This document shows, piece after piece, positions 1-61,445 of a stretch of DNA of 61,445 nucleotides (position 1 is the first letter of the stretch; each line of letters starts with the position of its first letter). The translations under genes were made by a program, and so were the position numbers. The notes beneath the pieces are model-generated. The model saw nothing but the letters and a program-made list of their open reading frames with translations. It was not told the DNA's origin and searched no databases. The stretch is from NCBI GenBank assembly GCA_040757775.1, contig JBFLWQ010000022.1, positions 1 to 61,445 on the forward strand. The letters run 5' to 3'. This DNA is from Thermodesulfobacteriota bacterium. GTDB lineage: Bacteria > Desulfobacterota > UBA8473.

Positions 1-85
1 GGTAGTTTTTCCAACACAACTTTACTAAAAACCGCCAAGCTATATTCTCAGTCTTTACGGTATGTTCGAATGATTTTATGTCCAT
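1..85 (-). CDS. Partial transposase N-terminus (IS1595-like), cut by window edge
   Basis: A minus-strand frame opens with ATG at 85 and runs off the left edge after 28 codons, beginning MDIKSFEHTVKTENIAW. The spacing of Trp and Leu residues in the next residues (WRFLVKLCWKNY) resembles the start of IS1595-type transposases, where a W-x-N-x-(F)-C-P zinc ribbon follows; the zinc ribbon would lie outside the window. An imperfect hairpin (CACCAT/ATGGTG, 89-106) sits just upstream. Too little is visible to fix the family; the alternative is an unrelated small protein. Confidence 0.35.
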   Translation of the reverse strand, partial: MDIKSFEHTVKTENIAWRFLVKLCWKNY

Positions 86-422
86 GACACCATTATATTA
101 TGGTGCCAAATCTTTTACAATCACCTAGATTTTGATCATTGGGAAAGACTTTTCCAGATATTTTTCTCCCATAACTTCCAACCAATCCACAATTCATAAA
201 ACTCGGTATATATATAATACTAGGAATAAAGATAATATCATTTTAATGATTTTCATATACCTCAAAAAGTAAAATAATTCAGTAATAATGCGCATAAAAT
301 ATGTCATTGTATTTTTCTTCATAATTTTTGCCTAATGCGGCGTTGACCCGTGCCCGATTTTTGAGGATCCGTGCTGAACGAGGTGTTAGAAATTCTTTTA
401 ATCCCTTAAGAGAGGGCACTAT
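86..422. other. Non-coding edge region, no gene recognised
   Basis: AT-rich stretch with no convincing reading frame. A plus-strand open frame from 328 overlaps the broken minus-strand gene that follows and shows no family resemblance, so it is treated as spurious. A short hairpin at 89-106 could belong to the insertion sequence entering from the left. Confidence 0.4.
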
Positions 423-762
423 TCACCCGCGAAACAAAAATCCGCAGTCACGCTGTAGTGCACTGTACGGACTAATAAGCGTACAGTTCGGACACTCGAT
501 TCCACCTTTAACACGTTTTGGAGTAGCTGACAGGTTCCCCCTCGCGGCTCTAACTCGTCCCGTAACATTGTCTGGAAACTCTTTATCCCTTATTGCCCTT
601 AGTTTATCAATCAATATCCCACTTTCCTCATCTTTTGTAGTATCAAGTATTGTAATTGTACGATTGATTTCTTTGAAATCAGGTTCCTTTTCACCCGCTA
701 TTCTTATTGTATTTTGGAATCTTTGATTCCAGACTATAGATAATTTCCTCTGTCAGTGACAT
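423..762 (-). pseudogene. Frameshifted small protein with degenerate C-terminal zinc ribbon
   Basis: An ATG at 762 opens MSLTEEIIYSLESKIPKYN and hits TGA after 23 codons. A second frame then continues without a break through RIAGEKEPDFKEINR, a segment containing ILDTTKDEESG, and RDKEFPDNVTGRV, ending at 423. Joining the two frames gives a protein of about 110 residues. Its tail reads ECPNCTLISPYSALQRDCGF, which looks like a damaged CPxC...CDCG zinc ribbon (the usual RCDCG has become QRDCG). I do not recognise the N-terminal part. It lies directly downstream of the ParE remnant, so the whole 0.4-1 kb stretch appears to be decaying accessory DNA. Confidence 0.35.
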
Positions 763-777
763 GGTCATCTATCCCGA

Positions 778-953
778 TCACGTTTTCTTTTGATCAGTTC
801 CCTTACCATGTATGCCCGCAAACAACCTGAGCGATTCGATATCAGAAAAAAGAGATTCCAGGAAATAGCTTCCTACGCCCTTTTCTTGTGATTCGTAAAA
901 ATAAAACCCTTCCTTAAAATCTTCTGCACTGATTCAAGGATTCTTATTTTCAT
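778..953 (-). pseudogene. RelE/ParE-type toxin remnant (frameshifted, truncated)
   Basis: From ATG 953 the first frame reads MKIRILES. After a one-base shift another frame continues AEDFKEGFYFYESQEKGVG, then SYFLESLFSDIESLRLFAGI, and ends at TGA 778. This is the typical N-terminal half of a ParE/RelE toxin (acidic helix, FYE..., Y-F-L-E-S-L, then the Leu-rich helix before the missing catalytic Arg/Tyr strand). The toxic C-terminal beta-strands are absent, so it cannot be functional. No ParD partner is visible. What is seen: two abutting frames that together fit one family. Confidence 0.55.
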
Positions 954-1003
954 GAAATTGAATCCTGTATATCTTTTTTGATCTGATCCCAGTAATTGGT
1001 TCG

Positions 1004-1237
1004 TCATACGGTTTTTTGAATCAATTTCTTATCAAGCGTAAGTTCATAGGAGAGAATTGTTTTAATGTTCATCTTTTTCGAAGCGTTAAGAATTTCTATA
1101 CCAACTATTTTATTTTCAGATGTCGTATCTAAGTTAACACCCTCTGATATCTCAACGGCTCCATCAGGTTTCTGATTTCCTAATTTGATATATATGGCGT
1201 CAAACTCGCTATCATAATGGACTCTCATTTTTTCCAT
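1004..1237 (-). CDS. DUF2283 family small protein
   Basis: A 77-residue protein with the DUF2283 signature: MRVHYDSEFDAIYIKL near the start, then V-E-I-S-E-G-V-N-L-D and a K-I-V-G-I-E-I-L-N-A-S segment. The family is common in bacterial and archaeal accessory regions and has no assigned biochemical function. It overlaps the upstream DUF4258 gene by 13 bp, and the two are often found as a pair, which suggests toxin-antitoxin-like coupling (inference). ATG at 1237 was kept, but an ATG three codons later, preceded by GGATGG, is an equally good start. Confidence 0.7.
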   Translation of the reverse strand: MEKMRVHYDSEFDAIYIKLGNQKPDGAVEISEGVNLDTTSENKIVGIEILNASKKMNIKTILSYELTLDKKLIQKTV

Positions 1238-1452
1238 CCTTTCTTCAGTGGATAATTTGTTATTACGGTCACTGTATCACCTTCAATAGAGAAAACAATT
1301 TTCAACGGATACGAAATTCCAGCAAAATCTCTTATGATCTCATGTTCGCCATGGGGTAAATTCATTCTTGCCAAAATATCTTTTACCGTTGACTCAGGAA
1401 TTCCGTAAAGTTTTGCTCGCCTTTTAGCATAACGTGAGAATTTTATATACAT
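1225..1452 (-). CDS. DUF4258 family small protein, putative toxin-like partner
   Basis: A 75-residue basic protein: MYIKFSRYAKRRAKLYGI, then a short Glu/Ser/Val helix, an HGEHEIIRDF segment and a final strand TVTVITNYPLKKGWKK. This pattern fits DUF4258, a small alpha/beta fold related to RelE-like proteins. It is the first gene of a two-gene unit with the DUF2283 gene (13 bp overlap). The arrangement (basic small protein plus acidic small protein, translationally coupled, next to toxin debris) fits a toxin-antitoxin-type module, but no activity can be inferred from sequence. Confidence 0.65.
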   Translation of the reverse strand: MYIKFSRYAKRRAKLYGIPESTVKDILARMNLPHGEHEIIRDFAGISYPLKIVFSIEGDTVTVITNYPLKKGWKK

Positions 1453-1536
1453 AAAATATTACCTAATTCCCTACTACATCGCCTGGCAAACATCACTTTT
1501 GGAAATTTTATACTTATTGGTAATGAGAGTCAAATA

Positions 1537-1669
1537 TGATGGTCTCGCAAAAAGTCCTGTTTTGTCATTCCGAGGAGCGCAAGAAACGAGGAATCTTTAA
1601 TGATATCAGATTTCTCGCTGTCGCTCGAAATGACACGGGGCCGGTTTTCGACTTTTACGAACACATCAA
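1537..1669. repeat. MITE-like element with TGATG...CATCA terminal inverted repeats
   Basis: The left end TGATGGTCTCGCAAAAAGTC and right end GACTTTTACGAACACATCA form imperfect terminal inverted repeats. They match the ends of the elements at 17055-17230 and 29901-30075. Inside is a second inverted repeat, GTCATTCCGAG...CTCGAAATGAC, also seen in the repeat at 17260-17350. The right end abuts the stop region of the glcD-like gene and may serve as its transcription end. Confidence 0.5.
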
Positions 1670-1672
1670 AAG

Positions 1673-3052
1673 CTAATCCAGAAATATCTTTCCCGGATTA
1701 AGGACATTATTGGGATCGAAAGCCTTCTTTATCCTTCTCATTACCTCAACTCCAAGATCACCCAACTCCATCCTGAGATAGGGGGCTTTCGTAACACCAA
1801 TGCCATGCTCCCCGGATATAGTTCCTCCCAGGTCCAACGTAGCCTGAAATATCTCTTTTACAGCCTCATGTGCCCTATTTACCTCTTCTTCTCTCCTCTT
1901 ATCTATCATTATATTGACATGGATATTGCCATCTCCTGCATGTCCGAAGTTAACAATATCTAACTCTAATCTCTTTGCAATCTCATTGATCTTTCTCAAG
2001 ATATCCGGTATTTTGCTACGGGGGACTGTGATATCTTCATTGATCTTTGTGGGCTTTAACTTAAGTAAAGAAGGGGATATAGCCCTTCTTGCCCTCCACA
2101 GATTTTCTTCGCTCTCCTCATCTTCGGCAATCTCCACTCTACTTGCCCCATATTCCATACATATCTCCTGGATTCTGATTGCATCCCTGTCCACTATATA
2201 TGAATCACCATCTACCTCTAAAAGCAGAATAGCTTCAGCCGCTACAGGCAAGCCAATATTAAGAAAATCTTCCACACAGACAATAGCTGAATGATCCATG
2301 AATTCAAGGGCGGAGGGGATAATCTTTGAAGCGGTTATCCCGGTAACAGTACGGGCTGCATCCTCAAGTTTGTAATAAATCGCCAGGAGGGTCTTCTTGG
2401 ATGCAGGCAGGGGGAGTAACTTAACTATAATTTTGGTAATAACCCCCAGGGTGCCTTCGGAGCCAACCATTAGCTTTGTGAAATCATAGCCAACTACTCC
2501 CTTTACCGTCTGAACCCCTGTGGATACAATCTCCCCTGTAGGCAAAACTACCTCCAGACCTATAACGTAGTCTTTGGTTACACCATACTTCACTGCTCTG
2601 GGTCCCCCAGCACACTCGGCAACATTTCCACCCAGAGTGGAGAATTTTAAACTGGCTGGATCTGGAGGATAAAAAAGCCCCAGCTTTTCTACCTCTTTTT
2701 GAAAATTTCCAGTTACCACTCCAGGTTCTACAAAGGCTATGAGATTTTCTGTATCGATCTCTATAATCCTGTTAAACCTGACCATCACCAGTACCAATCC
2801 CCCCTCCACCGGCAGGGTTCCACCAGTGAATCCAGAGCCAGCGCCTCTTGGGATAACAGGGAATTTTTCTTCATTGGCAAGTTTAAGAATATCTGAGATT
2901 TCCTGAACATTACCAGGAAAAACAACCAGATCAGGAAGGTAACTCTGATTGGTAGCGTCATAGCTATAACAGACCCTCTCTTCCGGTTCAGAGTGAACAT
3001 GCTCCTTACCTGCAATCCTTTTTATCTTATCAACAACCCTCTTTTCTATCAT
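1673..3052 (-). CDS. FAD-linked oxidase, GlcD / D-lactate dehydrogenase type
   Basis: A 459-residue flavoprotein of the vanillyl-alcohol-oxidase superfamily, the usual length for GlcD/D-lactate dehydrogenases. The N-terminal PP-loop FAD domain shows PVIPRGAGSGFTGGTLPVEG around residues 64-83 and a conserved STLGGNVAECAGG segment. The C-terminal substrate domain has FGHAGDGNIHVNIM and GTISGEHGIGVTKAPYL, which carry the conserved His residues. It oxidises a 2-hydroxy acid such as D-lactate or glycolate. It starts 5 bp after the LarA-type racemase gene, so the two are almost certainly co-transcribed. Together they could interconvert lactate enantiomers and feed one into oxidation (inference). 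No GlcE, GlcF or Etf genes are adjacent, so its electron acceptor is unknown. Confidence 0.88.
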   Translation of the reverse strand: MIEKRVVDKIKRIAGKEHVHSEPEERVCYSYDATNQSYLPDLVVFPGNVQEISDILKLANEEKFPVIPRGAGSGFTGGTLPVEGGLVLVMVRFNRIIEIDTENLIAFVEPGVVTGNFQKEVEKLGLFYPPDPASLKFSTLGGNVAECAGGPRAVKYGVTKDYVIGLEVVLPTGEIVSTGVQTVKGVVGYDFTKLMVGSEGTLGVITKIIVKLLPLPASKKTLLAIYYKLEDAARTVTGITASKIIPSALEFMDHSAIVCVEDFLNIGLPVAAEAILLLEVDGDSYIVDRDAIRIQEICMEYGASRVEIAEDEESEENLWRARRAISPSLLKLKPTKINEDITVPRSKIPDILRKINEIAKRLELDIVNFGHAGDGNIHVNIMIDKRREEEVNRAHEAVKEIFQATLDLGGTISGEHGIGVTKAPYLRMELGDLGVEVMRRIKKAFDPNNVLNPGKIFLD

Positions 3053-3057
3053 CTTCG

Positions 3058-4365
3058 CTACGCTGCTCCCCTGACCATTGGTAAGACACTCCCACCATCC
3101 GGAATAATATATGTAGAGGGAGTTTTTCCTAGCATTTCATAAGCCATAGAGACCGCTTGATCTATTGAATCCGCTGGAATTATAGACATCCTCTCCACAT
3201 CTTCACTGGCAAGCTCAGAGATCAGGATAATTTTCACCTTCTTTGCCTTAATCAAAGTAGAGAAAGCCGTCTGTCCATTAATCTCAAAATTTCCCCTGAG
3301 GGCACTCTCAAAATCCATAAGATCATCATATATAAACCAATTGAGGAAAGTGGAATTGCCAAAACCCTCAGAACACTCTGCTAAAACAATCATTATCCCG
3401 TTGTCTTTAAGGATATTTATTGCATAGTCAATGCTTTTGTGTGCCTGGATAAAATTGATGTCCTTGGGAAAGCCCCCACAGCTAACGATAACAAGATCGG
3501 CCTTCTCATTAAATTCAGGGCTAAAGTTACTTAAGAGAAAATTGCATCCCTGCTGGTGGGCCGATAAATAATCACCTGCAACTACTTCTATTATCTCTTT
3601 AGTTGGGGACAGGATTGTATTGAAGAGAAATACATAATCCAACATCCCACAAGCCTGGATCATGGCATGGTGAAAGGGATTTCCCTTAAGTACCCCGGTC
3701 TTTACCATGTGGTGTCTCCCTCCAACCTCGGGCGGATTCAAAGCCAGAAGATGTAAATCAAGACAGCTATCGAATGAAGCCACTCCCGGCATAATGCCCT
3801 TTCTGCCTCCTCCAAAACCTGCCAGGTAATGGAATCCTATGGTTCCCGTTAGAATGACCTTATCAGCCTCTGCTACCAGCCTGCTTACTTCAACCCTTGT
3901 ACCCATATCGGTTTTACCTAAAGGGACAAGATTCTTTGAATCAAAGGCATTATGATCACAGACGTTAATCCGTTTATAGACTTCATCTCCAACTATTACC
4001 CTGTGTTCCAGTGGTAGTTGCTGCCGATGAATCCCCAGGGCAAAGACAATATTAATGTCTTTATCGCTTATACCAATCCTGTTCAACCTGTTAATCATGA
4101 TAGGAAGGTATATCTCGCTTCCTGTATAACGGGTAATGTCGGAGGCAACCACAGTTATTTTCTCGCCTCCCCGGAATATCTCGTCAAAAGGTGGGCTGCC
4201 AGTGGGGGTATTCAATACAGAGTCAATGAGTCCAAAAGTATTTACAGGAGGATGGATTTCTCCTGGGGTAACAATTCCCAGCAAATTATCGGATGGTATA
4301 TTAAAGGAGAGAACCTTTCTGCCATATCTCAGAGTGATAAGACGTTCTTTCATACAATTGGACAC
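3058..4365 (-). CDS. larA: LarA family nickel-pincer lactate racemase (DUF2088)
   Basis: A 435-residue LarA homologue. All residues known to hold the nickel-pincer nucleotide in lactate racemase are present with matching spacing: GIHRQ (His113), FHYLAGFGGGRKG (His179, Lys189) and a His at 205. All are offset by five from the classical positions 108, 174, 184 and 200. Family members racemise lactate or other 2-hydroxy acids, so the substrate is not certain. The larB, larC and larE cofactor-synthesis genes are not in this window. The frame opens with GTG at 4365; an ATG four codons later is possible. It lies between selA (14 bp gap) and the glcD-like gene (5 bp). Confidence 0.85.
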   Translation of the reverse strand: MSNCMKERLITLRYGRKVLSFNIPSDNLLGIVTPGEIHPPVNTFGLIDSVLNTPTGSPPFDEIFRGGEKITVVASDITRYTGSEIYLPIMINRLNRIGISDKDINIVFALGIHRQQLPLEHRVIVGDEVYKRINVCDHNAFDSKNLVPLGKTDMGTRVEVSRLVAEADKVILTGTIGFHYLAGFGGGRKGIMPGVASFDSCLDLHLLALNPPEVGGRHHMVKTGVLKGNPFHHAMIQACGMLDYVFLFNTILSPTKEIIEVVAGDYLSAHQQGCNFLLSNFSPEFNEKADLVIVSCGGFPKDINFIQAHKSIDYAINILKDNGIMIVLAECSEGFGNSTFLNWFIYDDLMDFESALRGNFEINGQTAFSTLIKAKKVKIILISELASEDVERMSIIPADSIDQAVSMAYEMLGKTPSTYIIPDGGSVLPMVRGAA

Positions 4366-4379
4366 TATAATAAATACTG

Positions 4380-5801
4380 TTAACTGTTAACTGTTAACAT
4401 CTTAATCGCTTTTTCAATTATCTTTGCTTCGCCTTCCTGTAATGTCCGTACATCTAAAAGGAGCCGGGCATCATCTATCCTGGCTATAATAGGGGGGTCG
4501 TAATTTCTTAAGCCCTCCTCTAAGCTCTCAATAGACATGTGGACGGGTTTTATGGAAATCACTTTGGTAGGGAGATCTTGCAGGGGAAGGGCTCCGCCAC
4601 CTGCCCTGGAACTATCGTCCTTAATCTCTATCTGGAAATTCCCGGAACTCTCCTTTCTCAACCTGCGATAGAGACTCTTTGCCCTCTTCTCTATTTCCTG
4701 CAAGGGCATTGTTAACATCCGAAGGGTTGGAATTTCCTCAACTGCTCTTTCCTCTTCCATATATATACGGAGGGTACTCTCCAGAGCAGCAAGGGTAAGT
4801 TTATCTATTCGAAGTGCCCGGTTAAGGGGATTCTCCTTAATCTTCCCTATTACCTCTTCTCTTCCCAGAATTATACCTGCTTGAGGGCCTCCCAGAAGTT
4901 TATCCCCGCTGAAGGTAACCACATCCACACCCTTACTGATTGCCTCTTGCACTGTCGGTTCTTTTGTTAAACCATATTGCCCCAGATCTATCAGACATCC
5001 GCTTCCAAGGTCATCCATTACAGGCAGGGAAAACTCCCTTCCCATCTCTACCAGTTCTTCAAGTTCAACTTCAGATGTAAATCCGACGATTTGAAAATTG
5101 CTGGTATGCACCTTTAAAAGCAAAGCGGTATCATCGGTTATGGCTCTCCTGTAGTCTATTAAGTGGGTCTTATTGGTTGTACCAACTTCCACCAGCCTGG
5201 CTCCACTGCTTCTCATAACATCGGGGATTCGAAAGGATCCACCTATCTCCACCAGCTGTCCCCTCGATACGATAACCTCTCGCCCCCTTGCTATGGTATT
5301 GAGGGCTAAAAGGACAGCTCCGGCATTATTGTTAACCACCAACGCTGCCTCTGCACCTGTAAGTTCGCACAGAATATTCTCCACATGAGAGTAACGGGAC
5401 CCCCTTTTACCTTCCTTTAAGTTGTATTCTAAATTGGAAAAGTTGGAAGCAACCGTTACCAGGTTTTGCAACACCTCAGGGGTTAATAAAGACCTCCCCA
5501 GATTAGTATGCAGGATAACCCCTGTGGCATTAATTACTCTCCTTAAACTCAATTGCCCCATAGTAGAAATCATTTCTGATACCCTCTTGCAAAAGTATTC
5601 GAGGCTTAAACCCTCCTCAGGGAGTATATTGAAATCAGAAGACAATATCCCTACCCGCTCTTCCTCTATCACCTGTTGAACCGTCCTCAACACCAACCAA
5701 CGGGGATATTTTTCAAGGAGTTCCTTAACTTGAATTTGCTGAATCATTTTATCAACAGAGGGAAGCATCCTCAAGTATTTCTGTCTGTCTTTTTCTTTCA
5801 T
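4380..5801 (-). CDS. selA: L-seryl-tRNA(Sec) selenium transferase
   Basis: A 473-residue PLP enzyme that converts seryl-tRNA(Sec) to selenocysteinyl-tRNA(Sec) using selenophosphate. The PLP lysine is Lys301 in TFSGDKLLGGPQAGI. The N-terminal tRNA-binding helical region, the NATGVILHTNLGRS segment and the DLGSG motif are all present. ATG at 5801 is preceded by a GGGGG-rich ribosome-binding site. The last codons contain a triple GTTAACA repeat that carries over the stop into the larA leader. Its presence shows that this genome decodes UGA as selenocysteine, which matters for hdrA at 34443-36413. selB, selC and selD were not seen. Confidence 0.93.
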   Translation of the reverse strand: MKEKDRQKYLRMLPSVDKMIQQIQVKELLEKYPRWLVLRTVQQVIEEERVGILSSDFNILPEEGLSLEYFCKRVSEMISTMGQLSLRRVINATGVILHTNLGRSLLTPEVLQNLVTVASNFSNLEYNLKEGKRGSRYSHVENILCELTGAEAALVVNNNAGAVLLALNTIARGREVIVSRGQLVEIGGSFRIPDVMRSSGARLVEVGTTNKTHLIDYRRAITDDTALLLKVHTSNFQIVGFTSEVELEELVEMGREFSLPVMDDLGSGCLIDLGQYGLTKEPTVQEAISKGVDVVTFSGDKLLGGPQAGIILGREEVIGKIKENPLNRALRIDKLTLAALESTLRIYMEEERAVEEIPTLRMLTMPLQEIEKRAKSLYRRLRKESSGNFQIEIKDDSSRAGGGALPLQDLPTKVISIKPVHMSIESLEEGLRNYDPPIIARIDDARLLLDVRTLQEGEAKIIEKAIKMLTVNS

Positions 5802-5840
5802 AAAACCCCCACTTAAAAAGTTAGTCGCTTCATAACAAAA

Positions 5841-6449
5841 TCAACACATAGAAATCATTTCATATATCCCTCTCCTGATCATCATAACCGCTAATGCTGC
5901 AAGCAATACACTGACCACCTTGCCAAAGGCTTTTGCCCCGCCCTCACCCATTATCTTTATGATGTAGGCAGAATTTAAAAATACGAACCATACAAGGAGA
6001 AGGTTCAGAACCAATGAGAGGATAGTTGGCAAGTAACTATATAAATCCACGGAGATAATGATTGTGGTAAGGACTGCCGGACCAACTATTAACGGCATAC
6101 CAAGGGGAACAACACCCAGGGTGGAACTGGTTAATCTGCTGGTCTTTTGGGGAAAAAGTAAGTCAGTGGTAGCAATTATCAACAGGATTATACCACCTGC
6201 AATCTTAAAGTCAGATATTGAAATACCCAAAACCTTGAAAATAAATTTCCCGATAGCAAGAAAACCCATACTTACAGCAAAGGAAGTCATAATGCTCTGT
6301 TTTACTATCTTCCTTCTTTCACCAGTCCCTATCTCCTCGGTTAACGATATAAATATAGGAAGGATTCCAACTACATCTATTGCTATAAAGATTGGTATAA
6401 GTGCTAACAGGTAGTTTGTCCAATTTTCGGTTTGGAAGAGGGTGACCAT
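5841..6449 (-). CDS. MarC family integral membrane protein
   Basis: A 202-residue membrane protein with about six hydrophobic segments and the MarC/UPF0056 features: an N-terminal F-I-A-I-D-V-V-G-I-L-P-I-F segment, a G-G-I-I-L-L-I-I-A-T helix, and the PLGMPLIVGPAVLTT motif. The function of the family is unresolved; older links to multiple antibiotic resistance have not held up. It lies 39 bp upstream of selA on the same strand and may be the first gene of the marC-selA-larA-glcD transcript. Confidence 0.85.
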   Translation of the reverse strand: MVTLFQTENWTNYLLALIPIFIAIDVVGILPIFISLTEEIGTGERRKIVKQSIMTSFAVSMGFLAIGKFIFKVLGISISDFKIAGGIILLIIATTDLLFPQKTSRLTSSTLGVVPLGMPLIVGPAVLTTIIISVDLYSYLPTILSLVLNLLLVWFVFLNSAYIIKIMGEGGAKAFGKVVSVLLAALAVMMIRRGIYEMISMC

Positions 6450-6490
6450 TATGAATCCTCGTCAATACTGCTCAGTTCATGCTGAAAAAT

Positions 6491-6669
6491 GAAAAGTTTC
6501 CTTTGAAGCAAACATGAGCAGGATTTTTGGGGTACCCATCTTGACGAAGCGGAAGACAAGCATTTTCAGGTGTTTGACCCGCCAGAGGCGGGGAGTTCAT
6601 GAAAATGCCTGAAGCGAATCATAGATGGGTCAAAAATACTGCACTAGAGAGCGGAAAAGGGAACTTTTC
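6491..6669. repeat. Fold-back element, nested inverted repeats of about 179 bp
   Basis: Nested complementary arms are visible: GAAAAGTTTCC (6491) with GGGAACTTTTC (6659), ACCCATCT (6534) with AGATGGGT (6623), GCATTTTCA (6560) with TGAAAATGC (6600), and the central CCCGCCAGAGGCGGG (6578-6592). The right arm overlaps the rpe stop codon by about ten bases. The centre belongs to the dispersed TCCGCC-N3-GGCGGA family. Related text (AGGAACTTTTCAG) recurs near 30850. It may be a MITE or a bidirectional RNA hairpin between rpe and marC. Confidence 0.5.
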
Positions 6670-7297
6670 AGGACGAATTTCTTAGAAACGCCTCATAGCT
6701 TTCCTTTGGATCCGGCTGCAGGAAGATACGGCTCCCAACACATGCATAATCCACCCCCGCTGCCTTCACCTTCTTTATATTATCAAGGCTAATCCCGCCA
6801 TCTATCCCGATAAAGGCAGACAGAAATTGAGAGCGAAAACGCCTTATCTCATCAAGCACCCCGGGTATGAAAGGACTGCCATAAAAACCAGGATCAACTG
6901 ATAGAAACAAAAAAGAACCAACCTGCGGTACTAAAGACTGAAATTCTGAAATGGCGGTCTTTGGGTTTACAGCCAGACCTGCTTCCATACCCAACTTCCT
7001 GATATTAGAGATAACATTCTCTGGGTCTGGATCTGCCTCAAAATGGAAGATAACCTTTTTAGTCCCCATGGATTTAAGAGAGGCAAGATAACTATTGGGT
7101 TCTTTCACCATTAAATGTGCCTCCATATCTAAAGGTATTTTCACCCCCATTAAAGCATCCAAAGATATACTCTTTGAAGGGACAAAAACCCCATCCATAA
7201 AGTCAACCTGAACATAATCCGTGAACCCCTTAGCAATATCTATCATATTCTGAAAGTCATCTAATTTATCAGTCAAAATAGCCGGAACAATCCTCAT
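6668..7297 (-). CDS. rpe: Ribulose-phosphate 3-epimerase family protein
   Basis: A 209-residue TIM barrel. Rpe landmarks in order are VPAIL at the start, QVDFMDGVFVP (metal-site Asp, residues 30-40), EAHLMV (metal His), HFEAD, GLAVNPKT, LSVDPGFYG, GIDGGI (second metal Asp) and CVGSRIF (phosphate loop). It interconverts ribulose-5-phosphate and xylulose-5-phosphate in the pentose phosphate pathway. The sequence is somewhat divergent from textbook Rpe (for example SKSISLDAL where NLTFG is usual), so a related epimerase role is possible. It is a single gene, separated from marC by the fold-back element. Confidence 0.82.
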   Translation of the reverse strand: MRIVPAILTDKLDDFQNMIDIAKGFTDYVQVDFMDGVFVPSKSISLDALMGVKIPLDMEAHLMVKEPNSYLASLKSMGTKKVIFHFEADPDPENVISNIRKLGMEAGLAVNPKTAISEFQSLVPQVGSFLFLSVDPGFYGSPFIPGVLDEIRRFRSQFLSAFIGIDGGISLDNIKKVKAAGVDYACVGSRIFLQPDPKESYEAFLRNSS

Positions 7298-7410
7298 TAT
7301 TCCTATTTCTCCTTCCTGTAGATTTCAGACAAACTTAACTCTTTATCTGACTCTTTTTGCCTAAAGGAGGTAGAGTTGTTAGGCAACTTTTTGAGTCATG
7401 GTTGCTCTTG

Positions 7411-7821
7411 TTATGTGCAAATTAATATCATGGCTACCAACCCCAGAACAATCCCCAAGCCCTGTTTTATTGAGATGGATTCATTTAGGAAAATCATTGC
7501 TAATACAATAGCAATAACAGGATAGAGAGCTGACAATACTGCGATTAATGAAATTGGTCCCTTTGAAGCAGCATAAAGAAAGCATAGAGCTCCAGTAAAC
7601 CCCAAAATACCTGTCGTTGTTGCCAACAAAACCCCTTTAGGGTGAATATCAGGTTTAAATTTTAAAGAGAATAATACAATTATAGCAACTAACATGCCAC
7701 CCATGACTTCGAAAAGTATTGCGCTCTTTGGGCTAATATATTTTGTGGTAATCTTAGGAATAAAGCTCCACAAACCCCATAAAACAAATGCTCCAAAAGT
7801 GGGTATTAACCACTGTTTCAT
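7411..7821 (-). CDS. Single-domain EamA/DMT-family transporter
   Basis: A 136-residue membrane protein of four to five hydrophobic segments corresponding to one EamA unit: W-G-L-W-S-F-I-P-K near the start, G-I-L-G-F-T-G-A-L-C-F in the middle, the conserved ALYPVIAIVLAMIFLNE helix and a final G-L-V-A-M helix. Single-domain members probably dimerise like small multidrug resistance proteins. The substrate is unknown. It stands alone between rpe (113 bp) and the P-type ATPase (107 bp). Confidence 0.8.
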   Translation of the reverse strand: MKQWLIPTFGAFVLWGLWSFIPKITTKYISPKSAILFEVMGGMLVAIIVLFSLKFKPDIHPKGVLLATTTGILGFTGALCFLYAASKGPISLIAVLSALYPVIAIVLAMIFLNESISIKQGLGIVLGLVAMILICT

Positions 7822-7928
7822 AGTAATCTCCTTACCATAATTAATTATACATAATACTTACTTACCCTGCTGACAAACATCACTATTGAAAAGATATATG
7901 TAATATTAACCTAGACTCCGGATAAACG

Positions 7929-10652
7929 TTAACTGGTTATCTTTCTTCCTGCTGGCACCTTCTTTCTTAGAATGACCTTTGTTGCCTCGATGATGGCAAA
8001 GACAACCATGCCAAAACCGACAATTATACCTACATCAGAGAAAGAAGGTTTTATGATGCCAAACGCCTCACGCACAGCTGGAATCTGGATTAAAACAGCA
8101 ATCAGTGCGAGTTCCCATGCAAGGGTAATTAGAAGCCACTTATGCGGAGGTGCTTTGAAAACACTGTATATGAGGGAGCGACAGTTGATGGCGACAACAA
8201 ATTCCACAATAATAAAGAGAAAGAATATCTCTGTCCTTGCATGCGCTATATGAGATAGATCGTGGAAAAAAAGAACGTAGAAGAAGGGGCACTCAATTAA
8301 GACTGCCCGCAATATGAAAGATTTTACATCCCATCCAAAGATACTCTCTTTCGGATCTCTTGGAGGTCTCTCCATAATATCATGGTCAGGGGGCGCAACC
8401 CCAAGAGCAAGTGCAGGAAGTCCATCAGTCGCCAGATTTATATACAGTATGGCAGCCGGCAAAAGGGGTAAAAAATCCAGTCCCATTATTAAAACTATGC
8501 CTCCAATGACCACAACCTCTGTTATGTTACACTGAAGGAGATAGGCAAGATATTTCTTTATATTATCATATATCCATCTGCCCCGCTCTATAGCCGTAAC
8601 GATAGTTGCAAAGTTATCATCGCTCAGAATCATATCCGATGCCTCTTTTGCTACATCTGTACCTGTTATTCCCATTGCCACACCAATATCAGCATGCTTC
8701 AGGGCAGGGGCATCGTTCACCCCATCGCCTGTCATGGCTACAACCTCACCTCTGGCCTTCCATGCTCTGACTATCTTTAATTTGTCCATCGGTGATACCC
8801 TCGCATATACAGTGACCTTCTCCACTATGTCCTCAAAATGCTCATCGGTCATCTTTTCTAATTCTTCACCACCCAACACAAGATCTCCATCTCTGTAAAT
8901 AGCAAGCTCCCTGGCTATAGCCACAGCCGTAAGTTTATGGTCTCCTGTAATCATAATGGGCTTAATATGGACTTTTTTGCATGTCCTCACAGCTTCAATA
9001 GCCTCATCCCTTGGAGGGTCTATCATCCCGATGAGCCCAAGAAAGACCATATCCATTTCAATCTGCTCTTCGACCAGTGGGCTGTCTGACTTAAGTTCTC
9101 TATATGCCACGGCAAGAACCCTTAAGGCATCCTGTGCCATCTCCCCGTTTGTTTCCACGACGTGAGCCCTTTTTTCAGGGGTTAATTCCACTATTTCATT
9201 CACCTCCATGATACAGGAACATTTTTCTAAGACCACTTCAGGGGCACCTTTCATAAAGGCTATACATTTGGAACCATTGATTTTTTGGATAGTTGTCATT
9301 CGCTTTCGCTCAGAGCTAAAAGGAATCTCCTCTATCCTCGGATAAGTCAATCTCTGTTCATGGATATTAAGACCCGCCTTAGCAGCAACAACCACAAGAG
9401 CCCCTTCTGTGGAGTCCCCCTTAATAGACCATTTACCATCATCTTTCTGGTAGAGATCCGCATCGTTACATAACAGACCCCCCTGAAGCAATAATTGGAG
9501 GGATTTGTCCTCCCTTACGTTTACTTCATCAGATTCTCTAACCTCTCCCTCTGGCGTATAGCCCACACCTGTAACTTCAATCATCCTTTTATTTAAAAAT
9601 ATCCTTCTTACGGTCATTTCGCCCTTAGTCAACGTCCCTGTTTTGTCAGTACATATAACAGTTGTACATCCCAATGTTTCTACTGCCGACATCTTCCTGA
9701 CAAGGGCATTTTTTCTAGCCATGGCATGCATGCCAAGAGCAAGGGTTCCTGTGACAATAGCTGCTAAAGCCTCAGGGACTGCTGCAACAGCAAGGGCAAC
9801 GGCAAAGATAGTCATTTTTATGACAAATTCGAAGTTAACCGAACCTCCTATCAGTTCTCTAATTAGGCTGATCACTGCAACCAGTCCGGATATACCAAGG
9901 CAAATGCCACCCAGCCATTTGCTAATTTCATCTGTTCGTTTTTCCAGAGGTGTCTTTTCTGTCTTAATAGCGGCTACCTCCTCCGCGATCTTACCGAACT
10001 CTGTCTTCATGCCCGTGCTGGTAACAACTACTCTGCCCCTCCCATAGCTAACAGTCGTACCGGTAAAGACCATATTCTTTCTGTCTGATACAGGTGTGTC
10101 TTCCGGTAAAACTCTCACATTCTTGCTAACTGGGGCAGATTCTCCTGTAAGGGGAGCCTCATCACATCTTAAGGAGTGTGTTTCTATTAATCTGGCATCT
10201 GCCGGGATTTTATCTCCTCCCTCCAGGGGTAATATATCCCCGGGGACAAGTTCCTCCACGGGGATTTCCACTTCTCTGCCTCCCCTTAAAACTTTTATGG
10301 TAGGAGAAAGCATCTCTTTTAATGCCTCAATTGCCCGCTCTGCCCTGTACTCCTGGATAAATCCCAGGACCGCACAGAATACGACGATGACCAGGATAAC
10401 AGCAGCATCTACTATCTCTCCTACCAGCGCTGAAAAGATGACGGCTAGAATAAGGATAAGGAGAAGGAGGTTTTTGAACTGACTATAGAATATGGTAAGG
10501 GGTGAGATCTTTTTTTCGTGTCTGAGTCTGTTGTATCCATATTGTTCAAGGCGCTTTCTTACCTTTTCATCATCTAAACCTCTATCAGGATCTGTTCCCA
10601 GTTCTTTTAAAACACCTTCAACATCGATCGAATGCCAGAGGAACTCCTCCAC
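7929..10652 (-). CDS. P-type cation-transporting ATPase (Ca2+/P2 type)
   Basis: A 907-residue P2-type ATPase of normal length. Domains in order are the N-terminal cation_ATPase_N segment, an actuator domain with CDEAPLTGES, and helix M4 with VPEALAAIVTGTLALG. Next come the phosphorylation site CTDKTGTLTKG, a nucleotide domain with KGAPE, the hinge TGDGVNDAPALKHADIGVAMG, helix M6 with NLATDGLPALALG and C-terminal helices. The family exports Ca2+ (some members move Na+, K+ or Mn2+) at ATP cost. M4 reads PEALA rather than PEGLP, so the ion is not certain. The start is GTG at 10652, preceded by TTGGAGG. It appears monocistronic. Confidence 0.9.
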   Translation of the reverse strand: MEEFLWHSIDVEGVLKELGTDPDRGLDDEKVRKRLEQYGYNRLRHEKKISPLTIFYSQFKNLLLLILILAVIFSALVGEIVDAAVILVIVVFCAVLGFIQEYRAERAIEALKEMLSPTIKVLRGGREVEIPVEELVPGDILPLEGGDKIPADARLIETHSLRCDEAPLTGESAPVSKNVRVLPEDTPVSDRKNMVFTGTTVSYGRGRVVVTSTGMKTEFGKIAEEVAAIKTEKTPLEKRTDEISKWLGGICLGISGLVAVISLIRELIGGSVNFEFVIKMTIFAVALAVAAVPEALAAIVTGTLALGMHAMARKNALVRKMSAVETLGCTTVICTDKTGTLTKGEMTVRRIFLNKRMIEVTGVGYTPEGEVRESDEVNVREDKSLQLLLQGGLLCNDADLYQKDDGKWSIKGDSTEGALVVVAAKAGLNIHEQRLTYPRIEEIPFSSERKRMTTIQKINGSKCIAFMKGAPEVVLEKCSCIMEVNEIVELTPEKRAHVVETNGEMAQDALRVLAVAYRELKSDSPLVEEQIEMDMVFLGLIGMIDPPRDEAIEAVRTCKKVHIKPIMITGDHKLTAVAIARELAIYRDGDLVLGGEELEKMTDEHFEDIVEKVTVYARVSPMDKLKIVRAWKARGEVVAMTGDGVNDAPALKHADIGVAMGITGTDVAKEASDMILSDDNFATIVTAIERGRWIYDNIKKYLAYLLQCNITEVVVIGGIVLIMGLDFLPLLPAAILYINLATDGLPALALGVAPPDHDIMERPPRDPKESIFGWDVKSFILRAVLIECPFFYVLFFHDLSHIAHARTEIFFLFIIVEFVVAINCRSLIYSVFKAPPHKWLLITLAWELALIAVLIQIPAVREAFGIIKPSFSDVGIIVGFGMVVFAIIEATKVILRKKVPAGRKITS

Positions 10653-10884
10653 AGATATACCTCCAAGTTTGATGGCTTCACAAAACTTAAAATCCCGAGT
10701 ACCCTTCTGCCTTTTATACTCTATTTATTTCAAAAAATGCAAGTTAAAAGGTAAAGGATAATAGTAACGGAAAGAGGGTAATTTTGAAAATCCACTGATA
10801 ATTTCTGTTGACACATATCCCTTATCTTGGTAAAAAGTTTATAAGGCATTCACTATAACAACTATACATAAAGGAGGGGTTACT

Positions 10885-11685
10885 ATGGACTTAGGTTATA
10901 AGGGGAAAACCGTGGTAGTCACTGGAGGAGGTTCTAATATTGGCAGAGCCATATCCTTGACTTTTGCTAAAGAGGCCGCAAATGTAATGATCGGGGATAT
11001 AGATACAGCACAGGCTGAAAACGTTGCTAAAGAAGCAAATGCCTTTAAAGCCGGAGGAAAAACCATTACAACTAAATGTGACGTAACAAAGCTGGACAGT
11101 GTACAGGCTATGTTTAAAAAGGCCAATGATGAGTTTGGACAGATAGATGTTTTGGTAAACAATGTAGGATGGGATCAAATGATGCTTTTTACCGAAACTA
11201 CGCCAGATTTCTGGAACAAGGTGATAACCATCAACTACGTAGGGGCATTAAACTGTACCAAGACTGCTCTTGATTATATGATAGAAAAAAAGAGCGGGGC
11301 AATTGTCAGCATCAGTTCCGATGCCAGTCGTCAGGGTGAATTCAGAGAGGCAGTCTATGGAGGCGTAAAAGGTGCCATTAACAGCTTTATGAAAACGATA
11401 GCCAGGGAAAATGGTCGTTTTGGGATAAGGGCTAATGTGGTGTGTCCCGGTGTAACAATACCTAAAGAGGCCGCAGAGATTGGTGAGCAAAGCATGTGGA
11501 AGGATGCTGGAGCCATGTTTACCCCTGAGCAATTGGAAAAAATTTCGAAGGCATATCCGCTCCGTAAGATTGGAAAGCCTCAGGATATAGCCAATGCTGT
11601 GGTCTTTCTTGCCTCAAATGAAGCAGCAGGTCATATAACTGGTCAGGTTCTGAGTGTCAGCGGGGGGTACAGTATGGTGGGATAA
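10885..11685 (+). CDS. Short-chain dehydrogenase/reductase, BadH/FabG-like
   Basis: A 266-residue classical SDR. It shows the NAD(P) motif TGGGSNIGRA (residues 14-23), an Asp after the second strand (GDID) that favours NAD, the NNVG motif, catalytic Ser in SISSDASRQ, and YGGVKGA (Tyr-x-x-x-Lys). The C-terminal GQVLSVSGGYSMVG is typical. Overall it looks closest to 2-hydroxycyclohexanecarboxyl-CoA dehydrogenases (BadH) and related FabG-like enzymes, but the substrate cannot be fixed from sequence. A strong AAAGGAGG site precedes ATG 10885, and a TTGACA box lies at 10808. A terminator follows at 11715, so it is monocistronic. Confidence 0.85.
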   Translation: MDLGYKGKTVVVTGGGSNIGRAISLTFAKEAANVMIGDIDTAQAENVAKEANAFKAGGKTITTKCDVTKLDSVQAMFKKANDEFGQIDVLVNNVGWDQMMLFTETTPDFWNKVITINYVGALNCTKTALDYMIEKKSGAIVSISSDASRQGEFREAVYGGVKGAINSFMKTIARENGRFGIRANVVCPGVTIPKEAAEIGEQSMWKDAGAMFTPEQLEKISKAYPLRKIGKPQDIANAVVFLASNEAAGHITGQVLSVSGGYSMVG

Positions 11686-11714
11686 AACACCTGATGTAAT
11701 ACCGTAACCTAATA

Positions 11715-11763
11715 CTAGGAAAAGGGGTAAGATAACACAACGCTGTTTCTGCCCCTTTTTTAG
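11715..11763 (+). terminator. Rho-independent terminator after the SDR gene
   Basis: Stem AAAAGGGG (11720-11727) pairs with CCCCTTTT (11752-11759) and is followed by further T residues. The loop is long (about 24 nt), so strength is moderate. Confidence 0.6.
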
Positions 11764-11866
11764 TTTTCCTCTTAATATCTCCACAATTAAATCATAAAAA
11801 CCGGATACTTTACTTACTATGGAAAGAGGACATTTCTAATTGTGGTTAACAATCTATACATTTTCC

Positions 11867-11895
11867 TTGACAAAAGTAAGGGAATATATTAGTTT
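11867..11895 (+). promoter_or_regulatory. Putative promoter of rplM-rpsI
   Basis: TTGACA at 11867-11872 is a perfect -35 box. At 17-bp spacing the -10 reads TAGTTT, which is weak, with a TATATT just upstream. It lies about 35-60 bp ahead of rplM. Confidence 0.4.
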
Positions 11896-11928
11896 ATTAA
11901 ACTTATTATTTTGAGCGCGGAGCAGATA

Positions 11929-12357
11929 ATGAAGACTTACAGTGCTAAGAAGAATGAAGTCGAAAGAAAGTGGTACCTAATAGATGCCAATGGGAAAATA
12001 CTCGGGAGACTTGCCAGTGAGATCGCTGTGAGATTGAGAGGCAAGCACAATCCTATTTATACTCCCCACATAGATACTGGCGATTTTGTAATTGTAATAA
12101 ATGCAGAAAAGGTTCTCCTAACAGGAAAGAAGCTGAAAGAAAAGGTTTACTATCGCCATAGCGGATATCCTGGTGGACTTAAATCGACTACTGCAGAAAA
12201 GTTACAACAAAAAAAACCTGAAGACCTTATAAGTCTGGTTGTCAAAGGTATGCTGCCAAAGAATAGCCTTGGCAGAAGTATGATTAAGAAATTAAAGATA
12301 TACGCCGGAGAAGAACATCCCCACCAGGCTCAGAATCCTGAAATATTAAGTATTTAA
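11929..12357 (+). CDS. rplM: 50S ribosomal protein L13
   Basis: The 142-residue product has the exact usual length of L13 when started at ATG 11929, which follows GCGGAG with a six-base spacer. A TTG-initiated extension from 11911 is open but unnecessary. Recognisable segments are [46 protein letters not shown] and the C-terminal [12 protein letters not shown]. It binds 23S rRNA early in large-subunit assembly. rplM and rpsI are co-transcribed in most bacteria, and here they are 65 bp apart with a terminator only after rpsI. Confidence 0.96.
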
Positions 12358-12422
12358 AAAATGGTGCTTTTCATATTACTTTCCAGTGAATTATTGGACT
12401 ACCGAATTGAGGAGTTTTTGTA

Positions 12423-12815
12423 ATGGCAGAAGATAGATTCTACGCAACAGGCAAAAGAAAGACATCCATTGCCAGGGTTTGGTTAAAATCCGGCAGTGGT
12501 CAATTTAAGATTAACGACAGATCTCTTGATGAATACTTTAAACGTGAAATCCTGAAGATGATTATACAGCAACCATTTGGGTTGACCGATACGGCAGGGA
12601 AGTATGATGTGTTTGCCAGTGTCAATGGAGGGGGAATCTCCGGTCAGGCTGGAGCAATAAGACACGGTATTACAAAGGCTTTATTGGAGATAAACGGTGA
12701 TTTCCGCCCTATATTAAAAAAAGCTGGGTTTATTACCAGGGATTCCAGGGTCAAGGAGCGAAAAAAATACGGCAGAAGAGGAGCCAGAGCAAGATACCAG
12801 TACTCAAAAAGATAG
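12423..12815 (+). CDS. rpsI: 30S ribosomal protein S9
   Basis: A 130-residue S9 with the typical start [15 protein letters not shown], the middle [17 protein letters not shown] and the highly basic tail [19 protein letters not shown]. The terminal KR reaches the ribosomal P site. ATG 12423 is preceded by GAGGAG. It ends the rplM-rpsI unit at a clear terminator. Confidence 0.96.
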
Positions 12816-12829
12816 AGTCTGGCTGCGCC

Positions 12830-12861
12830 AAAAGGAAGGCACCTCCGGCCTTCCTTTTTTT
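12830..12861 (+). terminator. Rho-independent terminator after rpsI
   Basis: Stem AAGGAAGGC (12832-12840) pairs with GCCTTCCTT (12848-12856) around a 7-nt loop and runs into a seven-T tract. It ends just 17 bp before argC, so argC must have its own promoter or rely on read-through. Confidence 0.85.
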
Positions 12862-12878
12862 GTTGGAGAGAAAGAAGG

Positions 12879-13916
12879 ATGCTAAGAGTTGCTATAATAG
12901 GTGCCAGTGGATATACGGGTCAGGAACTGATCAGGCTTCTGCTCAGACATCCCAGTGTGGAAATCACTGCATTGACATCGAGAAGGTTTGATGGAGTCAG
13001 GGTATCAGAGGTTTTTCCTATTTTTGCAGGGGAGATGGATATTAAATTCATTCATCCATCTACAGAAACAATCTGTGATCTTTCAGATTTCGTATTCTCG
13101 TGCTTACCCCATAAGGCAGCTATGGATATAGTTCCCCAATTTATGGAAAAGGGGAAAAAGACAGTAGACCTGAGTGCAGATTACCGTTTTAAGAATCATG
13201 AGGTTTATGAGAGGTGGTATTGTAAACACACCTCCCCAAGTCTATTGAAGAATGCTGTCTATGGTCTCCCTGAATTCTACAGGGCTGAGATAAGAATGGC
13301 GACACTGGTTGCCAATCCTGGTTGTTACCCAACTAGTGTCATATTTGGATTGGCACCTTTATTGAAGAACAAGATGATAGACTTAAATAGTATAGTTGTT
13401 GACTCAAAGTCAGGTACGTCAGGGGCAGGACGGGAAGCAACAATGGAATATCTTTTCTGTGAAGTTAATGAAGGGCTTAAGGCATATAAGATAGGAGAGC
13501 ACAGACATACCCCTGAGATGGAACAAGAGTTAAGCCTCCTTACTGGTGAAGAAATAATAATCTCTTTTACCCCGCATTTGATACCAACAAATAGAGGTAT
13601 ACTTAGCACTATATATTCAAAATCTCTTAAAACTATTTCGACATCGGAGCTAATAGGGATTTACACCGACTTCTATCAGGGAGAGAGGTTTGTCAGGATA
13701 TACCCCGAAGGTAACTTTCCCAATATATCCTTTGTAAAAGGCACCAATTTCTGTGATATAGGTATCCGATTCGATCCAAGAACAAAGAGGGTAATAGTAA
13801 TATCGGTCATAGACAATCTTGTTAAGGGTGCTTCAGGGCAGGCAATTCAAAATATGAATATTATGTGCGGATTCTCTGAGGATTCAGGGATAGATAACCT
13901 TACTCCCTTCCCTTGA
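12879..13916 (+). CDS. argC: N-acetyl-gamma-glutamyl-phosphate reductase
   Basis: A 345-residue NADPH-dependent reductase for the third step of arginine synthesis. The N-terminal nucleotide motif is IIGASGYTGQELIRLL. Catalytic Cys149 sits in VANPGCYPTS, and the SKSGTSGAGRE segment and the GEHRHTPEMEQE segment with the catalytic His are present. The usual length of type 1 ArgC matches. ATG 12879 follows GAGAAAGAAGG. No other arg genes are nearby. It is convergent with the HD-GYP gene. Confidence 0.94.
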   Translation: MLRVAIIGASGYTGQELIRLLLRHPSVEITALTSRRFDGVRVSEVFPIFAGEMDIKFIHPSTETICDLSDFVFSCLPHKAAMDIVPQFMEKGKKTVDLSADYRFKNHEVYERWYCKHTSPSLLKNAVYGLPEFYRAEIRMATLVANPGCYPTSVIFGLAPLLKNKMIDLNSIVVDSKSGTSGAGREATMEYLFCEVNEGLKAYKIGEHRHTPEMEQELSLLTGEEIIISFTPHLIPTNRGILSTIYSKSLKTISTSELIGIYTDFYQGERFVRIYPEGNFPNISFVKGTNFCDIGIRFDPRTKRVIVISVIDNLVKGASGQAIQNMNIMCGFSEDSGIDNLTPFP

Positions 13917-14034
13917 TATTTAAAACTCTATCTACATAAGGAACCTTTTCATTAACCACTTTTTCTTTATCTAGAATAAACTTCTCACGGGGATTTTTTA
14001 ATTTATTATACTGCCACCTAAGTAAACCAGTACT

Positions 14035-15453
14035 CTAATACAACTTGAAATAATTGTCTATGAATATACGGTCTGAAATATCCTTGGTGATAAAAATGTT
14101 ATTATCATGCAGAAGATCAATCTCTTTCTTCTTCTCTATCGGTTGACCATCATTTTTAAATAGTATTCTGATGAAAGGTCTTAGCGGCCAGTTTATGTTA
14201 CCTTTTACTACCTGCCCTATCTCTCCCGAATTCAACCGAACGACACTATATACTGGGAAGAATGAAAACACATTGAAAAAAGCCTTAATCATATCAATGC
14301 TAAACACCTCATGCTTCATGCCCAACAGCATTTTAACACCTTCATGGGGAGTTACCGGCCCTCTTTGGGGACGGGAATGGGTAACTGCCTCAAAGAAATC
14401 TACCATCCCAATAAGTTCTGAAATGTCCGAGATCCCCCTTAGTCCCTTAGGATAACCGCTGCCGTCTACACGTTCATGGTGTTCAAAGGCAACTTTAGGA
14501 ATAATCCTGTATTCGTCTTTAACTTCCAGGAGTTTATCGTAACCTATTTTAGTATGTTTCTTCATAACATTGTATTCTTTATCGGAAATAACTTTCTTTT
14601 TGTTTATGATACGGTTAGGAATATCATACATACCAATATCATGAAGTAAAGCGGCTATACCTATTATTATCGTATCATCCTTGGAGTAGGATAAGCTAAA
14701 AGCCATTTTAATGGCATAGATAGCTACATTGACCGAGTGAGCTACAATTAAGTCTTCAAATGTATCTGGATGAGCAGAGTAATAATACAGCATATCTATA
14801 TTTTCTGCATAAGCAACAATCCCGGTTATAACATCCAATACCTTTTCTATCCGATCGTTGGTACCATAATTTGAAGAGGTAAGTATTTCACTTGTAATAT
14901 GACAGAATCGGATATAGAGTTCTGCAACAGAGACCAAATGATCCCCCAATTTAACATAGTTATAAAAAAGATCTATATTATCACTTTTTATGACTTTCAT
15001 ATGAAAAGCAAAGGGAGAATTTTGTCCACCTAAGATGACCTCATTCTGCCCATATCTAAGCGATGTCTCCTCTTTACCTCCCACATTTTTTCCAAGTAAC
15101 GTGTTGTTAACCAACGATCCAAATTTACTGTTTTTGTCAACCAGGATTATTTGATCTCCCCGTCTTTCTATTGAGAGGTGTTGCCTTGAAATACGATAAG
15201 GGCTGCGTTCATTAATAATAAGATCAGCCCCCTTGTATATAAAACCTTTGGAAGGAGAATATCTTCCTATAGTGTGGGGGAAGTGCCTTATAATTCTCTC
15301 TCTGTTTAACAGAGCGGCTTTGGAGGTATTATTAAGACCAGATATTACTACAACTAGGCGATCGCTGTCATGTATGTAACTTTGATACTTGGTATCCTGC
15401 GCCTCGTGGTGAAGCCTCTCAATGGCATTATATTTACCTCGCTCTATTGACAT
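14035..15453 (-). CDS. FHA domain-HD-GYP phosphodiesterase
   Basis: A 472-residue two-domain signalling protein. Residues of about 60-150 form an FHA domain (HTIGRYS, ISRQHLSIE, DKNSKFGSLVNN), which binds phosphothreonine peptides. Residues of about 220-390 form an HD-GYP domain with ALLHDIGMYDIPNRI, the second-metal His residues, and EHHERVDGSGYP; these enzymes hydrolyse cyclic di-GMP. A C-terminal segment follows that is common downstream of HD-GYP domains. The N-terminal FHA suggests phosphorylation-dependent recruitment or control (inference). No GGDEF or Ser/Thr kinase gene is adjacent. There are no membrane segments, so it is probably cytoplasmic. Confidence 0.87.
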   Translation of the reverse strand: MSIERGKYNAIERLHHEAQDTKYQSYIHDSDRLVVVISGLNNTSKAALLNRERIIRHFPHTIGRYSPSKGFIYKGADLIINERSPYRISRQHLSIERRGDQIILVDKNSKFGSLVNNTLLGKNVGGKEETSLRYGQNEVILGGQNSPFAFHMKVIKSDNIDLFYNYVKLGDHLVSVAELYIRFCHITSEILTSSNYGTNDRIEKVLDVITGIVAYAENIDMLYYYSAHPDTFEDLIVAHSVNVAIYAIKMAFSLSYSKDDTIIIGIAALLHDIGMYDIPNRIINKKKVISDKEYNVMKKHTKIGYDKLLEVKDEYRIIPKVAFEHHERVDGSGYPKGLRGISDISELIGMVDFFEAVTHSRPQRGPVTPHEGVKMLLGMKHEVFSIDMIKAFFNVFSFFPVYSVVRLNSGEIGQVVKGNINWPLRPFIRILFKNDGQPIEKKKEIDLLHDNNIFITKDISDRIFIDNYFKLY

Positions 15454-15789
15454 ATACTTTCCTCCAGTTCAGAGTTTTTTTGTTCCCAATATAATTTATA
15501 AGAATAAATTTCTGTAAAAAATAATAGGTTAAGGAAATTTGGAAGTCAATAAAAATATATTGCATATACTTACTCTAAGAAGGTATGCAGCTAATATTCA
15601 ACAGAGGATTTATAAAGCCCCTTTAATGCTCGTCATATTCCAGCAAGTTTGGCAAATATCCAGATAATTTGTTGACTACGAAGATAAAATTGGCTATAGT
15701 TTTAACCACTTAGAAATTTCAGATTACAAAACAACATATCCCATCAAAGAGAAATCAGGGTGAACTCCTTAAACCCTTGGAGGGAGATT
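15454..15789. other. Divergent intergenic region between HD-GYP gene and transposase
   Basis: AT-rich 336-bp region holding the promoters of two divergent genes. Apart from the plus-strand promoter at 15672-15700, I see no conserved element. A transposon left-end hairpin for the IS200-type element could be here but was not identified with confidence. Confidence 0.4.
15672..15700 (+). promoter_or_regulatory. Putative sigma-70 promoter of the transposase gene
   Basis: TTGACT (15672-15677), a 17-bp spacer and TATAGT (15695-15700). It lies about 90 bp upstream of the tnpA start. Confidence 0.5.
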
Positions 15790-16278
15790 ATGATAGATAC
15801 CATCCTATCGTCCTATTTCCAACCTGTAAGAGAGACTCATTGGAAGAAATCTTTAAACTTTTTATACAAAATCTATTATCACCTAATCCTTTTTACCCCA
15901 AGGTATCGACCAATTATTACCCATGAAATATCAACAGAATTGGAGGCAATCTTTAAAGAGATTACCATCACAAAGGGATATGTGCTTTTCGGTTTGGTTA
16001 TTCACCCAAATCATACCCATCTGATTCTGGGGACCAAGCCCACACATTTCATACCTAATGTCGTTAAGGATATAAGAGAGAGGACATCATTCTTGATCAT
16101 GGGGAGATATAAAGATATTCAAAAACAACACAAAGTTAAAAAGCTCTGGAGTAGAAATTTTCGGGTGGAGACCTTGGGGAATTTCAATATAGGAAAAATA
16201 GAAAATTATCTGAGAGATCCAAAAGAGCATCAGCTTTTGGATGAATGGGAAAGGCATCTTGAAGTGGGAAAAAAATGA
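15790..16278 (+). CDS. IS200/REP-type tyrosine transposase (Y1-transposase)
   Basis: A 162-residue protein starting at ATG 15790, preceded by GGAGGGA; an upstream GTG at 15760 is open but lacks a better site. It shows the Y1-transposase pattern: YYHLILFTPRYRP, the metal-binding HUH motif as HPNHTHLIL, a basic LWSRNFRVETLG segment, and the nucleophilic Tyr in KIENYLRDPKEHQ. Such enzymes move single-stranded IS200/IS605 DNA or REP sequences. No TnpB accompanies it. The N-terminal 25 residues are longer than in minimal TnpA. It may be a domesticated, REP-associated (RAYT) form. Confidence 0.75.
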   Translation: MIDTILSSYFQPVRETHWKKSLNFLYKIYYHLILFTPRYRPIITHEISTELEAIFKEITITKGYVLFGLVIHPNHTHLILGTKPTHFIPNVVKDIRERTSFLIMGRYKDIQKQHKVKKLWSRNFRVETLGNFNIGKIENYLRDPKEHQLLDEWERHLEVGKK

Positions 16279-16296
16279 AAACTTCTTCCATCAAAC

Positions 16297-17034
16297 TCAC
16301 ATACTCAATAGTTTTATATCCTCTAAAATACCTTTAGCCGACTCAACCGGGTCTGCAGCTTCAATTATGGGACGACCGATTACTATAAAATCCGAACCTG
16401 CTAATATTGCCTCTTTAGGAGTCATAATACGTTTCTGGTCATCAATAATTTCAGGGTTTGGCCTTATGCCCGGAGTCACAATTAAAAAATCTTCATTAAG
16501 GTTTTCTCTGATTATCCTAACTTCTCTGGGGGAAGCCACTACACCGTCAACGCCTGCTTTTTTAGAAAGCTTGGCTAGCCGGAGAACCTCTTCATCTACT
16601 GAATAGTCAATACCAACTTCTCTAAGATCCTTCTCATTCAAGCTGGTAAGCAGTGTTACCGCCAATACAATAGGCTTTGGAATATTCAACTCCATGGCTT
16701 TTGCCTTTGTAAAATCAACAGCCATCCTCATCATATCAAAACCACCAAGGGCGTGAAGATTATACATAAATACCTTTAGTTTCACAGCCTCCTGCCCAGC
16801 TTTGGCAACTGTATTTGGAATATCATGAAACTTTAGGTCTAAGAATACCTCTCCCTCATTTTTGTGGATTATCTCTAAAACCTCTGGACCAGTATTGGTA
16901 TACAGTTGCTTACCTACCTTAAAAACTCCTGCATAATCCCGAAGTTGCTCTACCAGCCTCTTAGCATCCTGAAGGTTATCCACATCCAGAGCTATAATGA
17001 TCCTATTCTTCAGGTTGCGCCCTTTGACTAACAC
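16297..17034 (-). CDS. pyrF: Orotidine 5'-phosphate decarboxylase
   Basis: A 245-residue TIM-barrel enzyme for the last step of UMP synthesis. The catalytic segment is FLDLKFHDIPNTVAKAG (Asp-x-Lys-x-x-Asp), with IIALDVDN at the start, the LTSLNE loop, the TPGIRP phosphate loop and IVIGRPI near the end. Length and order are typical of the short bacterial group. It is last in the minus-strand block but separated from gmk by 357 bp of repeats, so it probably has its own promoter. Confidence 0.95.
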   Translation of the reverse strand: MLVKGRNLKNRIIIALDVDNLQDAKRLVEQLRDYAGVFKVGKQLYTNTGPEVLEIIHKNEGEVFLDLKFHDIPNTVAKAGQEAVKLKVFMYNLHALGGFDMMRMAVDFTKAKAMELNIPKPIVLAVTLLTSLNEKDLREVGIDYSVDEEVLRLAKLSKKAGVDGVVASPREVRIIRENLNEDFLIVTPGIRPNPEIIDDQKRIMTPKEAILAGSDFIVIGRPIIEAADPVESAKGILEDIKLLSM

Positions 17035-17054
17035 TAAATTTGCCCTCTCAATTA

Positions 17055-17230
17055 TTGATGGCTTCGTAAAAAGTCCATCTGTCCGCCTTTGGCGGATTGC
17101 ACTGCATCCTCAGTCATTGCAGCGTACCTGTAAGTAAGCCTCATTTTTTCGGATTTGCGCGCCTTGCATCTGGTCCGCCTCTGGCGGATTACTTTGCCAT
17201 CCTAATTTTGACTTTTTACGACTTCATCAA
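17055..17230. repeat. MITE-like TIR element, copy 1
   Basis: A 176-bp element with ends TTGATGGCTTCGTAAAAAGTC and GACTTTTTACGACTTCATCAA (18 of 21 positions complementary). It contains two copies of the TCCGCC-N3-GGCGGA palindrome (17082-17096 and 17174-17188) and a CATTGCAGCGTAC segment. A near-identical copy lies at 29901-30075. There is no coding capacity; it is probably a non-autonomous transposable element. Confidence 0.7.
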
Positions 17231-17259
17231 TTATTACTACTCAGACAATTCATGTTTTA

Positions 17260-17350
17260 TGTCATTCTGAACGACTGAAGGGAGTGAAGAATCTTCCCGT
17301 CCTGGGTCTCATTTGTGAGATTCCTCGTCGCTGCGCTCCTCGGAATGACA
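17260..17350. repeat. Inverted repeat GTCATTC...GAATGAC element
   Basis: The left arm GTCATTCTGAACGA and right arm TCCTCGGAATGAC bound a 91-bp palindromic unit with internal GAATCTTCCC and GAGATTCCTCG arms. The same GTCATTCCGAG text occurs inside the 1537-1669 element. It stands in the pyrF-gmk gap next to MITE copy 1. Confidence 0.5.
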
Positions 17351-17391
17351 ATGTGTCGGAGTAGTATTATCTAAAACATGTTATTAAAATT

Positions 17392-18003
17392 TTAGGGCAG
17401 TTGAAAGAGACCTTTAACCCGTGGCAAGACCCTCTCTCTTCGGAACTTCTCCGCAATTATTATTGATTTCAGCGTAGATATTGCTTCATTGAAATCGTCA
17501 TTTAATACTATGTAATCATACTGATAAATGTACTGAAGTTCTTCTTTTGCACTTTTTAACCGCTTTTCAATATCCTCATTACTATCTGTACTCCTCAATC
17601 TCAATCTCTCTTCCAAATCCTTCAAGGAAGGGGGAAGGATAAACACATAAATGCCATCTGGATATTCATTCTTAAGTTGTCTGCCCCCCTGGCCATCTAT
17701 ATCGAGAATTATGTCAATTCCCTTATGCCGGTACTCTTTTAAGGAATCAATGGTTGTCCCATATCTATTACCATGAATCTCAGCCCATTCGACAAATCTC
17801 CTGTCGTTTATCATCTCCTGGAACTTCTCTTTAGAGACAAAACGATAATCTTCTCCGTCTTTCTCTCCTGGCCTAGGAAGCCTTGTAGTATAAGATACTG
17901 AATGATATAAGTTAGGAAAGAATTTTACAACCTCTCTGCATAAAGACGTTTTGCCAGCACCAGATGGAGCTGATATTATATATAACAATCCCTCTTCGTT
18001 CAT
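17392..18003 (-). CDS. gmk: Guanylate kinase
   Basis: A 203-residue kinase phosphorylating GMP to GDP. It has the P-loop SAPSGAGKTSLCREV, the GMP-binding SVSYTTRLPRPGE and DGEDYRFVS segments, DIDGQGG and the lid RLRSTDS. The length is usual. It is 30 bp downstream of the RemA-like gene and follows yicC-remA, a conserved order (yicC-remA-gmk, often with rpoZ next) in many bacteria. rpoZ is not found here. Confidence 0.95.
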   Translation of the reverse strand: MNEEGLLYIISAPSGAGKTSLCREVVKFFPNLYHSVSYTTRLPRPGEKDGEDYRFVSKEKFQEMINDRRFVEWAEIHGNRYGTTIDSLKEYRHKGIDIILDIDGQGGRQLKNEYPDGIYVFILPPSLKDLEERLRLRSTDSNEDIEKRLKSAKEELQYIYQYDYIVLNDDFNEAISTLKSIIIAEKFRRERVLPRVKGLFQLP

Positions 18004-18033
18004 TTAAATCAGTTCAATAGGTGGGTTCAGGTT

Positions 18034-18291
18034 CTAACTTGTCTTTGAATCATCAGAATCGAATCTTTGCGCAACCGTTTCTGCCTGAACCGCAGATAGT
18101 ATAACATGGTTACTATCGGTAACAATAATAGACCTGGTTTTTCTTCCTTGAGAAGCATCTATAAGTCTTTTATCTTTTTTTGCCTCATCTTTCAGCCTCT
18201 TCATGGGAGCCGAACTGGGAGAAACAATTGCTACCACCCTTGATGACACAACCACATTTCCAAATCCGATATTTAATAATTTTAAACTCAT
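18034..18291 (-). CDS. RemA-like protein (DUF370)
   Basis: An 85-residue protein with the DUF370 pattern: [20 protein letters not shown], then an S-A-P-M-K-R-L segment, [19 protein letters not shown] and an Asp/Ser-rich tail. In Bacillus, RemA is a DNA-binding regulator of biofilm genes; in Gram-negatives the role is unknown. The start at 18291 is preceded by GGAGG with a short spacer; an in-frame ATG two codons earlier overlaps that site. It is located between yicC and gmk as in many genomes. Confidence 0.85.
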
Positions 18292-18344
18292 AGACATCCT
18301 CCAACTTTTTAGAATTTATCCGCCAGAGGCGGATTGATATAAAG

Positions 18345-19229
18345 TTATTCTATATTTTGAATCTGCTCTCTTATCTTCTCCAGCTCACTTTTGATCTCTA
18401 CAACTTTCTGGGAAATATCGGCATCATTGGCCTTGGACGCTATGGTGTTGACTTCACGATTTATTTCTTGAAGCAGAAAATCCAATTTTCTTCCTACAGG
18501 GTCATCCATTTCCATTATCATCCCGAATTGTTCAAGATGACTTTTGATACGAACCAGCTCTTCAGTAATGTCACTTCTTTCTGCAAGGAAGGCTATTTCC
18601 TGTTTAAGTCGTTGTGGGTCAACTTCAAAAACTTCGCCCAGTTCCTTAACTCTTTTGGCAAGTCTATCTCTGTAAAGTACCAACACCCGCGGGGACATAA
18701 TCCTAATGCTGTCAATTAGCTTTTCAACACTATTCAATCTCACCAAAAAGTCTTTATAAAGTACCTCTCCTTCAGATTCCCTCATCCTTTCCAGAGAATT
18801 TAAGGCATTTTTAAATGCCTCATTAAATGCCTTTCCCCCCCCCTCCTGGTTAGGTTCTATATCTTTAACAACAATTATATCTCTAATACCTGTCAACATA
18901 CTTAAGCTGATATCTTCACTCAGATGCAGCCTATCTTTTAATTCTTTTAAAACAGAATAATACTCTTGTGCTAAAGGAAGATTTAACTCAAGACCTCGCC
19001 CTTCGTTCTCTTCTATACCAAAACCTGATTGGACAATAATCTCAAAGCGCCCTCTGGAAAATCTCCCGGAGACACTTTTTCTTATCTGACTTTCCGTAGA
19101 AGAAAATCTCTTGGGCAGTTTGCAAGAGATGTCCATGTACCTGTGATTAACCGATTTAATCTCAACAACTATACGACCACCTTCGAAGACACATTCTCCT
19201 GAGCCATACCCTGTCATACTCTTTAACAT
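18345..19229 (-). CDS. yicC: YicC family endoribonuclease-like protein
   Basis: A 294-residue protein starting MLKSMTGYGSGE, the hallmark of YicC, followed by VEIKSVNHRYMDISCKLP, and ending with the DUF1732 region (FLLQEINREVNTIASKAND, then a helix to the C-terminus). Family members have RNase activity, and E. coli YicC promotes decay of a small RNA. It overlaps the DUF4416 gene by 7 bp and is followed by remA and gmk. Confidence 0.92.
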   Translation of the reverse strand: MLKSMTGYGSGECVFEGGRIVVEIKSVNHRYMDISCKLPKRFSSTESQIRKSVSGRFSRGRFEIIVQSGFGIEENEGRGLELNLPLAQEYYSVLKELKDRLHLSEDISLSMLTGIRDIIVVKDIEPNQEGGGKAFNEAFKNALNSLERMRESEGEVLYKDFLVRLNSVEKLIDSIRIMSPRVLVLYRDRLAKRVKELGEVFEVDPQRLKQEIAFLAERSDITEELVRIKSHLEQFGMIMEMDDPVGRKLDFLLQEINREVNTIASKANDADISQKVVEIKSELEKIREQIQNIE

Positions 19230-19771
19230 AATTCTCTTCTCTTTAACCCTTTAAGTTGAAACACATATTTTTTTCTAATTGTATTCATCAATTCTATTAT
19301 ATCCTTAGACCTATAATCCGGATATGTCCAATCTAAAGCATGAAAGCTTTTATCTTCATATATCAGGGTTAAATCAGCATATATTCCATCTCTTAAATAG
19401 GGTCTGTGAGCATACCCTTTCCCTGTTGCCAGTATGAGATGGCTTAAAGAAATATAACCAGGGTCAATGTTCAACCTTCTGTTCCCCTTATGGTCAGAAA
19501 AATGCTCCTCTATTTTATTGGTATATAGTTTTATATGGGACAATCTATAGGGCAAAACCATTTTATTAAATGAGAGAAACCTCCGAATCAAACCCTTACC
19601 CATCTCTTTTTCATAGTATGATGTAGAATCAAAAGGGAATATCTCAGAAACAAAATCAATACTGCCAAGTTTCTTAGATAACTCTTTTGTGACTTCTGTA
19701 ATTAACTCTAGGGTTTGGGAAAATACACTTACTATCAATTTAACTGGCTCAGGAGCCTTAGGTTTACTCAT
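19223..19771 (-). CDS. DUF4416 family protein
   Basis: A 182-residue protein with the DUF4416 pattern: PVKLIVSVF near the start, FPFDSTSYYEKEMG in the first third, NIDPGYISLSHLILATGKGY in the middle and a WTYPDYRS segment near the end. Its function is unknown. The family is widespread in Desulfobacterota and related anaerobes, often beside yicC. It overlaps rfaE1 by 4 bp and yicC by 7 bp, so the three are translationally coupled. Confidence 0.85.
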   Translation of the reverse strand: MSKPKAPEPVKLIVSVFSQTLELITEVTKELSKKLGSIDFVSEIFPFDSTSYYEKEMGKGLIRRFLSFNKMVLPYRLSHIKLYTNKIEEHFSDHKGNRRLNIDPGYISLSHLILATGKGYAHRPYLRDGIYADLTLIYEDKSFHALDWTYPDYRSKDIIELMNTIRKKYVFQLKGLKRRELC

Positions 19772-20775
19772 CCTTTTATAACTTTGTTTCTCTTTATTGC
19801 TCCTATTAACTCACCCCTGCTCACTGCAGCCGTTCCTATCTCTCCTACTACAATCCCAGCGGCGTAATTTGCAATAACTGCTGCTTCTTTTAAAGAAGCC
19901 CCTACCGTTAATGCCAGAGTCAGGGCACTTATTACTGTATCACCAGCTCCAGTCACATCATAGACCTCTTTTGCAAGAGTTGGAATGTGAGTTACATCTC
20001 CACTGTCCTCAAATAAAGTCATCCCTTCTTCGCCACGGGTGATTAAAAGTAATTTACAGGCTAATTTATTTAACAAAATCTCCCCAACTCGCAGTAAGGT
20101 CTCTTCGTCTTTAATCTCAATACCAGCGGCATCACTGGCTTCATTATTATTAGGCGTGATTACTGTGACATCCTTATAAAAAGAAAATTTGTTTACCTTT
20201 GGGTCAACGGATATGATCTTCTCGTTGTTCCTGACAAGACGGAGGATTTCCCTGATAAGTTGTCCAGAGATAACCCCCTTTCCATAATCTGATATAATAA
20301 CAGCATTTAAACCATTTAAATTCTTTTTAAGGTACGAAATGACTTTCTGCATACTCTCCAGAGTAATCTCTGAGATATCTTCACGATCATACCTAACTAC
20401 CTGTTGGCCATGGGCTATTATTCTTGTCTTTACCGTGGTAGGACGGCCGTCCTCAACAATTATTCCATCGGTATCAACCCCCATATCCCTGAGATCACCA
20501 ATTAGTTTATTTCCCATCTCATCATTTCCAACTACTCCACACACCAGTACCTTTCCCTCCAGAGAGTAAATGTTGTTTACTACATTAGCGGCTCCACCCA
20601 AAAGCAGGCTCTCGGAGGTAACGTTAACCACAGGAACAGGGGCTTCAGGAGAGATTCTGGATACCTTTCCCCATACAAACTGATCCACCATTATATCACC
20701 GATTACAAGGATCTTTGATTTTTCGAACTTCGATATAATTTCCAGCCCTCTTTTAGTACTTAGCATCCTCTTCAT
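19768..20775 (-). CDS. rfaE1: D-glycero-beta-D-manno-heptose-7-phosphate kinase
   Basis: A 335-residue PfkB-family kinase matching the N-terminal half of HldE/RfaE. It shows VIGDIMVDQFVWGKVSRISP and APVPVVNV (substrate pocket), LGGAANVVNNI, the ISDYGKGV segment and the catalytic DVTGAGDTVISA. It makes heptose-1,7-bisphosphate for LPS core heptose. The cytidylyltransferase half is not fused, so a separate rfaE2 is expected elsewhere. Its presence supports a heptose-containing outer membrane. Confidence 0.93.
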   Translation of the reverse strand: MKRMLSTKRGLEIISKFEKSKILVIGDIMVDQFVWGKVSRISPEAPVPVVNVTSESLLLGGAANVVNNIYSLEGKVLVCGVVGNDEMGNKLIGDLRDMGVDTDGIIVEDGRPTTVKTRIIAHGQQVVRYDREDISEITLESMQKVISYLKKNLNGLNAVIISDYGKGVISGQLIREILRLVRNNEKIISVDPKVNKFSFYKDVTVITPNNNEASDAAGIEIKDEETLLRVGEILLNKLACKLLLITRGEEGMTLFEDSGDVTHIPTLAKEVYDVTGAGDTVISALTLALTVGASLKEAAVIANYAAGIVVGEIGTAAVSRGELIGAIKRNKVIKG

Positions 20776-20792
20776 CTTGACATATCCTTTAG

Positions 20793-21206
20793 CTAGTCCT
20801 CATCTTCCTCAGTATCCATATATACCAGATTCCTATAAACCACACCCTCACTTACTCTCTTAACCTTGGGTTCTTCCTTTTCTAACTCGCTCTTACAAGG
20901 TACACATAACCGGGCAAAAGGCATCACTTTCAATCGATTCTCATTGATTTTTTTTCTGCATCTTTCACAAACACCATACGTTCCTTTCTCAATCTTTTGC
21001 AATGCCTCCTCTATTTCAATAATTTTTTTCCTGTCACGATCACACAGCAGAAGGGACAGTTCTCTGTCCCTTTCATCACCAGCTAAATCCATGATATCTC
21101 CCAATTCAAACCGGGACTTGCTTGACTCCTCTTTCATACTCTCTATTATCTCTTCTAATATACCTTCCTTCATTTTCAGTAACAGTTCTTTTGCTGATTC
21201 GTACAC
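20793..21206 (-). CDS. DksA/TraR C4-type zinc finger protein
   Basis: A 137-residue protein. An N-terminal coiled-coil of about 70 residues with Glu/Lys/Leu pattern and a DLAGDERDRELSL segment is followed by CERCRKKINENRLKVMPFA and a CVPC pair (four zinc ligands). DksA-type proteins act in the RNA polymerase secondary channel with ppGpp. The D-x-x-D tip motif of classical DksA is not clear, so it is called a family member only. The start is GTG 21206 with AAAGGGAG upstream. There is a 176-bp gap before it and a 17-bp gap to rfaE1. Confidence 0.85.
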   Translation of the reverse strand: MYESAKELLLKMKEGILEEIIESMKEESSKSRFELGDIMDLAGDERDRELSLLLCDRDRKKIIEIEEALQKIEKGTYGVCERCRKKINENRLKVMPFARLCVPCKSELEKEEPKVKRVSEGVVYRNLVYMDTEEDED

Positions 21207-21382
21207 AACAGCTCCCTTTTTTAAAGATTTGTTTAATCTTATCCCCTTATTCCCATAATATCCCTTTTAGTTACCCTAATTAACCAGAATTACCATGGTA
21301 TATATCTCTAAATAGCAATAGCATCTGATTAGGAAACGGATAATACAAAAAATTCATTTTTTGTCAATCTAAAAATGGCATT

Positions 21383-22726
21383 TTATTTGATTATTAGTTC
21401 TCCAATTAAGTCATACTCATGCACACCTGTAATAACAACATCAAAAATTCCACCCGGGGATGCCTGCCCTTTGGTAAGGTACGTTACCCCATCTACATCC
21501 GGAGCCTGTGAAGGAATTCTCCCTTTCAATAATCCAGTATCCTCATTTAGTTTCTCTATGAGAACCTTTTTATTAGTACCTATAAGTCTTTTATTATTCC
21601 TCAATGCAATCTCTTTCTGGGTTTCCATTAATCTTCTGTATCTTTTTGTCTTTATTTTTTTCGAAATTTGATCCGGGAAGGCAGATGCCAGTGTACCCTC
21701 TTCCCTGGAATACTCAAAAGCACCAAGTCTATCAAACTCTATGTCCTTAACAAATCTCAACAACTCCTCAAACTGCTCGTCGGTCTCCCCCGGAAACCCA
21801 ACGATAAGAGATGTACGAATACAAATATTTGGAACTTCTCTTCTCAGTCTCTCTATCAACTTCCGGATAAACGTACCCTTTGTCTTTCGGTTCATAGCTT
21901 CTAATATCTTATCGTTGATGTGCTGTATTGGCAGATCTATATAGTTACAGACCTTTTCCTCTTCTTTTATCACCTTAACCAGGCCTTCAGTAAAATGGGC
22001 AGGATGGGCATATAGGATGCGAATCCATTCAAGCTTGTCAACCTTACTCAATCTTCTCAACAACTCTTCCAGATCTGTAACTGGATTAAGATCTCTACCA
22101 TACAGGGTAGTATCCTGCCCAATCAGGTTAATCTCTTTTACCCCCATTCTCACCAGATTTTTTACTTCATTTATAATATGGTCTAGGGGTCTACTGCGAA
22201 ATTTGCCCCGTATTTTCCCGATAACACAGTAAGAACAAGAATTAGAACACCCTTCTGCTATCTTGACATAAGCACTGTAATCAGCAAAGGTATTCACCCT
22301 AGGGGTTTTATCAGTATATATAAACTCAGGAACACCAATATAACTTTTTAACGGATTTGCAGACCCTTTCACTTCATCTAAAATTTCAACTACCCTTTGA
22401 AACTCTCCGGTACCAATAAAGATATCTGCCTCGGCCAGTTCCTCTGCAAGGACATCCTGATAACGCTGAGGCAGACATCCTGTTACAACTAACAAACGGC
22501 AGTTTCCCTTCTTTTTGAGCTCTGCAAGTTCCAGTACCGTCTCTATGGATTCTTCTTTTGCCTCTTTAATAAAACCGCAAGTGTTAACTATGATTATTTC
22601 GGCTTCTTCCTCTTTCTGAGATATCCGGTAACCGTTTTCAATTAATAATCCCAGTATTACCTCGGTATCAACAAGATTTTTCGGACAACCCAGACTGACC
22701 AGGCTCACACGTTCTTTTGTTTTCAT
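21383..22726 (-). CDS. rimO: Ribosomal protein S12 methylthiotransferase
   Basis: A 447-residue radical-SAM methylthiotransferase. The N-terminal MTTase domain begins VSLGCPKNLVDTE and has NTCGFIKEAKEES and TGCLPQRY (three cluster Cys). The radical SAM core has EGCSNSCSYCVIGKIRGKF (CxxxCxxC), and a C-terminal TRAM domain follows. The ..KIRGKFRSRP pattern and the CGFI motif are typical of RimO rather than MiaB. It adds a methylthio group to Asp of ribosomal protein S12. Confidence 0.94.
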   Translation of the reverse strand: MKTKERVSLVSLGCPKNLVDTEVILGLLIENGYRISQKEEEAEIIIVNTCGFIKEAKEESIETVLELAELKKKGNCRLLVVTGCLPQRYQDVLAEELAEADIFIGTGEFQRVVEILDEVKGSANPLKSYIGVPEFIYTDKTPRVNTFADYSAYVKIAEGCSNSCSYCVIGKIRGKFRSRPLDHIINEVKNLVRMGVKEINLIGQDTTLYGRDLNPVTDLEELLRRLSKVDKLEWIRILYAHPAHFTEGLVKVIKEEEKVCNYIDLPIQHINDKILEAMNRKTKGTFIRKLIERLRREVPNICIRTSLIVGFPGETDEQFEELLRFVKDIEFDRLGAFEYSREEGTLASAFPDQISKKIKTKRYRRLMETQKEIALRNNKRLIGTNKKVLIEKLNEDTGLLKGRIPSQAPDVDGVTYLTKGQASPGGIFDVVITGVHEYDLIGELIIK

Positions 22727-22851
22727 AGGAGATTTTTTTGCTTTTTGATATACCTTGGCGGATCTGCTTATTATAAGTAATTATGGTTGGAAGTCAGGAA
22801 CTTACTACTTTTTGAATATAAATCGCAATAAGCATAACGTATGCAAAGTTT

Positions 22852-23538
22852 TTATTGATTCTGAAGCATCTGCGGAGATTCAATAACCTCAACACCCTTA
22901 GGAATAGTGAAGACGAATATTGAATCTGACAATCCTAGGTTTACAACGGGATTTTTGAATTTAATTCGAATAAGGTTTCCATAGAAATCGTTAAAATAGG
23001 TCCCCATTACCTGAAAGGTAACTCTGTCTACCAAAAGAAACAGCTCGTTAAGATTCGACTGAGGTTCTTTAGGGACGAGCCTCAACAGATAGCCCTTCTC
23101 TCCGTTGTTGAGAGTCGGCTGAACCAACTGGACATCAAAATCTCTCTTGAGGTTCCCCATTCCAGACAGGAAAAAGGTAGAGGTATTTGAACGATACACC
23201 TTTGACAGCTCACTTATCATCACCTGTCTATCCTGGGGCATATACATCCAGAGGGTCTTCCCGTCTGTAACAACCTCCTGTTTATCAGGATGATAATAAT
23301 CCCAACGCAGTTTGCCTGGATTCTTAAAGTATATTTTCCCCTTTGCCACTTGAGTCTTATTAAGGGTTTTCAGGGTAGACTCCTGAATGAACTCGGCTTT
23401 AAAGTCCTTTGTTCTCTGATAAACCCCTTGAACCTTAGCAACTATTTCTTCCAGAGGAATACCCAACGTCGGGTTGGGGAAAGAAAGCGAAAGCGTTAAT
23501 ATCACTCCAAAAAGGAGTATAAATCGATAGATTCCCAT
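22852..23538 (-). CDS. lolA: Outer-membrane lipoprotein carrier protein
   Basis: A periplasmic LolA-type protein that ferries lipoproteins to the outer membrane. An N-terminal signal peptide (MGIYRFILLFGVILTLSLSF) precedes LEEIVAKVQGVYQRTKDFKA, then FKNPGKLRWDYYHPDKQEVV and KTLWMYMPQDRQV, the conserved LolA sheet. I place the start at ATG 23538 because GGGAG lies five bases upstream. TTG 23565 and ATG 23556 are in frame, and the former would overlap the ftsK stop by 4 bp. It is coupled to ftsK, a frequent neighbour order in Gram-negative anaerobes. Confidence 0.9.
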   Translation of the reverse strand: MGIYRFILLFGVILTLSLSFPNPTLGIPLEEIVAKVQGVYQRTKDFKAEFIQESTLKTLNKTQVAKGKIYFKNPGKLRWDYYHPDKQEVVTDGKTLWMYMPQDRQVMISELSKVYRSNTSTFFLSGMGNLKRDFDVQLVQPTLNNGEKGYLLRLVPKEPQSNLNELFLLVDRVTFQVMGTYFNDFYGNLIRIKFKNPVVNLGLSDSIFVFTIPKGVEVIESPQMLQNQ

Positions 23539-23561
23539 ATATCTCCCATTAGCCATCTTAC

Positions 23562-25784
23562 TCAAAGCTTTCTTATCAAAACCTCCCTTGGTTTAACCCC
23601 ATCTGATGGTCCAATTACCCCCTCCTCTTCCATCCTCTCAATTATTCTGGCTGCCCTGTTATAACCTATTCTCAGATGTCTCTGTATCATTGAAATTGAA
23701 GCCTGTCTTGCATTGGCAACCAACTCAACGGCTTCATCATACTTCTCGTCATATTCATCATCTGTTCTGGAATAGACATCTCCTCTAGGCTCAAGTATAC
23801 ATTGGTTATAATCTGGGTGACTTTGCCCTTTAATAAAAGCAACCACTCTTTTAATCTCTCCCTCAGAAAGATATGCCCCATGAATTCGCTGGAGCTTTGA
23901 GGTGCCCGGTAACAGGAAAAGCATATCCCCTGACCCTAGCAGGTGTTCTGCACCGTTTGCATCAAGAATAGTACGTGAATCTATTTTGGACGACACCTGG
24001 AAAGAAATTCTGGCAGGAAAATTCACTTTAATTATACCGGTTAATACATCTACAGAAGGGCGCTGTGTGGCAACAATCATATGAATCCCAGCTGCCCTTG
24101 CCATCTGAGCTAACCTGGCTATGGATTCCTCCACTTCCTTTGATGAAATCATCATCAGGTCCGCTAATTCATCTATAATCACCGCAATATAAGGTAACCT
24201 TTTATGTCGCTCTTTGGATTCAGGTTCTTCATTTAATGAAGAACCCTTCTTCAGGTCTACAACTATCCGGGTGGTGGCTATTGATTCACTCTCCAGCTTC
24301 TGGTTATAACGGTCTATATTTCTGACCCCTTTTTCTGCCAGCAGCCGATACCTGCGCTCCATTTCCTCAACTAACCATTTCAATACTGTAGCAGCTTGTT
24401 TGGGCTCGGTTACTACCGGGTTTAAAAGATGTGGAATCCCATCGTAGGCTGACAGTTCCAGCCTTTTGGGATCTATCATTATCATCTTTACTTCTTCCGG
24501 GGTGGCCTTATACAAAAGACTACATATCATTGAATTTACAGATATACTCTTACCTGTTCCTGTTGCCCCGGCTATCAACAAATGTGGCATCTTTGCAAGA
24601 TCTGTGACCACGGGGTTTCCGAATATATCCTTCCCCAAAACTATAGTAAGCTTTGAAGTAGCTTTCTGGTAAGTGTCCTGACTAACTATATCCTTAAAAA
24701 AAACCGCCTCTCTTACAGAATTTGGTATCTCTATCCCTACAACAGACTTGCCAGGGATAGGAGCTACTATCCGAACACTGATAGCACTGAGTGCCAGTGC
24801 CAAGTCATCAGACAGATTTGCTATTCGATTGATCTTAATCCCCGGTGCAGGCTCATATTCATACATGGTTATCACAGGTCCAGGGCTGACTTCTGTAACC
24901 CTTCCTTCTACCGCGAAATCGGAAAGTTTTTTCTCAAGAATCTTGGAATTCATTATTAAGCTCTCTCTATCTACCTTGGCAGTCTTTTGTTCCTGGTCTT
25001 CTAAAAGCGATAGGGAGGGTAATTGATAATTACCTTTTGCCTTCGTTAAGTCAAATTCTTTCTGTATCGGGGTCGTTTCTTGATCCTTCCATGAGGAATC
25101 AATAATGACAGGGGTTTTAGACCCCCAGGGCATATTCTTTTTTTCTACGGTCGATGATTTTCCCCTGGCACGTTTGAGTCTACCTCTGTATATGATAGAA
25201 TCACTTTTAAAACGCTCCAACATATTCGCTAATAACCCTGTGATTTTATTTACAAGCCATACAAAAGACATGTTTGCGCTAATCATTAAAGAGGATATAA
25301 AAACTAAAATGAGTAGCGTATAAGCCCCCATTTTATTAAAGTATCTTATTAACTCACTGACCAAAACTCCGCCTAAAACTCCTCCCGCAATGATTGGCTG
25401 GTCAAAAAAATTTATCTGAGTAAATCCCATGCTTAAAATTCCGGTTGTTGATAATAGCAAGAAAACAAAACTTATCAACTTGTATAAATTGAATTTGACC
25501 TCTTTCCTGACAAACAACCGGAAAGAAACGACAAACAGAATAATCGAAAAGAGATAAGAAGCTAAACCAAAAACCTGTAAAAGACCATCAGATAAATAAG
25601 CCCCAACAACCCCCCACAGGTTATTAACCTTAGTTAAGTTAGGGGCATAGTTATTAAATGATGGGTCTGCTGGATCATAAGATATCAGGCTGGAAGTGAT
25701 GAAAACAGTTACGGCAAAGATTATTAATCCAAAGACTTCCCTTATTATTCTGTTTTTAGAGATGAAAGATACTATCTTATTCAT
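23562..25784 (-). CDS. ftsK: DNA translocase FtsK/SpoIIIE
   Basis: A 740-residue septal DNA pump. Residues 1-180 hold four to five membrane helices. A linker follows, then the alpha/beta motor with Walker A GATGTGKSISVNSMI, Walker B VIIDELADLMM, and FQVSSKIDSRTILDANGAE. The C-terminal winged-helix gamma domain (residues 675-740, with RRHLRIGYNRAARIIE-like text) recognises KOPS sites. It moves the chromosome terminus and activates XerCD. It is first in the ftsK-lolA pair, 70 bp after uppP. Confidence 0.95.
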   Translation of the reverse strand: MNKIVSFISKNRIIREVFGLIIFAVTVFITSSLISYDPADPSFNNYAPNLTKVNNLWGVVGAYLSDGLLQVFGLASYLFSIILFVVSFRLFVRKEVKFNLYKLISFVFLLLSTTGILSMGFTQINFFDQPIIAGGVLGGVLVSELIRYFNKMGAYTLLILVFISSLMISANMSFVWLVNKITGLLANMLERFKSDSIIYRGRLKRARGKSSTVEKKNMPWGSKTPVIIDSSWKDQETTPIQKEFDLTKAKGNYQLPSLSLLEDQEQKTAKVDRESLIMNSKILEKKLSDFAVEGRVTEVSPGPVITMYEYEPAPGIKINRIANLSDDLALALSAISVRIVAPIPGKSVVGIEIPNSVREAVFFKDIVSQDTYQKATSKLTIVLGKDIFGNPVVTDLAKMPHLLIAGATGTGKSISVNSMICSLLYKATPEEVKMIMIDPKRLELSAYDGIPHLLNPVVTEPKQAATVLKWLVEEMERRYRLLAEKGVRNIDRYNQKLESESIATTRIVVDLKKGSSLNEEPESKERHKRLPYIAVIIDELADLMMISSKEVEESIARLAQMARAAGIHMIVATQRPSVDVLTGIIKVNFPARISFQVSSKIDSRTILDANGAEHLLGSGDMLFLLPGTSKLQRIHGAYLSEGEIKRVVAFIKGQSHPDYNQCILEPRGDVYSRTDDEYDEKYDEAVELVANARQASISMIQRHLRIGYNRAARIIERMEEEGVIGPSDGVKPREVLIRKL

Positions 25785-25854
25785 CTCACCTCCAATTTGG
25801 CTGCTAGTTTTATATTAATTTAGAAACGAGAACTTTTAAAACATATCATAGAGA

Positions 25855-26676
25855 TTAACCAAAGGCTATAACTACTGATCCAAGAAGCCAGCAGTAATAA
25901 GCAAAGTATCTCAGCTTCTCTTGCTTTAGGGTTCTGATCAAGAATTTTATGGCAAGAATACCTGTTAGCATAGCACTCAGGGTGCCCAAAAGATAGGCTG
26001 GAATTTCACCAGCCTGGATATGAGATGCCTGTGGAATCTCCAGTACGATTGCACCAAGTACTGCAGGAATGGACAGTAAAAAAGAAAATTTTGCAGCATC
26101 TTTTCCATCGATCTTTCTGAATAAGCCGGTAGCTATTGTAGAACCTGATCTGGATATACCAGGCGTAATGGAGAGTCCCTGAACAAAACCAATAAATACA
26201 GAATCTTTAAAAGTTAAAGAGCTTACTTTCCGCTTTCTTTCTTTGACACGGTCAGCAATGGCCAGAAGAATACCAGTTACAATCAGCATGCAGGCAGTTA
26301 ACTTTACGGAAGAGAACAATATCACAACGTAATCCTTAAAGAAAAACCCTAAAATTGCAGTGGGTATGGTTCCGACAATAATCAATAATCCCAGTTTCCG
26401 CTGTGAGTCATATGAGTTACAATCAACATTTTTACGGCTCCCTGGCGCATCCACCTTAGTGATAAATGACCTCAGAATACCGATAATATCCCTCCAATAA
26501 TACATTAAAACAGCAAATAATGTTCCCATATGCAACAAAACATCGAATAGAACCCCTGGCTGATTAAACCCCTTTAAATAATGCTGCGCTATAACCAAAT
26601 GGCCTGAGCTGCTAACAGGCAAAAATTCTGTTAAACCCTGAAGGATACCAAGGGCAATCGCTTGAAGAACAGTCAT
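25855..26676 (-). CDS. uppP: Undecaprenyl-diphosphate phosphatase
   Basis: A 273-residue membrane protein of the BacA/UppP family. It has the two catalytic repeats EFLPVSSSGHLVIAQH (residues 17-32) and TPGISRSGSTIATGLFRK, and multiple membrane helices. It recycles the undecaprenyl carrier for peptidoglycan and O-antigen synthesis; overexpression gives bacitracin resistance. It sits between plsC (62 bp) and ftsK (70 bp) in the envelope gene block. Confidence 0.95.
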   Translation of the reverse strand: MTVLQAIALGILQGLTEFLPVSSSGHLVIAQHYLKGFNQPGVLFDVLLHMGTLFAVLMYYWRDIIGILRSFITKVDAPGSRKNVDCNSYDSQRKLGLLIIVGTIPTAILGFFFKDYVVILFSSVKLTACMLIVTGILLAIADRVKERKRKVSSLTFKDSVFIGFVQGLSITPGISRSGSTIATGLFRKIDGKDAAKFSFLLSIPAVLGAIVLEIPQASHIQAGEIPAYLLGTLSAMLTGILAIKFLIRTLKQEKLRYFAYYCWLLGSVVIAFG

Positions 26677-26738
26677 TAAAGTTTCCTCTTGAAACGAGAG
26701 CTAGCATCAAAAATCCCCATCACTCAGAAAGACACATT

Positions 26739-27434
26739 TTAGGAAAGATTCCTGCTGATTACTTCATGTACTCTATAAATAAGGTTTCCCCTGTCCTTTA
26801 ATCCTAAATTAAGGGTCTCTATAGGTTTATCAATTATAATCTTAATATTTCCAGGACGAACCTTCCTGGTACCCCTTTGCATAACCTTTCCAGTACCTGT
26901 CAGTGTAATCGGGACTATGGGAATTTTAGCCCTCATAGCCAGAGTAAACCCTCCTTTTTTGAAAGGTTGGAGCATCCCATCATAACTCCTTGTTCCCTCA
27001 GGAAAGATCATAATCGAAGCCCCCTTTTGTATCTTGGCATGGACATAGTCCATACCACCCAGGGTATTACGGGGATTAAATTTATCAATGCTTACACAGC
27101 CTGCTAAGACCATTGCCCACCCCAAGAAGGGAATCCTGAATAACTCTTTCTTTGCTATCCATGTAAAATGAAGAGGCAGCGTAATTAATGCAAGAATATC
27201 ATAAATGCTCTGGTGATTTGCCATAAATATCTGGGGTTTATCCTTAATGATATTCTCAAGTCCACTTACCTGAAGTTTCACACCACTGGTATAGAGATTC
27301 AATCTGCCCCATATATTAGCATAAAACCTGATTGCCCTGCCCTCCTTATCAAAGGGGAGGCTTAAAGCAATTACGAATAGAGCTATTATAGTAGAAAGAG
27401 TAATCACGGTCCAAAAATAGACTGTCCTGAGCAA
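26739..27434 (-). CDS. plsC: 1-acyl-sn-glycerol-3-phosphate acyltransferase
   Basis: A 231-residue membrane acyltransferase with an N-terminal membrane helix, the NHQSIYDILAL motif (HX4D catalytic pair), a glycerol-phosphate binding FPEGTRSYDG motif, and VPITLTGTGKVM. It acylates lysophosphatidic acid to phosphatidic acid in phospholipid synthesis. Its size is usual for PlsC. A 159-bp palindrome-rich gap separates it from ispF upstream. Confidence 0.92.
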   Translation of the reverse strand: MLRTVYFWTVITLSTIIALFVIALSLPFDKEGRAIRFYANIWGRLNLYTSGVKLQVSGLENIIKDKPQIFMANHQSIYDILALITLPLHFTWIAKKELFRIPFLGWAMVLAGCVSIDKFNPRNTLGGMDYVHAKIQKGASIMIFPEGTRSYDGMLQPFKKGGFTLAMRAKIPIVPITLTGTGKVMQRGTRKVRPGNIKIIIDKPIETLNLGLKDRGNLIYRVHEVISRNLS

Positions 27435-27468
27435 TTTAGTTATTCCCTAATACTCTTTTTTTACCTTA

Positions 27469-27534
27469 CAACAGCTGGCTTAAGCCTGCTGTTGAATTTC
27501 TTTTTACCAACAGCAAGCTTAAGCTTGCTGTTGG
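27469..27534. repeat. Two tandem long palindromes
   Basis: 27507-27534 is a 28-bp perfect palindrome centred on AAGCTTAAGCTT (CAACAGC arms). 27469-27494 is a variant with the same CAACAGC outer arms and CTTAAG centre but a mismatch. The centres are about 39 bp apart, in the plsC-ispF gap. They could be a paired regulator site, REP-like elements or RNA hairpins. Confidence 0.6.
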
Positions 27535-27593
27535 ACCGAGAGGGGCAGTAACACTCTCTTATTTAAGTTTCCTCTGTTAGGCAATCTATGGTT

Positions 27594-28073
27594 CTAAAAC
27601 TCAACAGATATCACCGAGACCACTGCATAGGCAGCTATCCCCTCCCCCCTGCCAGTAAAACCCAATCCCTCTGTTGTGGTAGCCTTTACATTAACTTTCC
27701 TGGCATCAATCTCTAATGCCTCGGCAATGTTTTCCTCCATCCTGGGTATGTATTCAGCCAACTTGGGATTCTGGGCCACTACGGTGCAATCAATGTTGTT
27801 TGTCCTGAACCTTCTCTCTTCTTTTAAAATTTTTACCACACGCAGTAACTCTAAACTGGATATACCCTTAAATTTCAGATCACTCTCAGGAAAATGCTTA
27901 CCCAGGTCCCCTGCTCCGATAGCTCCAAGTAAGGCATCACAAATAGCATGAAGGAGAACATCGCCATCAGAATGTCCCAGTAACCCTTCTTTATAAGGTA
28001 TCTCTACACCACCCAATATAAGCTTCCTGCCCTCTACCAATTGATGAACATCATAACCAAAGCCTACTTTCAT
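27594..28073 (-). CDS. ispF: 2-C-methyl-D-erythritol 2,4-cyclodiphosphate synthase
   Basis: A 159-residue enzyme of the MEP isoprenoid pathway. Zinc ligands are Asp8 and His10 in GYDVHQL and a His in [20 protein letters not shown]. The C-terminal [19 protein letters not shown] motif binds the CDP moiety. The length is standard. It is 62 bp after ispD, which supplies the preceding CDP-methylerythritol step. Confidence 0.96.
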
Positions 28074-28135
28074 AATTCAGCCTCAAACCTCAAATTAATG
28101 TGGGTAACCATTCAGTCTTACAATACTGTCAACTG

Positions 28136-28819
28136 TCAATTTTTAAGAAGGGCCTCAGCTATAATCAAATCCTCCGGTGTTGTAATTTTGATGTTCTCAT
28201 AAGAACCCACTATGATTTTAACCTTTACCCCTAAAAGCTCTACCAAGGATGAATCATCAGTTCCGCAAATATTATTTTGAGAGGCATTTTCGTAAGCCCT
28301 CTTTATAATATCATACTTAAATGTCTGAGGAGTCTGGGCAAGCCAGAGCTTATTTCTATCCAATGTTTCTATTATTTCTCCATCAGGAGAAATGGCTTTA
28401 ACCGTTTCTTTTATTGGAATAGCAACTACAGCTGCATTATATTGGAGGGTCTTTGATATGCATTCATCTATGAGTTGAGTGGTAATAAAGGGGCGAATGC
28501 CATCGTGTATCATCACTATATCGCACTTAGATTCGATTGCATTCAGACCGTTCCTAACAGAATCGTGTCTTTCAACACCACCTATAACTATCTTGGTAAC
28601 TTTTTTCAAATTATATTTTTTTACTATATCTTCTCTGCAACGTATTTCCTCTTTTTTGGAAACAACAACATAAACTTCACTGACATTTGTTGAATATTCA
28701 AACCTTAAAAGGGTTTGAGCTAAGATTGGTTTATTGCCTATGTGAAGAAATGGCTTATTAATACCTTTACCCATTCTTTTCCCCACACCAGCAGCGGGGA
28801 TAACGGCAATAACCCTCAT
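28136..28819 (-). CDS. ispD: 2-C-methyl-D-erythritol 4-phosphate cytidylyltransferase
   Basis: A 227-residue nucleotidyltransferase. The start VIPAAGVGKRMGKGINKPFL has the CTP-binding Gly-rich loop with catalytic Arg and Lys, followed by GGVERHDSVRNGLNAI, MIHDGIRPFI and QTPQTFKYDII. It couples MEP to CTP in isoprenoid synthesis. It starts 13 bp after the PIN-TRAM gene, an arrangement shared with many bacteria. Confidence 0.95.
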   Translation of the reverse strand: MRVIAVIPAAGVGKRMGKGINKPFLHIGNKPILAQTLLRFEYSTNVSEVYVVVSKKEEIRCREDIVKKYNLKKVTKIVIGGVERHDSVRNGLNAIESKCDIVMIHDGIRPFITTQLIDECISKTLQYNAAVVAIPIKETVKAISPDGEIIETLDRNKLWLAQTPQTFKYDIIKRAYENASQNNICGTDDSSLVELLGVKVKIIVGSYENIKITTPEDLIIAEALLKN

Positions 28820-28832
28820 GTAATCCTCTTAA

Positions 28833-29864
28833 CTAGTACCCTAAATTATGAACAAGCTCAGCCGGTGCTTCGTCTTTTAATTCAGTAAAAATCATCCTCC
28901 CAGCAGTAGTTTGAAGAACACTGGTTACAGTTACCTCAATGTTTTTCCCCATATGCTTTTTAGCATTATCTACTATAACCATAGTACCATCATCGAGATA
29001 TGCCACCCCCTGCCCTGATTCCTTACCCTCTTTCAGTATTCTGACATTCATAACCTCACCCGGTAGAACCACGGGTTTGAGAGCATTTGCAAGTTGGTTT
29101 ATATTTAAGACAGAGATCCCCTGAAGTTCTGCCACCTTGTTCAGGTTGAAATCATTAGTAATAACCTTTGCGTTCATTTCTTTAGCCAGGGCTACCAGCT
29201 TAGTATCGACATCCTTTATCTTTGGAAAATCATGTTCGACAATTCTCACATCAAGGTCGACCTGTTTTTGCATCTTATTCAAAATATCTAAACCTCTCCT
29301 GCCCCTGGTTCGCTTAATTGAATCAGAAGAATCGGCAATATGCTGTAATTCTTGAAGAATAAATTGGGGTATTATAAATGTTCCCTCAATGAAACCAGTT
29401 TCACAGATGTCAGCTATTCTGCCATCTATTATCACACTGGTATCTAAGATTTTAGGACTTTCTCCCAAAGGCTGTCTTTTATAAAGCTTCGCTAAATCAG
29501 AAAGATGGAATTCTTCTCCTTTTTTGCTTCCTATCTTTAAGCCTAAGTAGCCGATAATAAAATTTGTTAATATATGAACTAAAAGACCGCTTATCTGCCC
29601 TTTAAGTAACCCAAGTAAAAATATATACGAAAACAGGTTTGCTATAATAAGACCAGCGATTAACCCTATGCATCCTCCGATTATAGCCCTCAAAGGATAC
29701 CTTACAATGCGTTGTTCTAAGATAAGAATTACGGCTGAAATGATTGAACCTAATATTGCTCCCCACAATGCCGGGTAAACAGAATTCAACAACTCATAAG
29801 CAGCATAGTAACCAACAGCCGAGCAGAATAAAATCAAAAAAATACGTAAAACAGTAGTACCCAT
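28833..29864 (-). CDS. PIN-TRAM domain membrane protein (YacL-like)
   Basis: A 343-residue protein in three parts. About 115 residues contain four membrane helices. A PIN nuclease domain follows with [31 protein letters not shown] and [17 protein letters not shown]. The end is a TRAM RNA-binding domain ([31 protein letters not shown], quoted in part). It is the YacL/TRAM-PIN family, commonly beside ispD; an RNase role is inferred from the PIN acidic residues. ATG 29864 is chosen because AGGGAGGTGA lies eight bases upstream. A 33-codon extension to 29963 is only open because the MITE at 29901-30075 adds sense codons. Confidence 0.88.
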
Positions 29865-29900
29865 ATTCAATGTCACCTCCCTTCCTATGAATTTTGATAA

Positions 29901-30075
29901 TTGACGGCTTCGTAAAAAGTCCATCTGTCCGCCTGAGGCGGATTCCGCTGCATTCTCAGTCATTGCAGCGTACAGGTAAGTACGCCTTATTCCTTCGGAT
30001 TTACGCGCCTTGCATCTGGTCCGCCTCTGGCGGATTACCGTGCCGTCTGATTTTTGACTTTTTACGACTTCATCA
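29901..30075. repeat. MITE-like TIR element, copy 2
   Basis: A 175-bp element starting TTGACGGCTTCGTAAAAAGTC and ending GACTTTTTACGACTTCATCA, closely matching 17055-17230, including both internal TCCGCC-N3-GGCGGA palindromes (29928-29942 and 30020-30034). It lies 37 bp upstream of the PIN-TRAM start, in its leader. Confidence 0.7.
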
Positions 30076-30216
30076 TAATGGGTAAGCTATGTTAAAGTTA
30101 GATTCTGTACATGAAAATCAGCCATTCACCCCTCTCCTGCGGGCAGGGATAAATGGCTAGGCTAAAAATACTTTGAATTTAGACAAGATGTAGTATACGC
30201 GTATAAGGGCAACATC

Positions 30217-30699
30217 CTAACAATTAAAAATACTCATAATGTTATCTTCTATTATCTTTTCAGAACTATTTTGAGCGATGGAGAGTTCTTTTACCAAAAG
30301 GTTCCTGGCAGCATCTAACATCTTTCTTTCTCCAAAAGAAAGGTCCTTTTCTAATTTTAAGATGAAGAGGTCTCTGAGAACCTCGGCAACCTCAAATACT
30401 GAACCGCTCTTAATCTTCTGCATATACTCACGATATCTTCTATTCCATGTTTGATTTTCAATCTCAATATCCTTCTTTTTTAATATGTCGTATACTTTGG
30501 GAACTTCTTCCAGGTGAATCACCCTTCTTAAACCAACCATTGCAATATTATTTATCGGAATCATTATAGTCATATCACTGTCTAATATCCTGAATATAAA
30601 GAATGTCTGTTCATTATCGAAAATCTTTTTGTTCTCGATAGACTGAATAACCCCTACGCCATGGGAAGGATATACTGCTATATCTCCAATCTTAAACAT
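30217..30699 (-). CDS. carD: CarD/CdnL-type transcriptional regulator
   Basis: A 160-residue protein. The N-terminal RNA polymerase beta-binding Tudor-like domain reads FKIGDIAVYPSHGVGVIQSI, then IPINNIAMVGLRRVI. A C-terminal helical DNA-binding domain follows (NRRYREYMQKIKSG with the conserved Trp-Asn-Arg-Arg start, and SFGERKMLDAARNLLVKE). CarD-type proteins stabilise open promoter complexes, notably at rRNA genes. It heads the CarD-PIN-TRAM-ispD-ispF order seen in many Desulfobacterota. Confidence 0.93.
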   Translation of the reverse strand: MFKIGDIAVYPSHGVGVIQSIENKKIFDNEQTFFIFRILDSDMTIMIPINNIAMVGLRRVIHLEEVPKVYDILKKKDIEIENQTWNRRYREYMQKIKSGSVFEVAEVLRDLFILKLEKDLSFGERKMLDAARNLLVKELSIAQNSSEKIIEDNIMSIFNC

Positions 30700-30739
30700 C
30701 CGATAGTACCTACCTCTCCTTTCATTGTTTTTTTTAAAA

Positions 30740-30767
30740 ATTTAACACATTTTAGCGATATAGTCAA
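30740..30767 (-). promoter_or_regulatory. Putative carD promoter
   Basis: Read on the minus strand: TTGACT (30767-30762), a 16-bp spacer and TTAAAT (30745-30740). It lies about 40 bp upstream of the carD start, with AGGAGAGG between. Confidence 0.4.
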
Positions 30768-31095
30768 TAAAATTATTGCCAAAGGACGATTCCTGTGAAC
30801 TAAGCTTGATGACTTCTTAAAGGGTGAATTTACGTACAAAAAACTAGGAACTTTTCAGAACAAACGAAACACTCATGATACTACGGATCACAAAGGATGA
30901 TGAAAATCTGTTCCTGGCAGGTTCAGGAATTGCTGCCAGGACAGCCTATCCGCCTCTGGCGGACTACCATGGGTGGTAATCTTATAATCAGCAGGACAGG
31001 CGTCTCGCCTGTCAGAAACGTATTCTCAGATGAAAAGGATGAGTGATTGTGTTGTTAGGTTTGAAGATCGGGACTGACTGTAAAAGGACTGAAGG
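30768..31095. repeat. Repeat-rich intergenic region between flxA end and carD
   Basis: No gene seen. It contains one TCCGCC-N3-GGCGGA palindrome (30949-30963) and a perfect 8-bp hairpin GACAGGCG-TCT-CGCCTGTC (30995-31013). An AGGAACTTTTCAG segment near 30850 recalls the fold-back element at 6491-6669. One of these hairpins may terminate the flx-hdr transcript that ends at 31096. Confidence 0.5.
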
Positions 31096-31971
31096 TTAAA
31101 ACTCATCAGAAAGGAAATTACGGATCTGGTCACATGTAAAGACAGGACCATCTTTACATACGTATATATTTCCAATGTTGCATCTTCCACATTTACCTAT
31201 ACCGCATTTCATTCTCATTTCCAGGGTGGTTATTATCTGGTCATTGGTGAATCCCAATTTTTCTAACGATTGCAGTGTAAACTTTATCATTATGGGAGGA
31301 CCACAGGTAATAGCTACGGTATTCTCTGGAGAGGGACTTATCTCTTCTAAAACTGGCGGGATAAGTCCCACTCTGCCGGTCCAGCTATCATCTCCCCTGT
31401 CCACAGTGGTATACATATTCACTCTATCATCTTTCTCCCATGCCTCTAAGTCATATTTGAAAGATAGGTCTGCCGGGCTTCTTGCACCGTACAGGATAAC
31501 TATGTCCTTGTAAATATTACGGTTATCAAGGACATTCCAGATCAAAGACCTCAAAGGCGCCAAACCAATCCCTCCACCAACAAAGACAAGATTCTTGCCC
31601 TGAATCAAATCTAAAGGAAACCAGTTCCCATATGGTCCCCTAAAACCTATCTCGTCTCCTTCCTGGAGTTCATGGATAGCCTGGGTTACTTTTCCTACCT
31701 TCATTACACTAAATTCCAAGTGGTCCATCCTTGTGGGACTTGAAGATATACAGAAGGTGGCTTCTCCTATCCCAAATACAGAGTATTCAGCGAACTGTCC
31801 GGATTTAAATCCGAATTGAGCCTTCTGGGTTTCGTCCTTGAAATTAAAATGAAAGGTTTTAATATTCTGGGTTTCCTGGATTACCTTTTCAATCCTCATC
31901 ACATGAGGCACATAGACGTTTCCCTCTTCCATTACCGAATCGTTTTTATCCTTTTTAGCTTCAACTATCAT
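31096..31971 (-). CDS. flxA: FlxA: FAD/NAD(P)-binding oxidoreductase subunit
   Basis: A 291-residue ferredoxin-reductase-type flavoprotein. An FAD-binding barrel (with the CISSSPTR motif) leads to the NAD(P) domain GKNLVFVGGGIGLAPLRSLI. A C-terminal [2Fe-2S] site of the dihydroorotate dehydrogenase B type, KCGIGKCGRCNIG with YVCKDGPVF, follows. It resembles sulfhydrogenase gamma and AsrB subunits. In FlxABCD-HdrABC complexes it is the NADH-oxidising entry subunit. It is last in the seven-gene operon, 49 bp after flxB, with GAGGAG before the start. Confidence 0.85.
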   Translation of the reverse strand: MIVEAKKDKNDSVMEEGNVYVPHVMRIEKVIQETQNIKTFHFNFKDETQKAQFGFKSGQFAEYSVFGIGEATFCISSSPTRMDHLEFSVMKVGKVTQAIHELQEGDEIGFRGPYGNWFPLDLIQGKNLVFVGGGIGLAPLRSLIWNVLDNRNIYKDIVILYGARSPADLSFKYDLEAWEKDDRVNMYTTVDRGDDSWTGRVGLIPPVLEEISPSPENTVAITCGPPIMIKFTLQSLEKLGFTNDQIITTLEMRMKCGIGKCGRCNIGNIYVCKDGPVFTCDQIRNFLSDEF

Positions 31972-32020
31972 GGAATAAAGCTCTCCTCTAAAAATACGCT
32001 TTTATTAAAAATAGGAGGCA

Positions 32021-33034
32021 TTAAATCCCTCCTATTATCTCCGTAACATCCACATTCACAGGACATTCTCTTATGCACCTTCCACATCCCGTACAGGCTA
32101 TGGCACCGAAATTCATAGGATAATATTCAAACTTATGGTGATACCTCTGTCTCATTCGCCTCCATTTTTCATGACGGGGGTTCTCCATAGGCATTCTGGT
32201 AAACAATGGAAACTTACAGCTATCCCAGCTTCTGACCCTTTTGCCTTCCTTCTTCCTATTTTCATCATTTATATCAAAGCAATGACAGGTTGGGCATACA
32301 TAGGTGCATATGCCGCATGCCATGCATTTCTTTGACACCTTCTCCCAATACCCCCTGTTTTCAAAATTTGACCTCATCTTCTCCTGTAATCCAGACAAGT
32401 TTATCTCTCTGGCTATTCTCTCTTTTGCCGATTTTCTCAGCTCTTTTGCCTTTGATTCTTCCTCACTGCCAGCACCAGAGAGCCCACTCATCCTTGACAA
32501 GAGATTATTCCCTCTCTCGGATATAGGCTCTATTAAAAGGCTATCGCTAACATCCGTACACAGTATATCTACATCTTCAGACTGCCCTGGAGAGATGTCC
32601 ATGGAGGCACAAAAACAGGTATCGCAAGGTTCGTTACAGCCCAAACCAATAAGGAGACTATTTTCCCTTCTTCTGAGGTAATAAGGATCCCTGTAGGTAT
32701 CGGCAAATAACATATCTATGATCTTTAAAGCCCTGGAATCACATGGCCTTATGCCAAAGACAATCTGCTGCCCTCTATCAGGCATTAACTCCTCTATCGC
32801 ATATCCATCTTCCCCCTTACGAAAACGAAACATCTCCTCTACAGGGGGGAAAAAAAGGGCTTTGGGGGGTATAACCGTATTCTTATACCAGTCAAGAAAA
32901 TCCGTATTTTCACCACCCCAGGTACTGAAAGCTACCTGTCCTCCTGACCGGGAAGGCAAAACTACTGCATAGTCTTTCCTCAGTTCCCTAAGAAACGTAT
33001 TTAGTTGGTCTTTTCTGATCTTCTTATAGCCCAT
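32021..33034 (-). CDS. flxB: FlxB-like iron-sulfur subunit (AsrA/sulfhydrogenase beta type)
   Basis: A 337-residue iron-sulfur protein. The N-terminal domain has IVFGIRPCDSRALKIIDMLF and a CNEPCDTCFC cluster region. Two [4Fe-4S] motifs follow, KKCMACGICTYVCPTCHCFD around residue 235 and CTGCGRCIRECPVNVDVTEI near the C-terminus. This is the architecture of anaerobic sulfite reductase subunit A and sulfhydrogenase beta subunits, which pass electrons from the flavin subunit. It is 11 bp after the preceding operon gene. The flxB/flxC labels could be exchanged depending on nomenclature. Confidence 0.78.
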   Translation of the reverse strand: MGYKKIRKDQLNTFLRELRKDYAVVLPSRSGGQVAFSTWGGENTDFLDWYKNTVIPPKALFFPPVEEMFRFRKGEDGYAIEELMPDRGQQIVFGIRPCDSRALKIIDMLFADTYRDPYYLRRRENSLLIGLGCNEPCDTCFCASMDISPGQSEDVDILCTDVSDSLLIEPISERGNNLLSRMSGLSGAGSEEESKAKELRKSAKERIAREINLSGLQEKMRSNFENRGYWEKVSKKCMACGICTYVCPTCHCFDINDENRKKEGKRVRSWDSCKFPLFTRMPMENPRHEKWRRMRQRYHHKFEYYPMNFGAIACTGCGRCIRECPVNVDVTEIIGGI

Positions 33035-33045
33035 AGTTATCTCTC

Positions 33046-33996
33046 TTATTTAATAAATTCCTCTGGATCTGTAGCTTCATAATGGGTAAAGACCGGGGAA
33101 GCATCCTTGTCCACACCTGTCTCATGATTGAAAAGACATTTGACCTCTTCCACCATCTTCCTCTGCAAACTTCTCAAAGGGATCCCCACAGGGCACGACC
33201 GTTCACATTCTCCACAGTCTGAACACCTTCCTGCAACATGGAGGGTCCTTATCAATTGAAATACGAGATTGTCCTGCCAACTTCCGTATGTAGCAATCCA
33301 TTGCGGGATGTTTACATCGACAAAACATCTTTCGCAGAAGCATGCAGGACAAACATTTCTGCAGGCATAGCAGCGAATACATTTACTGAACTGTTCCTTC
33401 CAATACCTCCATCTCTCCGGAGCATTTATACCTTCAAATTCTTTTATCTTTTTCAGACTCTTTTCTATTTGAACTCTTGGAGATACTTCACTGCCTAAGA
33501 GCATGTCGTATTCGAGAGGCGTTGGGTGCTCACATCCAAAACACTTGTCAAAGATCACATCTCTAAAGGGAACTGTCTTTTTCGAACCATCCATTTGTAG
33601 AATAAGGTTATCGCCTTCCTTATCTATCTCCTTTACCTGATCAATATCTGCACCTATTTGTTCCTCTAATTTCTTTATATCAACAACTCCCTCGCAGGGG
33701 ATTCCCAATATTACCATTTCATCCCTGTTTACTTTATTGTCCTGCATCAGGCTCACAAGAGACCGGGAATCACAGCCCTTTACTACTATCCCTAACTTCC
33801 CTTTTATCTCAGTAGTATATCTGCACAGATTATTTACTATAAAAGGATTAATAACCAGACCTTCAAGATCATCTTCTCTATTCGTTATCAATGGGGAAGT
33901 TCTAAACTTAACGGTTCCCTTTCCATACCCCACTATGTAGTCAACTTTACCTTCCTTTAAGAGCTTCCTGGCCTCTTCTTTTAATCTATTCTCCAT
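33046..33996 (-). CDS. flxC: FlxC-like iron-sulfur subunit (FrhB-related)
   Basis: A 316-residue protein. The N-terminal region resembles the F420-hydrogenase beta subunit family (LGIVVKGCDSRSLVSLMQD, the CEGVVD loop, CFGCEHPTP). The C-terminal half carries two [4Fe-4S] motifs, KCIRCYACRNVCPACFCERC (about residue 207) and CSDCGECERSCPVGIPL. It overlaps flxD by 11 bp, implying translational coupling. It is a presumed electron conduit between the FlxA flavin and FlxD/HdrA. Confidence 0.78.
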   Translation of the reverse strand: MENRLKEEARKLLKEGKVDYIVGYGKGTVKFRTSPLITNREDDLEGLVINPFIVNNLCRYTTEIKGKLGIVVKGCDSRSLVSLMQDNKVNRDEMVILGIPCEGVVDIKKLEEQIGADIDQVKEIDKEGDNLILQMDGSKKTVPFRDVIFDKCFGCEHPTPLEYDMLLGSEVSPRVQIEKSLKKIKEFEGINAPERWRYWKEQFSKCIRCYACRNVCPACFCERCFVDVNIPQWIATYGSWQDNLVFQLIRTLHVAGRCSDCGECERSCPVGIPLRSLQRKMVEEVKCLFNHETGVDKDASPVFTHYEATDPEEFIK

Positions 33997-34423
33997 CTTT
34001 TATCTCATCCTTAAAAAGTCTGTTAGGGCCTACCTTCCTCACTCCCTCCACAAATTCCTTTACTACCTGAGCCATTTTAGGCCCTTCAGATGCAGCAACC
34101 CAGCTAAATTGAACCCTCTCCGGTTCAATCCCAACGTATTCAAGGAGCTTCCTGGTCACTGCAAATTTTCTTCTTGCATGAAAATTCCCAGACTGATAAT
34201 GGCAATCTCCCGGGTGGCAACCAGAAACCAAAACACCGTCAAGCCCGTTTTGCAGTGCCATTAGAATAAACATAGGGTCTATCCTTCCAGAACAGGGAAC
34301 TCTTATGATCCTTATGTTATGGGGGTATTCCAGACGAGCTGAACCGGTCAGGTCTGCACCAGCATAACTACACCAGTGACACAAAAACCCCACTACCTTT
34401 GGTTCCCATTTTGTCTCTTCCAT
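33986..34423 (-). CDS. flxD: FlxD / MvhD-type [2Fe-2S] subunit
   Basis: A 145-residue MvhD-family protein with the five conserved Cys that bind a [2Fe-2S] cluster: FLCHWCSYAGADLTG, RVPCSGR, and SGCHPGDCHYQSGN. In methanogens MvhD links the hydrogenase to HdrA; in bacterial Flx-Hdr complexes the homologue joins the flavin oxidoreductase to HdrA. It is encoded 19 bp after hdrA and overlaps flxC by 11 bp. Confidence 0.9.
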   Translation of the reverse strand: MEETKWEPKVVGFLCHWCSYAGADLTGSARLEYPHNIRIIRVPCSGRIDPMFILMALQNGLDGVLVSGCHPGDCHYQSGNFHARRKFAVTRKLLEYVGIEPERVQFSWVAASEGPKMAQVVKEFVEGVRKVGPNRLFKDEIKDGE

Positions 34424-34442
34424 AATCCAACCTCTTTGTAAT

Positions 34443-36413
34443 TTACTGAGCTACCGCCATCAATTCCTCAAAGATTTGCTCATCAGTCATCCCTTTCAGC
34501 ATAATACAGGAGGATCTGCAGGTAGAAACACATGCCCCACAGCCATGACACACGCTTTCCAGTACCTTGAGCTGCTTTTTCTTGGTTCCGTCCCGCAGGT
34601 TGATCTCTTCCTCCTGGATAGCTTTGTAAGGACAGACATCCATACATGCCTTGCACATAGAGCAGACAGCGGTGTCTATACTTGAGACCAGTGGTTCCAG
34701 GGAAAGTTCGTCGCTGCTGAATAGGGCTGCAACCTTTACCGCTGCACCACTGGCAGCAGCAACGCTATCTGGAATATCTTTCGGAGACTGACAGGCACCT
34801 GCCAGAAAGACCCCGGATGTGACCGTTTCAACAGGAGCCAGTTTTGGGTGCAATTCCGTGAAGAACCCAAATTGGTCATAAGGTATACCCAGGATTTTGG
34901 CTAATTCCTTCGAATCGTGGCGTGCAGTTATCGCTGTAGCCAGCACAACTAAATCCGCCTCTACCTCTACCTGAATGCCTGCCAGGGTATCTGCCCCTTT
35001 AACTATTAATTTATCCCCCCGCTGGTAAATCTTTGAGACCCTTCCTCTGATATACAACGCACCATATTGTTCCATTGTCCGCTGCACAAACTGCTCATAG
35101 TTCTTCCCCCCTGATCTGATATCCATATAGAATATATTAGTCTGAACGTCATGGATATGTTCCTTAAGCAATACCGCGTGTTTCGCTGTGTACATGCAAC
35201 AAACATTGGAACAATAAGGAAATCCCTTTTCAGGATCCCTAGACCCTACACACTGGATGAAGACAACATTCTTCGGTTCCTTTCCATCTGACGGTCTAAC
35301 TATGTGTCCTCCTGTGGGGCCGGCCGGGCTTATCAGCCTCTCCAGCTGGAGGCCGCTAATAACATCCTTAAACCTTCCACCGCCATACTCACCGTAGACA
35401 CTGGCATCGAAAAGGTCGTACCCCGTTGCTACCACAATGGCACCAAATTTATCTTCAATGACCTCGTCTTCCTGTTCGTAATCTACTGCCCCTGCCTGAC
35501 AGAGCTTCTGACAAATCTGGCATTTACCCTTGGTAAACATCCTGCAGTGTTCTTTATCGATAACAGGTACATTCGGGACAGCCTGGGGAAAAGGGATATA
35601 TATAGCCTTTCTCATGCCTGTCTCCATGTCGAATTCACTGGGAACCTTTACAGGGCACTTCTGATAACAGGTTCCACATCCTGTGCACTTCTTCATATCA
35701 ACGAGACGGGCCTTTTTGCGAATCCTTACATCAAAGTTGCCTATATATCCACTGACTTCTTCAACCTCTGAATAAGTAAGTATCTCTATATTTTCGTTTT
35801 GGGATGACTCCACCATCCTGGGTGTAAGTATTCAGGCAGAACAGTCTAAGGTGGGAAATGTCTTATCCAGTTGTGCCATCCTCCCGCCAATAGTCGGAGT
35901 CCTTTCCACTAAGGTAACCTTGTATCCAGCCTTGGCGATGTCTATGGATGCCTGCATCCCGGCAATACCTCCACCGATTACCAGTGCCTTTTTAAAAACC
36001 GGGCTGGAAAACCGGGTAAGAGGCTGGTTCTTTCGAACCTTGGCTACAGCCATCCTGATCAGGTCTTTAGCCTTTTCTGTTGCGAATTCTTTGTCTTTAT
36101 GCACCCAGGAACACTGCTCCCGAATATTGGCCATCTCGAGTTTGTACCTGTTAAGGCCGCCTGCCTCTATACACATCTGGAATGTTCTCTCGTGCAATCT
36201 GGGAGAGCAGGAGGCTACCACTATTCCGTCCAGGTTGTGCTCTTTAATGGCATCCTTGATGATCTTCTGCCCTGGATCTGAGCACATGTACTTATATTCT
36301 GTTGCGAAGGCTATCCCATCTTCTTTTGCCAACTCTTCAGTAATTTTTTCTACATCTACGATGCTTGATATATTCACACCGCAGTGACAGATAAATACTC
36401 CAATTCTTGACAC
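34443..36413 (-). CDS. hdrA: HdrA, selenocysteine-containing bifurcating flavoprotein
   Basis: One 656-residue protein read through an in-frame TGA (35834-35832) as selenocysteine 194. The upstream frame (193 codons) ends FPTLDCSA, and after the TGA it continues ILTPRMVESSQ in the same frame. The Sec replaces the conserved Cys of the CSACILTP motif. Domains: N-terminal CHCGVN cluster segment; FAD domain with VIGGGIAGMQASIDIAKAGY; CTGCGTCYQKCPVK; C-terminal ferredoxin motifs CSMCKACMDVCPYKAI and CHGCGACVSTC. HdrA holds the bifurcating FAD. Sec-containing HdrA is known from methanogens and some bacteria. Automated callers would report two partial genes here. Confidence 0.93.
35802..35834 (-). 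promoter_or_regulatory. Bacterial SECIS-like hairpin behind the hdrA UGA
   Basis: Minus-strand reading: UGA (35834-35832), 13 nt, then GGATGG (35818-35813), loop UGGAG, TCATCC (35807-35802). Six pairs form, including one G-U at the top, and the loop has G at its second position. The loop begins 19 nt after the UGA, within the spacing reported for bacterial SECIS elements. This is the structure SelB would bind. Confidence 0.75.
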
Positions 36414-36471
36414 AGTGACACCCCTTCTTTAGATTGGGGACTTTGAAGGGATACTTTTCCAAAGCCCTTTT

Positions 36472-37347
36472 TTATATCAAATCCTTTTCCTTTAATAGAT
36501 TCTTTGCGCTAACAATATGCTTATCAATCCCAAGTTCCTTATAGCCCATTCCCATAGCTATACCCATCAATTCGGAGATAAATAAAACAGGTAAGGAATA
36601 ATTAACACCATATTTCGAAGCTATCTGTGACTGTCTCATATCCAGGTTGGCAAAACACAAAGGACAGGCAACAACGATACAATCAGCATCAGCAAACCTG
36701 GCTGCTTTAAGGATTTCGTTGCTCAATCTCAAGACAATATCCGTTCTATCCAGGGCAAAACTGGCGCCACAGCACTCCGTTTTGTGAGAACAATACGGCG
36801 ATTCTGCCCCCAGTGCCTCTATAATCTCCTCCATTATCGTGGGATTTTCTGCATCAGGGTCAATAGTCACCAGTTCTGGAGGCCTTGTCAAAAGACAACC
36901 ATAATATGATACAGCCTTTAACCCCGTTAAAGGCTTCATCACATTTTCCTTTATTTTCTCTACACCAAACTCCTTCGAGATAAGATCCAGGAAGTGGATA
37001 ACCTTAAGAGTCTTATTATAAGGCTCTCCAACTATTTCGCTTATTCTATTCAATATCTCAGGGGCTTTTTTCATTGTCTCATGGGCAACTTTAAGGCGAT
37101 TGTAACAGGCAGAACAAGTGGACATTATGCTATCCAGACCTTGTTTCTCAGCCAGGGCTAGATTTCTGAAGGGTAATGCCAGAGCCAGTTCTTCACTGGT
37201 AACGTGGGCTGGCGAGGCACCACAACAATTCCAATCTCTTACTTCTTCCAGTTTCAATCCTAATCTCTCACAAACCTTCTTCGTGGAAATATCGTATTCC
37301 TTCGCTGTGCCATGAGAGGAGCAGCCTGGATAATATCCGTACACCAT
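36472..37347 (-). CDS. hdrB: HdrB, CCG-domain heterodisulfide reductase subunit
   Basis: A 291-residue protein with two CCG domains. The first has YYPGCSSH, RDWNCCGASPAHVTS and CSACYNRL. The second has YYGCLLTRPP, THKTECCGASFALDRTD-like text and CPLCFANLDMRQSQ. In methanogens these cysteines bind the non-cubane [4Fe-4S] clusters that reduce CoM-S-S-CoB. In bacteria the disulfide substrate is unknown; DsrC or ethanol-cycle partners have been proposed for homologues. It lies 4 bp after hdrC and 58 bp before hdrA. Confidence 0.9.
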   Translation of the reverse strand: MVYGYYPGCSSHGTAKEYDISTKKVCERLGLKLEEVRDWNCCGASPAHVTSEELALALPFRNLALAEKQGLDSIMSTCSACYNRLKVAHETMKKAPEILNRISEIVGEPYNKTLKVIHFLDLISKEFGVEKIKENVMKPLTGLKAVSYYGCLLTRPPELVTIDPDAENPTIMEEIIEALGAESPYCSHKTECCGASFALDRTDIVLRLSNEILKAARFADADCIVVACPLCFANLDMRQSQIASKYGVNYSLPVLFISELMGIAMGMGYKELGIDKHIVSAKNLLKEKDLI

Positions 37348-37350
37348 AAT

Positions 37351-37914
37351 CTATTCCCCTTTGCCCAAAAACGCCCTTGATTTCTCAAAGATGTTTTTCA
37401 TCACATCAGTCCCTTTTATTCTATCACTGGTAAGGGATATCTTTCCCTTCATAAATAACTTCTGGCCTATATCAGCATCCTTAAAAAACTGCCTGGTTTT
37501 TAAATTATACATCATAGCCAAATGTGTTTCCTGTAATCTCCCCTTATTCTTTATACAGTTCAAAAAAATATCATTGAAGTTTACCACATTTGGTTCCTTA
37601 GATTGATAACCCTCTTTGCGGGCAAGTATCCTAAGGGTATCCATAATCTTGGCGATGTCTACCCCTTTCGGGCAACGGGTTGTGCAGGTTTCGCAAGAGG
37701 CACACAACCAGGGCGTCAGAGAATTCAAAACCTCCTCTTTCAGTCCCAGTTGAATCAACTTCATTATCTGATTTGGGGTATGGCTCATCTCCATAACAAT
37801 GGGACAACCTGCAGTACACTTACCGCACTGGTAACACGCATATATATCCACATCACTGAGTTCAGATATAGCTTTCCCAAAATTTCTTACATCGGCATTC
37901 AATTGGTATATCAT
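37351..37914 (-). CDS. hdrC: HdrC, ferredoxin-like subunit
   Basis: A 187-residue subunit with two [4Fe-4S] motifs, YACYQCGKCTAGCPIVMEM (residues 29-47) and LCASCETCTTRCPKGVDIAK, relaying electrons between HdrA and HdrB. It is the first gene of the seven-gene hdrCBA-flxDCBA operon. The leader upstream (37930-37975) contains three GTGAAC repeats and a TAACCGTGAACGGTTA palindrome that could be an operator. No clear -35/-10 pair was found. Confidence 0.9.
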   Translation of the reverse strand: MIYQLNADVRNFGKAISELSDVDIYACYQCGKCTAGCPIVMEMSHTPNQIMKLIQLGLKEEVLNSLTPWLCASCETCTTRCPKGVDIAKIMDTLRILARKEGYQSKEPNVVNFNDIFLNCIKNKGRLQETHLAMMYNLKTRQFFKDADIGQKLFMKGKISLTSDRIKGTDVMKNIFEKSRAFLGKGE

Positions 37915-37929
37915 TGTTCAACTCTCTTC

Positions 37930-37975
37930 TGTTAAACTAAAAGTAACCGTTCACGGTTATCGGTTCACAGTTCAC
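37930..37975. promoter_or_regulatory. Repeat/palindrome in the hdr-flx leader
   Basis: The plus strand reads GTAACCGTTCACGGTTATCGG then TTCACAGTTCACGC. The TAACCG-TGAA-CGGTTA palindrome (minus strand) plus further GTGAAC copies lie 16-60 bp upstream of hdrC. A possible regulator site or a hairpin; no regulator is known. Confidence 0.3.
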
Positions 37976-38060
37976 GCTTTTTTCAACTGAAGCAAAAAGG
38001 GATACTTTTTTAAAACTCTAGTAGACTTTATTTGTAACACGCAAGTTAGGCGTCGTCAAG

Positions 38061-38088
38061 TAAAAAAATGAACATTCATTCATTTTTA
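38061..38088 (-). terminator. Rho-independent terminator of the radical SAM gene
   Basis: On the minus strand AAAAATGAA pairs with TTCATTTTT around a six-base loop and continues into T residues. It starts immediately after the stop codon at 38093. Confidence 0.65.
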
Positions 38089-38092
38089 CGTT

Positions 38093-39022
38093 CTAATTCC
38101 ATCCATCTTTTACTTGGAAATCAGGCAGAAAACCACCATCAACATGGTCGGGATACTGGATCCATCCATTTTCAAAGCCTCTTGATTCTAGGGCACAGTG
38201 GTACCCCTCAAATTCCTCATTGGTTAGTCTTCTTCCCAAATCCTCACTATCCAATGCCTTATACCTGGGAAAGTACTGTCCCATAAGACTTATATATATG
38301 TCTGTCCCCAGTTCTCTGGCAACCATATCTAAAAGGGAAAAGGATTCTGCACCATTACCTGGAAGTATCAGGTGTCTTACAATAATACCTTTTTTCCCAA
38401 TATCCATATTGTTCAACTTAAGATTACCAACCTGCCTCTTCATCTCTTTCAAAGCTGAGATGTTATGCTCCAAATAGTTCTCTACTCTGGAATAAGAAGA
38501 GGCAGCTTTATTACTTCCGTATTTGGCATCAGTAAGGTATATATCTACTATCCCCTCCAGTAATTTCAAGATCTCTACTTTCTCATAACCGTTTGTATTA
38601 TATACAATCGGTATCCTCAAGCCATCAGCCTTTGCCGTTGAAACGGCTTTTACTATATGGGGCAAGTATGGCGTTGGTGTCACAAGGTTTATGTTATGAC
38701 ACCCAGAATCTTGGAGTGAAAGCATCTTATTTGCAAGCTCTTCAGGAGACATCCCTTCCCCCATACCCAGTTGACTTATCTGATAGTTTTGGCAGAAGCT
38801 ACATCTCAGGTTGCAGTGGCTGAAGAATATCGCACCGGAACCTTGGTTTCCTGAAATTGCCGGCTCCTCACCAAAGTGGGAAATCACCTTTGCCACCTTC
38901 AAATTTGATCCGGCATTACAATAACCCAATTGGCCAACCCTCCTGTTGACATGGCATTGTCTTGGGCATAAAGCACAATCTTCAAATATTTTATAAAGGG
39001 CATCAACTATAGATTCAAACAT
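38093..39022 (-). CDS. PflA-like radical SAM protein
   Basis: A protein of about 309 residues. The radical SAM motif FFSHCNLRCSFCQNYQISQ (CxxxCxxC) follows an N-terminal Cys-rich region, CALCPRQCHVNRRVGQLGYC, that may hold another cluster. LVTPTPYLPHIVKA and a YLTDAKYGSN segment fit the COG1313 uncharacterised PflX-type group related to pyruvate formate-lyase activase. The substrate is unknown, and no glycyl-radical enzyme gene is adjacent. ATG 39022 is preferred; TTG 39037 would add five residues. It is followed by a terminator and stands alone. Confidence 0.82.
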   Translation of the reverse strand: MFESIVDALYKIFEDCALCPRQCHVNRRVGQLGYCNAGSNLKVAKVISHFGEEPAISGNQGSGAIFFSHCNLRCSFCQNYQISQLGMGEGMSPEELANKMLSLQDSGCHNINLVTPTPYLPHIVKAVSTAKADGLRIPIVYNTNGYEKVEILKLLEGIVDIYLTDAKYGSNKAASSYSRVENYLEHNISALKEMKRQVGNLKLNNMDIGKKGIIVRHLILPGNGAESFSLLDMVARELGTDIYISLMGQYFPRYKALDSEDLGRRLTNEEFEGYHCALESRGFENGWIQYPDHVDGGFLPDFQVKDGWN

Positions 39023-39343
39023 ATGAAAACCCGACAATCCCTATAAACACTTTAAATAAATCAAAAGTCGTGCCAAAGGAGTAAACGTACTTGATAAAAC
39101 TACAACTACTTGGAAAGACAAGAAAAATTGATAGCCAAGAAACTATAAAGAGAAAAGACTGCATGGACAAACGACCTGTTTGTAAACATTCAGATTCCAC
39201 TCTGTCAACTGATGATTACGTTACCTAAAGAGATTTATATCAAATGGTCTGGATTTAATTTGACAGCAATTGATCTTATTATATAATGACTCCTCGATGA
39301 AAACAAAGAATTTTTATTGGTCAGCAAATTCTCAGGGGGAATC
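39023..39343. other. Divergent promoter region, radical SAM and acyl-CoA synthetase
   Basis: About 320 bp without a gene. A strong plus-strand promoter is at 39260-39287. No convincing minus-strand promoter or operator was recognised. Confidence 0.4.
39260..39287 (+). promoter_or_regulatory. Sigma-70-like promoter of acyl-CoA synthetase-cysS
   Basis: Perfect TTGACA (39260-39265) and perfect TATAAT (39282-39287) with a 16-bp spacer, about 57 bp upstream of the start codon. Confidence 0.65.
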
Positions 39344-40891
39344 ATGAATTTAAATGACGCATTGAAACGCCAGATAGAAATTCAACCTGATAAGGCCTTT
39401 CTCTTATTCAGGGATAATGAAATTTCTTACAGCACTTTTGGTAAAAGGGTCAACAGCGTAGCATCTGCATTAAAAAAAGAAGGTGTTAAAAAGGGAGATC
39501 GGGTAGCCTTATTTCTCAATAATTGTCCAGAATTCCTCTACGGCTGGTTTGCCATAGCCAGATTAGGGGCAATTATGGTTCCTATAAACGTTGCCTTTAA
39601 AGAGAGAGAGGCATCTTACATCTTGGACCATTCTGAGGCAAATACGCTGATTGCCGATTTTGACCTCTACAGAGAAATCATTGAACGAAAGCGTGAGGAC
39701 TTACCCCACCTAAAGAGCGTCTTCTGTATGGGAAACAACGAGTACCCGAAGACAACCAGCTTCTCCCGTATCATAAATGAAGACAGCGATCTTTTGCCAG
39801 AAGAACAATTGACCGGAGATGATGTGCTCTCCGTTATTTATACCTCAGGTACGACAGGTGAACCAAAGGGGTGTGTACTCAGCCATTTCCATTATATCGC
39901 CTTTGCAGAAGCAATTAAGGATAACCTCCTTGTAACATCTGAGGACCGCTTTATCTGTGTTCTTCCGCTTTTCCATGCAGGTGCCCAGTGGGTCATCACT
40001 ACGACGTCTCTAATAACTGGTGCAAGTATTGCCCTTATAGACCGTTTTCGTCCTCGACTGTTCTGGCAACAGGTATGTCAATACAACTGCACGGTATTCC
40101 ACTGCATAGGGGCGATCCTCGCCTTTTTAGACAAACTCCCGGTCACAGAGTACGAAAAAAATAACACCCTTCGAGTTGTGTTAAGCGCTGGCCATCCTGA
40201 GCTTTCAGAGCGACTGGGCAGGAGATGGGGATGTAAGATGCTTCAGGACTGGGGAATGAGTGAAGGGGGGTTAACCATCGAGCATATTAATGGACCCCAC
40301 AAAAAGGGCTCATGCGGGAGACCCCAGGGTCCCAATGAGATCAAGATATTTGACAAAGATGACAGAGAAGTCCCCTCAGGTACAGTAGGTGAGATTGTTA
40401 TGAGAGGACCCATGCTCTTTAAAGAATACTACAGAGATGCAGAGACTACGGCAATTTCAATGCAAAGAGGATGGTTCCACACAGGGGATAATGCCTATAG
40501 AGATGAGGATAACTTTTTCTATTTTGTCGACAGAAAAAAGGATATTATAAGAAGGAGTGGCGAAAATATCTCTTCTCTGGAGGTAGAAGAAGTGATCCGA
40601 TCTCATCCAAAGGTAGAGGAAGTGGCTGTCATTGCATTTCCTGATGAGCTTCGGGGCGAAGAGGTAAAGGCATATGTTATCCTTGAAGAGGGAGAGACCC
40701 ATGAAACTGTTTCACCTACTGAGTTGATCCAGTTCTGTGAAGAAAGGTTGGCATATTTTAAGATTCCCCGATATATCGTATATAGGAAGGATTTCCCAAG
40801 GACGTTGACTCACCGTGTGAAAAAAGATGAATTGAGAAAGCTTCGGGAAGGACCAGAAGGATACTACTTCGACAGGAGAAAAACAGAATGA
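39344..40891 (+). CDS. Acyl-CoA synthetase (ANL superfamily)
   Basis: A 515-residue adenylate-forming enzyme started at ATG 39344, which follows AGGGGGA; TTG 39317 is open in frame. The ATP motif SVIYTSGTTGEPKGCVLSH, the DWGMSEGG adenine segment, GWFHTGDNAYRDEDNFFYFV with the catalytic Asp, and a C-terminal PRTLTHRVKKDELRK motif with the adenylation Lys are all present. It activates a carboxylic acid to its CoA thioester. The acid (fatty, crotonobetaine-like or aromatic) is not determinable by eye. It overlaps cysS by 4 bp (ATGA), an unusual coupling. Confidence 0.88.
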   Translation: MNLNDALKRQIEIQPDKAFLLFRDNEISYSTFGKRVNSVASALKKEGVKKGDRVALFLNNCPEFLYGWFAIARLGAIMVPINVAFKEREASYILDHSEANTLIADFDLYREIIERKREDLPHLKSVFCMGNNEYPKTTSFSRIINEDSDLLPEEQLTGDDVLSVIYTSGTTGEPKGCVLSHFHYIAFAEAIKDNLLVTSEDRFICVLPLFHAGAQWVITTTSLITGASIALIDRFRPRLFWQQVCQYNCTVFHCIGAILAFLDKLPVTEYEKNNTLRVVLSAGHPELSERLGRRWGCKMLQDWGMSEGGLTIEHINGPHKKGSCGRPQGPNEIKIFDKDDREVPSGTVGEIVMRGPMLFKEYYRDAETTAISMQRGWFHTGDNAYRDEDNFFYFVDRKKDIIRRSGENISSLEVEEVIRSHPKVEEVAVIAFPDELRGEEVKAYVILEEGETHETVSPTELIQFCEERLAYFKIPRYIVYRKDFPRTLTHRVKKDELRKLREGPEGYYFDRRKTE

Positions 40892-42378
40892 CATTGAGGG
40901 TATATAACACATTGACAAAAAGCAAAGAGGACTTCGAACCTTTACAGAAAGGCAAAGTGGGCATGTATGTCTGTGGGGTTACTGTATATGACCTATGCCA
41001 TATAGGTCATGCCCGTTCAACAATTGTCTTTGATGTCATCTTCAGGTATCTCAGGCATAAGGGTTATGAGGTGACCTATGTGAGAAACTTCACAGACGTT
41101 GATGACAAAATAATCAACAGGGCAGGAACTGAAAAGGTCAGTTGTCAGGAGATCTCGGAAAGGTATATAGAAGAGTTCAGCAATGATATGAAATTACTCG
41201 GGATTGTTCCACCAACTATAGAACCAAAGGCAACAGATCACATCCCCGATATGATAAAGACCATTGAGAAGCTTATTGAAAACGGATATGCATACAGGAT
41301 AGAAAATGATGTATTCTTTTCAGTAAACAAATTTCATGGGTATGGAAAGCTTTCCGGAAGGACTATCGAGGAAATGTATGCAGGAGCCAGAGTGGAAATC
41401 GATGAGAGGAAGGAGAACCCCATGGATTTTGCTCTCTGGAAGGCAAGCAAACCAGGGGAGCCTTCCTGGGATAGTCCATGGGGAAAGGGGAGACCTGGGT
41501 GGCATATAGAGTGTTCTTCAATGAGCCAGAAGTATCTTGGAGAAACATTTGACATCCATGGTGGAGGAAAGGACCTCATATTCCCTCACCATGAAAATGA
41601 AAAGGCCCAATCAGAGGGGGCTTCAGGGAAACCTTTTGTCAAATACTGGGTGCATAATGGTTTTGTAAATATTGACAAAGAAAAGATGTCAAAATCCCTT
41701 GGGAATTTCTTCACCATAAAGGAGATAGTTGAGCGATACCATCCGGAGGTGATTCGTCTTTTCTTGCTCTCCAATCATTATAGAAGCCCTGTCGATTTCT
41801 CTTATAAAAATATAGAAGAGTCCAAAAAAGGCCTGGATAGAATATACACCACCCTCAAAAATATAAATGACCTTACAGGGAGTGAAAACGAGGATAAGAG
41901 TCTTTCATTGGAAAGCCTGAATGAAATAGAGAAGGAGGTATGTGGAACATTATCCGATCTTCCTGTAAAATTTGAAGAGGCAATGGATGATGATTTCAAT
42001 ACTGCCCTTGCCATCGGTTATATCTATGATGGGGTAAAGGCACTGAACAGATATATAAGCGACAAAAGAGGACTTGCCAGATCCCCGAACTCCATTGGCA
42101 TACTGAAATATGGAAGAGATACATTAAACAAGATTGGCTTTGTTCTTGGTTTATTCAACACAGACCCGGAGGATTATTTTAAGAAACAAAGGTTAAAAGG
42201 AATTTATGAGCTAGAGATAGATGAAAAAGAAATCCTTCGTCTGATAGAAGAAAGGGCAAGTGCCAGATCAGAAAAAAACTGGAATCTGGCAGATGATATT
42301 AGAAATCGGCTGACCGAAAAGGGTATTGTTCTGGAAGATGGACCCGAAGGCACAATCTGGAAGATAAAAATTTTATAA
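40888..42378 (+). CDS. cysS: Cysteinyl-tRNA synthetase
   Basis: A 496-residue class I synthetase. Zinc-site Cys29 and the HIGH signature lie in VCGVTVYDLCHIGHARS (residues 28-44). Also present are RNFTDVDDKIINRA, GWHIECSSMSQKYLG with another zinc Cys, GGGKDLIFPHHENE, and the KMSKSLGN signature. It charges tRNA-Cys. The length is usual. It is translationally coupled to the preceding acyl-CoA synthetase gene by an ATGA overlap. Confidence 0.96.
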   Translation: MTLRVYNTLTKSKEDFEPLQKGKVGMYVCGVTVYDLCHIGHARSTIVFDVIFRYLRHKGYEVTYVRNFTDVDDKIINRAGTEKVSCQEISERYIEEFSNDMKLLGIVPPTIEPKATDHIPDMIKTIEKLIENGYAYRIENDVFFSVNKFHGYGKLSGRTIEEMYAGARVEIDERKENPMDFALWKASKPGEPSWDSPWGKGRPGWHIECSSMSQKYLGETFDIHGGGKDLIFPHHENEKAQSEGASGKPFVKYWVHNGFVNIDKEKMSKSLGNFFTIKEIVERYHPEVIRLFLLSNHYRSPVDFSYKNIEESKKGLDRIYTTLKNINDLTGSENEDKSLSLESLNEIEKEVCGTLSDLPVKFEEAMDDDFNTALAIGYIYDGVKALNRYISDKRGLARSPNSIGILKYGRDTLNKIGFVLGLFNTDPEDYFKKQRLKGIYELEIDEKEILRLIEERASARSEKNWNLADDIRNRLTEKGIVLEDGPEGTIWKIKIL

Positions 42379-42419
42379 TACTCTTGTAAAATTGTATTGC
42401 AATTTTACAAGATGAGTAT
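42377..42419. repeat. Perfect 12-bp inverted repeat after cysS
   Basis: CTTGTAAAATTG (42383-42394) and CAATTTTACAAG (42400-42411) with a five-base loop, extended by ATACTC/GAGTAT outside a two-base bulge. It starts at the cysS stop. There is no T-tract, so it may be an RNA 3'-end stabiliser or a factor-dependent terminator. Confidence 0.55.
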
Positions 42420-42648
42420 AAGTTTGCTGCATCAGGGAGGAGTTAAATTGCTCTTCTGATCGTGGGATGAGATGGGATATACAACAACAGCTTGTACGCG
42501 ATTTCTGAAACGCTGCGGACGGCCTTTCAGAAACGTGTGACGCTCATTGTTATGCTTTGATAGGAGGTGAAAGCAAATAAATTTTAGAATAGAACAGTTC
42601 TATTATTAAACTCTCTAACAAATAAAAAACCAGCAAAAGGAGATTAGA

Positions 42649-42960
42649 ATGAAGATCTATGTAGGAAATTTGTCGTATAAGGTCACCGAAGAGGACTTAC
42701 GGTTGGCTTTCGAACAATTCGGGCAGGTTGAATCCACCGCTATTATAAAAGACAGGGATAGTGGTCAGTCAAAGGGATTTGGATTCGTGGAAATGCCCTC
42801 TAAAGCTGAAGGTCAATCTGCAATTGATGACCTAAATGGCAAAGAGTTGAAAGGAAGAACTCTTAACGTGAATGAGGCTCGTCCTCGTACCGATAGTCGC
42901 GGTGGTAAAGAGGGATATGGCAAGCGCAGAGGAGGACAGGGGCGTGGCCGTAACTTCTAA
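42649..42960 (+). CDS. RRM-domain RNA-binding protein (glycine-rich type)
   Basis: A 103-residue protein. The single RRM has RNP2 KIYVGNLSY (residues 2-10) and RNP1 SKGFGFVEM (residues 43-51), followed by a basic, Gly/Arg-rich tail GGKEGYGKRRGGQGRGR. This class is common in cyanobacteria and Desulfobacterota and is often cold-induced. ATG 42649 is preceded by AAAAGGAGA. Its long 5' region (from about 42420) contains a TTTCTGAAA/TTTCAGAAA hairpin (42502-42533) that might act in temperature control (inference). Confidence 0.92.
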   Translation: MKIYVGNLSYKVTEEDLRLAFEQFGQVESTAIIKDRDSGQSKGFGFVEMPSKAEGQSAIDDLNGKELKGRTLNVNEARPRTDSRGGKEGYGKRRGGQGRGRNF

Positions 42961-43363
42961 TCATCGACATTGAATACATAGAACTATTATCATATAAAAT
43001 TCGCCTGAACACACTATGCACAAAGACGGGCAGTACCGTACCGCTTGAAACAATTTTTCAGTCTCCGGCATGCATTGTCTGTACCATAAACTATGGTAAC
43101 TCTGCCCGCGTGTGATGATGGGCGTTATACAGATGTAACCTCATAAACAAAGAAAGGATGCCGCTAATGGTGGTGGCATCAACTACTGGCACAATAGTTT
43201 CGGGGGGGGCGAAGCCAGATTCAAGGTCAGTGAGCCTTCTTTTGACCTTTCGGGCCAAGCAGGGCGTTATCCCTTTACACACCCAAACGATGACTTTGTG
43301 CAGCCTAGAAACCTCTATCGCAAAGTTTGGGATCCAATATAAGTTAAAAGGGAGGATTTTAGT
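42961..43363. other. 403-bp gap with unassigned inverted repeats
   Basis: No gene is supported. Visible structures are GGGCAG (43029) with CTGCCC (43101), ACCATAAACTATGGT, and a GATGCC...GGCATC hairpin (43156-43179). Open frames on both strands at 43091-43367 have no recognised family. The minus-strand one reads KRRLTDLESGFAPPET then IVPVVDA; it may be a relic of a mobile element. Confidence 0.35.
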
Positions 43364-44587
43364 ATGAAATCAGGAAGTTTAGTTAGGTGGCGTAATTTGA
43401 CAGTTATATTTATTTTGTCGTTTGCATTGCCGTTCATTTTGGGAGGTGAATATGGGTATTCTGAACAAGTAAGGGGTATTACTGGCGACACTATAAAGAT
43501 AGGTGCCCAGGCCAGTATTACAGGGCCAGCAGCGGACCATTTTACAGCTTGGGTTGGAGCAATGAGGAACTATTATAGGAACATAAACGACCAGGGTGGT
43601 ATTCACGGAAGAAAGATACAGCTTATAGTAGAGGATACCCGATACTCCATTCCCCTTTCATCAGCTACTTTTAAGAAACTTCTTTACAAGGATAAGATAT
43701 TTAGTCTCTTTGGTCCTGAAGGAACAGGGCAGACCATGGTTTTAAAAAGACAGATCGAGAAATTAAAAGTGCCGTCTATCGGTATATCTCAGGCTATAAG
43801 TTTAGTCCATCCGACGCAACGGTACATTTTCATCGCGGCTACACCTTACGAGAACCAGATTAGTGTTATGTTTGATTATTTGATAAATGTATTAAAACTG
43901 GAAAATCCACGAATTGCAGTTGTATATCTAGATGTTGAATATGGAAATGTCTGTCTCAGGGCTGCACAGGAGAGGGCAAGATTCTATGGAATTCAACTTG
44001 CTGGTGTAGAGGTTATATCCCTAATGAACATGGATTCTACATCTCAGGTGCTCAATCTAAAGAAAGCTAATGCCGATTACATTATAATTCCAATGTCCTC
44101 TGAGTTTGCAATTAATGTCGTCAAAACGGCAAAGAAATTTAAACTAAAGAGCATATTTTTCGGTAATCATTATACCTGTGAGGACGACATTCTTCGCAAC
44201 CTACCGTTTTCTGTTGACAATTTGATGGGAGTTAATTCTTATAACTCCTGGTATGACAAGAGCCCGGGCATGAATAATTTAAAGAGCATAAGTTATAAGT
44301 ATCAGCCCGAAATAGATTATCGTATTAGAACATATATGCAGGGTTGGATTTCTTCATTGGTATGGGCAGAGGGATTTAAACGTGCAGGGAAAGATTTAAC
44401 TATTGAAGGGTTTGTTAATGCCCTGGAAAGTATAAACAAACTTGATACGAATGGAATTTGTGGTCCAATTACATTGGGTCCAGACGACCATGTAGCTGCA
44501 GATTATTGTCGAATATACAAGGCTGACCCAGACAAGAAGATGTTGGCTCCAATAACTGACTGGATGATTCCGGCTGCCAAGAAGTAA
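43364..44587 (+). CDS. ABC transporter substrate-binding protein, LivK/Peripla_BP_6 type
   Basis: A 407-residue secreted protein. A signal peptide with hydrophobic core VIFILSFALPFILGG lies at residues 13-28. The mature part has IKIGAQASITGPAADH, NDQGGIHGRKIQLIVED, FSLFGPEGTGQTM and KVPSIGISQ, all typical of branched-chain amino acid or aromatic-acid binding proteins. No permease or ATPase genes of an ABC system adjoin, so it is an orphan receptor here. GGGAGG precedes ATG 43364. The ligand is unknown; relatives in anaerobes often bind aromatic compounds. Confidence 0.87.
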   Translation: MKSGSLVRWRNLTVIFILSFALPFILGGEYGYSEQVRGITGDTIKIGAQASITGPAADHFTAWVGAMRNYYRNINDQGGIHGRKIQLIVEDTRYSIPLSSATFKKLLYKDKIFSLFGPEGTGQTMVLKRQIEKLKVPSIGISQAISLVHPTQRYIFIAATPYENQISVMFDYLINVLKLENPRIAVVYLDVEYGNVCLRAAQERARFYGIQLAGVEVISLMNMDSTSQVLNLKKANADYIIIPMSSEFAINVVKTAKKFKLKSIFFGNHYTCEDDILRNLPFSVDNLMGVNSYNSWYDKSPGMNNLKSISYKYQPEIDYRIRTYMQGWISSLVWAEGFKRAGKDLTIEGFVNALESINKLDTNGICGPITLGPDDHVAADYCRIYKADPDKKMLAPITDWMIPAAKK

Positions 44588-44627
44588 ATAGCTTCGTGTT
44601 TTGTTATTGGGACAGGGACAAGACAAA

Positions 44628-45095
44628 ATGATAAAAATGACAGAACCGATTGGTATAATACATTCCCCTTATATGACAAAAGACGAATGCCCGATCCAGC
44701 CAGTCTATAGTTCTGGTGTTACGGGTCGTGTAGAAGTCTTTGAACAATATGAGGCAGGGCTAAAGGATATAGAGACATTTTCACACATTTATTTATTTTA
44801 TCAGTTCGACAGGGCAGGGGAAGTACAGCTGATACGGTCCACTTTCCTGGATGACGAACCACACGGTATATTTGCAACGAGACATCCATGCAGACCAAAT
44901 GGTATTGGTATGTCAATTGTAAAGCTAATAAGAAGAGACAAGAACATTCTAGAGATAGAGGGGGTAGATGTCCTTGATAAAACTCCTTTGCTTGATATCA
45001 AGCCTTACGTACCACGGTTCGACATTATTACCGGCGCAACGGAGGGGTGGGTTGCAGATAAGGAATGGCGACCAAAGCCAGAGGGAAAGGAGTAA
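44628..45095 (+). CDS. trmO: TrmO/TsaA family tRNA methyltransferase
   Basis: A protein of about 155 residues of the UPF0066 family: EPIGIIHSPYMTKDECPIQP at the start, SHIYLFYQFDRA, ATRHPCRPNGIGMSIVKL, and DVLDKTPLLDIKPYVPRFD. It methylates N6-threonylcarbamoyladenosine at tRNA position 37 with SAM; some archaeal and anaerobe homologues may have other substrates. ATG 44628 was chosen over TTG 44601, with AGGGACA upstream; ATG 44637 is also possible. It is 40 bp after the LivK gene. Confidence 0.88.
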   Translation: MIKMTEPIGIIHSPYMTKDECPIQPVYSSGVTGRVEVFEQYEAGLKDIETFSHIYLFYQFDRAGEVQLIRSTFLDDEPHGIFATRHPCRPNGIGMSIVKLIRRDKNILEIEGVDVLDKTPLLDIKPYVPRFDIITGATEGWVADKEWRPKPEGKE

Positions 45096-45165
45096 GCATG
45101 TAATTTGATGGTGCCATTGGAGATATGGAAAGTCTTTTTATTTCCGATCAGAGTCCTTTTTTCTC

Positions 45166-45198
45166 TTGACAACGGGAGGAGCTTATAATTATTATAAT
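45166..45198 (+). promoter_or_regulatory. Promoter of the fluoride-riboswitch transcript
   Basis: Perfect TTGACA at 45166-45171. Candidate -10 boxes are TATTAT at 45190 (18-bp spacer) and TATAAT at 45193. The transcript would begin near 45200, right before the aptamer. Confidence 0.55.
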
Positions 45199-45208
45199 GC
45201 AAAATACA

Positions 45209-45258
45209 AGGGGATGGGGTCCCCCTGATAACCGCCCGGACATGGGCTGATGACTCCT
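45209..45258 (+). promoter_or_regulatory. Fluoride (crcB) riboswitch aptamer
   Basis: All three conserved helices form. P1: GGGGTC (45216-45221) with GACTCC (45252-45257). Pseudoknot: GGGG (45210-45213) with CCCC (45222-45225). P2: GCCC (45234-45237) with GGGC (45244-45247). The invariant GATG, AACCGCC and GGGCTGATGACTCCT segments of the class are all present. It senses F- with three bound Mg2+. A switch platform follows at 45250-45329. Confidence 0.88.
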
Positions 45259-45329
45259 GCCGCTCAGGCTGCTGCAGCGGTGGAGTCATTACTGTACAAT
45301 AACTAACCCGCTGCAAAGCGGGTTTTTTT
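45250..45329 (+). terminator. Riboswitch expression platform with terminator
   Basis: The terminator stem is CCCGC (45307-45311) with GCGGG (45318-45322), followed by seven T. An anti-aptamer hairpin pairs TGACTCC (45251-45257) with GGAGTCA (45282-45288) and CCGCT (45260-45264) with AGCGG (45276-45280). GCAGCGG (45274-45280) can instead pair with CCGCTGC (45308-45314) and block the terminator. Fluoride binding frees this strand, so the logic is a transcriptional ON switch. Confidence 0.75.
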
Positions 45330-45376
45330 GTGCCTTCGTCGAGGCGCGGTTGGTTTTACGAAAGGAGGACTCCGAA

Positions 45377-46585
45377 ATGGAGCAGATTTTCATTATTGCT
45401 TCCCTTTGGCTTGGATTGGCCGTTACTTCCGCCATAATAGCCTATCACCTGCGCGTATCCATCGCCCTGGTTGAAATTTGCGTGGGTGTAATTACGGCCG
45501 CCGTGGCCGCTTCCTTCGGCAAAACAGAGGATTTGGGTTCAAATCTGGAATGGGTGCGTTTTCTGGCTTCATCCGGAGCTGTCTTGCTGACCTTTCTGGC
45601 TGGCGCCGAACTCGAACCGGATGTGATTCGAACGAAGCTGAAGGAGGTAACTGTCGTTGGTCTGATCGGTTTCATCGCGCCGTTTATGGGCTGTGCTGTA
45701 ATTGCGCGCTACCTCCTGGGTTGGGGACTCCAGGCAAGTTTGCTCTGCGGCGTAGCGCTTTCCACAACCTCTATGGCGGTTGTCTACGCAGTCATGCTGG
45801 AAACCGGCTTCAACAGAACCGATTTCGGAAAGGGCATTCTTGGGGCTTGCTTCATAAATGATCTTGGGACGGTTATTGCCCTCGGTTTATTGTTTGCGCC
45901 ATTCACATACAAGACGGTCATATTTATTGCCGTGACCGCTTTTATTTTGGCGATTCTGCCGTTTACCAGCCGTTTTTTGACCCGTATATACGCTTACCGT
46001 ACCGCCGCGATCAGAACCAAATGGGTGATACTTATCCTTTTCGGTCTGGGCGCTCTGGCGCTTTGGTCGGGCAGCGAAGCGGTGCTTCCGGCATATCTTG
46101 TTGGCATTGTTCTGGCCGAATTCTCGAATGGCGATACTTTTTGGATTCGGCGACTGCGGACTTTGACTGTTGGATTCCTCACACCGTTCTATTTCATTCG
46201 CGCTGGGACGTTCGTTTCATTGCCAGCCCTTGCTTCGGCCCCGATTGTTTTCCTGGTATTGCTGGGGAGTAAGGTGTTATCGAAGATATTCGGGTTATAT
46301 CCAGTTATTGGACAGTTCCGGCGCAGACGCGACGAGCGATGGTATTACACCTTGATGATGTCCACAGGGCTGACCTTTGGTACAATTTCCGCCTTGTATG
46401 GTTTCTCGCATGGCATCGTGACTCAGGGACAATACTCTTTCCTTGTAGCAGTCGTCATCGCGAGCGCCGTCGTTCCTACACTCATCGCCGGACTTGCTTT
46501 TCTGCCCCGGCATCTCCTGCCGCCCGAACCCGACAAACAGGTAATAGCCGCACCGCTCGAAAATGACGTGAGTGAAGAGGGGTAA
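45377..46585 (+). CDS. CPA2/Kef-type cation:proton antiporter under fluoride riboswitch
   Basis: A 402-residue, 11-13-helix Na+/H+ exchanger-type membrane protein. The start is set by AGGAGG before ATG 45377. It shows SGAVLLTFLAGAELEPD, SLLCGVALSTTSMAVVYAVM, GACFINDLGTVIALGLLFA (ion-site Asn-Asp pair), LPAYLVGIVLAEF and TPFYFIRAGTF. The riboswitch suggests a role in fluoride tolerance, by fluoride export or pH/ion balance (inference). Na+/H+ antiporters are a known minority class of fluoride-riboswitch genes. Base composition is visibly more GC-rich than neighbours (GCCGTGGCCGCTTCC), pointing to recent transfer of leader and gene together. Confidence 0.87.
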   Translation: MEQIFIIASLWLGLAVTSAIIAYHLRVSIALVEICVGVITAAVAASFGKTEDLGSNLEWVRFLASSGAVLLTFLAGAELEPDVIRTKLKEVTVVGLIGFIAPFMGCAVIARYLLGWGLQASLLCGVALSTTSMAVVYAVMLETGFNRTDFGKGILGACFINDLGTVIALGLLFAPFTYKTVIFIAVTAFILAILPFTSRFLTRIYAYRTAAIRTKWVILILFGLGALALWSGSEAVLPAYLVGIVLAEFSNGDTFWIRRLRTLTVGFLTPFYFIRAGTFVSLPALASAPIVFLVLLGSKVLSKIFGLYPVIGQFRRRRDERWYYTLMMSTGLTFGTISALYGFSHGIVTQGQYSFLVAVVIASAVVPTLIAGLAFLPRHLLPPEPDKQVIAAPLENDVSEEG

Positions 46586-46667
46586 CAGCACATGGCACAA
46601 TTGCGTTGGTCTAAAGGAGAGGGCGACATAGAAGGAGGCCAGAGGAGGACAGCTCTGCTGTTTATCC

Positions 46668-47444
46668 TTAGGGGATTAGTGAGGAGGCAAAAAGGGTTCT
46701 GAAGTTCTGGGATGTAATCTCTGCGACCTCTTCAAAGGATGTATCTTTAAGGGAAGCTATCATTTCCGCTACATACCTTACAAAAGAAGGTTCATTTCTC
46801 TTGCCCCGGTAGGGAACCGGTGTGAGAAACGGGCAGTCGGTCTCAATCAGTATTTTTGAGAGGGAAAGTTTTTTTACTATTTCCCGAAGCTCTACAGCCT
46901 TTGGGAAAGTTATCGTACCGGGGATGGAAATATAAAACCCCATATCAATACAACTCTTCGCCATAGAGTAATCGCCTGAGAAACAGTGTATAATCCCCCC
47001 CAAATTCCTGGCGCCTTCTTCTTTCAGAATCTCCAGGGTCTCTTTATGGGCATTTCTATTATGGATTATAACAGGAAGCTTCAACTCATTGGCCAGGTTG
47101 ATCTGTTCCCGAAATCTCTTGATTTGAATACCCTTTGGAGAGAGATTACGATAGAGATCGAGGCCAATCTCTCCAAAAGCAACTACTTTTTTGTTATTGG
47201 CAAGTGACTTTAAAACCGTATAGGTGTTTTCGTTAATATCTTTTGCATCATGGGGATGGATACCTATGGATGCATATATAAAATCGTAAGAGTCTGCCAG
47301 TTCTATAGCCTCGCTGCATGACTCCGAATTGATCCCAATGGTAAGAATATAGTCTATCCCGCTCTCCTTTGCCCTTTTAATAACCTCACTTCGATCATTA
47401 TCAAATTCAGGCAAATCCAGATGGGCGTGAGAATCTACTAACAT
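46668..47444 (-). CDS. tatD: TatD family metal-dependent hydrolase
   Basis: A 258-residue TIM-barrel hydrolase. The metal ligands appear as VDSHAHLDLPEFD (residues 3-15), ASIGIHPHDAKD, VAFGEIGLDLYR, PVIIHNRNAHKET, GIIHCFSGDYSMA and LIETDCPFLTPVPYRGKRNEP. TatD/YcfH proteins are DNases or deacylases. In E. coli, TatD acts as a 3'-5' exonuclease. It is 138 bp downstream of the phosphatase gene on the same strand. Confidence 0.93.
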   Translation of the reverse strand: MLVDSHAHLDLPEFDNDRSEVIKRAKESGIDYILTIGINSESCSEAIELADSYDFIYASIGIHPHDAKDINENTYTVLKSLANNKKVVAFGEIGLDLYRNLSPKGIQIKRFREQINLANELKLPVIIHNRNAHKETLEILKEEGARNLGGIIHCFSGDYSMAKSCIDMGFYISIPGTITFPKAVELREIVKKLSLSKILIETDCPFLTPVPYRGKRNEPSFVRYVAEMIASLKDTSFEEVAEITSQNFRTLFASSLIP

Positions 47445-47582
47445 GCGGAACCTTCTATCAAAAAATATAAGCGGTCAGCGATCAGCAAACAGCCAACAGC
47501 AAGATACGCTATAATAAGCAAGGCGAAGGGGTAAAGGATTTGTTTTTTACTGAGACCGGATGACTAACAGCTGAACACTTAC

Positions 47583-48224
47583 TTAAAAATCTGCCCTACT
47601 TGCACTGTCAGCCATTGCTTTGATATGGCAGGTATCATTTATCACAGAGATAATAAATCCTCTCTCCGAGCTGTCGAATATATTTATTGCACATGTATCC
47701 TGCCTTATGCGCCAGAAATGTTGATTGGTCAGCCCCAGTACGGCACACAGAATAACCTTATTTACCACCCTGTGTGAAGCAATTGCGACGACCTCATTTT
47801 CATGACTGGTAAGTATGTTATTTAGTGCTCCCATAGACCGGAGTTTCACATCATCCAGACTTTCACCATCAGGCGTTTTAACATTGTGAGGTTCTTTTTG
47901 CCATTTATCATAAAGCTCCTTATATTCTTCCTTCACCCTGTCATGGGGCATCCCCTGCCACTTTCCAAAGTCAATATCGATAAAGCCTTCTGCCTCTTTT
48001 ATCGAGAGGTAGGGGTGAGACCTGCCGATGGCATTAGCTGTCTCCATCGCCCTGCTCAAAGGACTTGAATAAATTGCATCTATCCTGTAATTACCAAGGG
48101 CTTCACCGGTTGCCCTTGCCTGCTCAAGCCCCACAGAGTTAAGGGGCACATCAATCCTTCCTCGAAATACCTGCTGTTTGTTCCAATCGGTCTCTCCATG
48201 TCTAACGAGGATTATTCTTGTCAT
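47583..48224 (-). CDS. Histidine phosphatase family protein (GpmB/CobC-like)
   Basis: A 213-residue branch-1 histidine phosphatase. The catalytic RHG motif is IILVRHGETDWNKQ at the start. The acid is in SSPLSRAMETANAI and FGKWQGMP regions, and the second His is in AIASHRVVNKVIL. CobC (alpha-ribazole phosphatase) and broad phosphatases of the GpmB type look alike, and no cobalamin genes are nearby. I leave the substrate open. It starts with ATG 48224 and has one half-copy of the TIR element just upstream. Confidence 0.88.
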   Translation of the reverse strand: MTRIILVRHGETDWNKQQVFRGRIDVPLNSVGLEQARATGEALGNYRIDAIYSSPLSRAMETANAIGRSHPYLSIKEAEGFIDIDFGKWQGMPHDRVKEEYKELYDKWQKEPHNVKTPDGESLDDVKLRSMGALNNILTSHENEVVAIASHRVVNKVILCAVLGLTNQHFWRIRQDTCAINIFDSSERGFIISVINDTCHIKAMADSASRADF

Positions 48225-48249
48225 GTTGTTTTATCTCTCCCCTATAAAA

Positions 48250-48269
48250 TTGATGGCTTCGTAAAAAGT
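48250..48269 (+). repeat. Solo end of the TIR element
   Basis: TTGATGGCTTCGTAAAAAGT matches the left end of the elements at 17055 and 29901. No matching right end follows, so it is a relic or partial insertion between the phosphatase and the MenB/BadI-like gene. Confidence 0.6.
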
Positions 48270-48331
48270 ATCAGGTACTTTAGCATTCAATCCATTCACT
48301 GTCAAATAGTTATTTGTACTGAAAAAATACC

Positions 48332-48359
48332 TTGACTTGGAAAAAGGAGCAGGTATATT
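48332..48359 (+). promoter_or_regulatory. Putative promoter of the MenB/BadI-like gene
   Basis: TTGACT (48332-48337), a 16-bp spacer and TATATT (48354-48359), about 62 bp before the start codon. Confidence 0.5.
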
Positions 48360-48420
48360 TAAAGCACTACCTTCAACAAAGGGGGGTATAGAATATCTAT
48401 ATTAAGGGAGGTCATAAGAA

Positions 48421-49275
48421 ATGGCTTGGACAAAGTGGAAAACTGTAGCTGGTTTTGATTTTAAAGACATTATTTATGAGAAGAAGTACCATAAGGAACT
48501 GGAAGGTGGAATAGCCAGAGTAACGATCAACCGTCCAGACAAACTCAATTCTTTTACCAATTTGACCCAGGATGAAATGTTCAGAGCAGTGGATGATGCC
48601 AGCCATGATTCTCTGATTGGTGCGGTAATTATTACAGGTGCAGGGGATAAGGCATTCAGTACGGGTGGTGATGTCGGCTGGGAGGCCACCGGTCTAAGAG
48701 AGCAATTTTACTGGAGATACCCCCCCAATCAAATTGTTAGAATGTGCCGAAAACCGACCATTGCGGCGGTAAAAGGGTGGGCTATTGGAGGGGGACATCA
48801 CTTAGCCTATGTGTGCGATTTTACTATAGCAGCAGATAACGCCAAATTTGGGCAGAATGGACCCCGGGTTGCCAGCCCGGCTGATGGTTATCTTGTTGCA
48901 TACCTGACAAGGGTTGTGGGAGCCAAAAAGGCAAGGGAAATGTGGATGCTCTGCAGACGCTACAATGCCCAGCAGGCACTAGAGATGGGACTGATAAATA
49001 CTATAGTGCCCTTGGATAAACTTGATGAAGAGGTGGATAAATGGTGTGAGGAAATCCTGTCGTTGAGCCCTGGTTGTCTGGAAATCCTAAAGGCAAGCTT
49101 CGATATGGATATTGACTACATGTCTGGTTCATACGGTCAGATGTCAAGGCTAATGTATCCTGATTGGTTTGATAGTGCGGAGTGTAAAGAGGGACCCAAA
49201 GCGTTTATGGAAAAGAGGAAGCCCGATTTCTGGAAGATCAGAAAGACAGAGATTAAAGCGAGGAAAAAGCTTTAA
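48421..49275 (+). CDS. MenB/BadI-like crotonase (naphthoyl-CoA synthase or ring hydrolase)
   Basis: A 284-residue crotonase close to the MenB/BadI branch. Signature text is FSTGGDVGWEATG, VKGWAIGGGHHLAYVCDFTI, AADNAKFGQNGPRVASPADG, YLTRVVGAKKAREMWMLCRR and EKRKPDFWK. MenB closes the naphthoquinone ring in menaquinone synthesis; BadI hydrolyses 2-ketocyclohexanecarboxyl-CoA in anaerobic benzoate degradation. Both share this signature. No men or bad genes adjoin, so the choice is open. The N-terminal extension of about 25 residues is longer than in BadI. It is expressed from its own promoter with AAGGGAGGT and ends at a terminator (49289-49337). Confidence 0.8.
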   Translation: MAWTKWKTVAGFDFKDIIYEKKYHKELEGGIARVTINRPDKLNSFTNLTQDEMFRAVDDASHDSLIGAVIITGAGDKAFSTGGDVGWEATGLREQFYWRYPPNQIVRMCRKPTIAAVKGWAIGGGHHLAYVCDFTIAADNAKFGQNGPRVASPADGYLVAYLTRVVGAKKAREMWMLCRRYNAQQALEMGLINTIVPLDKLDEEVDKWCEEILSLSPGCLEILKASFDMDIDYMSGSYGQMSRLMYPDWFDSAECKEGPKAFMEKRKPDFWKIRKTEIKARKKL

Positions 49276-49288
49276 TTATCTACTGATC

Positions 49289-49337
49289 AGGCATTACAGG
49301 GGTTTTATTTTTAAGCCCCTTTAATGCCTTTATTTTT
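49289..49337 (+). terminator. Rho-independent terminator
   Basis: AGGCATTACAGGGG pairs with CCCCTTTAATGCCT around a central T-rich loop, followed by TTATTTTT. It closes the single-gene transcript. Confidence 0.8.
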
Positions 49338-49408
49338 CACCATTGAGTATAAAATCTATTCCAACCTGAAAAGGATTCATACCCAAGTCTTTTTGAAAGG
49401 ATATATAA

Positions 49409-50113
49409 ATGGAGTATTACTCCAAAAGACAGCATCTTTCCTTTGGACCTTCAATGACCCCTACTGTTAAGAAGCTTTTAATCATATCAGGGGCAGTTTT
49501 CTTGCTTCAAACGATAGTTGGTCAGCAGATGAACCTGATTTTTGGATTGGTTCCTGCTATGGTATGGCATGAATATTTTCTTTGGCAATTAGGGACATAT
49601 ATATTCCTCCACGGAGGGTTTTTTCATTTATTATTTAATCTCTTTGCCCTCTGGATGTTTGGCTGTGAATTTGAAAGATACTGGGGTTCCAGGGTATTTC
49701 TAAGATACTTTTTTATTACCGGCATTGGTGCCGCAATATGCACTGTGCTTATAACCCCTAACCTCTTTATTCCCACTATTGGAATGTCTGGAGTGATCTA
49801 TGGTATCCTTTTAGCCTATGGTTGGTTTTTTCCTAACCGCATTATTTATATTTATCTGTTCTTTCCCATAAAGGCAAAATACTTTGTTATGATATTCGGG
49901 GCTATTGAGCTCTATGCATCCATAGCTGGAACTGGTGGAGGCATTGCCCACATTACTCATCTTGGGGGGATGGTTTTTGGTATAATATACCTGAATTACC
50001 ATAGAATATGGGGATTTTTATACCAGTACTATATGAGATGGAAGTGGTCAAGGCTTAAGAGGCGCTATAAAGTCATAAATGGTGGGAAAGATAGTGATAA
50101 GACCTTCCATTAA
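49409..50113 (+). CDS. Rhomboid family intramembrane serine protease
   Basis: A 234-residue, six-helix rhomboid. Catalytic Ser127 lies in IGMSGVIYG, and catalytic His184 lies in HITHLGGMVFG. The oxyanion elements HGGFFHLLFNLFALWMFG (residues 68-85) and the GSRVFLRYFFI loop are present. It cleaves transmembrane substrates in the cytoplasmic membrane. A short basic cytoplasmic tail ends the protein. ATG 49409 is preceded by GAAAGGA. It is upstream of trpF by 80 bp, and co-transcription is possible but unlikely to be functionally related. Confidence 0.92.
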   Translation: MEYYSKRQHLSFGPSMTPTVKKLLIISGAVFLLQTIVGQQMNLIFGLVPAMVWHEYFLWQLGTYIFLHGGFFHLLFNLFALWMFGCEFERYWGSRVFLRYFFITGIGAAICTVLITPNLFIPTIGMSGVIYGILLAYGWFFPNRIIYIYLFFPIKAKYFVMIFGAIELYASIAGTGGGIAHITHLGGMVFGIIYLNYHRIWGFLYQYYMRWKWSRLKRRYKVINGGKDSDKTFH

Positions 50114-50193
50114 CGATGGACTCCTACTAAGTCAAAATTGGGATGATAAAGGAGTATGGACTTTCCTTTCAGGAGGGGTTAGCCCTGATATAA

Positions 50194-50817
50194 ATGACAA
50201 AGATTAAAATCTGTGGAATAACCAATATAGAAGATGCTATCCGGGCAGTAAACCTTGGGGCTGATGCCCTGGGTTTTGTGTTTTATAAAGACAGCCCCCG
50301 TTATATTCGAGAAGACACAGCTAGGGAAATAACTCGTGAGCTTCCACCATTCGTATCCTCGGTAGGGGTATTCGTTAATGAAAAAGAGGATAGAGTAAGG
50401 GAGATCAGTGAAAGTTGTTCTATAGACATTCTCCAGTTCCATGGTAATGAATCACCGGATTTTTGTTCTCATTTCGACAAAAAAGTGATAAAAGCATTCA
50501 GTATTAATAACAGAAAGTGTCTTGAGGTTATTCCCTCTTATCAGGTAAGCGCTGTATTACTCGATACATATTATGAAGAAATCTATGGAGGCGGCGGGAG
50601 AGCTTTCAATTGGGAACTCGCCTCTGAGGCAAAAAGATTTGCCAGCAGAGTTATCCTTGCAGGAGGGCTTAATCCCGCCAATGTCATGAAAGCAATCCAA
50701 ATGGTAGAACCCTATGGAGTGGATGTAAGCAGTGGGGTTGAATCTAAACCAGGCAAAAAGGATCCTGTTAAGTTAGAAAAATTTATAAAAATAATTAAAA
50801 AGGCTTATAAGCAGTAG
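50194..50817 (+). CDS. trpF: Phosphoribosylanthranilate isomerase
   Basis: A 207-residue TIM barrel with [20 protein letters not shown] (catalytic Cys4-type), [46 protein letters not shown] and [16 protein letters not shown]. It converts N-(5-phosphoribosyl)anthranilate to CdRP in tryptophan synthesis. trpE, G, D and C are not adjacent. It starts the trpFBA unit, 13 bp before trpB. Confidence 0.95.
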
Positions 50818-50830
50818 AAGGGATAACGAT

Positions 50831-52018
50831 ATGTTACCTGATAAAAAGGGGCATTTTGGGATATATGGAGGGAGATATGTAGCAGAGACTCTAATGCCCG
50901 CCCTCTTAGAATTAGAGGAATCATACTACAGGTACAGGGACGATAGAGAATTTCAAGAGGAGCTTAACTACTATCTCAGGGAATATGTCGGACGAGAAAC
51001 CCCTCTATATCTGGCCGAAAGACTAACCCAAAGACTGGGAGGTGCCAAGGTCTATCTTAAAAGAGAGGACCTATGTCATACCGGTGCTCATAAGATAAAC
51101 AACACTCTGGGGCAGATCATTCTGGCTAAGAAGATGGGCAAAACTCGTATTATAGCAGAAACCGGCGCAGGTCAACATGGGGTAGCCACTGCAACTGTAG
51201 CTGCTATGTTTGGACTGGAATGCGAGATATACATGGGCATGGAGGATATAAAGCGTCAGTCATTAAATGTCTTTCGGATGAAGCTATTGGGTGCCAAGGT
51301 GCAGCCCGTCTCGTCCGGGACTAATACATTAAAAGACGCAATGAACGAGGCGATGCGGGATTGGGTTACCAATATATACAATACTTTTTATATTATTGGT
51401 TCCGTAGCAGGTCCCCACCCATACCCTATGATGGTTAGAGATTTTCAAAGCGTAATTGGCAGGGAAACAAAAAGGCAGATATTAGAGGTGGAGAAACGAT
51501 TGCCAGACCATCTAATTGCCTGTGTTGGTGGCGGAAGCAATTCAATGGGGTTGTTTTATCCATTTAAAGATGATAAAGAGGTAGAAATGGTTGGGGTGGA
51601 GGCCGCTGGATTCGGTATTAATACAGGCAAGCACGCAGCTTCTATAATGGATGGAAGCGTTGGTGTCCTCCACGGAAGTAAAACCTATCTCCTGCAGGAT
51701 GAAAACGGTCAGATCAAGCATACCCATTCCATTGCTGCTGGTCTGGATTATCCCGGGGTAGGTCCTGAACACAGCTACTTCCAAGACATAGGCAGAGTAA
51801 AATATTCTTCTGTCACTGATAAAGATGCTCTCGATGGATTCAGGCTCCTGACCACAACCGAAGGTATCATACCTGCACTGGAAAGCGCTCATGCTATCGC
51901 CTATACAATAAAATTTGCCCCAAGACTCGACGAAGAGAAGGTTATAATCGTCAATCTATCAGGTAGGGGTGATAAAGATATGAATACAGTAGCCGAAGCC
52001 CTGGGGGTTTCACTATAA
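50831..52018 (+). CDS. trpB: Tryptophan synthase beta chain
   Basis: A 395-residue TrpB1-type subunit. PLP lysine is in [20 protein letters not shown]. Other landmarks are [42 protein letters not shown] (phosphate cup) and LSGRGDKDM near the end. It uses indole and serine to make tryptophan, with TrpA supplying indole through a tunnel. It overlaps trpA by one base (TAATG). Confidence 0.97.
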
Positions 52019-52812
52019 TGACCAGAATAACCAGGGTTTTTCAAAGATTAAGTGCCAGTAATAGAAAGGCACTAATTCCGTATATTACTGCCGGAGACCC
52101 ATCTCTGGATTTAACAAAGAAACTCATTTTTCAACTGGAGGAAAGCGGGGCAGACATCATCGAATTGGGCGTCCCTTTTTCTGACCCCATGGCAGATGGT
52201 CCCACAATACAACGTGCCTCAGAACGGGCATTGGCAAACAGTGTCTCCTTAAGAGATGTTCTGGATTTAGTTAGTGAAATACGGATGCATACAGAGATAC
52301 CCCTCATACTATTCGGTTATTACAACCCTTTCTTTACTTATGGTGCTGAAAAATTTTCCAGAGATGCCAGAGAGGCTGGTGTAGATGGTGTACTTATAGT
52401 CGATCTTCCCCCTGAGGAAGTGGACGAACTAAAGGTTTATGTTGACAAGGATAACCTGGATATTATATTCTTGATAGCTCCTACTAGTAATAAAGATAGA
52501 ATAAAACTAATTACAAATAAAGCCAGTGGATTTATTTACTATGTATCGGTTACCGGGGTCACGGGTGCAAGGAGCAATCTTAACAGTCGTATTGAGGAAT
52601 ACGTAGCCAAGGTTAAGGAGTTTACATGCCTTCCGGTAGGAGTAGGGTTTGGTATCTCAACCCCAGGGCAAGCCGGTAAAGTAGCTAGGTGGGCTGATGC
52701 AGTAATCGTAGGCAGCGCCATTGTAAAGATCATCGAAGAGAACTTAAATAGTCCCGATATGGTTAAAAAGGTAGGGCAATTCGTCAAAAGCCTGAAGGAA
52801 GGGATAGGATAA
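52018..52812 (+). CDS. trpA: Tryptophan synthase alpha chain
   Basis: A 264-residue TIM barrel. Catalytic Glu and Asp lie in IIELGVPFSDPMADGPTIQ. Also present are YYNPFFTYG, VDGVLIVDLPPEE, the SVTGVTGARS loop, and VGFGISTPGQAGKVARWADA with the phosphate site VGSAIV. It cleaves indole-3-glycerol phosphate. It begins inside the trpB stop codon, so expression is translationally coupled. A weak hairpin (ACTAAGGT/ACCTTTTAGT) follows before the MBL gene. Confidence 0.96.
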   Translation: MTRITRVFQRLSASNRKALIPYITAGDPSLDLTKKLIFQLEESGADIIELGVPFSDPMADGPTIQRASERALANSVSLRDVLDLVSEIRMHTEIPLILFGYYNPFFTYGAEKFSRDAREAGVDGVLIVDLPPEEVDELKVYVDKDNLDIIFLIAPTSNKDRIKLITNKASGFIYYVSVTGVTGARSNLNSRIEEYVAKVKEFTCLPVGVGFGISTPGQAGKVARWADAVIVGSAIVKIIEENLNSPDMVKKVGQFVKSLKEGIG

Positions 52813-52875
52813 AAGGCTGGAGCAACCCGTAACACCCACTAAGGTGGAGAAACCTTTTAGTATTTAGGAGTAGAC

Positions 52876-53643
52876 GTGAAGATAAAGGTACTTGGTTGTT
52901 ATGGAGCGGAACTGAAGGATTTTCATAGTACAACATTCCTCATTAATGATACTCTACTTCTTGATGCCGGGACAGTAACATCTGCCTTAACCCTGAATGA
53001 GCAGATGAATATCCGCAGTATTCTGGTCACTCACTCTCACCTCGATCACACAAAGGATATCCTCTTCCTGGCTGACAATGTAATTGTAGGGGAAAATCAC
53101 ACCTCAGTAGAAATAATCAGTATTCCCGAAGTCATTGATAACCTAAAGTCTCATCTGTTGAACGATAAAATATACCCGGACTTTACCGTCCTCCCTACTA
53201 TAGAAAAGCCCATCTTGCAGTTTAAGCCGATAAAAACAGGGGAGTTTATCTGTATTGCAGGGCTAACTGTCATTGCCATTCCTGTCAATCACGCAGTGGA
53301 TGCTGTGGGCTATATAATCAGGGATAAAAAGAGCTCCATTGTATATACCGGTGATACAGGCACTACAGACAAGATTTGGGAAGAAGCCAATAAGTTACCG
53401 GACCTAAAAGCGGTATTTATAGAAACATCTTTCCCAAATCGTTTAAGTAAGCTGGCTGAGATTAGCGGGCATCTTACCCCCTTGATGCTAAAAGATCAAC
53501 TGGACAAATTAAAGAACCCTGACTTATCCATCCTTGTCTTTCACATGAAACCTCAGCACCTTCCTGAACTGGAACATGACCTTGCAGAAATAAAAAACCG
53601 AAGAATTGTTATCTTAAAACAAGGAGAGGTGTTCAATGTATGA
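52876..53643 (+). CDS. MBL-fold hydrolase, class II cyclic phosphodiesterase-like
   Basis: A 255-residue metallo-beta-lactamase-fold protein started at GTG 52876 with AGGAG before it. The dinuclear metal motif is VTHSHLDHTKDILFL (HxHxDH). VNHAVDAVGYII, IVYTGDTGTTD, FIETSFPNR and VFHMKP supply further ligands. The layout is like class II 3',5'-cAMP phosphodiesterases and related hydrolases, but the substrate is unproven. It overlaps queD by 8 bp, so it is part of the queD-folE2 unit. Confidence 0.85.
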   Translation: MKIKVLGCYGAELKDFHSTTFLINDTLLLDAGTVTSALTLNEQMNIRSILVTHSHLDHTKDILFLADNVIVGENHTSVEIISIPEVIDNLKSHLLNDKIYPDFTVLPTIEKPILQFKPIKTGEFICIAGLTVIAIPVNHAVDAVGYIIRDKKSSIVYTGDTGTTDKIWEEANKLPDLKAVFIETSFPNRLSKLAEISGHLTPLMLKDQLDKLKNPDLSILVFHMKPQHLPELEHDLAEIKNRRIVILKQGEVFNV

Positions 53644-54010
53644 GGTAATGATTGAATCAGGGTTTTCTGCTGCCCACAGCCTTAGAGAGTACGAAGGCAA
53701 ATGTGAAGGGCTCCATGGGCACAACTTTAGAGTAGACGTCTATGCAAGGGCAAAAAAACTGGATAGTACTGGCATGGCAATAGATTTCAGAACCTTGAAA
53801 GAAAAAACTCATACCATTTTAAATCAATTGGATCACACGTATCTAAATGAGATTCCTTACTTTTCTGAGGTAAATCCATCTTCTGAGAATATTGCGGTTT
53901 ATATATTCAAGAATTTAGAGAAAGAGACCAGTGATGGTAATGTTGTAATAAGCAAGGTAGCTGTCTGGGAATCTGAGGGTTCCTGTGCCTCCTATTATGA
54001 GTTAGAGTAG
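53636..54010 (+). CDS. queD: 6-carboxy-tetrahydropterin synthase (QueD/PTPS family)
   Basis: A 124-residue T-fold enzyme. Zinc His14, 27 and 29 and Cys23 are in FSAAHSLREYEGKCEGLHGH, with the CxxxHGH arrangement of QueD. DFRTLKEKTHTILNQLDHTYLN and the PSSENIAVYIF Glu complete the site. It makes 6-carboxytetrahydropterin for queuosine (preQ0) synthesis. It is paired with folE2, which supplies dihydroneopterin triphosphate from GTP; queE and queC are not seen. Confidence 0.92.
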   Translation: MYEVMIESGFSAAHSLREYEGKCEGLHGHNFRVDVYARAKKLDSTGMAIDFRTLKEKTHTILNQLDHTYLNEIPYFSEVNPSSENIAVYIFKNLEKETSDGNVVISKVAVWESEGSCASYYELE

Positions 54011-54041
54011 GGGCAATCCTGTGTGATTGCCCTACTTATTT
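54007..54041 (+). terminator. Terminator-like hairpin between queD and folE2
   Basis: GGGCAATC (54011-54018) pairs with GATTGCCC (54025-54032), extended by GTA/TAC outside one bulge, and followed by TTATTT. It starts at the queD stop and may reduce read-through into folE2. Confidence 0.5.
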
Positions 54042-54070
54042 CAGAAGGGTAATTAAAAGAAAGCATAGAT

Positions 54071-54838
54071 ATGATCGATATTCAAAACCAGATTGACCAT
54101 AGGAATATAGAGATTGAGAAAGTCGGTGTAAAAAATATCAAATACCCGATTATCGTTTTAGACCGCAAGAATAAGACGCAACATACAATAGCTAACATCA
54201 ATATGTATGTCAACCTTCCCCATCACTTCAAGGGGACCCATATGAGTAGATTCATTGAGATACTGAATGAGTACAGGGGAAGAATAAATATCAAAACCCT
54301 CTTCACCATAATTGACGAAATGAAAGAAAAACTCAATGCCAAATCTGCTCACCTGGAGATAGAATTTCCTTATTTTATAGAGAAAAGGGCTCCTGTTTCG
54401 AAAGCAAAGAGCCTGATGGAATATACCTGCAAATTTTGTGCATCCCACAATGAAGAGAGAGATTTATATATTCAGGTAGACGTCCCCATCACCACCTTAT
54501 GCCCCTGCTCTAAAGAAATTAGCCAGGATGGCGCCCATAATCAGAGGGGTAAAGCATCAGTTAAGCTGCGTTTCGAAAAATTCCTCTGGATTGAAGATAT
54601 TATAAAATATGTTGAGGAGTCCGCAAGTAGTGAAGTCTACTCCCTTCTTAAGAGGTCCGATGAAAAATTCGTTACAGAAAAGGCATATTTAAATCCTATG
54701 TTTGTTGAAGACGTGGTCAGGAATGTAGCCTCTAAGCTCGATGCCGATACAAATATTACCTGGTTTAGTGTGGAGGCAGAAAACTTTGAAAGCATTCACA
54801 ACCATAATGCCTATGCTTTTGTAGAAAAGAAGGTTTGA
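54071..54838 (+). CDS. folE2: GTP cyclohydrolase IB
   Basis: A 255-residue FolE2. Landmarks are the VGVKNIKYPIIVLDR start, HFKGTHMSRFIEIL (metal His), VDVPITTLCPCSKEISQDGA (catalytic Cys in the PCS motif), GAHNQRGKASV, and FSVEAENFESIHNHNAYA at the end. It converts GTP to dihydroneopterin triphosphate, with loose metal requirements. Linked to queD, it points to queuosine or folate precursor supply. Confidence 0.95.
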   Translation: MIDIQNQIDHRNIEIEKVGVKNIKYPIIVLDRKNKTQHTIANINMYVNLPHHFKGTHMSRFIEILNEYRGRINIKTLFTIIDEMKEKLNAKSAHLEIEFPYFIEKRAPVSKAKSLMEYTCKFCASHNEERDLYIQVDVPITTLCPCSKEISQDGAHNQRGKASVKLRFEKFLWIEDIIKYVEESASSEVYSLLKRSDEKFVTEKAYLNPMFVEDVVRNVASKLDADTNITWFSVEAENFESIHNHNAYAFVEKKV

Positions 54839-54853
54839 GTGGGGGAGAAATAA

Positions 54854-56062
54854 ATGCTTTCACATGGTCTTCTTGAAAAACTGGTAATAAAAAATAACAC
54901 TAAAATAGTGTATCTCATTTTAGATGGGGTAGGTGGACTGGAAGTGGAAGGAAAAGGGGGAACTGAACTGCAGGTTGCCCATACACCCAACCTGGATGAA
55001 TTGGCTAAAAACTCTACCTGCGGTTTGTTGGACCCTGTTGCCCCGGGGATCACTCCTGGGAGTGGGCCTTCTCATTTCGCTCTCTTCGGTTATGATCCTT
55101 TCGAAAGCAATATTGGAAGGGGGATTCTGGAGGCATCTGGGATAGCTTTTCCATTGACTCCCAGAGATGTGGTAGCCCGGATAAACTATGCAACCATCGA
55201 CAAAGAGGGGAGGGTCATTGACCGTAGAGCCGGCAGAATAAACAATTCTGAAAACAGTAGGATATGTGCAAAGCTAAAAGAAAATATCAGGCTTGGTAAT
55301 ACTGAGGTTTTCGTTGAACCAGTCAAAGAACACAGGGCAGTACTGGTATTAAGGGGAGACAGTCTTGAAGGAGACATAGAAGATACAGACCCTCAAAAGG
55401 TTGGATTATTCCCCCTGGAACCCAAAGCCAATAATCCCGAATCAAAGGCAACAACTAACTTGGTTTCGGATTTTCTGTCTCAGGCAAAATCAATACTGGC
55501 TGATGAAAAGAATGCCAATATGATCCTCCTCAGGGGATTTGCCAGGCACAGAGTCTATCCTTCGTTAGAAACAAGGTTTGGCTTGAAGTCTCTTGCTATA
55601 GCTACTTATCCTATGTATAAAGGAATAGCCCGGTTGCTGGGGATGACTGTTCTTCCATCACTGGAGGGTATTGAGGATGAATTTAAGGCATTGAAAGACC
55701 AGTTTAACAATTATGATTTCTTCTATCTACACATCAAACAGACCGACTCCCGTGGAGAAGATGGGGATTTTGATGCCAAGGTGAAGGTAATTGAAGAGGT
55801 TGATAGCCTTTTGCCCCAGATAACTGAACTAAACCCTGATGTACTGGCGGTAACAGGGGATCATTCTACCCCTGCAAAGTGGGGTGGACATAGCTGGCAT
55901 CCCCTTCCAGTAATACTGAATTCTAAGTTCTGCCGAATTGATCAGGTAACAAAATTCGATGAGATAAGCTGCATCCAGGGAGGGTTAGGCCGCCAGCCCA
56001 CCGTTAATCTTATGGCCATTATGCTCGCCAATGCGGGACGCCTTGCAAAGTTTGGGGCATAA
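54854..56062 (+). CDS. apgM: Cofactor-independent phosphoglycerate mutase (ApgM type)
   Basis: A 402-residue alkaline-phosphatase-superfamily mutase. The YLILDGVGGLEVEGKGGTEL start has the metal Asp, followed by TPNLDELAKNSTCGLLDP, ITPGSGPSHFALFGYDP (catalytic Ser) and GRGILEASG. LHIKQTDSRGEDG (a His) and VTGDHSTPAKWGGHSWHP (metal Asp/His pair) follow. This is the archaeal-type mutase also found in anaerobic bacteria, interconverting 3- and 2-phosphoglycerate. It is 15 bp after folE2 on the same strand. Confidence 0.93.
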   Translation: MLSHGLLEKLVIKNNTKIVYLILDGVGGLEVEGKGGTELQVAHTPNLDELAKNSTCGLLDPVAPGITPGSGPSHFALFGYDPFESNIGRGILEASGIAFPLTPRDVVARINYATIDKEGRVIDRRAGRINNSENSRICAKLKENIRLGNTEVFVEPVKEHRAVLVLRGDSLEGDIEDTDPQKVGLFPLEPKANNPESKATTNLVSDFLSQAKSILADEKNANMILLRGFARHRVYPSLETRFGLKSLAIATYPMYKGIARLLGMTVLPSLEGIEDEFKALKDQFNNYDFFYLHIKQTDSRGEDGDFDAKVKVIEEVDSLLPQITELNPDVLAVTGDHSTPAKWGGHSWHPLPVILNSKFCRIDQVTKFDEISCIQGGLGRQPTVNLMAIMLANAGRLAKFGA

Positions 56063-56079
56063 TACCAGGTTCTGCTTGA

Positions 56080-57486
56080 TCACCAACTCCTTACCCATTC
56101 GGAAACGCTCTTTATCCCTTCGAGGGTTTTCAATTCTTTCTTTATACTTTCCCGTTTTCCCTTTTCGAACACACTTGAGGTAAGTACATCAAACTTGTTA
56201 TCCATCTCTTCCTCGGTCAGAGGATTATGGCTGAATCCTTTGCATGTGGAAGTAATCTCATATTCATTCCCGTCTTTCAAACGGACATTCAGGGGAGATT
56301 TAAATATACCATCTTCCATAAATGCCTTGTCCAGTTCCCTATCTCTCTCAATCTTCACCTTATCCGCCAGATCAAGCATCTTAGTGTCTGTAAGTCTTTT
56401 TTCAGATAGCTGCTCCTTTGGATTTAAAAGATGGCCGTCTACTATCACTGTTGCAAGGATGAAAGGCAGGCTCCACTGAGATATGGTCAGATTTTTTGGT
56501 TTGACTTTCACTTCTCTGGGGACACCCAGGAAGAGGGCAAAATGTGGAACATATGCCGTTATCTCACCTATATCCTCTGCTTCGAATCCATGTTCATTTA
56601 TAAGTTTGATTACCCCATCTGCATACCCCTGGTTATAATGGCAGCATCCATAGTATTTAAATGCCATTTCTTTGATATTCCATGTTTCTCCAAGACCGTC
56701 TACGAGGTCGTCCTGGAATGTCATGTCTCCTGAAAGGGCATTGATAACCCCAAACCGTCCTTTACTATCCCATTGTCCCTCAAATATGGCATGAGGGCCA
56801 ACAAACCCCTTTTTTGCCATAAGGGCATTTAGTATCCCGTTTTGTGATGCCCTTCCAGAGTTCCACCTGTAAGTCCAGTTTCCGTCAATAAGGTAATCTA
56901 TGGTGGCTGCACCCATAGACCCTCCTGCCAGGCCAAAGGCATTGGTCATCTCCTCCTGCTTCAGGTCAAGGAGTTTACCAGAAGCGGCAACTGCACCAAA
57001 GGAAGGAAATATGGAGTTCGCCTCAAAGCCCCTGGCAGCAGTGAAACTCTGGGGTCTCCTATTCATGGCAGATGCAACCCTGGTCACAACCTCATAGCCA
57101 GCCACAACAGAGGTTATAAGGTCTTTTCCTGTCACACCCTCCCGTTCAGCCATAGCCAATGCTGAGGCTATCACACTGCAACTGGGATGGAGTTCCACCC
57201 GTGGATATGTATCACTCAGGTCATAGCTCAATGCCATAACCGCATTTACCATCGCCGCATTGGGAGACGGTACAAGATCCTTATGTACCATAATAGTAGA
57301 CTCCCCTCTCCCTCCAGTCTCTCTAACTATGTCGAGGAGGGCTTTAGTCCAGGGAGAGTCAGCCCCATAAACGGCTATACATACCCAATCGTAGATGCAG
57401 AGTTTAGCCTTTTCAACCACATCTGCCGGAATATCCTTGTATTTTAAATCAACAACCCATTCTGCCAATCTCTCTGCAAAGTACAT
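56080..57486 (-). CDS. MmgE/PrpD family protein
   Basis: A protein of about 468 residues of the 2-methylcitrate dehydratase superfamily. ATG 57486 was chosen because AAGGAGGG lies eight bases upstream; GTG-led extension to 57522 is open. Landmarks are the KAKLCIYDWVCIAVYG segment, AMVNAVMALSYDLSDTY, HPSCSVIASALAMAE, GYEVVTRVASAMNRR and GRASQNGILNALMAKKG. The family covers methylcitrate dehydratase, cis-aconitate decarboxylase and enzymes of unknown substrate. It is 20 bp after a crotonase gene; together they may process a CoA thioester or dicarboxylate. Confidence 0.87.
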   Translation of the reverse strand: MYFAERLAEWVVDLKYKDIPADVVEKAKLCIYDWVCIAVYGADSPWTKALLDIVRETGGRGESTIMVHKDLVPSPNAAMVNAVMALSYDLSDTYPRVELHPSCSVIASALAMAEREGVTGKDLITSVVAGYEVVTRVASAMNRRPQSFTAARGFEANSIFPSFGAVAASGKLLDLKQEEMTNAFGLAGGSMGAATIDYLIDGNWTYRWNSGRASQNGILNALMAKKGFVGPHAIFEGQWDSKGRFGVINALSGDMTFQDDLVDGLGETWNIKEMAFKYYGCCHYNQGYADGVIKLINEHGFEAEDIGEITAYVPHFALFLGVPREVKVKPKNLTISQWSLPFILATVIVDGHLLNPKEQLSEKRLTDTKMLDLADKVKIERDRELDKAFMEDGIFKSPLNVRLKDGNEYEITSTCKGFSHNPLTEEEMDNKFDVLTSSVFEKGKRESIKKELKTLEGIKSVSEWVRSW

Positions 57487-57506
57487 AATAAAAACCCTCC
57501 TTATTC

Positions 57507-58289
57507 TTATCTTCCTTTCCATACCGGCTTCCGCTTTTCTTTAAAGGCGGTCATGCCTTCAACAGAATCCTCAGAACTTGCCAATATAGCCAGTGCATCA
57601 CCGGCATCGGCTATTCCAGCCCTGAATTCCATGGTCAATCCACGATAGAAGGCATCCCGGTTCATCTTCATAACCAAAGGTGATTTCGACGCAAAATTAC
57701 GGGCATATTTCATAACCTCCCCCTCCAGCTTTTCATGGGGGACTGCGTGATTTATCAAACCGATCTCTGCCGCAGTTTTGGCCGAAATGGTATCTCCGGT
57801 AAATGCCAGCTCAAATGCCTTATGTTTACCTACCAGACGGGGTAATAAAATAAGATGCATGGCTGGAACCAGCCCTACGTTAATTTCGGGATAGCCAATA
57901 ACTGCTCTCTCAGAAGCAACCAGCATATCACATGAAAAAGCAATGGAACAGCCAGCCGCAAGAGTGGGGCCATTAAGAGCAGCGATGATCGGTTTGCCCA
58001 TTTTGTAAAGAATCTCGGTCATTTCAAGATAAAAGGTCTCTATAAATCTCCTGAATTCCAAAGGAGATTTCCCACGATATGCGACCAGGTCCAGTCCTGC
58101 ACTAAAAGCAGTACCTGCACCGGTAACAATAATTACCCTCACAGAATCGTCTTTCTGTGCTTTTTCGTAAGCGGCATTAAGATCAGTAATTAGCTGATGG
58201 TTAATGGCATTGCGTACTTCAGGACGATTGAGAGTAATCTTCAGGATGCCAGGTTCAACTATATCATATAGGATAGTCTGATAAAGCAT
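57507..58289 (-). CDS. Enoyl-CoA hydratase/isomerase family protein
   Basis: A 260-residue crotonase. It shows RVIIVTGAGTAFSAGLDLVA (oxyanion loop; Asp in the third helix), IIAALNGPTLAAGCSIAFSC (second oxyanion loop), and IGYPEINVGLVPA, with a Glu at the catalytic site. The C-terminal VEGMTAFKEKRKPVWKGR is typical. It acts on a CoA ester; the specific step is unknown. ATG 58289 follows AAGGAGGGAATC, and the gene is 20 bp ahead of the MmgE/PrpD gene, so they form a two-gene operon. Confidence 0.9.
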   Translation of the reverse strand: MLYQTILYDIVEPGILKITLNRPEVRNAINHQLITDLNAAYEKAQKDDSVRVIIVTGAGTAFSAGLDLVAYRGKSPLEFRRFIETFYLEMTEILYKMGKPIIAALNGPTLAAGCSIAFSCDMLVASERAVIGYPEINVGLVPAMHLILLPRLVGKHKAFELAFTGDTISAKTAAEIGLINHAVPHEKLEGEVMKYARNFASKSPLVMKMNRDAFYRGLTMEFRAGIADAGDALAILASSEDSVEGMTAFKEKRKPVWKGR

Positions 58290-58655
58290 GATTCCCTCCT
58301 TAACCCCTTCGATTAGATAACTGATCCACTTTTATTAAGCCATGATTTTTTGAATTACGCAGATACCGTTGGAGATGAGACGCAGGAAACGCACAAGCGT
58401 TTTACCGTCGATTCTCCAGCAGCTTGTTATACCCATCTTATTGCGTGTTAAATTAAACGTAGAAAATAGGGGACGTACATCGGCTTATAAGTTAATCATT
58501 CATCTATACAAGAAGTTATGGTCTTTGGCCAGTTGTTCACCTCTGCTCACCGCCGCACTGACTGTCGGCTACGAAATTCTTAACATCTGTGCCAGTTGAG
58601 TCTGACTGATGCCTAGCTCCCGCACCGCCTAAAAAAACACATATATAAACTATAG
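58290..58655. other. Repeat-containing gap downstream of the crotonase promoter
   Basis: No intact gene. The stretch 58331-58600 is a duplicated segment (see 60303-60482) and contains the HTH remnant at 58500-58630. A shared motif TTATAAGTTAATCAT is followed by CATCTATACA in both copies. Confidence 0.5.
58500..58630 (-). pseudogene. Transposase HTH remnant, copy 1
   Basis: The minus strand reads RELGISQTQLAQMLRIS, then an in-frame TAG, then PTVSAAVSRGEQLAKDH and NFLYR, then stop. This is the C-terminal helix-turn-helix of REP-associated (Y1-type) transposases (LGISQ..LA..L.IS...VS.AV.RGE..A). The catalytic HUH part is missing. Confidence 0.6.
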
Positions 58656-59113
58656 CTACTCAAAAATTCTCCCCATATTTTTAACTGGCAGGGCAAAAAC
58701 ATCTTTGCTAATCGGGTATATTTCATCCCCCGGATAGATGACAAATCCCTTTTTGCAACGTAGGTCTTTCATACCGTTCCAGAAGCCTTTTTCAACTTTT
58801 GGACTCAGGGAATACTTTATCTCTATAGCGATTGGTTCATTCCTGTGATCAAAGAGCAAAAGATCAATTTCTGCTCCTGCACTTGTTCGATAAAAAAAGC
58901 TTTGCCAGTATTCAGGGATTATGCCGATAATCTGCTCAATTACGAAGCCTTCCCATGAATTGCCTGATGAAGGATGAATTTTTGTGTGAGAATACGTTGT
59001 ATGGCTCTTGCCAGGGTCGTTTTACCAACCTGACGGGGTCCCAGGATTCCAACAACAGGATATTGTTTCAGAGAAAGTTCAGCGGTTTTTTGTGCCTTTC
59101 GTGTTATCATCAT
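58656..59113 (-). pseudogene. AAA_14/DUF4143 ATPase with internal deletion and frameshift
   Basis: From ATG 59113 a first frame reads MITRKAQKTAELSLKQYPVV then GILGPRQVGKTTLARAIQRI (Walker A) and stops shortly after. A second frame continues with HPSSGNSWEGFVIEQIIGII, FYRTSAGAEIDLLLFD and EPIAIEIKYS, the DUF4143 nuclease-like tail. Families of this type are near 380 residues; here about 200 central residues are gone. It is surrounded by the duplicated HTH remnant segments. Confidence 0.65.
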
Positions 59114-59192
59114 TGAATATTAAAATAAACTCTTTCGATTTGCAAGGTTAATTTTGGCAGTAACCCTTGTCCCCTCTATCTCTCTAAATATA

Positions 59193-60302
59193 TCATATTT
59201 TTATAAATATCTTCCTACTATATAGAATTAACAATATAATCCAAAAAATTAAGACATGTGTTACAGCAAATAAAAGTGAGCCATTCAGGTAACCGGCAGC
59301 AGGTACAAATAATTGATTATAAAGCCAATCAACCCCATTGACAACGGAACCATCAGCTTTAGTTATCTTTATTAAGGAAATATAAATTTTCAACCAGACA
59401 ATTGAAAGTACGTATAGAAATAAAGGATTCATGCCAAAGACAACAAACGGAAATGTCCACTTCTTATATCCCTGAACATCTATAAACCATAAGAGAATCG
59501 AAAGAAATATCAACGCCCAACCTGATGTATAAACCACATATGAACTTGTCCATAGAGATTTATTAATCGGGAAAGTTATACCCCAGATTTTCCCAATCAG
59601 TATAGCAGTAACACCCACTAAAAACATACAATAAACAAATGACTTAAGATTGGATTTTGTCTGTAATGATTCACCGGCTAAATATCCAAAAATAGTTGTT
59701 ACAACAGCAGGGAGCGTGCTCAACAATCCTTCTGGATCAAAAGGTATTCCGATTCCTTTCCATAGATGATTTTCACCAAAAATCCTGAGGTCAATAACGC
59801 GGACTAAATTGCTTTCCATACCATAAGGGTCACCTTGGCCAAATCCCAATAATAGCAGCCAATAGATGATTAATATAATCCCTGATATGATTGTCAGTTT
59901 TTTTGAGTTGAAATAAAGACAAAACAATGCAGCTATTCCATATGCGATACCTATCCGTTGTAATACTCCCAATATACGCAAATCTGAAATCCCAGAGTTA
60001 AATGGAAATGCATTTAATGCCAATCCAATCAAAAAGATTATTAATGCCCGTTTTGCTATTTTACTTGTAGCAAATAAAGAAGTTTTATCGTCAAATTTCC
60101 TGAATGAATACGATATAGCAACGCCAACTATAAAAAGAAAAAATGGGAAAATTAAATCCGTGGGAGTGCATCCATGCCACTTTGAATGACTCAGAGGTGC
60201 GTAAACATGAGAGAAGCTTCCGGGAAAATTTACAATAATCATTGACGCAATTGTAATTCCCCGGAAAGTATCCAGAGCTAATAAACGATCAAATTTTTCC
60301 AT
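59193..60302 (-). CDS. NagX/HGSNAT-like membrane acyltransferase (DUF5009 type)
   Basis: A 369-residue membrane protein with about ten helices. The diagnostic start is LALDTFRGITIASMIIVNFP, followed by HSKWHGCTPTDLIFPFFLFI (conserved His in a lumenal/periplasmic loop). The middle region has RALIIFLIGLALNAFPF and the ILGVLQRIGIAYG segment. It matches the heparan-alpha-glucosaminide N-acetyltransferase-like family. The bacterial role is unknown; acetyl transfer to amino sugars is the usual guess. It stands between the two transposase HTH remnants, so it may have been carried in with them. Confidence 0.85.
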   Translation of the reverse strand: MEKFDRLLALDTFRGITIASMIIVNFPGSFSHVYAPLSHSKWHGCTPTDLIFPFFLFIVGVAISYSFRKFDDKTSLFATSKIAKRALIIFLIGLALNAFPFNSGISDLRILGVLQRIGIAYGIAALFCLYFNSKKLTIISGIILIIYWLLLLGFGQGDPYGMESNLVRVIDLRIFGENHLWKGIGIPFDPEGLLSTLPAVVTTIFGYLAGESLQTKSNLKSFVYCMFLVGVTAILIGKIWGITFPINKSLWTSSYVVYTSGWALIFLSILLWFIDVQGYKKWTFPFVVFGMNPLFLYVLSIVWLKIYISLIKITKADGSVVNGVDWLYNQLFVPAAGYLNGSLLFAVTHVLIFWIILLILYSRKIFIKI

Positions 60303-60394
60303 TTTTATTAAGCCCTGAATTTTTGGATTACGTACATAACATTGGAAGTGAGATGCGGGAGTAAATAGGGAACGTACATCAGTTTATAAGTTAA

Positions 60395-60495
60395 TCATCC
60401 ATCTATACAGAAGTTACGGTCTTTAGCCAGTTGTTCACCTCCGCTCACCGCCGTACTGACTGCCGGCTGCGAAATTCTTAACATTGTTGCTACGG
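60395..60495 (-). pseudogene. Transposase HTH remnant, copy 2
   Basis: The minus strand reads VATMLRISQPAVSTAVSGGE then QLAKDRNFCIDG and stop, the same HTH as at 58500-58630. Its 5' part is lost. The surrounding 60303-60482 is a shorter version (about 80 bp missing) of 58331-58600. Confidence 0.6.
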
Positions 60496-60543
60496 TACTT
60501 AGGAAATGCTCTACTGGTATCTACCTCATTTAAAATAACTTTA

Positions 60544-61005
60544 TCAATTCACCAACTCTTTAAGCACCAATGTTTCAATCTCTTTAATCTTCTTTAGTTT
60601 ATAATCATTAGAGAGGAAAATGGTAGCATGGTTCTCAATAGCAGAGGCAATCTGTAGGGCATATGGGGTTCGGATTCCATATTTTGCTCTAAATTCAGCC
60701 CCTTTTTCTGCTGTCTTTGGATCTATATTTACCATTTTGAGGTTAGGAAAATTGTTGAGAAGAAATTTGTAGTCTTTGACTGCCTCTATATTCCGGTCCT
60801 TGATAGGTTTTACCAGGATCTCAGTGAGGGTTATGGTAGATGTAACCCCTTTTGCAAGCCCCTTTTCTATGTAATAAAAAATCGAACTCAGCACGGACAT
60901 GTATGGCTCTTTTGCTTCCATAGAATAGATAAAGAGCATAGTATCAAGCCCTATTACTTGGTGTCTTTTGAACAATTTCTTGATCTTATCATCTATCTCT
61001 CCCAT
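60544..61005 (-). CDS. PIN-domain VapC-like toxin, one acidic site residue lost
   Basis: A 153-residue PIN protein. The acidic residues of the nuclease site are Asp21 (VIGLDTMLFIYSME), Glu62 (TLTEIL), and Asp134 (FLSNDYKLKK). The third expected acid, in TPDALQLA, is Tyr115 here (TPYALQIA; codon TAT, one base from GAT). PIN toxins cleave RNA; the change may weaken or abolish this. It overlaps the AbrB-type gene by 13 bp. It is the downstream gene, as usual for vapBC. Confidence 0.85.
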   Translation of the reverse strand: MGEIDDKIKKLFKRHQVIGLDTMLFIYSMEAKEPYMSVLSSIFYYIEKGLAKGVTSTITLTEILVKPIKDRNIEAVKDYKFLLNNFPNLKMVNIDPKTAEKGAEFRAKYGIRTPYALQIASAIENHATIFLSNDYKLKKIKEIETLVLKELVN

Positions 61006-61232
61006 GATTTTCTTTCCTCATTGAGATAGCTGTCAGTATTCACATCCTTCCAGACTTCCTTGTGCAATCCCATCATATAATTGGTATAATTTTTTGGCTT
61101 GGGGTAGATAATCAAGCTCCCTTCCTTAACCTGCATTAATAACTCGTCACCTGGTCCTATCTCTAAGGCTTCTCTGACATGTTTTGGAATCACCACCTGA
61201 CATTTACTGCTTAATTTAACCCCTACTTCCAT
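60993..61232 (-). CDS. AbrB/SpoVT-type antitoxin (VapB-like)
   Basis: A 79-residue protein. The N-terminal AbrB swapped-hairpin domain reads VKLSSKCQVVIPKHVREALE then IGPGDELLMQVKEGSLIIYP. A short C-terminal tail (NYTNYMMGLHKEVW then KDVNTDSYLNEERKSWER) would wrap the toxin. It binds its own promoter and neutralises the PIN protein. The overlapping ATG gives translational coupling with the toxin. Confidence 0.9.
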   Translation of the reverse strand: MEVGVKLSSKCQVVIPKHVREALEIGPGDELLMQVKEGSLIIYPKPKNYTNYMMGLHKEVWKDVNTDSYLNEERKSWER

Positions 61233-61397
61233 TTTACTTTCTCCTCTGTTTCTTACTTTTTAGATTCTAACTTAATTATATTCAATAGTAAAAACAATGT
61301 CAAATGTTTTTACCGCACTTGTCAGAAACAAATAAACTGTCCTGTATTGTAGCACATAATCTGTCCGGTTTACAATGGTCACCAGTGGAGGTGACGT

Positions 61398-61445
61398 ATG
61401 GGACGGACAGAGATATTACAGGAGGTTCGGAAGATGCGATTTGAA
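61398..61445 (+). CDS. Start of a transposase (ISNCY-like), cut by window edge
   Basis: ATG 61398, preceded by GGAGGTGACGT, opens MGRTEILQEVRKMRFE, the N-terminal text seen in a family of ISNCY-type transposases (MGR.E.L.E.RKMRFEE.YG). The rest is outside. TAGCACATAATCTGTCCGG upstream (about 61350) could be the insertion-sequence end. Confidence 0.5.
   Translation, partial: MGRTEILQEVRKMRFE

Follow-up and report, generated by a model that had tools for sequence, protein, structure and literature searches.

A predicted fluoride ON riboswitch above an antiporter of a riboswitch-dedicated clade, in a genome without CrcB or CLC proteins

What does a cation/proton antiporter do for the cell when it lies beneath a fluoride riboswitch in a genome where no CrcB or CLC protein is found? 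Na+/H+ antiporters have been known under fluoride riboswitches since 2012, in the account of Baker et al. 2012 cited in PMC11139923; among riboswitch-controlled classes they rank second, behind exporters, and the only role given for them in that review is pH homeostasis (PMC11139923). As early as 2010, K+ transport genes had been noted downstream of fluoride riboswitches. We analyzed one such locus on the forward strand of a 61,445-nt window (the whole stretch of DNA under analysis) from a Thermodesulfobacteriota bacterium.

An earlier note, made from the letters of the sequence, had read the leader as a complete ON switch and proposed a search with the Rfam fluoride riboswitch model. Infernal (cmscan) matched RF01734 at 56.8 bits, well above the gathering cutoff of 34 (E = 4.2e-13). 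It was the only Rfam family over threshold within the window, and the match was the only over-threshold fluoride riboswitch of the 3.1-Mb, 100% complete genome. The pairing claimed for P1, P2 and the pseudoknot was borne out by 23 related aptamers, in which 97.5% of cells in these helices held standard pairs and 10 of the 14 aptamer pairs had changed on both sides; this covariation was matched by 0 of 500 shuffles, and slid-register controls were at most 62% paired. The leader is far more stable than its shuffled versions (z -5.9, and z -6.3 for 45245-45335). Among 16 leaders of the same layout, covariation was strong for the terminator (score reached by 0 of 500 shuffles), moderate for the anti-aptamer hairpin and weak for the antiterminator, the pairing of which was retained in 87% of cells. 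The anatomy of the RNA is established computationally. The leader would bind fluoride, a specificity that we assume by carrying it over from the known RF01734 class.

Table 1. Features of the leader and the antiporter gene (positions in the window)
Feature	Positions	Strand	Evidence and details
Candidate sigma-70-type promoter, TTGACA, 18 nt, TATTAT	45166-45195	+	11/12 matches; boxes 45166-45171 and 45190-45195
Fluoride riboswitch aptamer RF01734	45201-45266	+	covariance-model score and covariation
P1	45210-45213/45222-45225	+	aptamer helix
Pseudoknot	45216-45221/45251-45256	+	aptamer helix
P2	45234-45237/45244-45247	+	aptamer helix
Anti-aptamer hairpin	45248-45291	+	folding, covariation; claims the 3' pseudoknot strand in the F--free state; stems 45248-45257/45282-45291 and, inner, 45259-45264/45276-45281
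Antiterminator 5' strand GCAGCGG	45274-45280	+	stepwise folding; partner 45308-45314
Intrinsic terminator, 8-bp stem and T7	45305-45329	+	covariation; stem 45305-45312/45317-45324, T7 45323-45329
Shine-Dalgarno region GGAGGACTCC	45364-45373	+	repeats the 3' pseudoknot strand GACTCC; AGGAGG at 45363-45368
Cation/proton antiporter, 402 aa, PF00999	45377-46585	+	profile, fold, clade membership; start codon ATG 45377

To get a clearer picture of the switch, the growing transcript was folded stepwise in two states, with the 3' strand of the pseudoknot either free or held by the aptamer. When the strand was held, the antiterminator was the minimum-energy fold for transcripts with 3' ends at 45314-45320 (-18.0 to -21.7 kcal/mol), lengths at which the terminator is still incomplete. 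When it was free, the antiterminator was never the best fold; the anti-aptamer hairpin (-28 kcal/mol) won at all transcript lengths examined, with the terminator forming next. At full length the terminator is the more stable of the two, also when the aptamer is bound (-28.1 versus -22.1 for the antiterminator), so the switch must be kinetic: the mutual exclusion of terminator and ligand-bound aptamer that marks a transcriptional ON riboswitch is found here as a kinetic window, not as exclusion at equilibrium. The parts named in the earlier note largely stood. Its antiterminator was placed exactly, the terminator with its seven T residues was confirmed, and the anti-aptamer hairpin exists but is longer than the 45251-45288 proposed; structure, covariation and stepwise folding support the ON reading itself. 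We conclude that the leader, as the regulatory part of the locus, is almost certainly a fluoride ON switch that ends or allows transcription. According to the model, in the absence of fluoride the 3' pseudoknot strand would enter the anti-aptamer hairpin, the terminator would form and transcription would stop. With Mg-bound fluoride the pseudoknot would persist and leave the GCAGCGG arm free, and this arm would pair with the nascent 5' arm of the terminator, allowing RNA polymerase to read through.

The aptamer shares P1, P2, the pseudoknot and the conserved core with the crcB-motif riboswitch of the Bacillus cereus type, which is likewise an ON switch acting via a terminator. In B. cereus, however, the pseudoknot strand shares nucleotides with the base of the terminator (PMC11077080), whereas here aptamer and terminator are set apart by a distinct anti-aptamer hairpin and an antiterminator arm. 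This layout recurs in about 18 relatives; about 6 use an overlapping terminator instead, and several have no terminator, their aptamer lying near the ribosome-binding site with a 3' strand able to pair with it. A GGAG(G)ACTC-like element was seen in 10 of 19 terminator-type leaders, in 9 of 47 other riboswitch-linked members and in 0 of 17 members lacking an aptamer next to them. For one member (L119, upstream of position 5001) no aptamer match was obtained, yet a terminator lies just upstream together with a GAGGCTAATGACT-like stretch; this region is possibly a decayed fluoride riboswitch.

A TTGACA promoter had also been claimed ahead of the aptamer. The sequence is indeed present, and the start site predicted from it falls at the 5' end of the aptamer, but promoter-like sites in the region are not above chance in number (2, compared with 1.5 in shuffles); judged by its position, the promoter is plausible. 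For the coding sequence, TTG at 45350 was rejected as start codon, having no Shine-Dalgarno sequence and differing from the start of the relatives. The repeat of the pseudoknot strand within the Shine-Dalgarno region may provide a second, translational layer of control.

The gene product matched a single family, PF00999 (93.6 bits, cutoff 26.2), and fell short of the cutoff of TIGR00932, a CPA2 family model (92 versus 238.3 bits). No match to CrcB/Fluc (PF02537) or CLC-F (PF00654, GREGT) was obtained with it, and its 402 residues contain no RCK domain. The AlphaFold model (pLDDT 87.6) shows the two broken helices of the NhaA fold that characterize PF00999. Its best match among solved structures is NapA of Thermus thermophilus (Z 41 over 370 residues, rmsd 3.6, 22% identity), followed by the K+/H+ exchanger KefC (Z 30). 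In the alignment to KefC, D162 falls on the essential D156, and K303 on K307; the TM5 aspartate is present in 110 of 110 members of the clade described below, and the TM10 lysine in all 109 that have that column. The residue before the aspartate is N in 92 and T in 18 of the 110, giving ND or TD where KefC has QD and NapA has DD. A further lysine, K299, lies one helical turn before K303 in 109 of 109 clade members with that column, compared with 0 of 5 other CPA proteins of the same phylum, and NapA lacks it; its placement near the ion site comes from the alignment to KefC. KefC, moreover, is controlled through glutathione adducts, the clade by riboswitches. The Kef/CPA2 assignment of the earlier note therefore holds for fold and site, not for identity: with no C-terminal RCK domain, ND/TD instead of QD and an extra invariant lysine, the protein is not a Kef, and membership of KefB/KefC was rejected. 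It is probably an electroneutral, H+-coupled exchanger of the NapA/KefC fold.

A profile built from nine relatives was run on 395 genomes of the phylum and separated the clade sharply: members scored 468-636 bits (fragments at contig edges lower), all other PF00999 proteins at most 116 bits. Carriers number 61 genomes, in 32 families, and 56 of them have a fluoride riboswitch, compared with 97 of the 334 other genomes. Among the 64 clade copies in the phylum, an aptamer lies within 450 nt upstream of 44 (at 53 nt in genome G179) and 0.6-3.2 kb upstream, with intervening genes, of 10; in 10 it was not seen. In the first 59 genomes, RF01734 was upstream of 9 of 9 close relatives and of 0 of 5 weaker PF00999 matches. 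The comparison of genomic contexts that the earlier note had suggested gave the same picture. In 80 named relatives at 60-85% identity, which span many phyla and include one archaeon (Methanomassiliicoccales), a same-strand aptamer lies within 320 nt upstream in 63, whereas random starts gave 1.5 (maximum 7); in a further 6 it lies 0.7-2.8 kb upstream, and in 11, two of them at contig edges, none was in reach. The antiporter thus belongs to a sharply bounded clade dedicated to the fluoride riboswitch. The general association is that of the Baker 2012 antiporters as far as PMC11139923 conveys them, with which the clade likely overlaps; here it is tied to a single bounded clade that partly excludes CrcB and has an additional lysine. 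A literature search found no paper describing the clade, the CrcB exclusion or the lysine, the Baker 2012 gene lists standing outside that comparison, and we regard these three points as new.

In searches in which control genomes matched as expected, the genome itself gave no match to CrcB or to a CLC protein of any kind (PF00654), and no PF00999 protein other than the one described here. The antiporter is the only transporter of fluoride defence that could be recognised in it from sequence. CrcB is also rarer across the clade genomes (10 of 61, compared with 166 of 334 others, P = 1e-6), and remains so at the level of taxonomic families (8 of 32 clade families and 43 of 74 others, P = 0.003); common descent or a similar way of life may lie behind this depletion. 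CLC proteins, whatever their type, are encoded in 26 of 61 clade genomes versus 235 of 334 others. GREGT, the motif of CLC-F, was absent from the readable CLC gating motifs of the clade genomes, which were EGP or GREGS (a few had no locatable motif), and the same inspection picked up a GREGT protein in the non-clade genome G378. CLC-F is likely missing from the clade genomes, although coverage is not complete. With CrcB in 10 of 61 carriers and no GREGT seen, about 51 of 61 therefore appear to have neither of the known exporters. CrcB is excluded in part, since antiporter and CrcB share one operon in genome G181 and on a Methylocystis plasmid. As the family is nearly always riboswitch-controlled and is found mostly in genomes without the usual exporters, the antiporter may be the main fluoride defence of the cell.

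Three riboswitch-positive genomes without CrcB and without the antiporter clade encode CLC proteins about 450 aa long that carry the motif GKEGP (L181, G305:C22; L180, G341:C45; L182, G193:C86). Another genome, G277, holds 11 fluoride riboswitches, several of them clustered with CrcB on contig C58 (75-82 kb).

The cassette, 45166-46585, stands out from its surroundings in base composition (GC 0.50-0.53 versus about 0.40) and was not found in any of the seven relatives of the same genus or family that were searched. A tree of the relatives mixes phyla (37 label changes, minimum possible 18), which fits transfer, with binning errors also possible. We conclude that the cassette was probably acquired horizontally, a point that, like the clade and the lack of CrcB and CLC proteins in the genome, goes beyond the earlier note. 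Across many phyla the clade gene is usually a single-gene cassette. In an automatic test no UspA gene was found directly downstream in the group at 60-85% identity; in the group at 45-50% identity, UspA follows the antiporter. Plasmid relatives amount to 38 records at 46-57% identity. In all three plasmid regions read, from Klebsiella (L196, NZ_CP018708), Caulobacter (L197) and Methylocystis (L198), an aptamer lies upstream of the antiporter and UspA adjoins it; MutS or CrcB is near in two of the three, and the islands read have MutS, CrcB, phosphoglycerate mutase or enolase nearby. These regions are mobile fluoride-resistance islands, and some of the plasmids are conjugative. Their gene content recalls island GI3 of Enterobacter cloacae FRM, with fluoride-riboswitch-controlled genes alongside UspA, CrcB, enolase and phosphoglycerate mutase, but the published six-gene operon of GI3 has no antiporter, whereas the cassette in the window is a single gene (PMC5533749). 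Phage records yielded no close relative, only one weak partial match at 25% identity. Genes for dynamin-like GTPases recur directly 3' of fluoride riboswitches or beside the antiporter in several genomes (L136, 1688-3556; L148, 1631-3463; L007, 2920-4140; L147, 518-2299; L054, 6203-7927; L100, 6252-7913).

How might the antiporter act? Genomic context alone, repeated in many phyla, argues that it very probably serves fluoride defence, as the earlier note had proposed, and we consider it probable that the whole locus is an acquired, self-contained cassette of one ON riboswitch and one fluoride-dedicated antiporter. A decayed or non-functional riboswitch beside an unrelated antiporter is highly improbable; close relatives without an aptamer do exist (L050), but here the aptamer scores 56.8 bits, its conserved positions and the three alternative helices are all intact, and the same link recurs in many phyla, so this reading was rejected. 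As to transport and protection, the antiporter would most likely act by H+/cation exchange, re-establishing the pH and cation balance of the cytoplasm as HF enters. Entry of H+ against K+ or Na+, as in Kef, would turn trapped F- into HF, which is free to leave; such entry agrees with a site of the electroneutral type and with HF being a weak acid, because less F- is trapped when the cytoplasm is slightly more acid. Kef itself guards against electrophiles through a small acidification. A higher internal pH, conversely, traps more F- as the weak-acid anion. This tells against a conventional Na+/H+ antiporter that expels HF-borne protons and restores pH only, with F- leaving through other, unrecognised routes: such a protein would serve poorly as the only defence where no exporter is encoded. 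The ND/TD motif and a TM10 lysine without a paired aspartate are also closer to electroneutral KefC than to electrogenic NapA. Although NapA heads the fold matches (Z 41) and pH homeostasis is the view taken in the literature (PMC11139923), we regard this alternative as somewhat unlikely.

Export of fluoride by the clade itself, as F-/H+ symport or as F-/OH- or F-/cation exchange, would make it a third bacterial exporter family besides CrcB/Fluc and CLC-F. The 51 of 61 clade genomes without CrcB, the lack of GREGT in their CLC proteins, the depletion of CrcB by genome and by family and the usual single-gene form of the cassette in many phyla all speak for it, as does invariant K299, by placing a further positive charge close to the site. 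For fly Nha1, a relative within CPA2, H+-Cl- cotransport was at one time suggested, but modelling did not support this for human NHA1 (PMC9174904). Moreover, every solved relative is a cation exchanger whose Asp/Lys core the clade keeps, the presence of antiporter and CrcB in one operon suggests different jobs, and ancestry or lifestyle may account for the depletion of CrcB. Direct export is on balance unlikely, and slightly more doubtful is its fullest form, suggested by the sequences, in which K299 would have turned a cation exchanger into an H+-coupled F- transporter and a bacterial and archaeal clade would have replaced CrcB/CLC-F in most carriers.

Pairing one fluoride riboswitch with one antiporter and no known exporter, the locus presents the cleanest form of the question raised at the outset. 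The bounds of the clade, the partial exclusion of CrcB and K299 open the way to a direct test between export of F-, acidification and restoration of pH. The answer would alter the prediction of fluoride tolerance for environmental microbes, including candidates for degrading fluorinated compounds.
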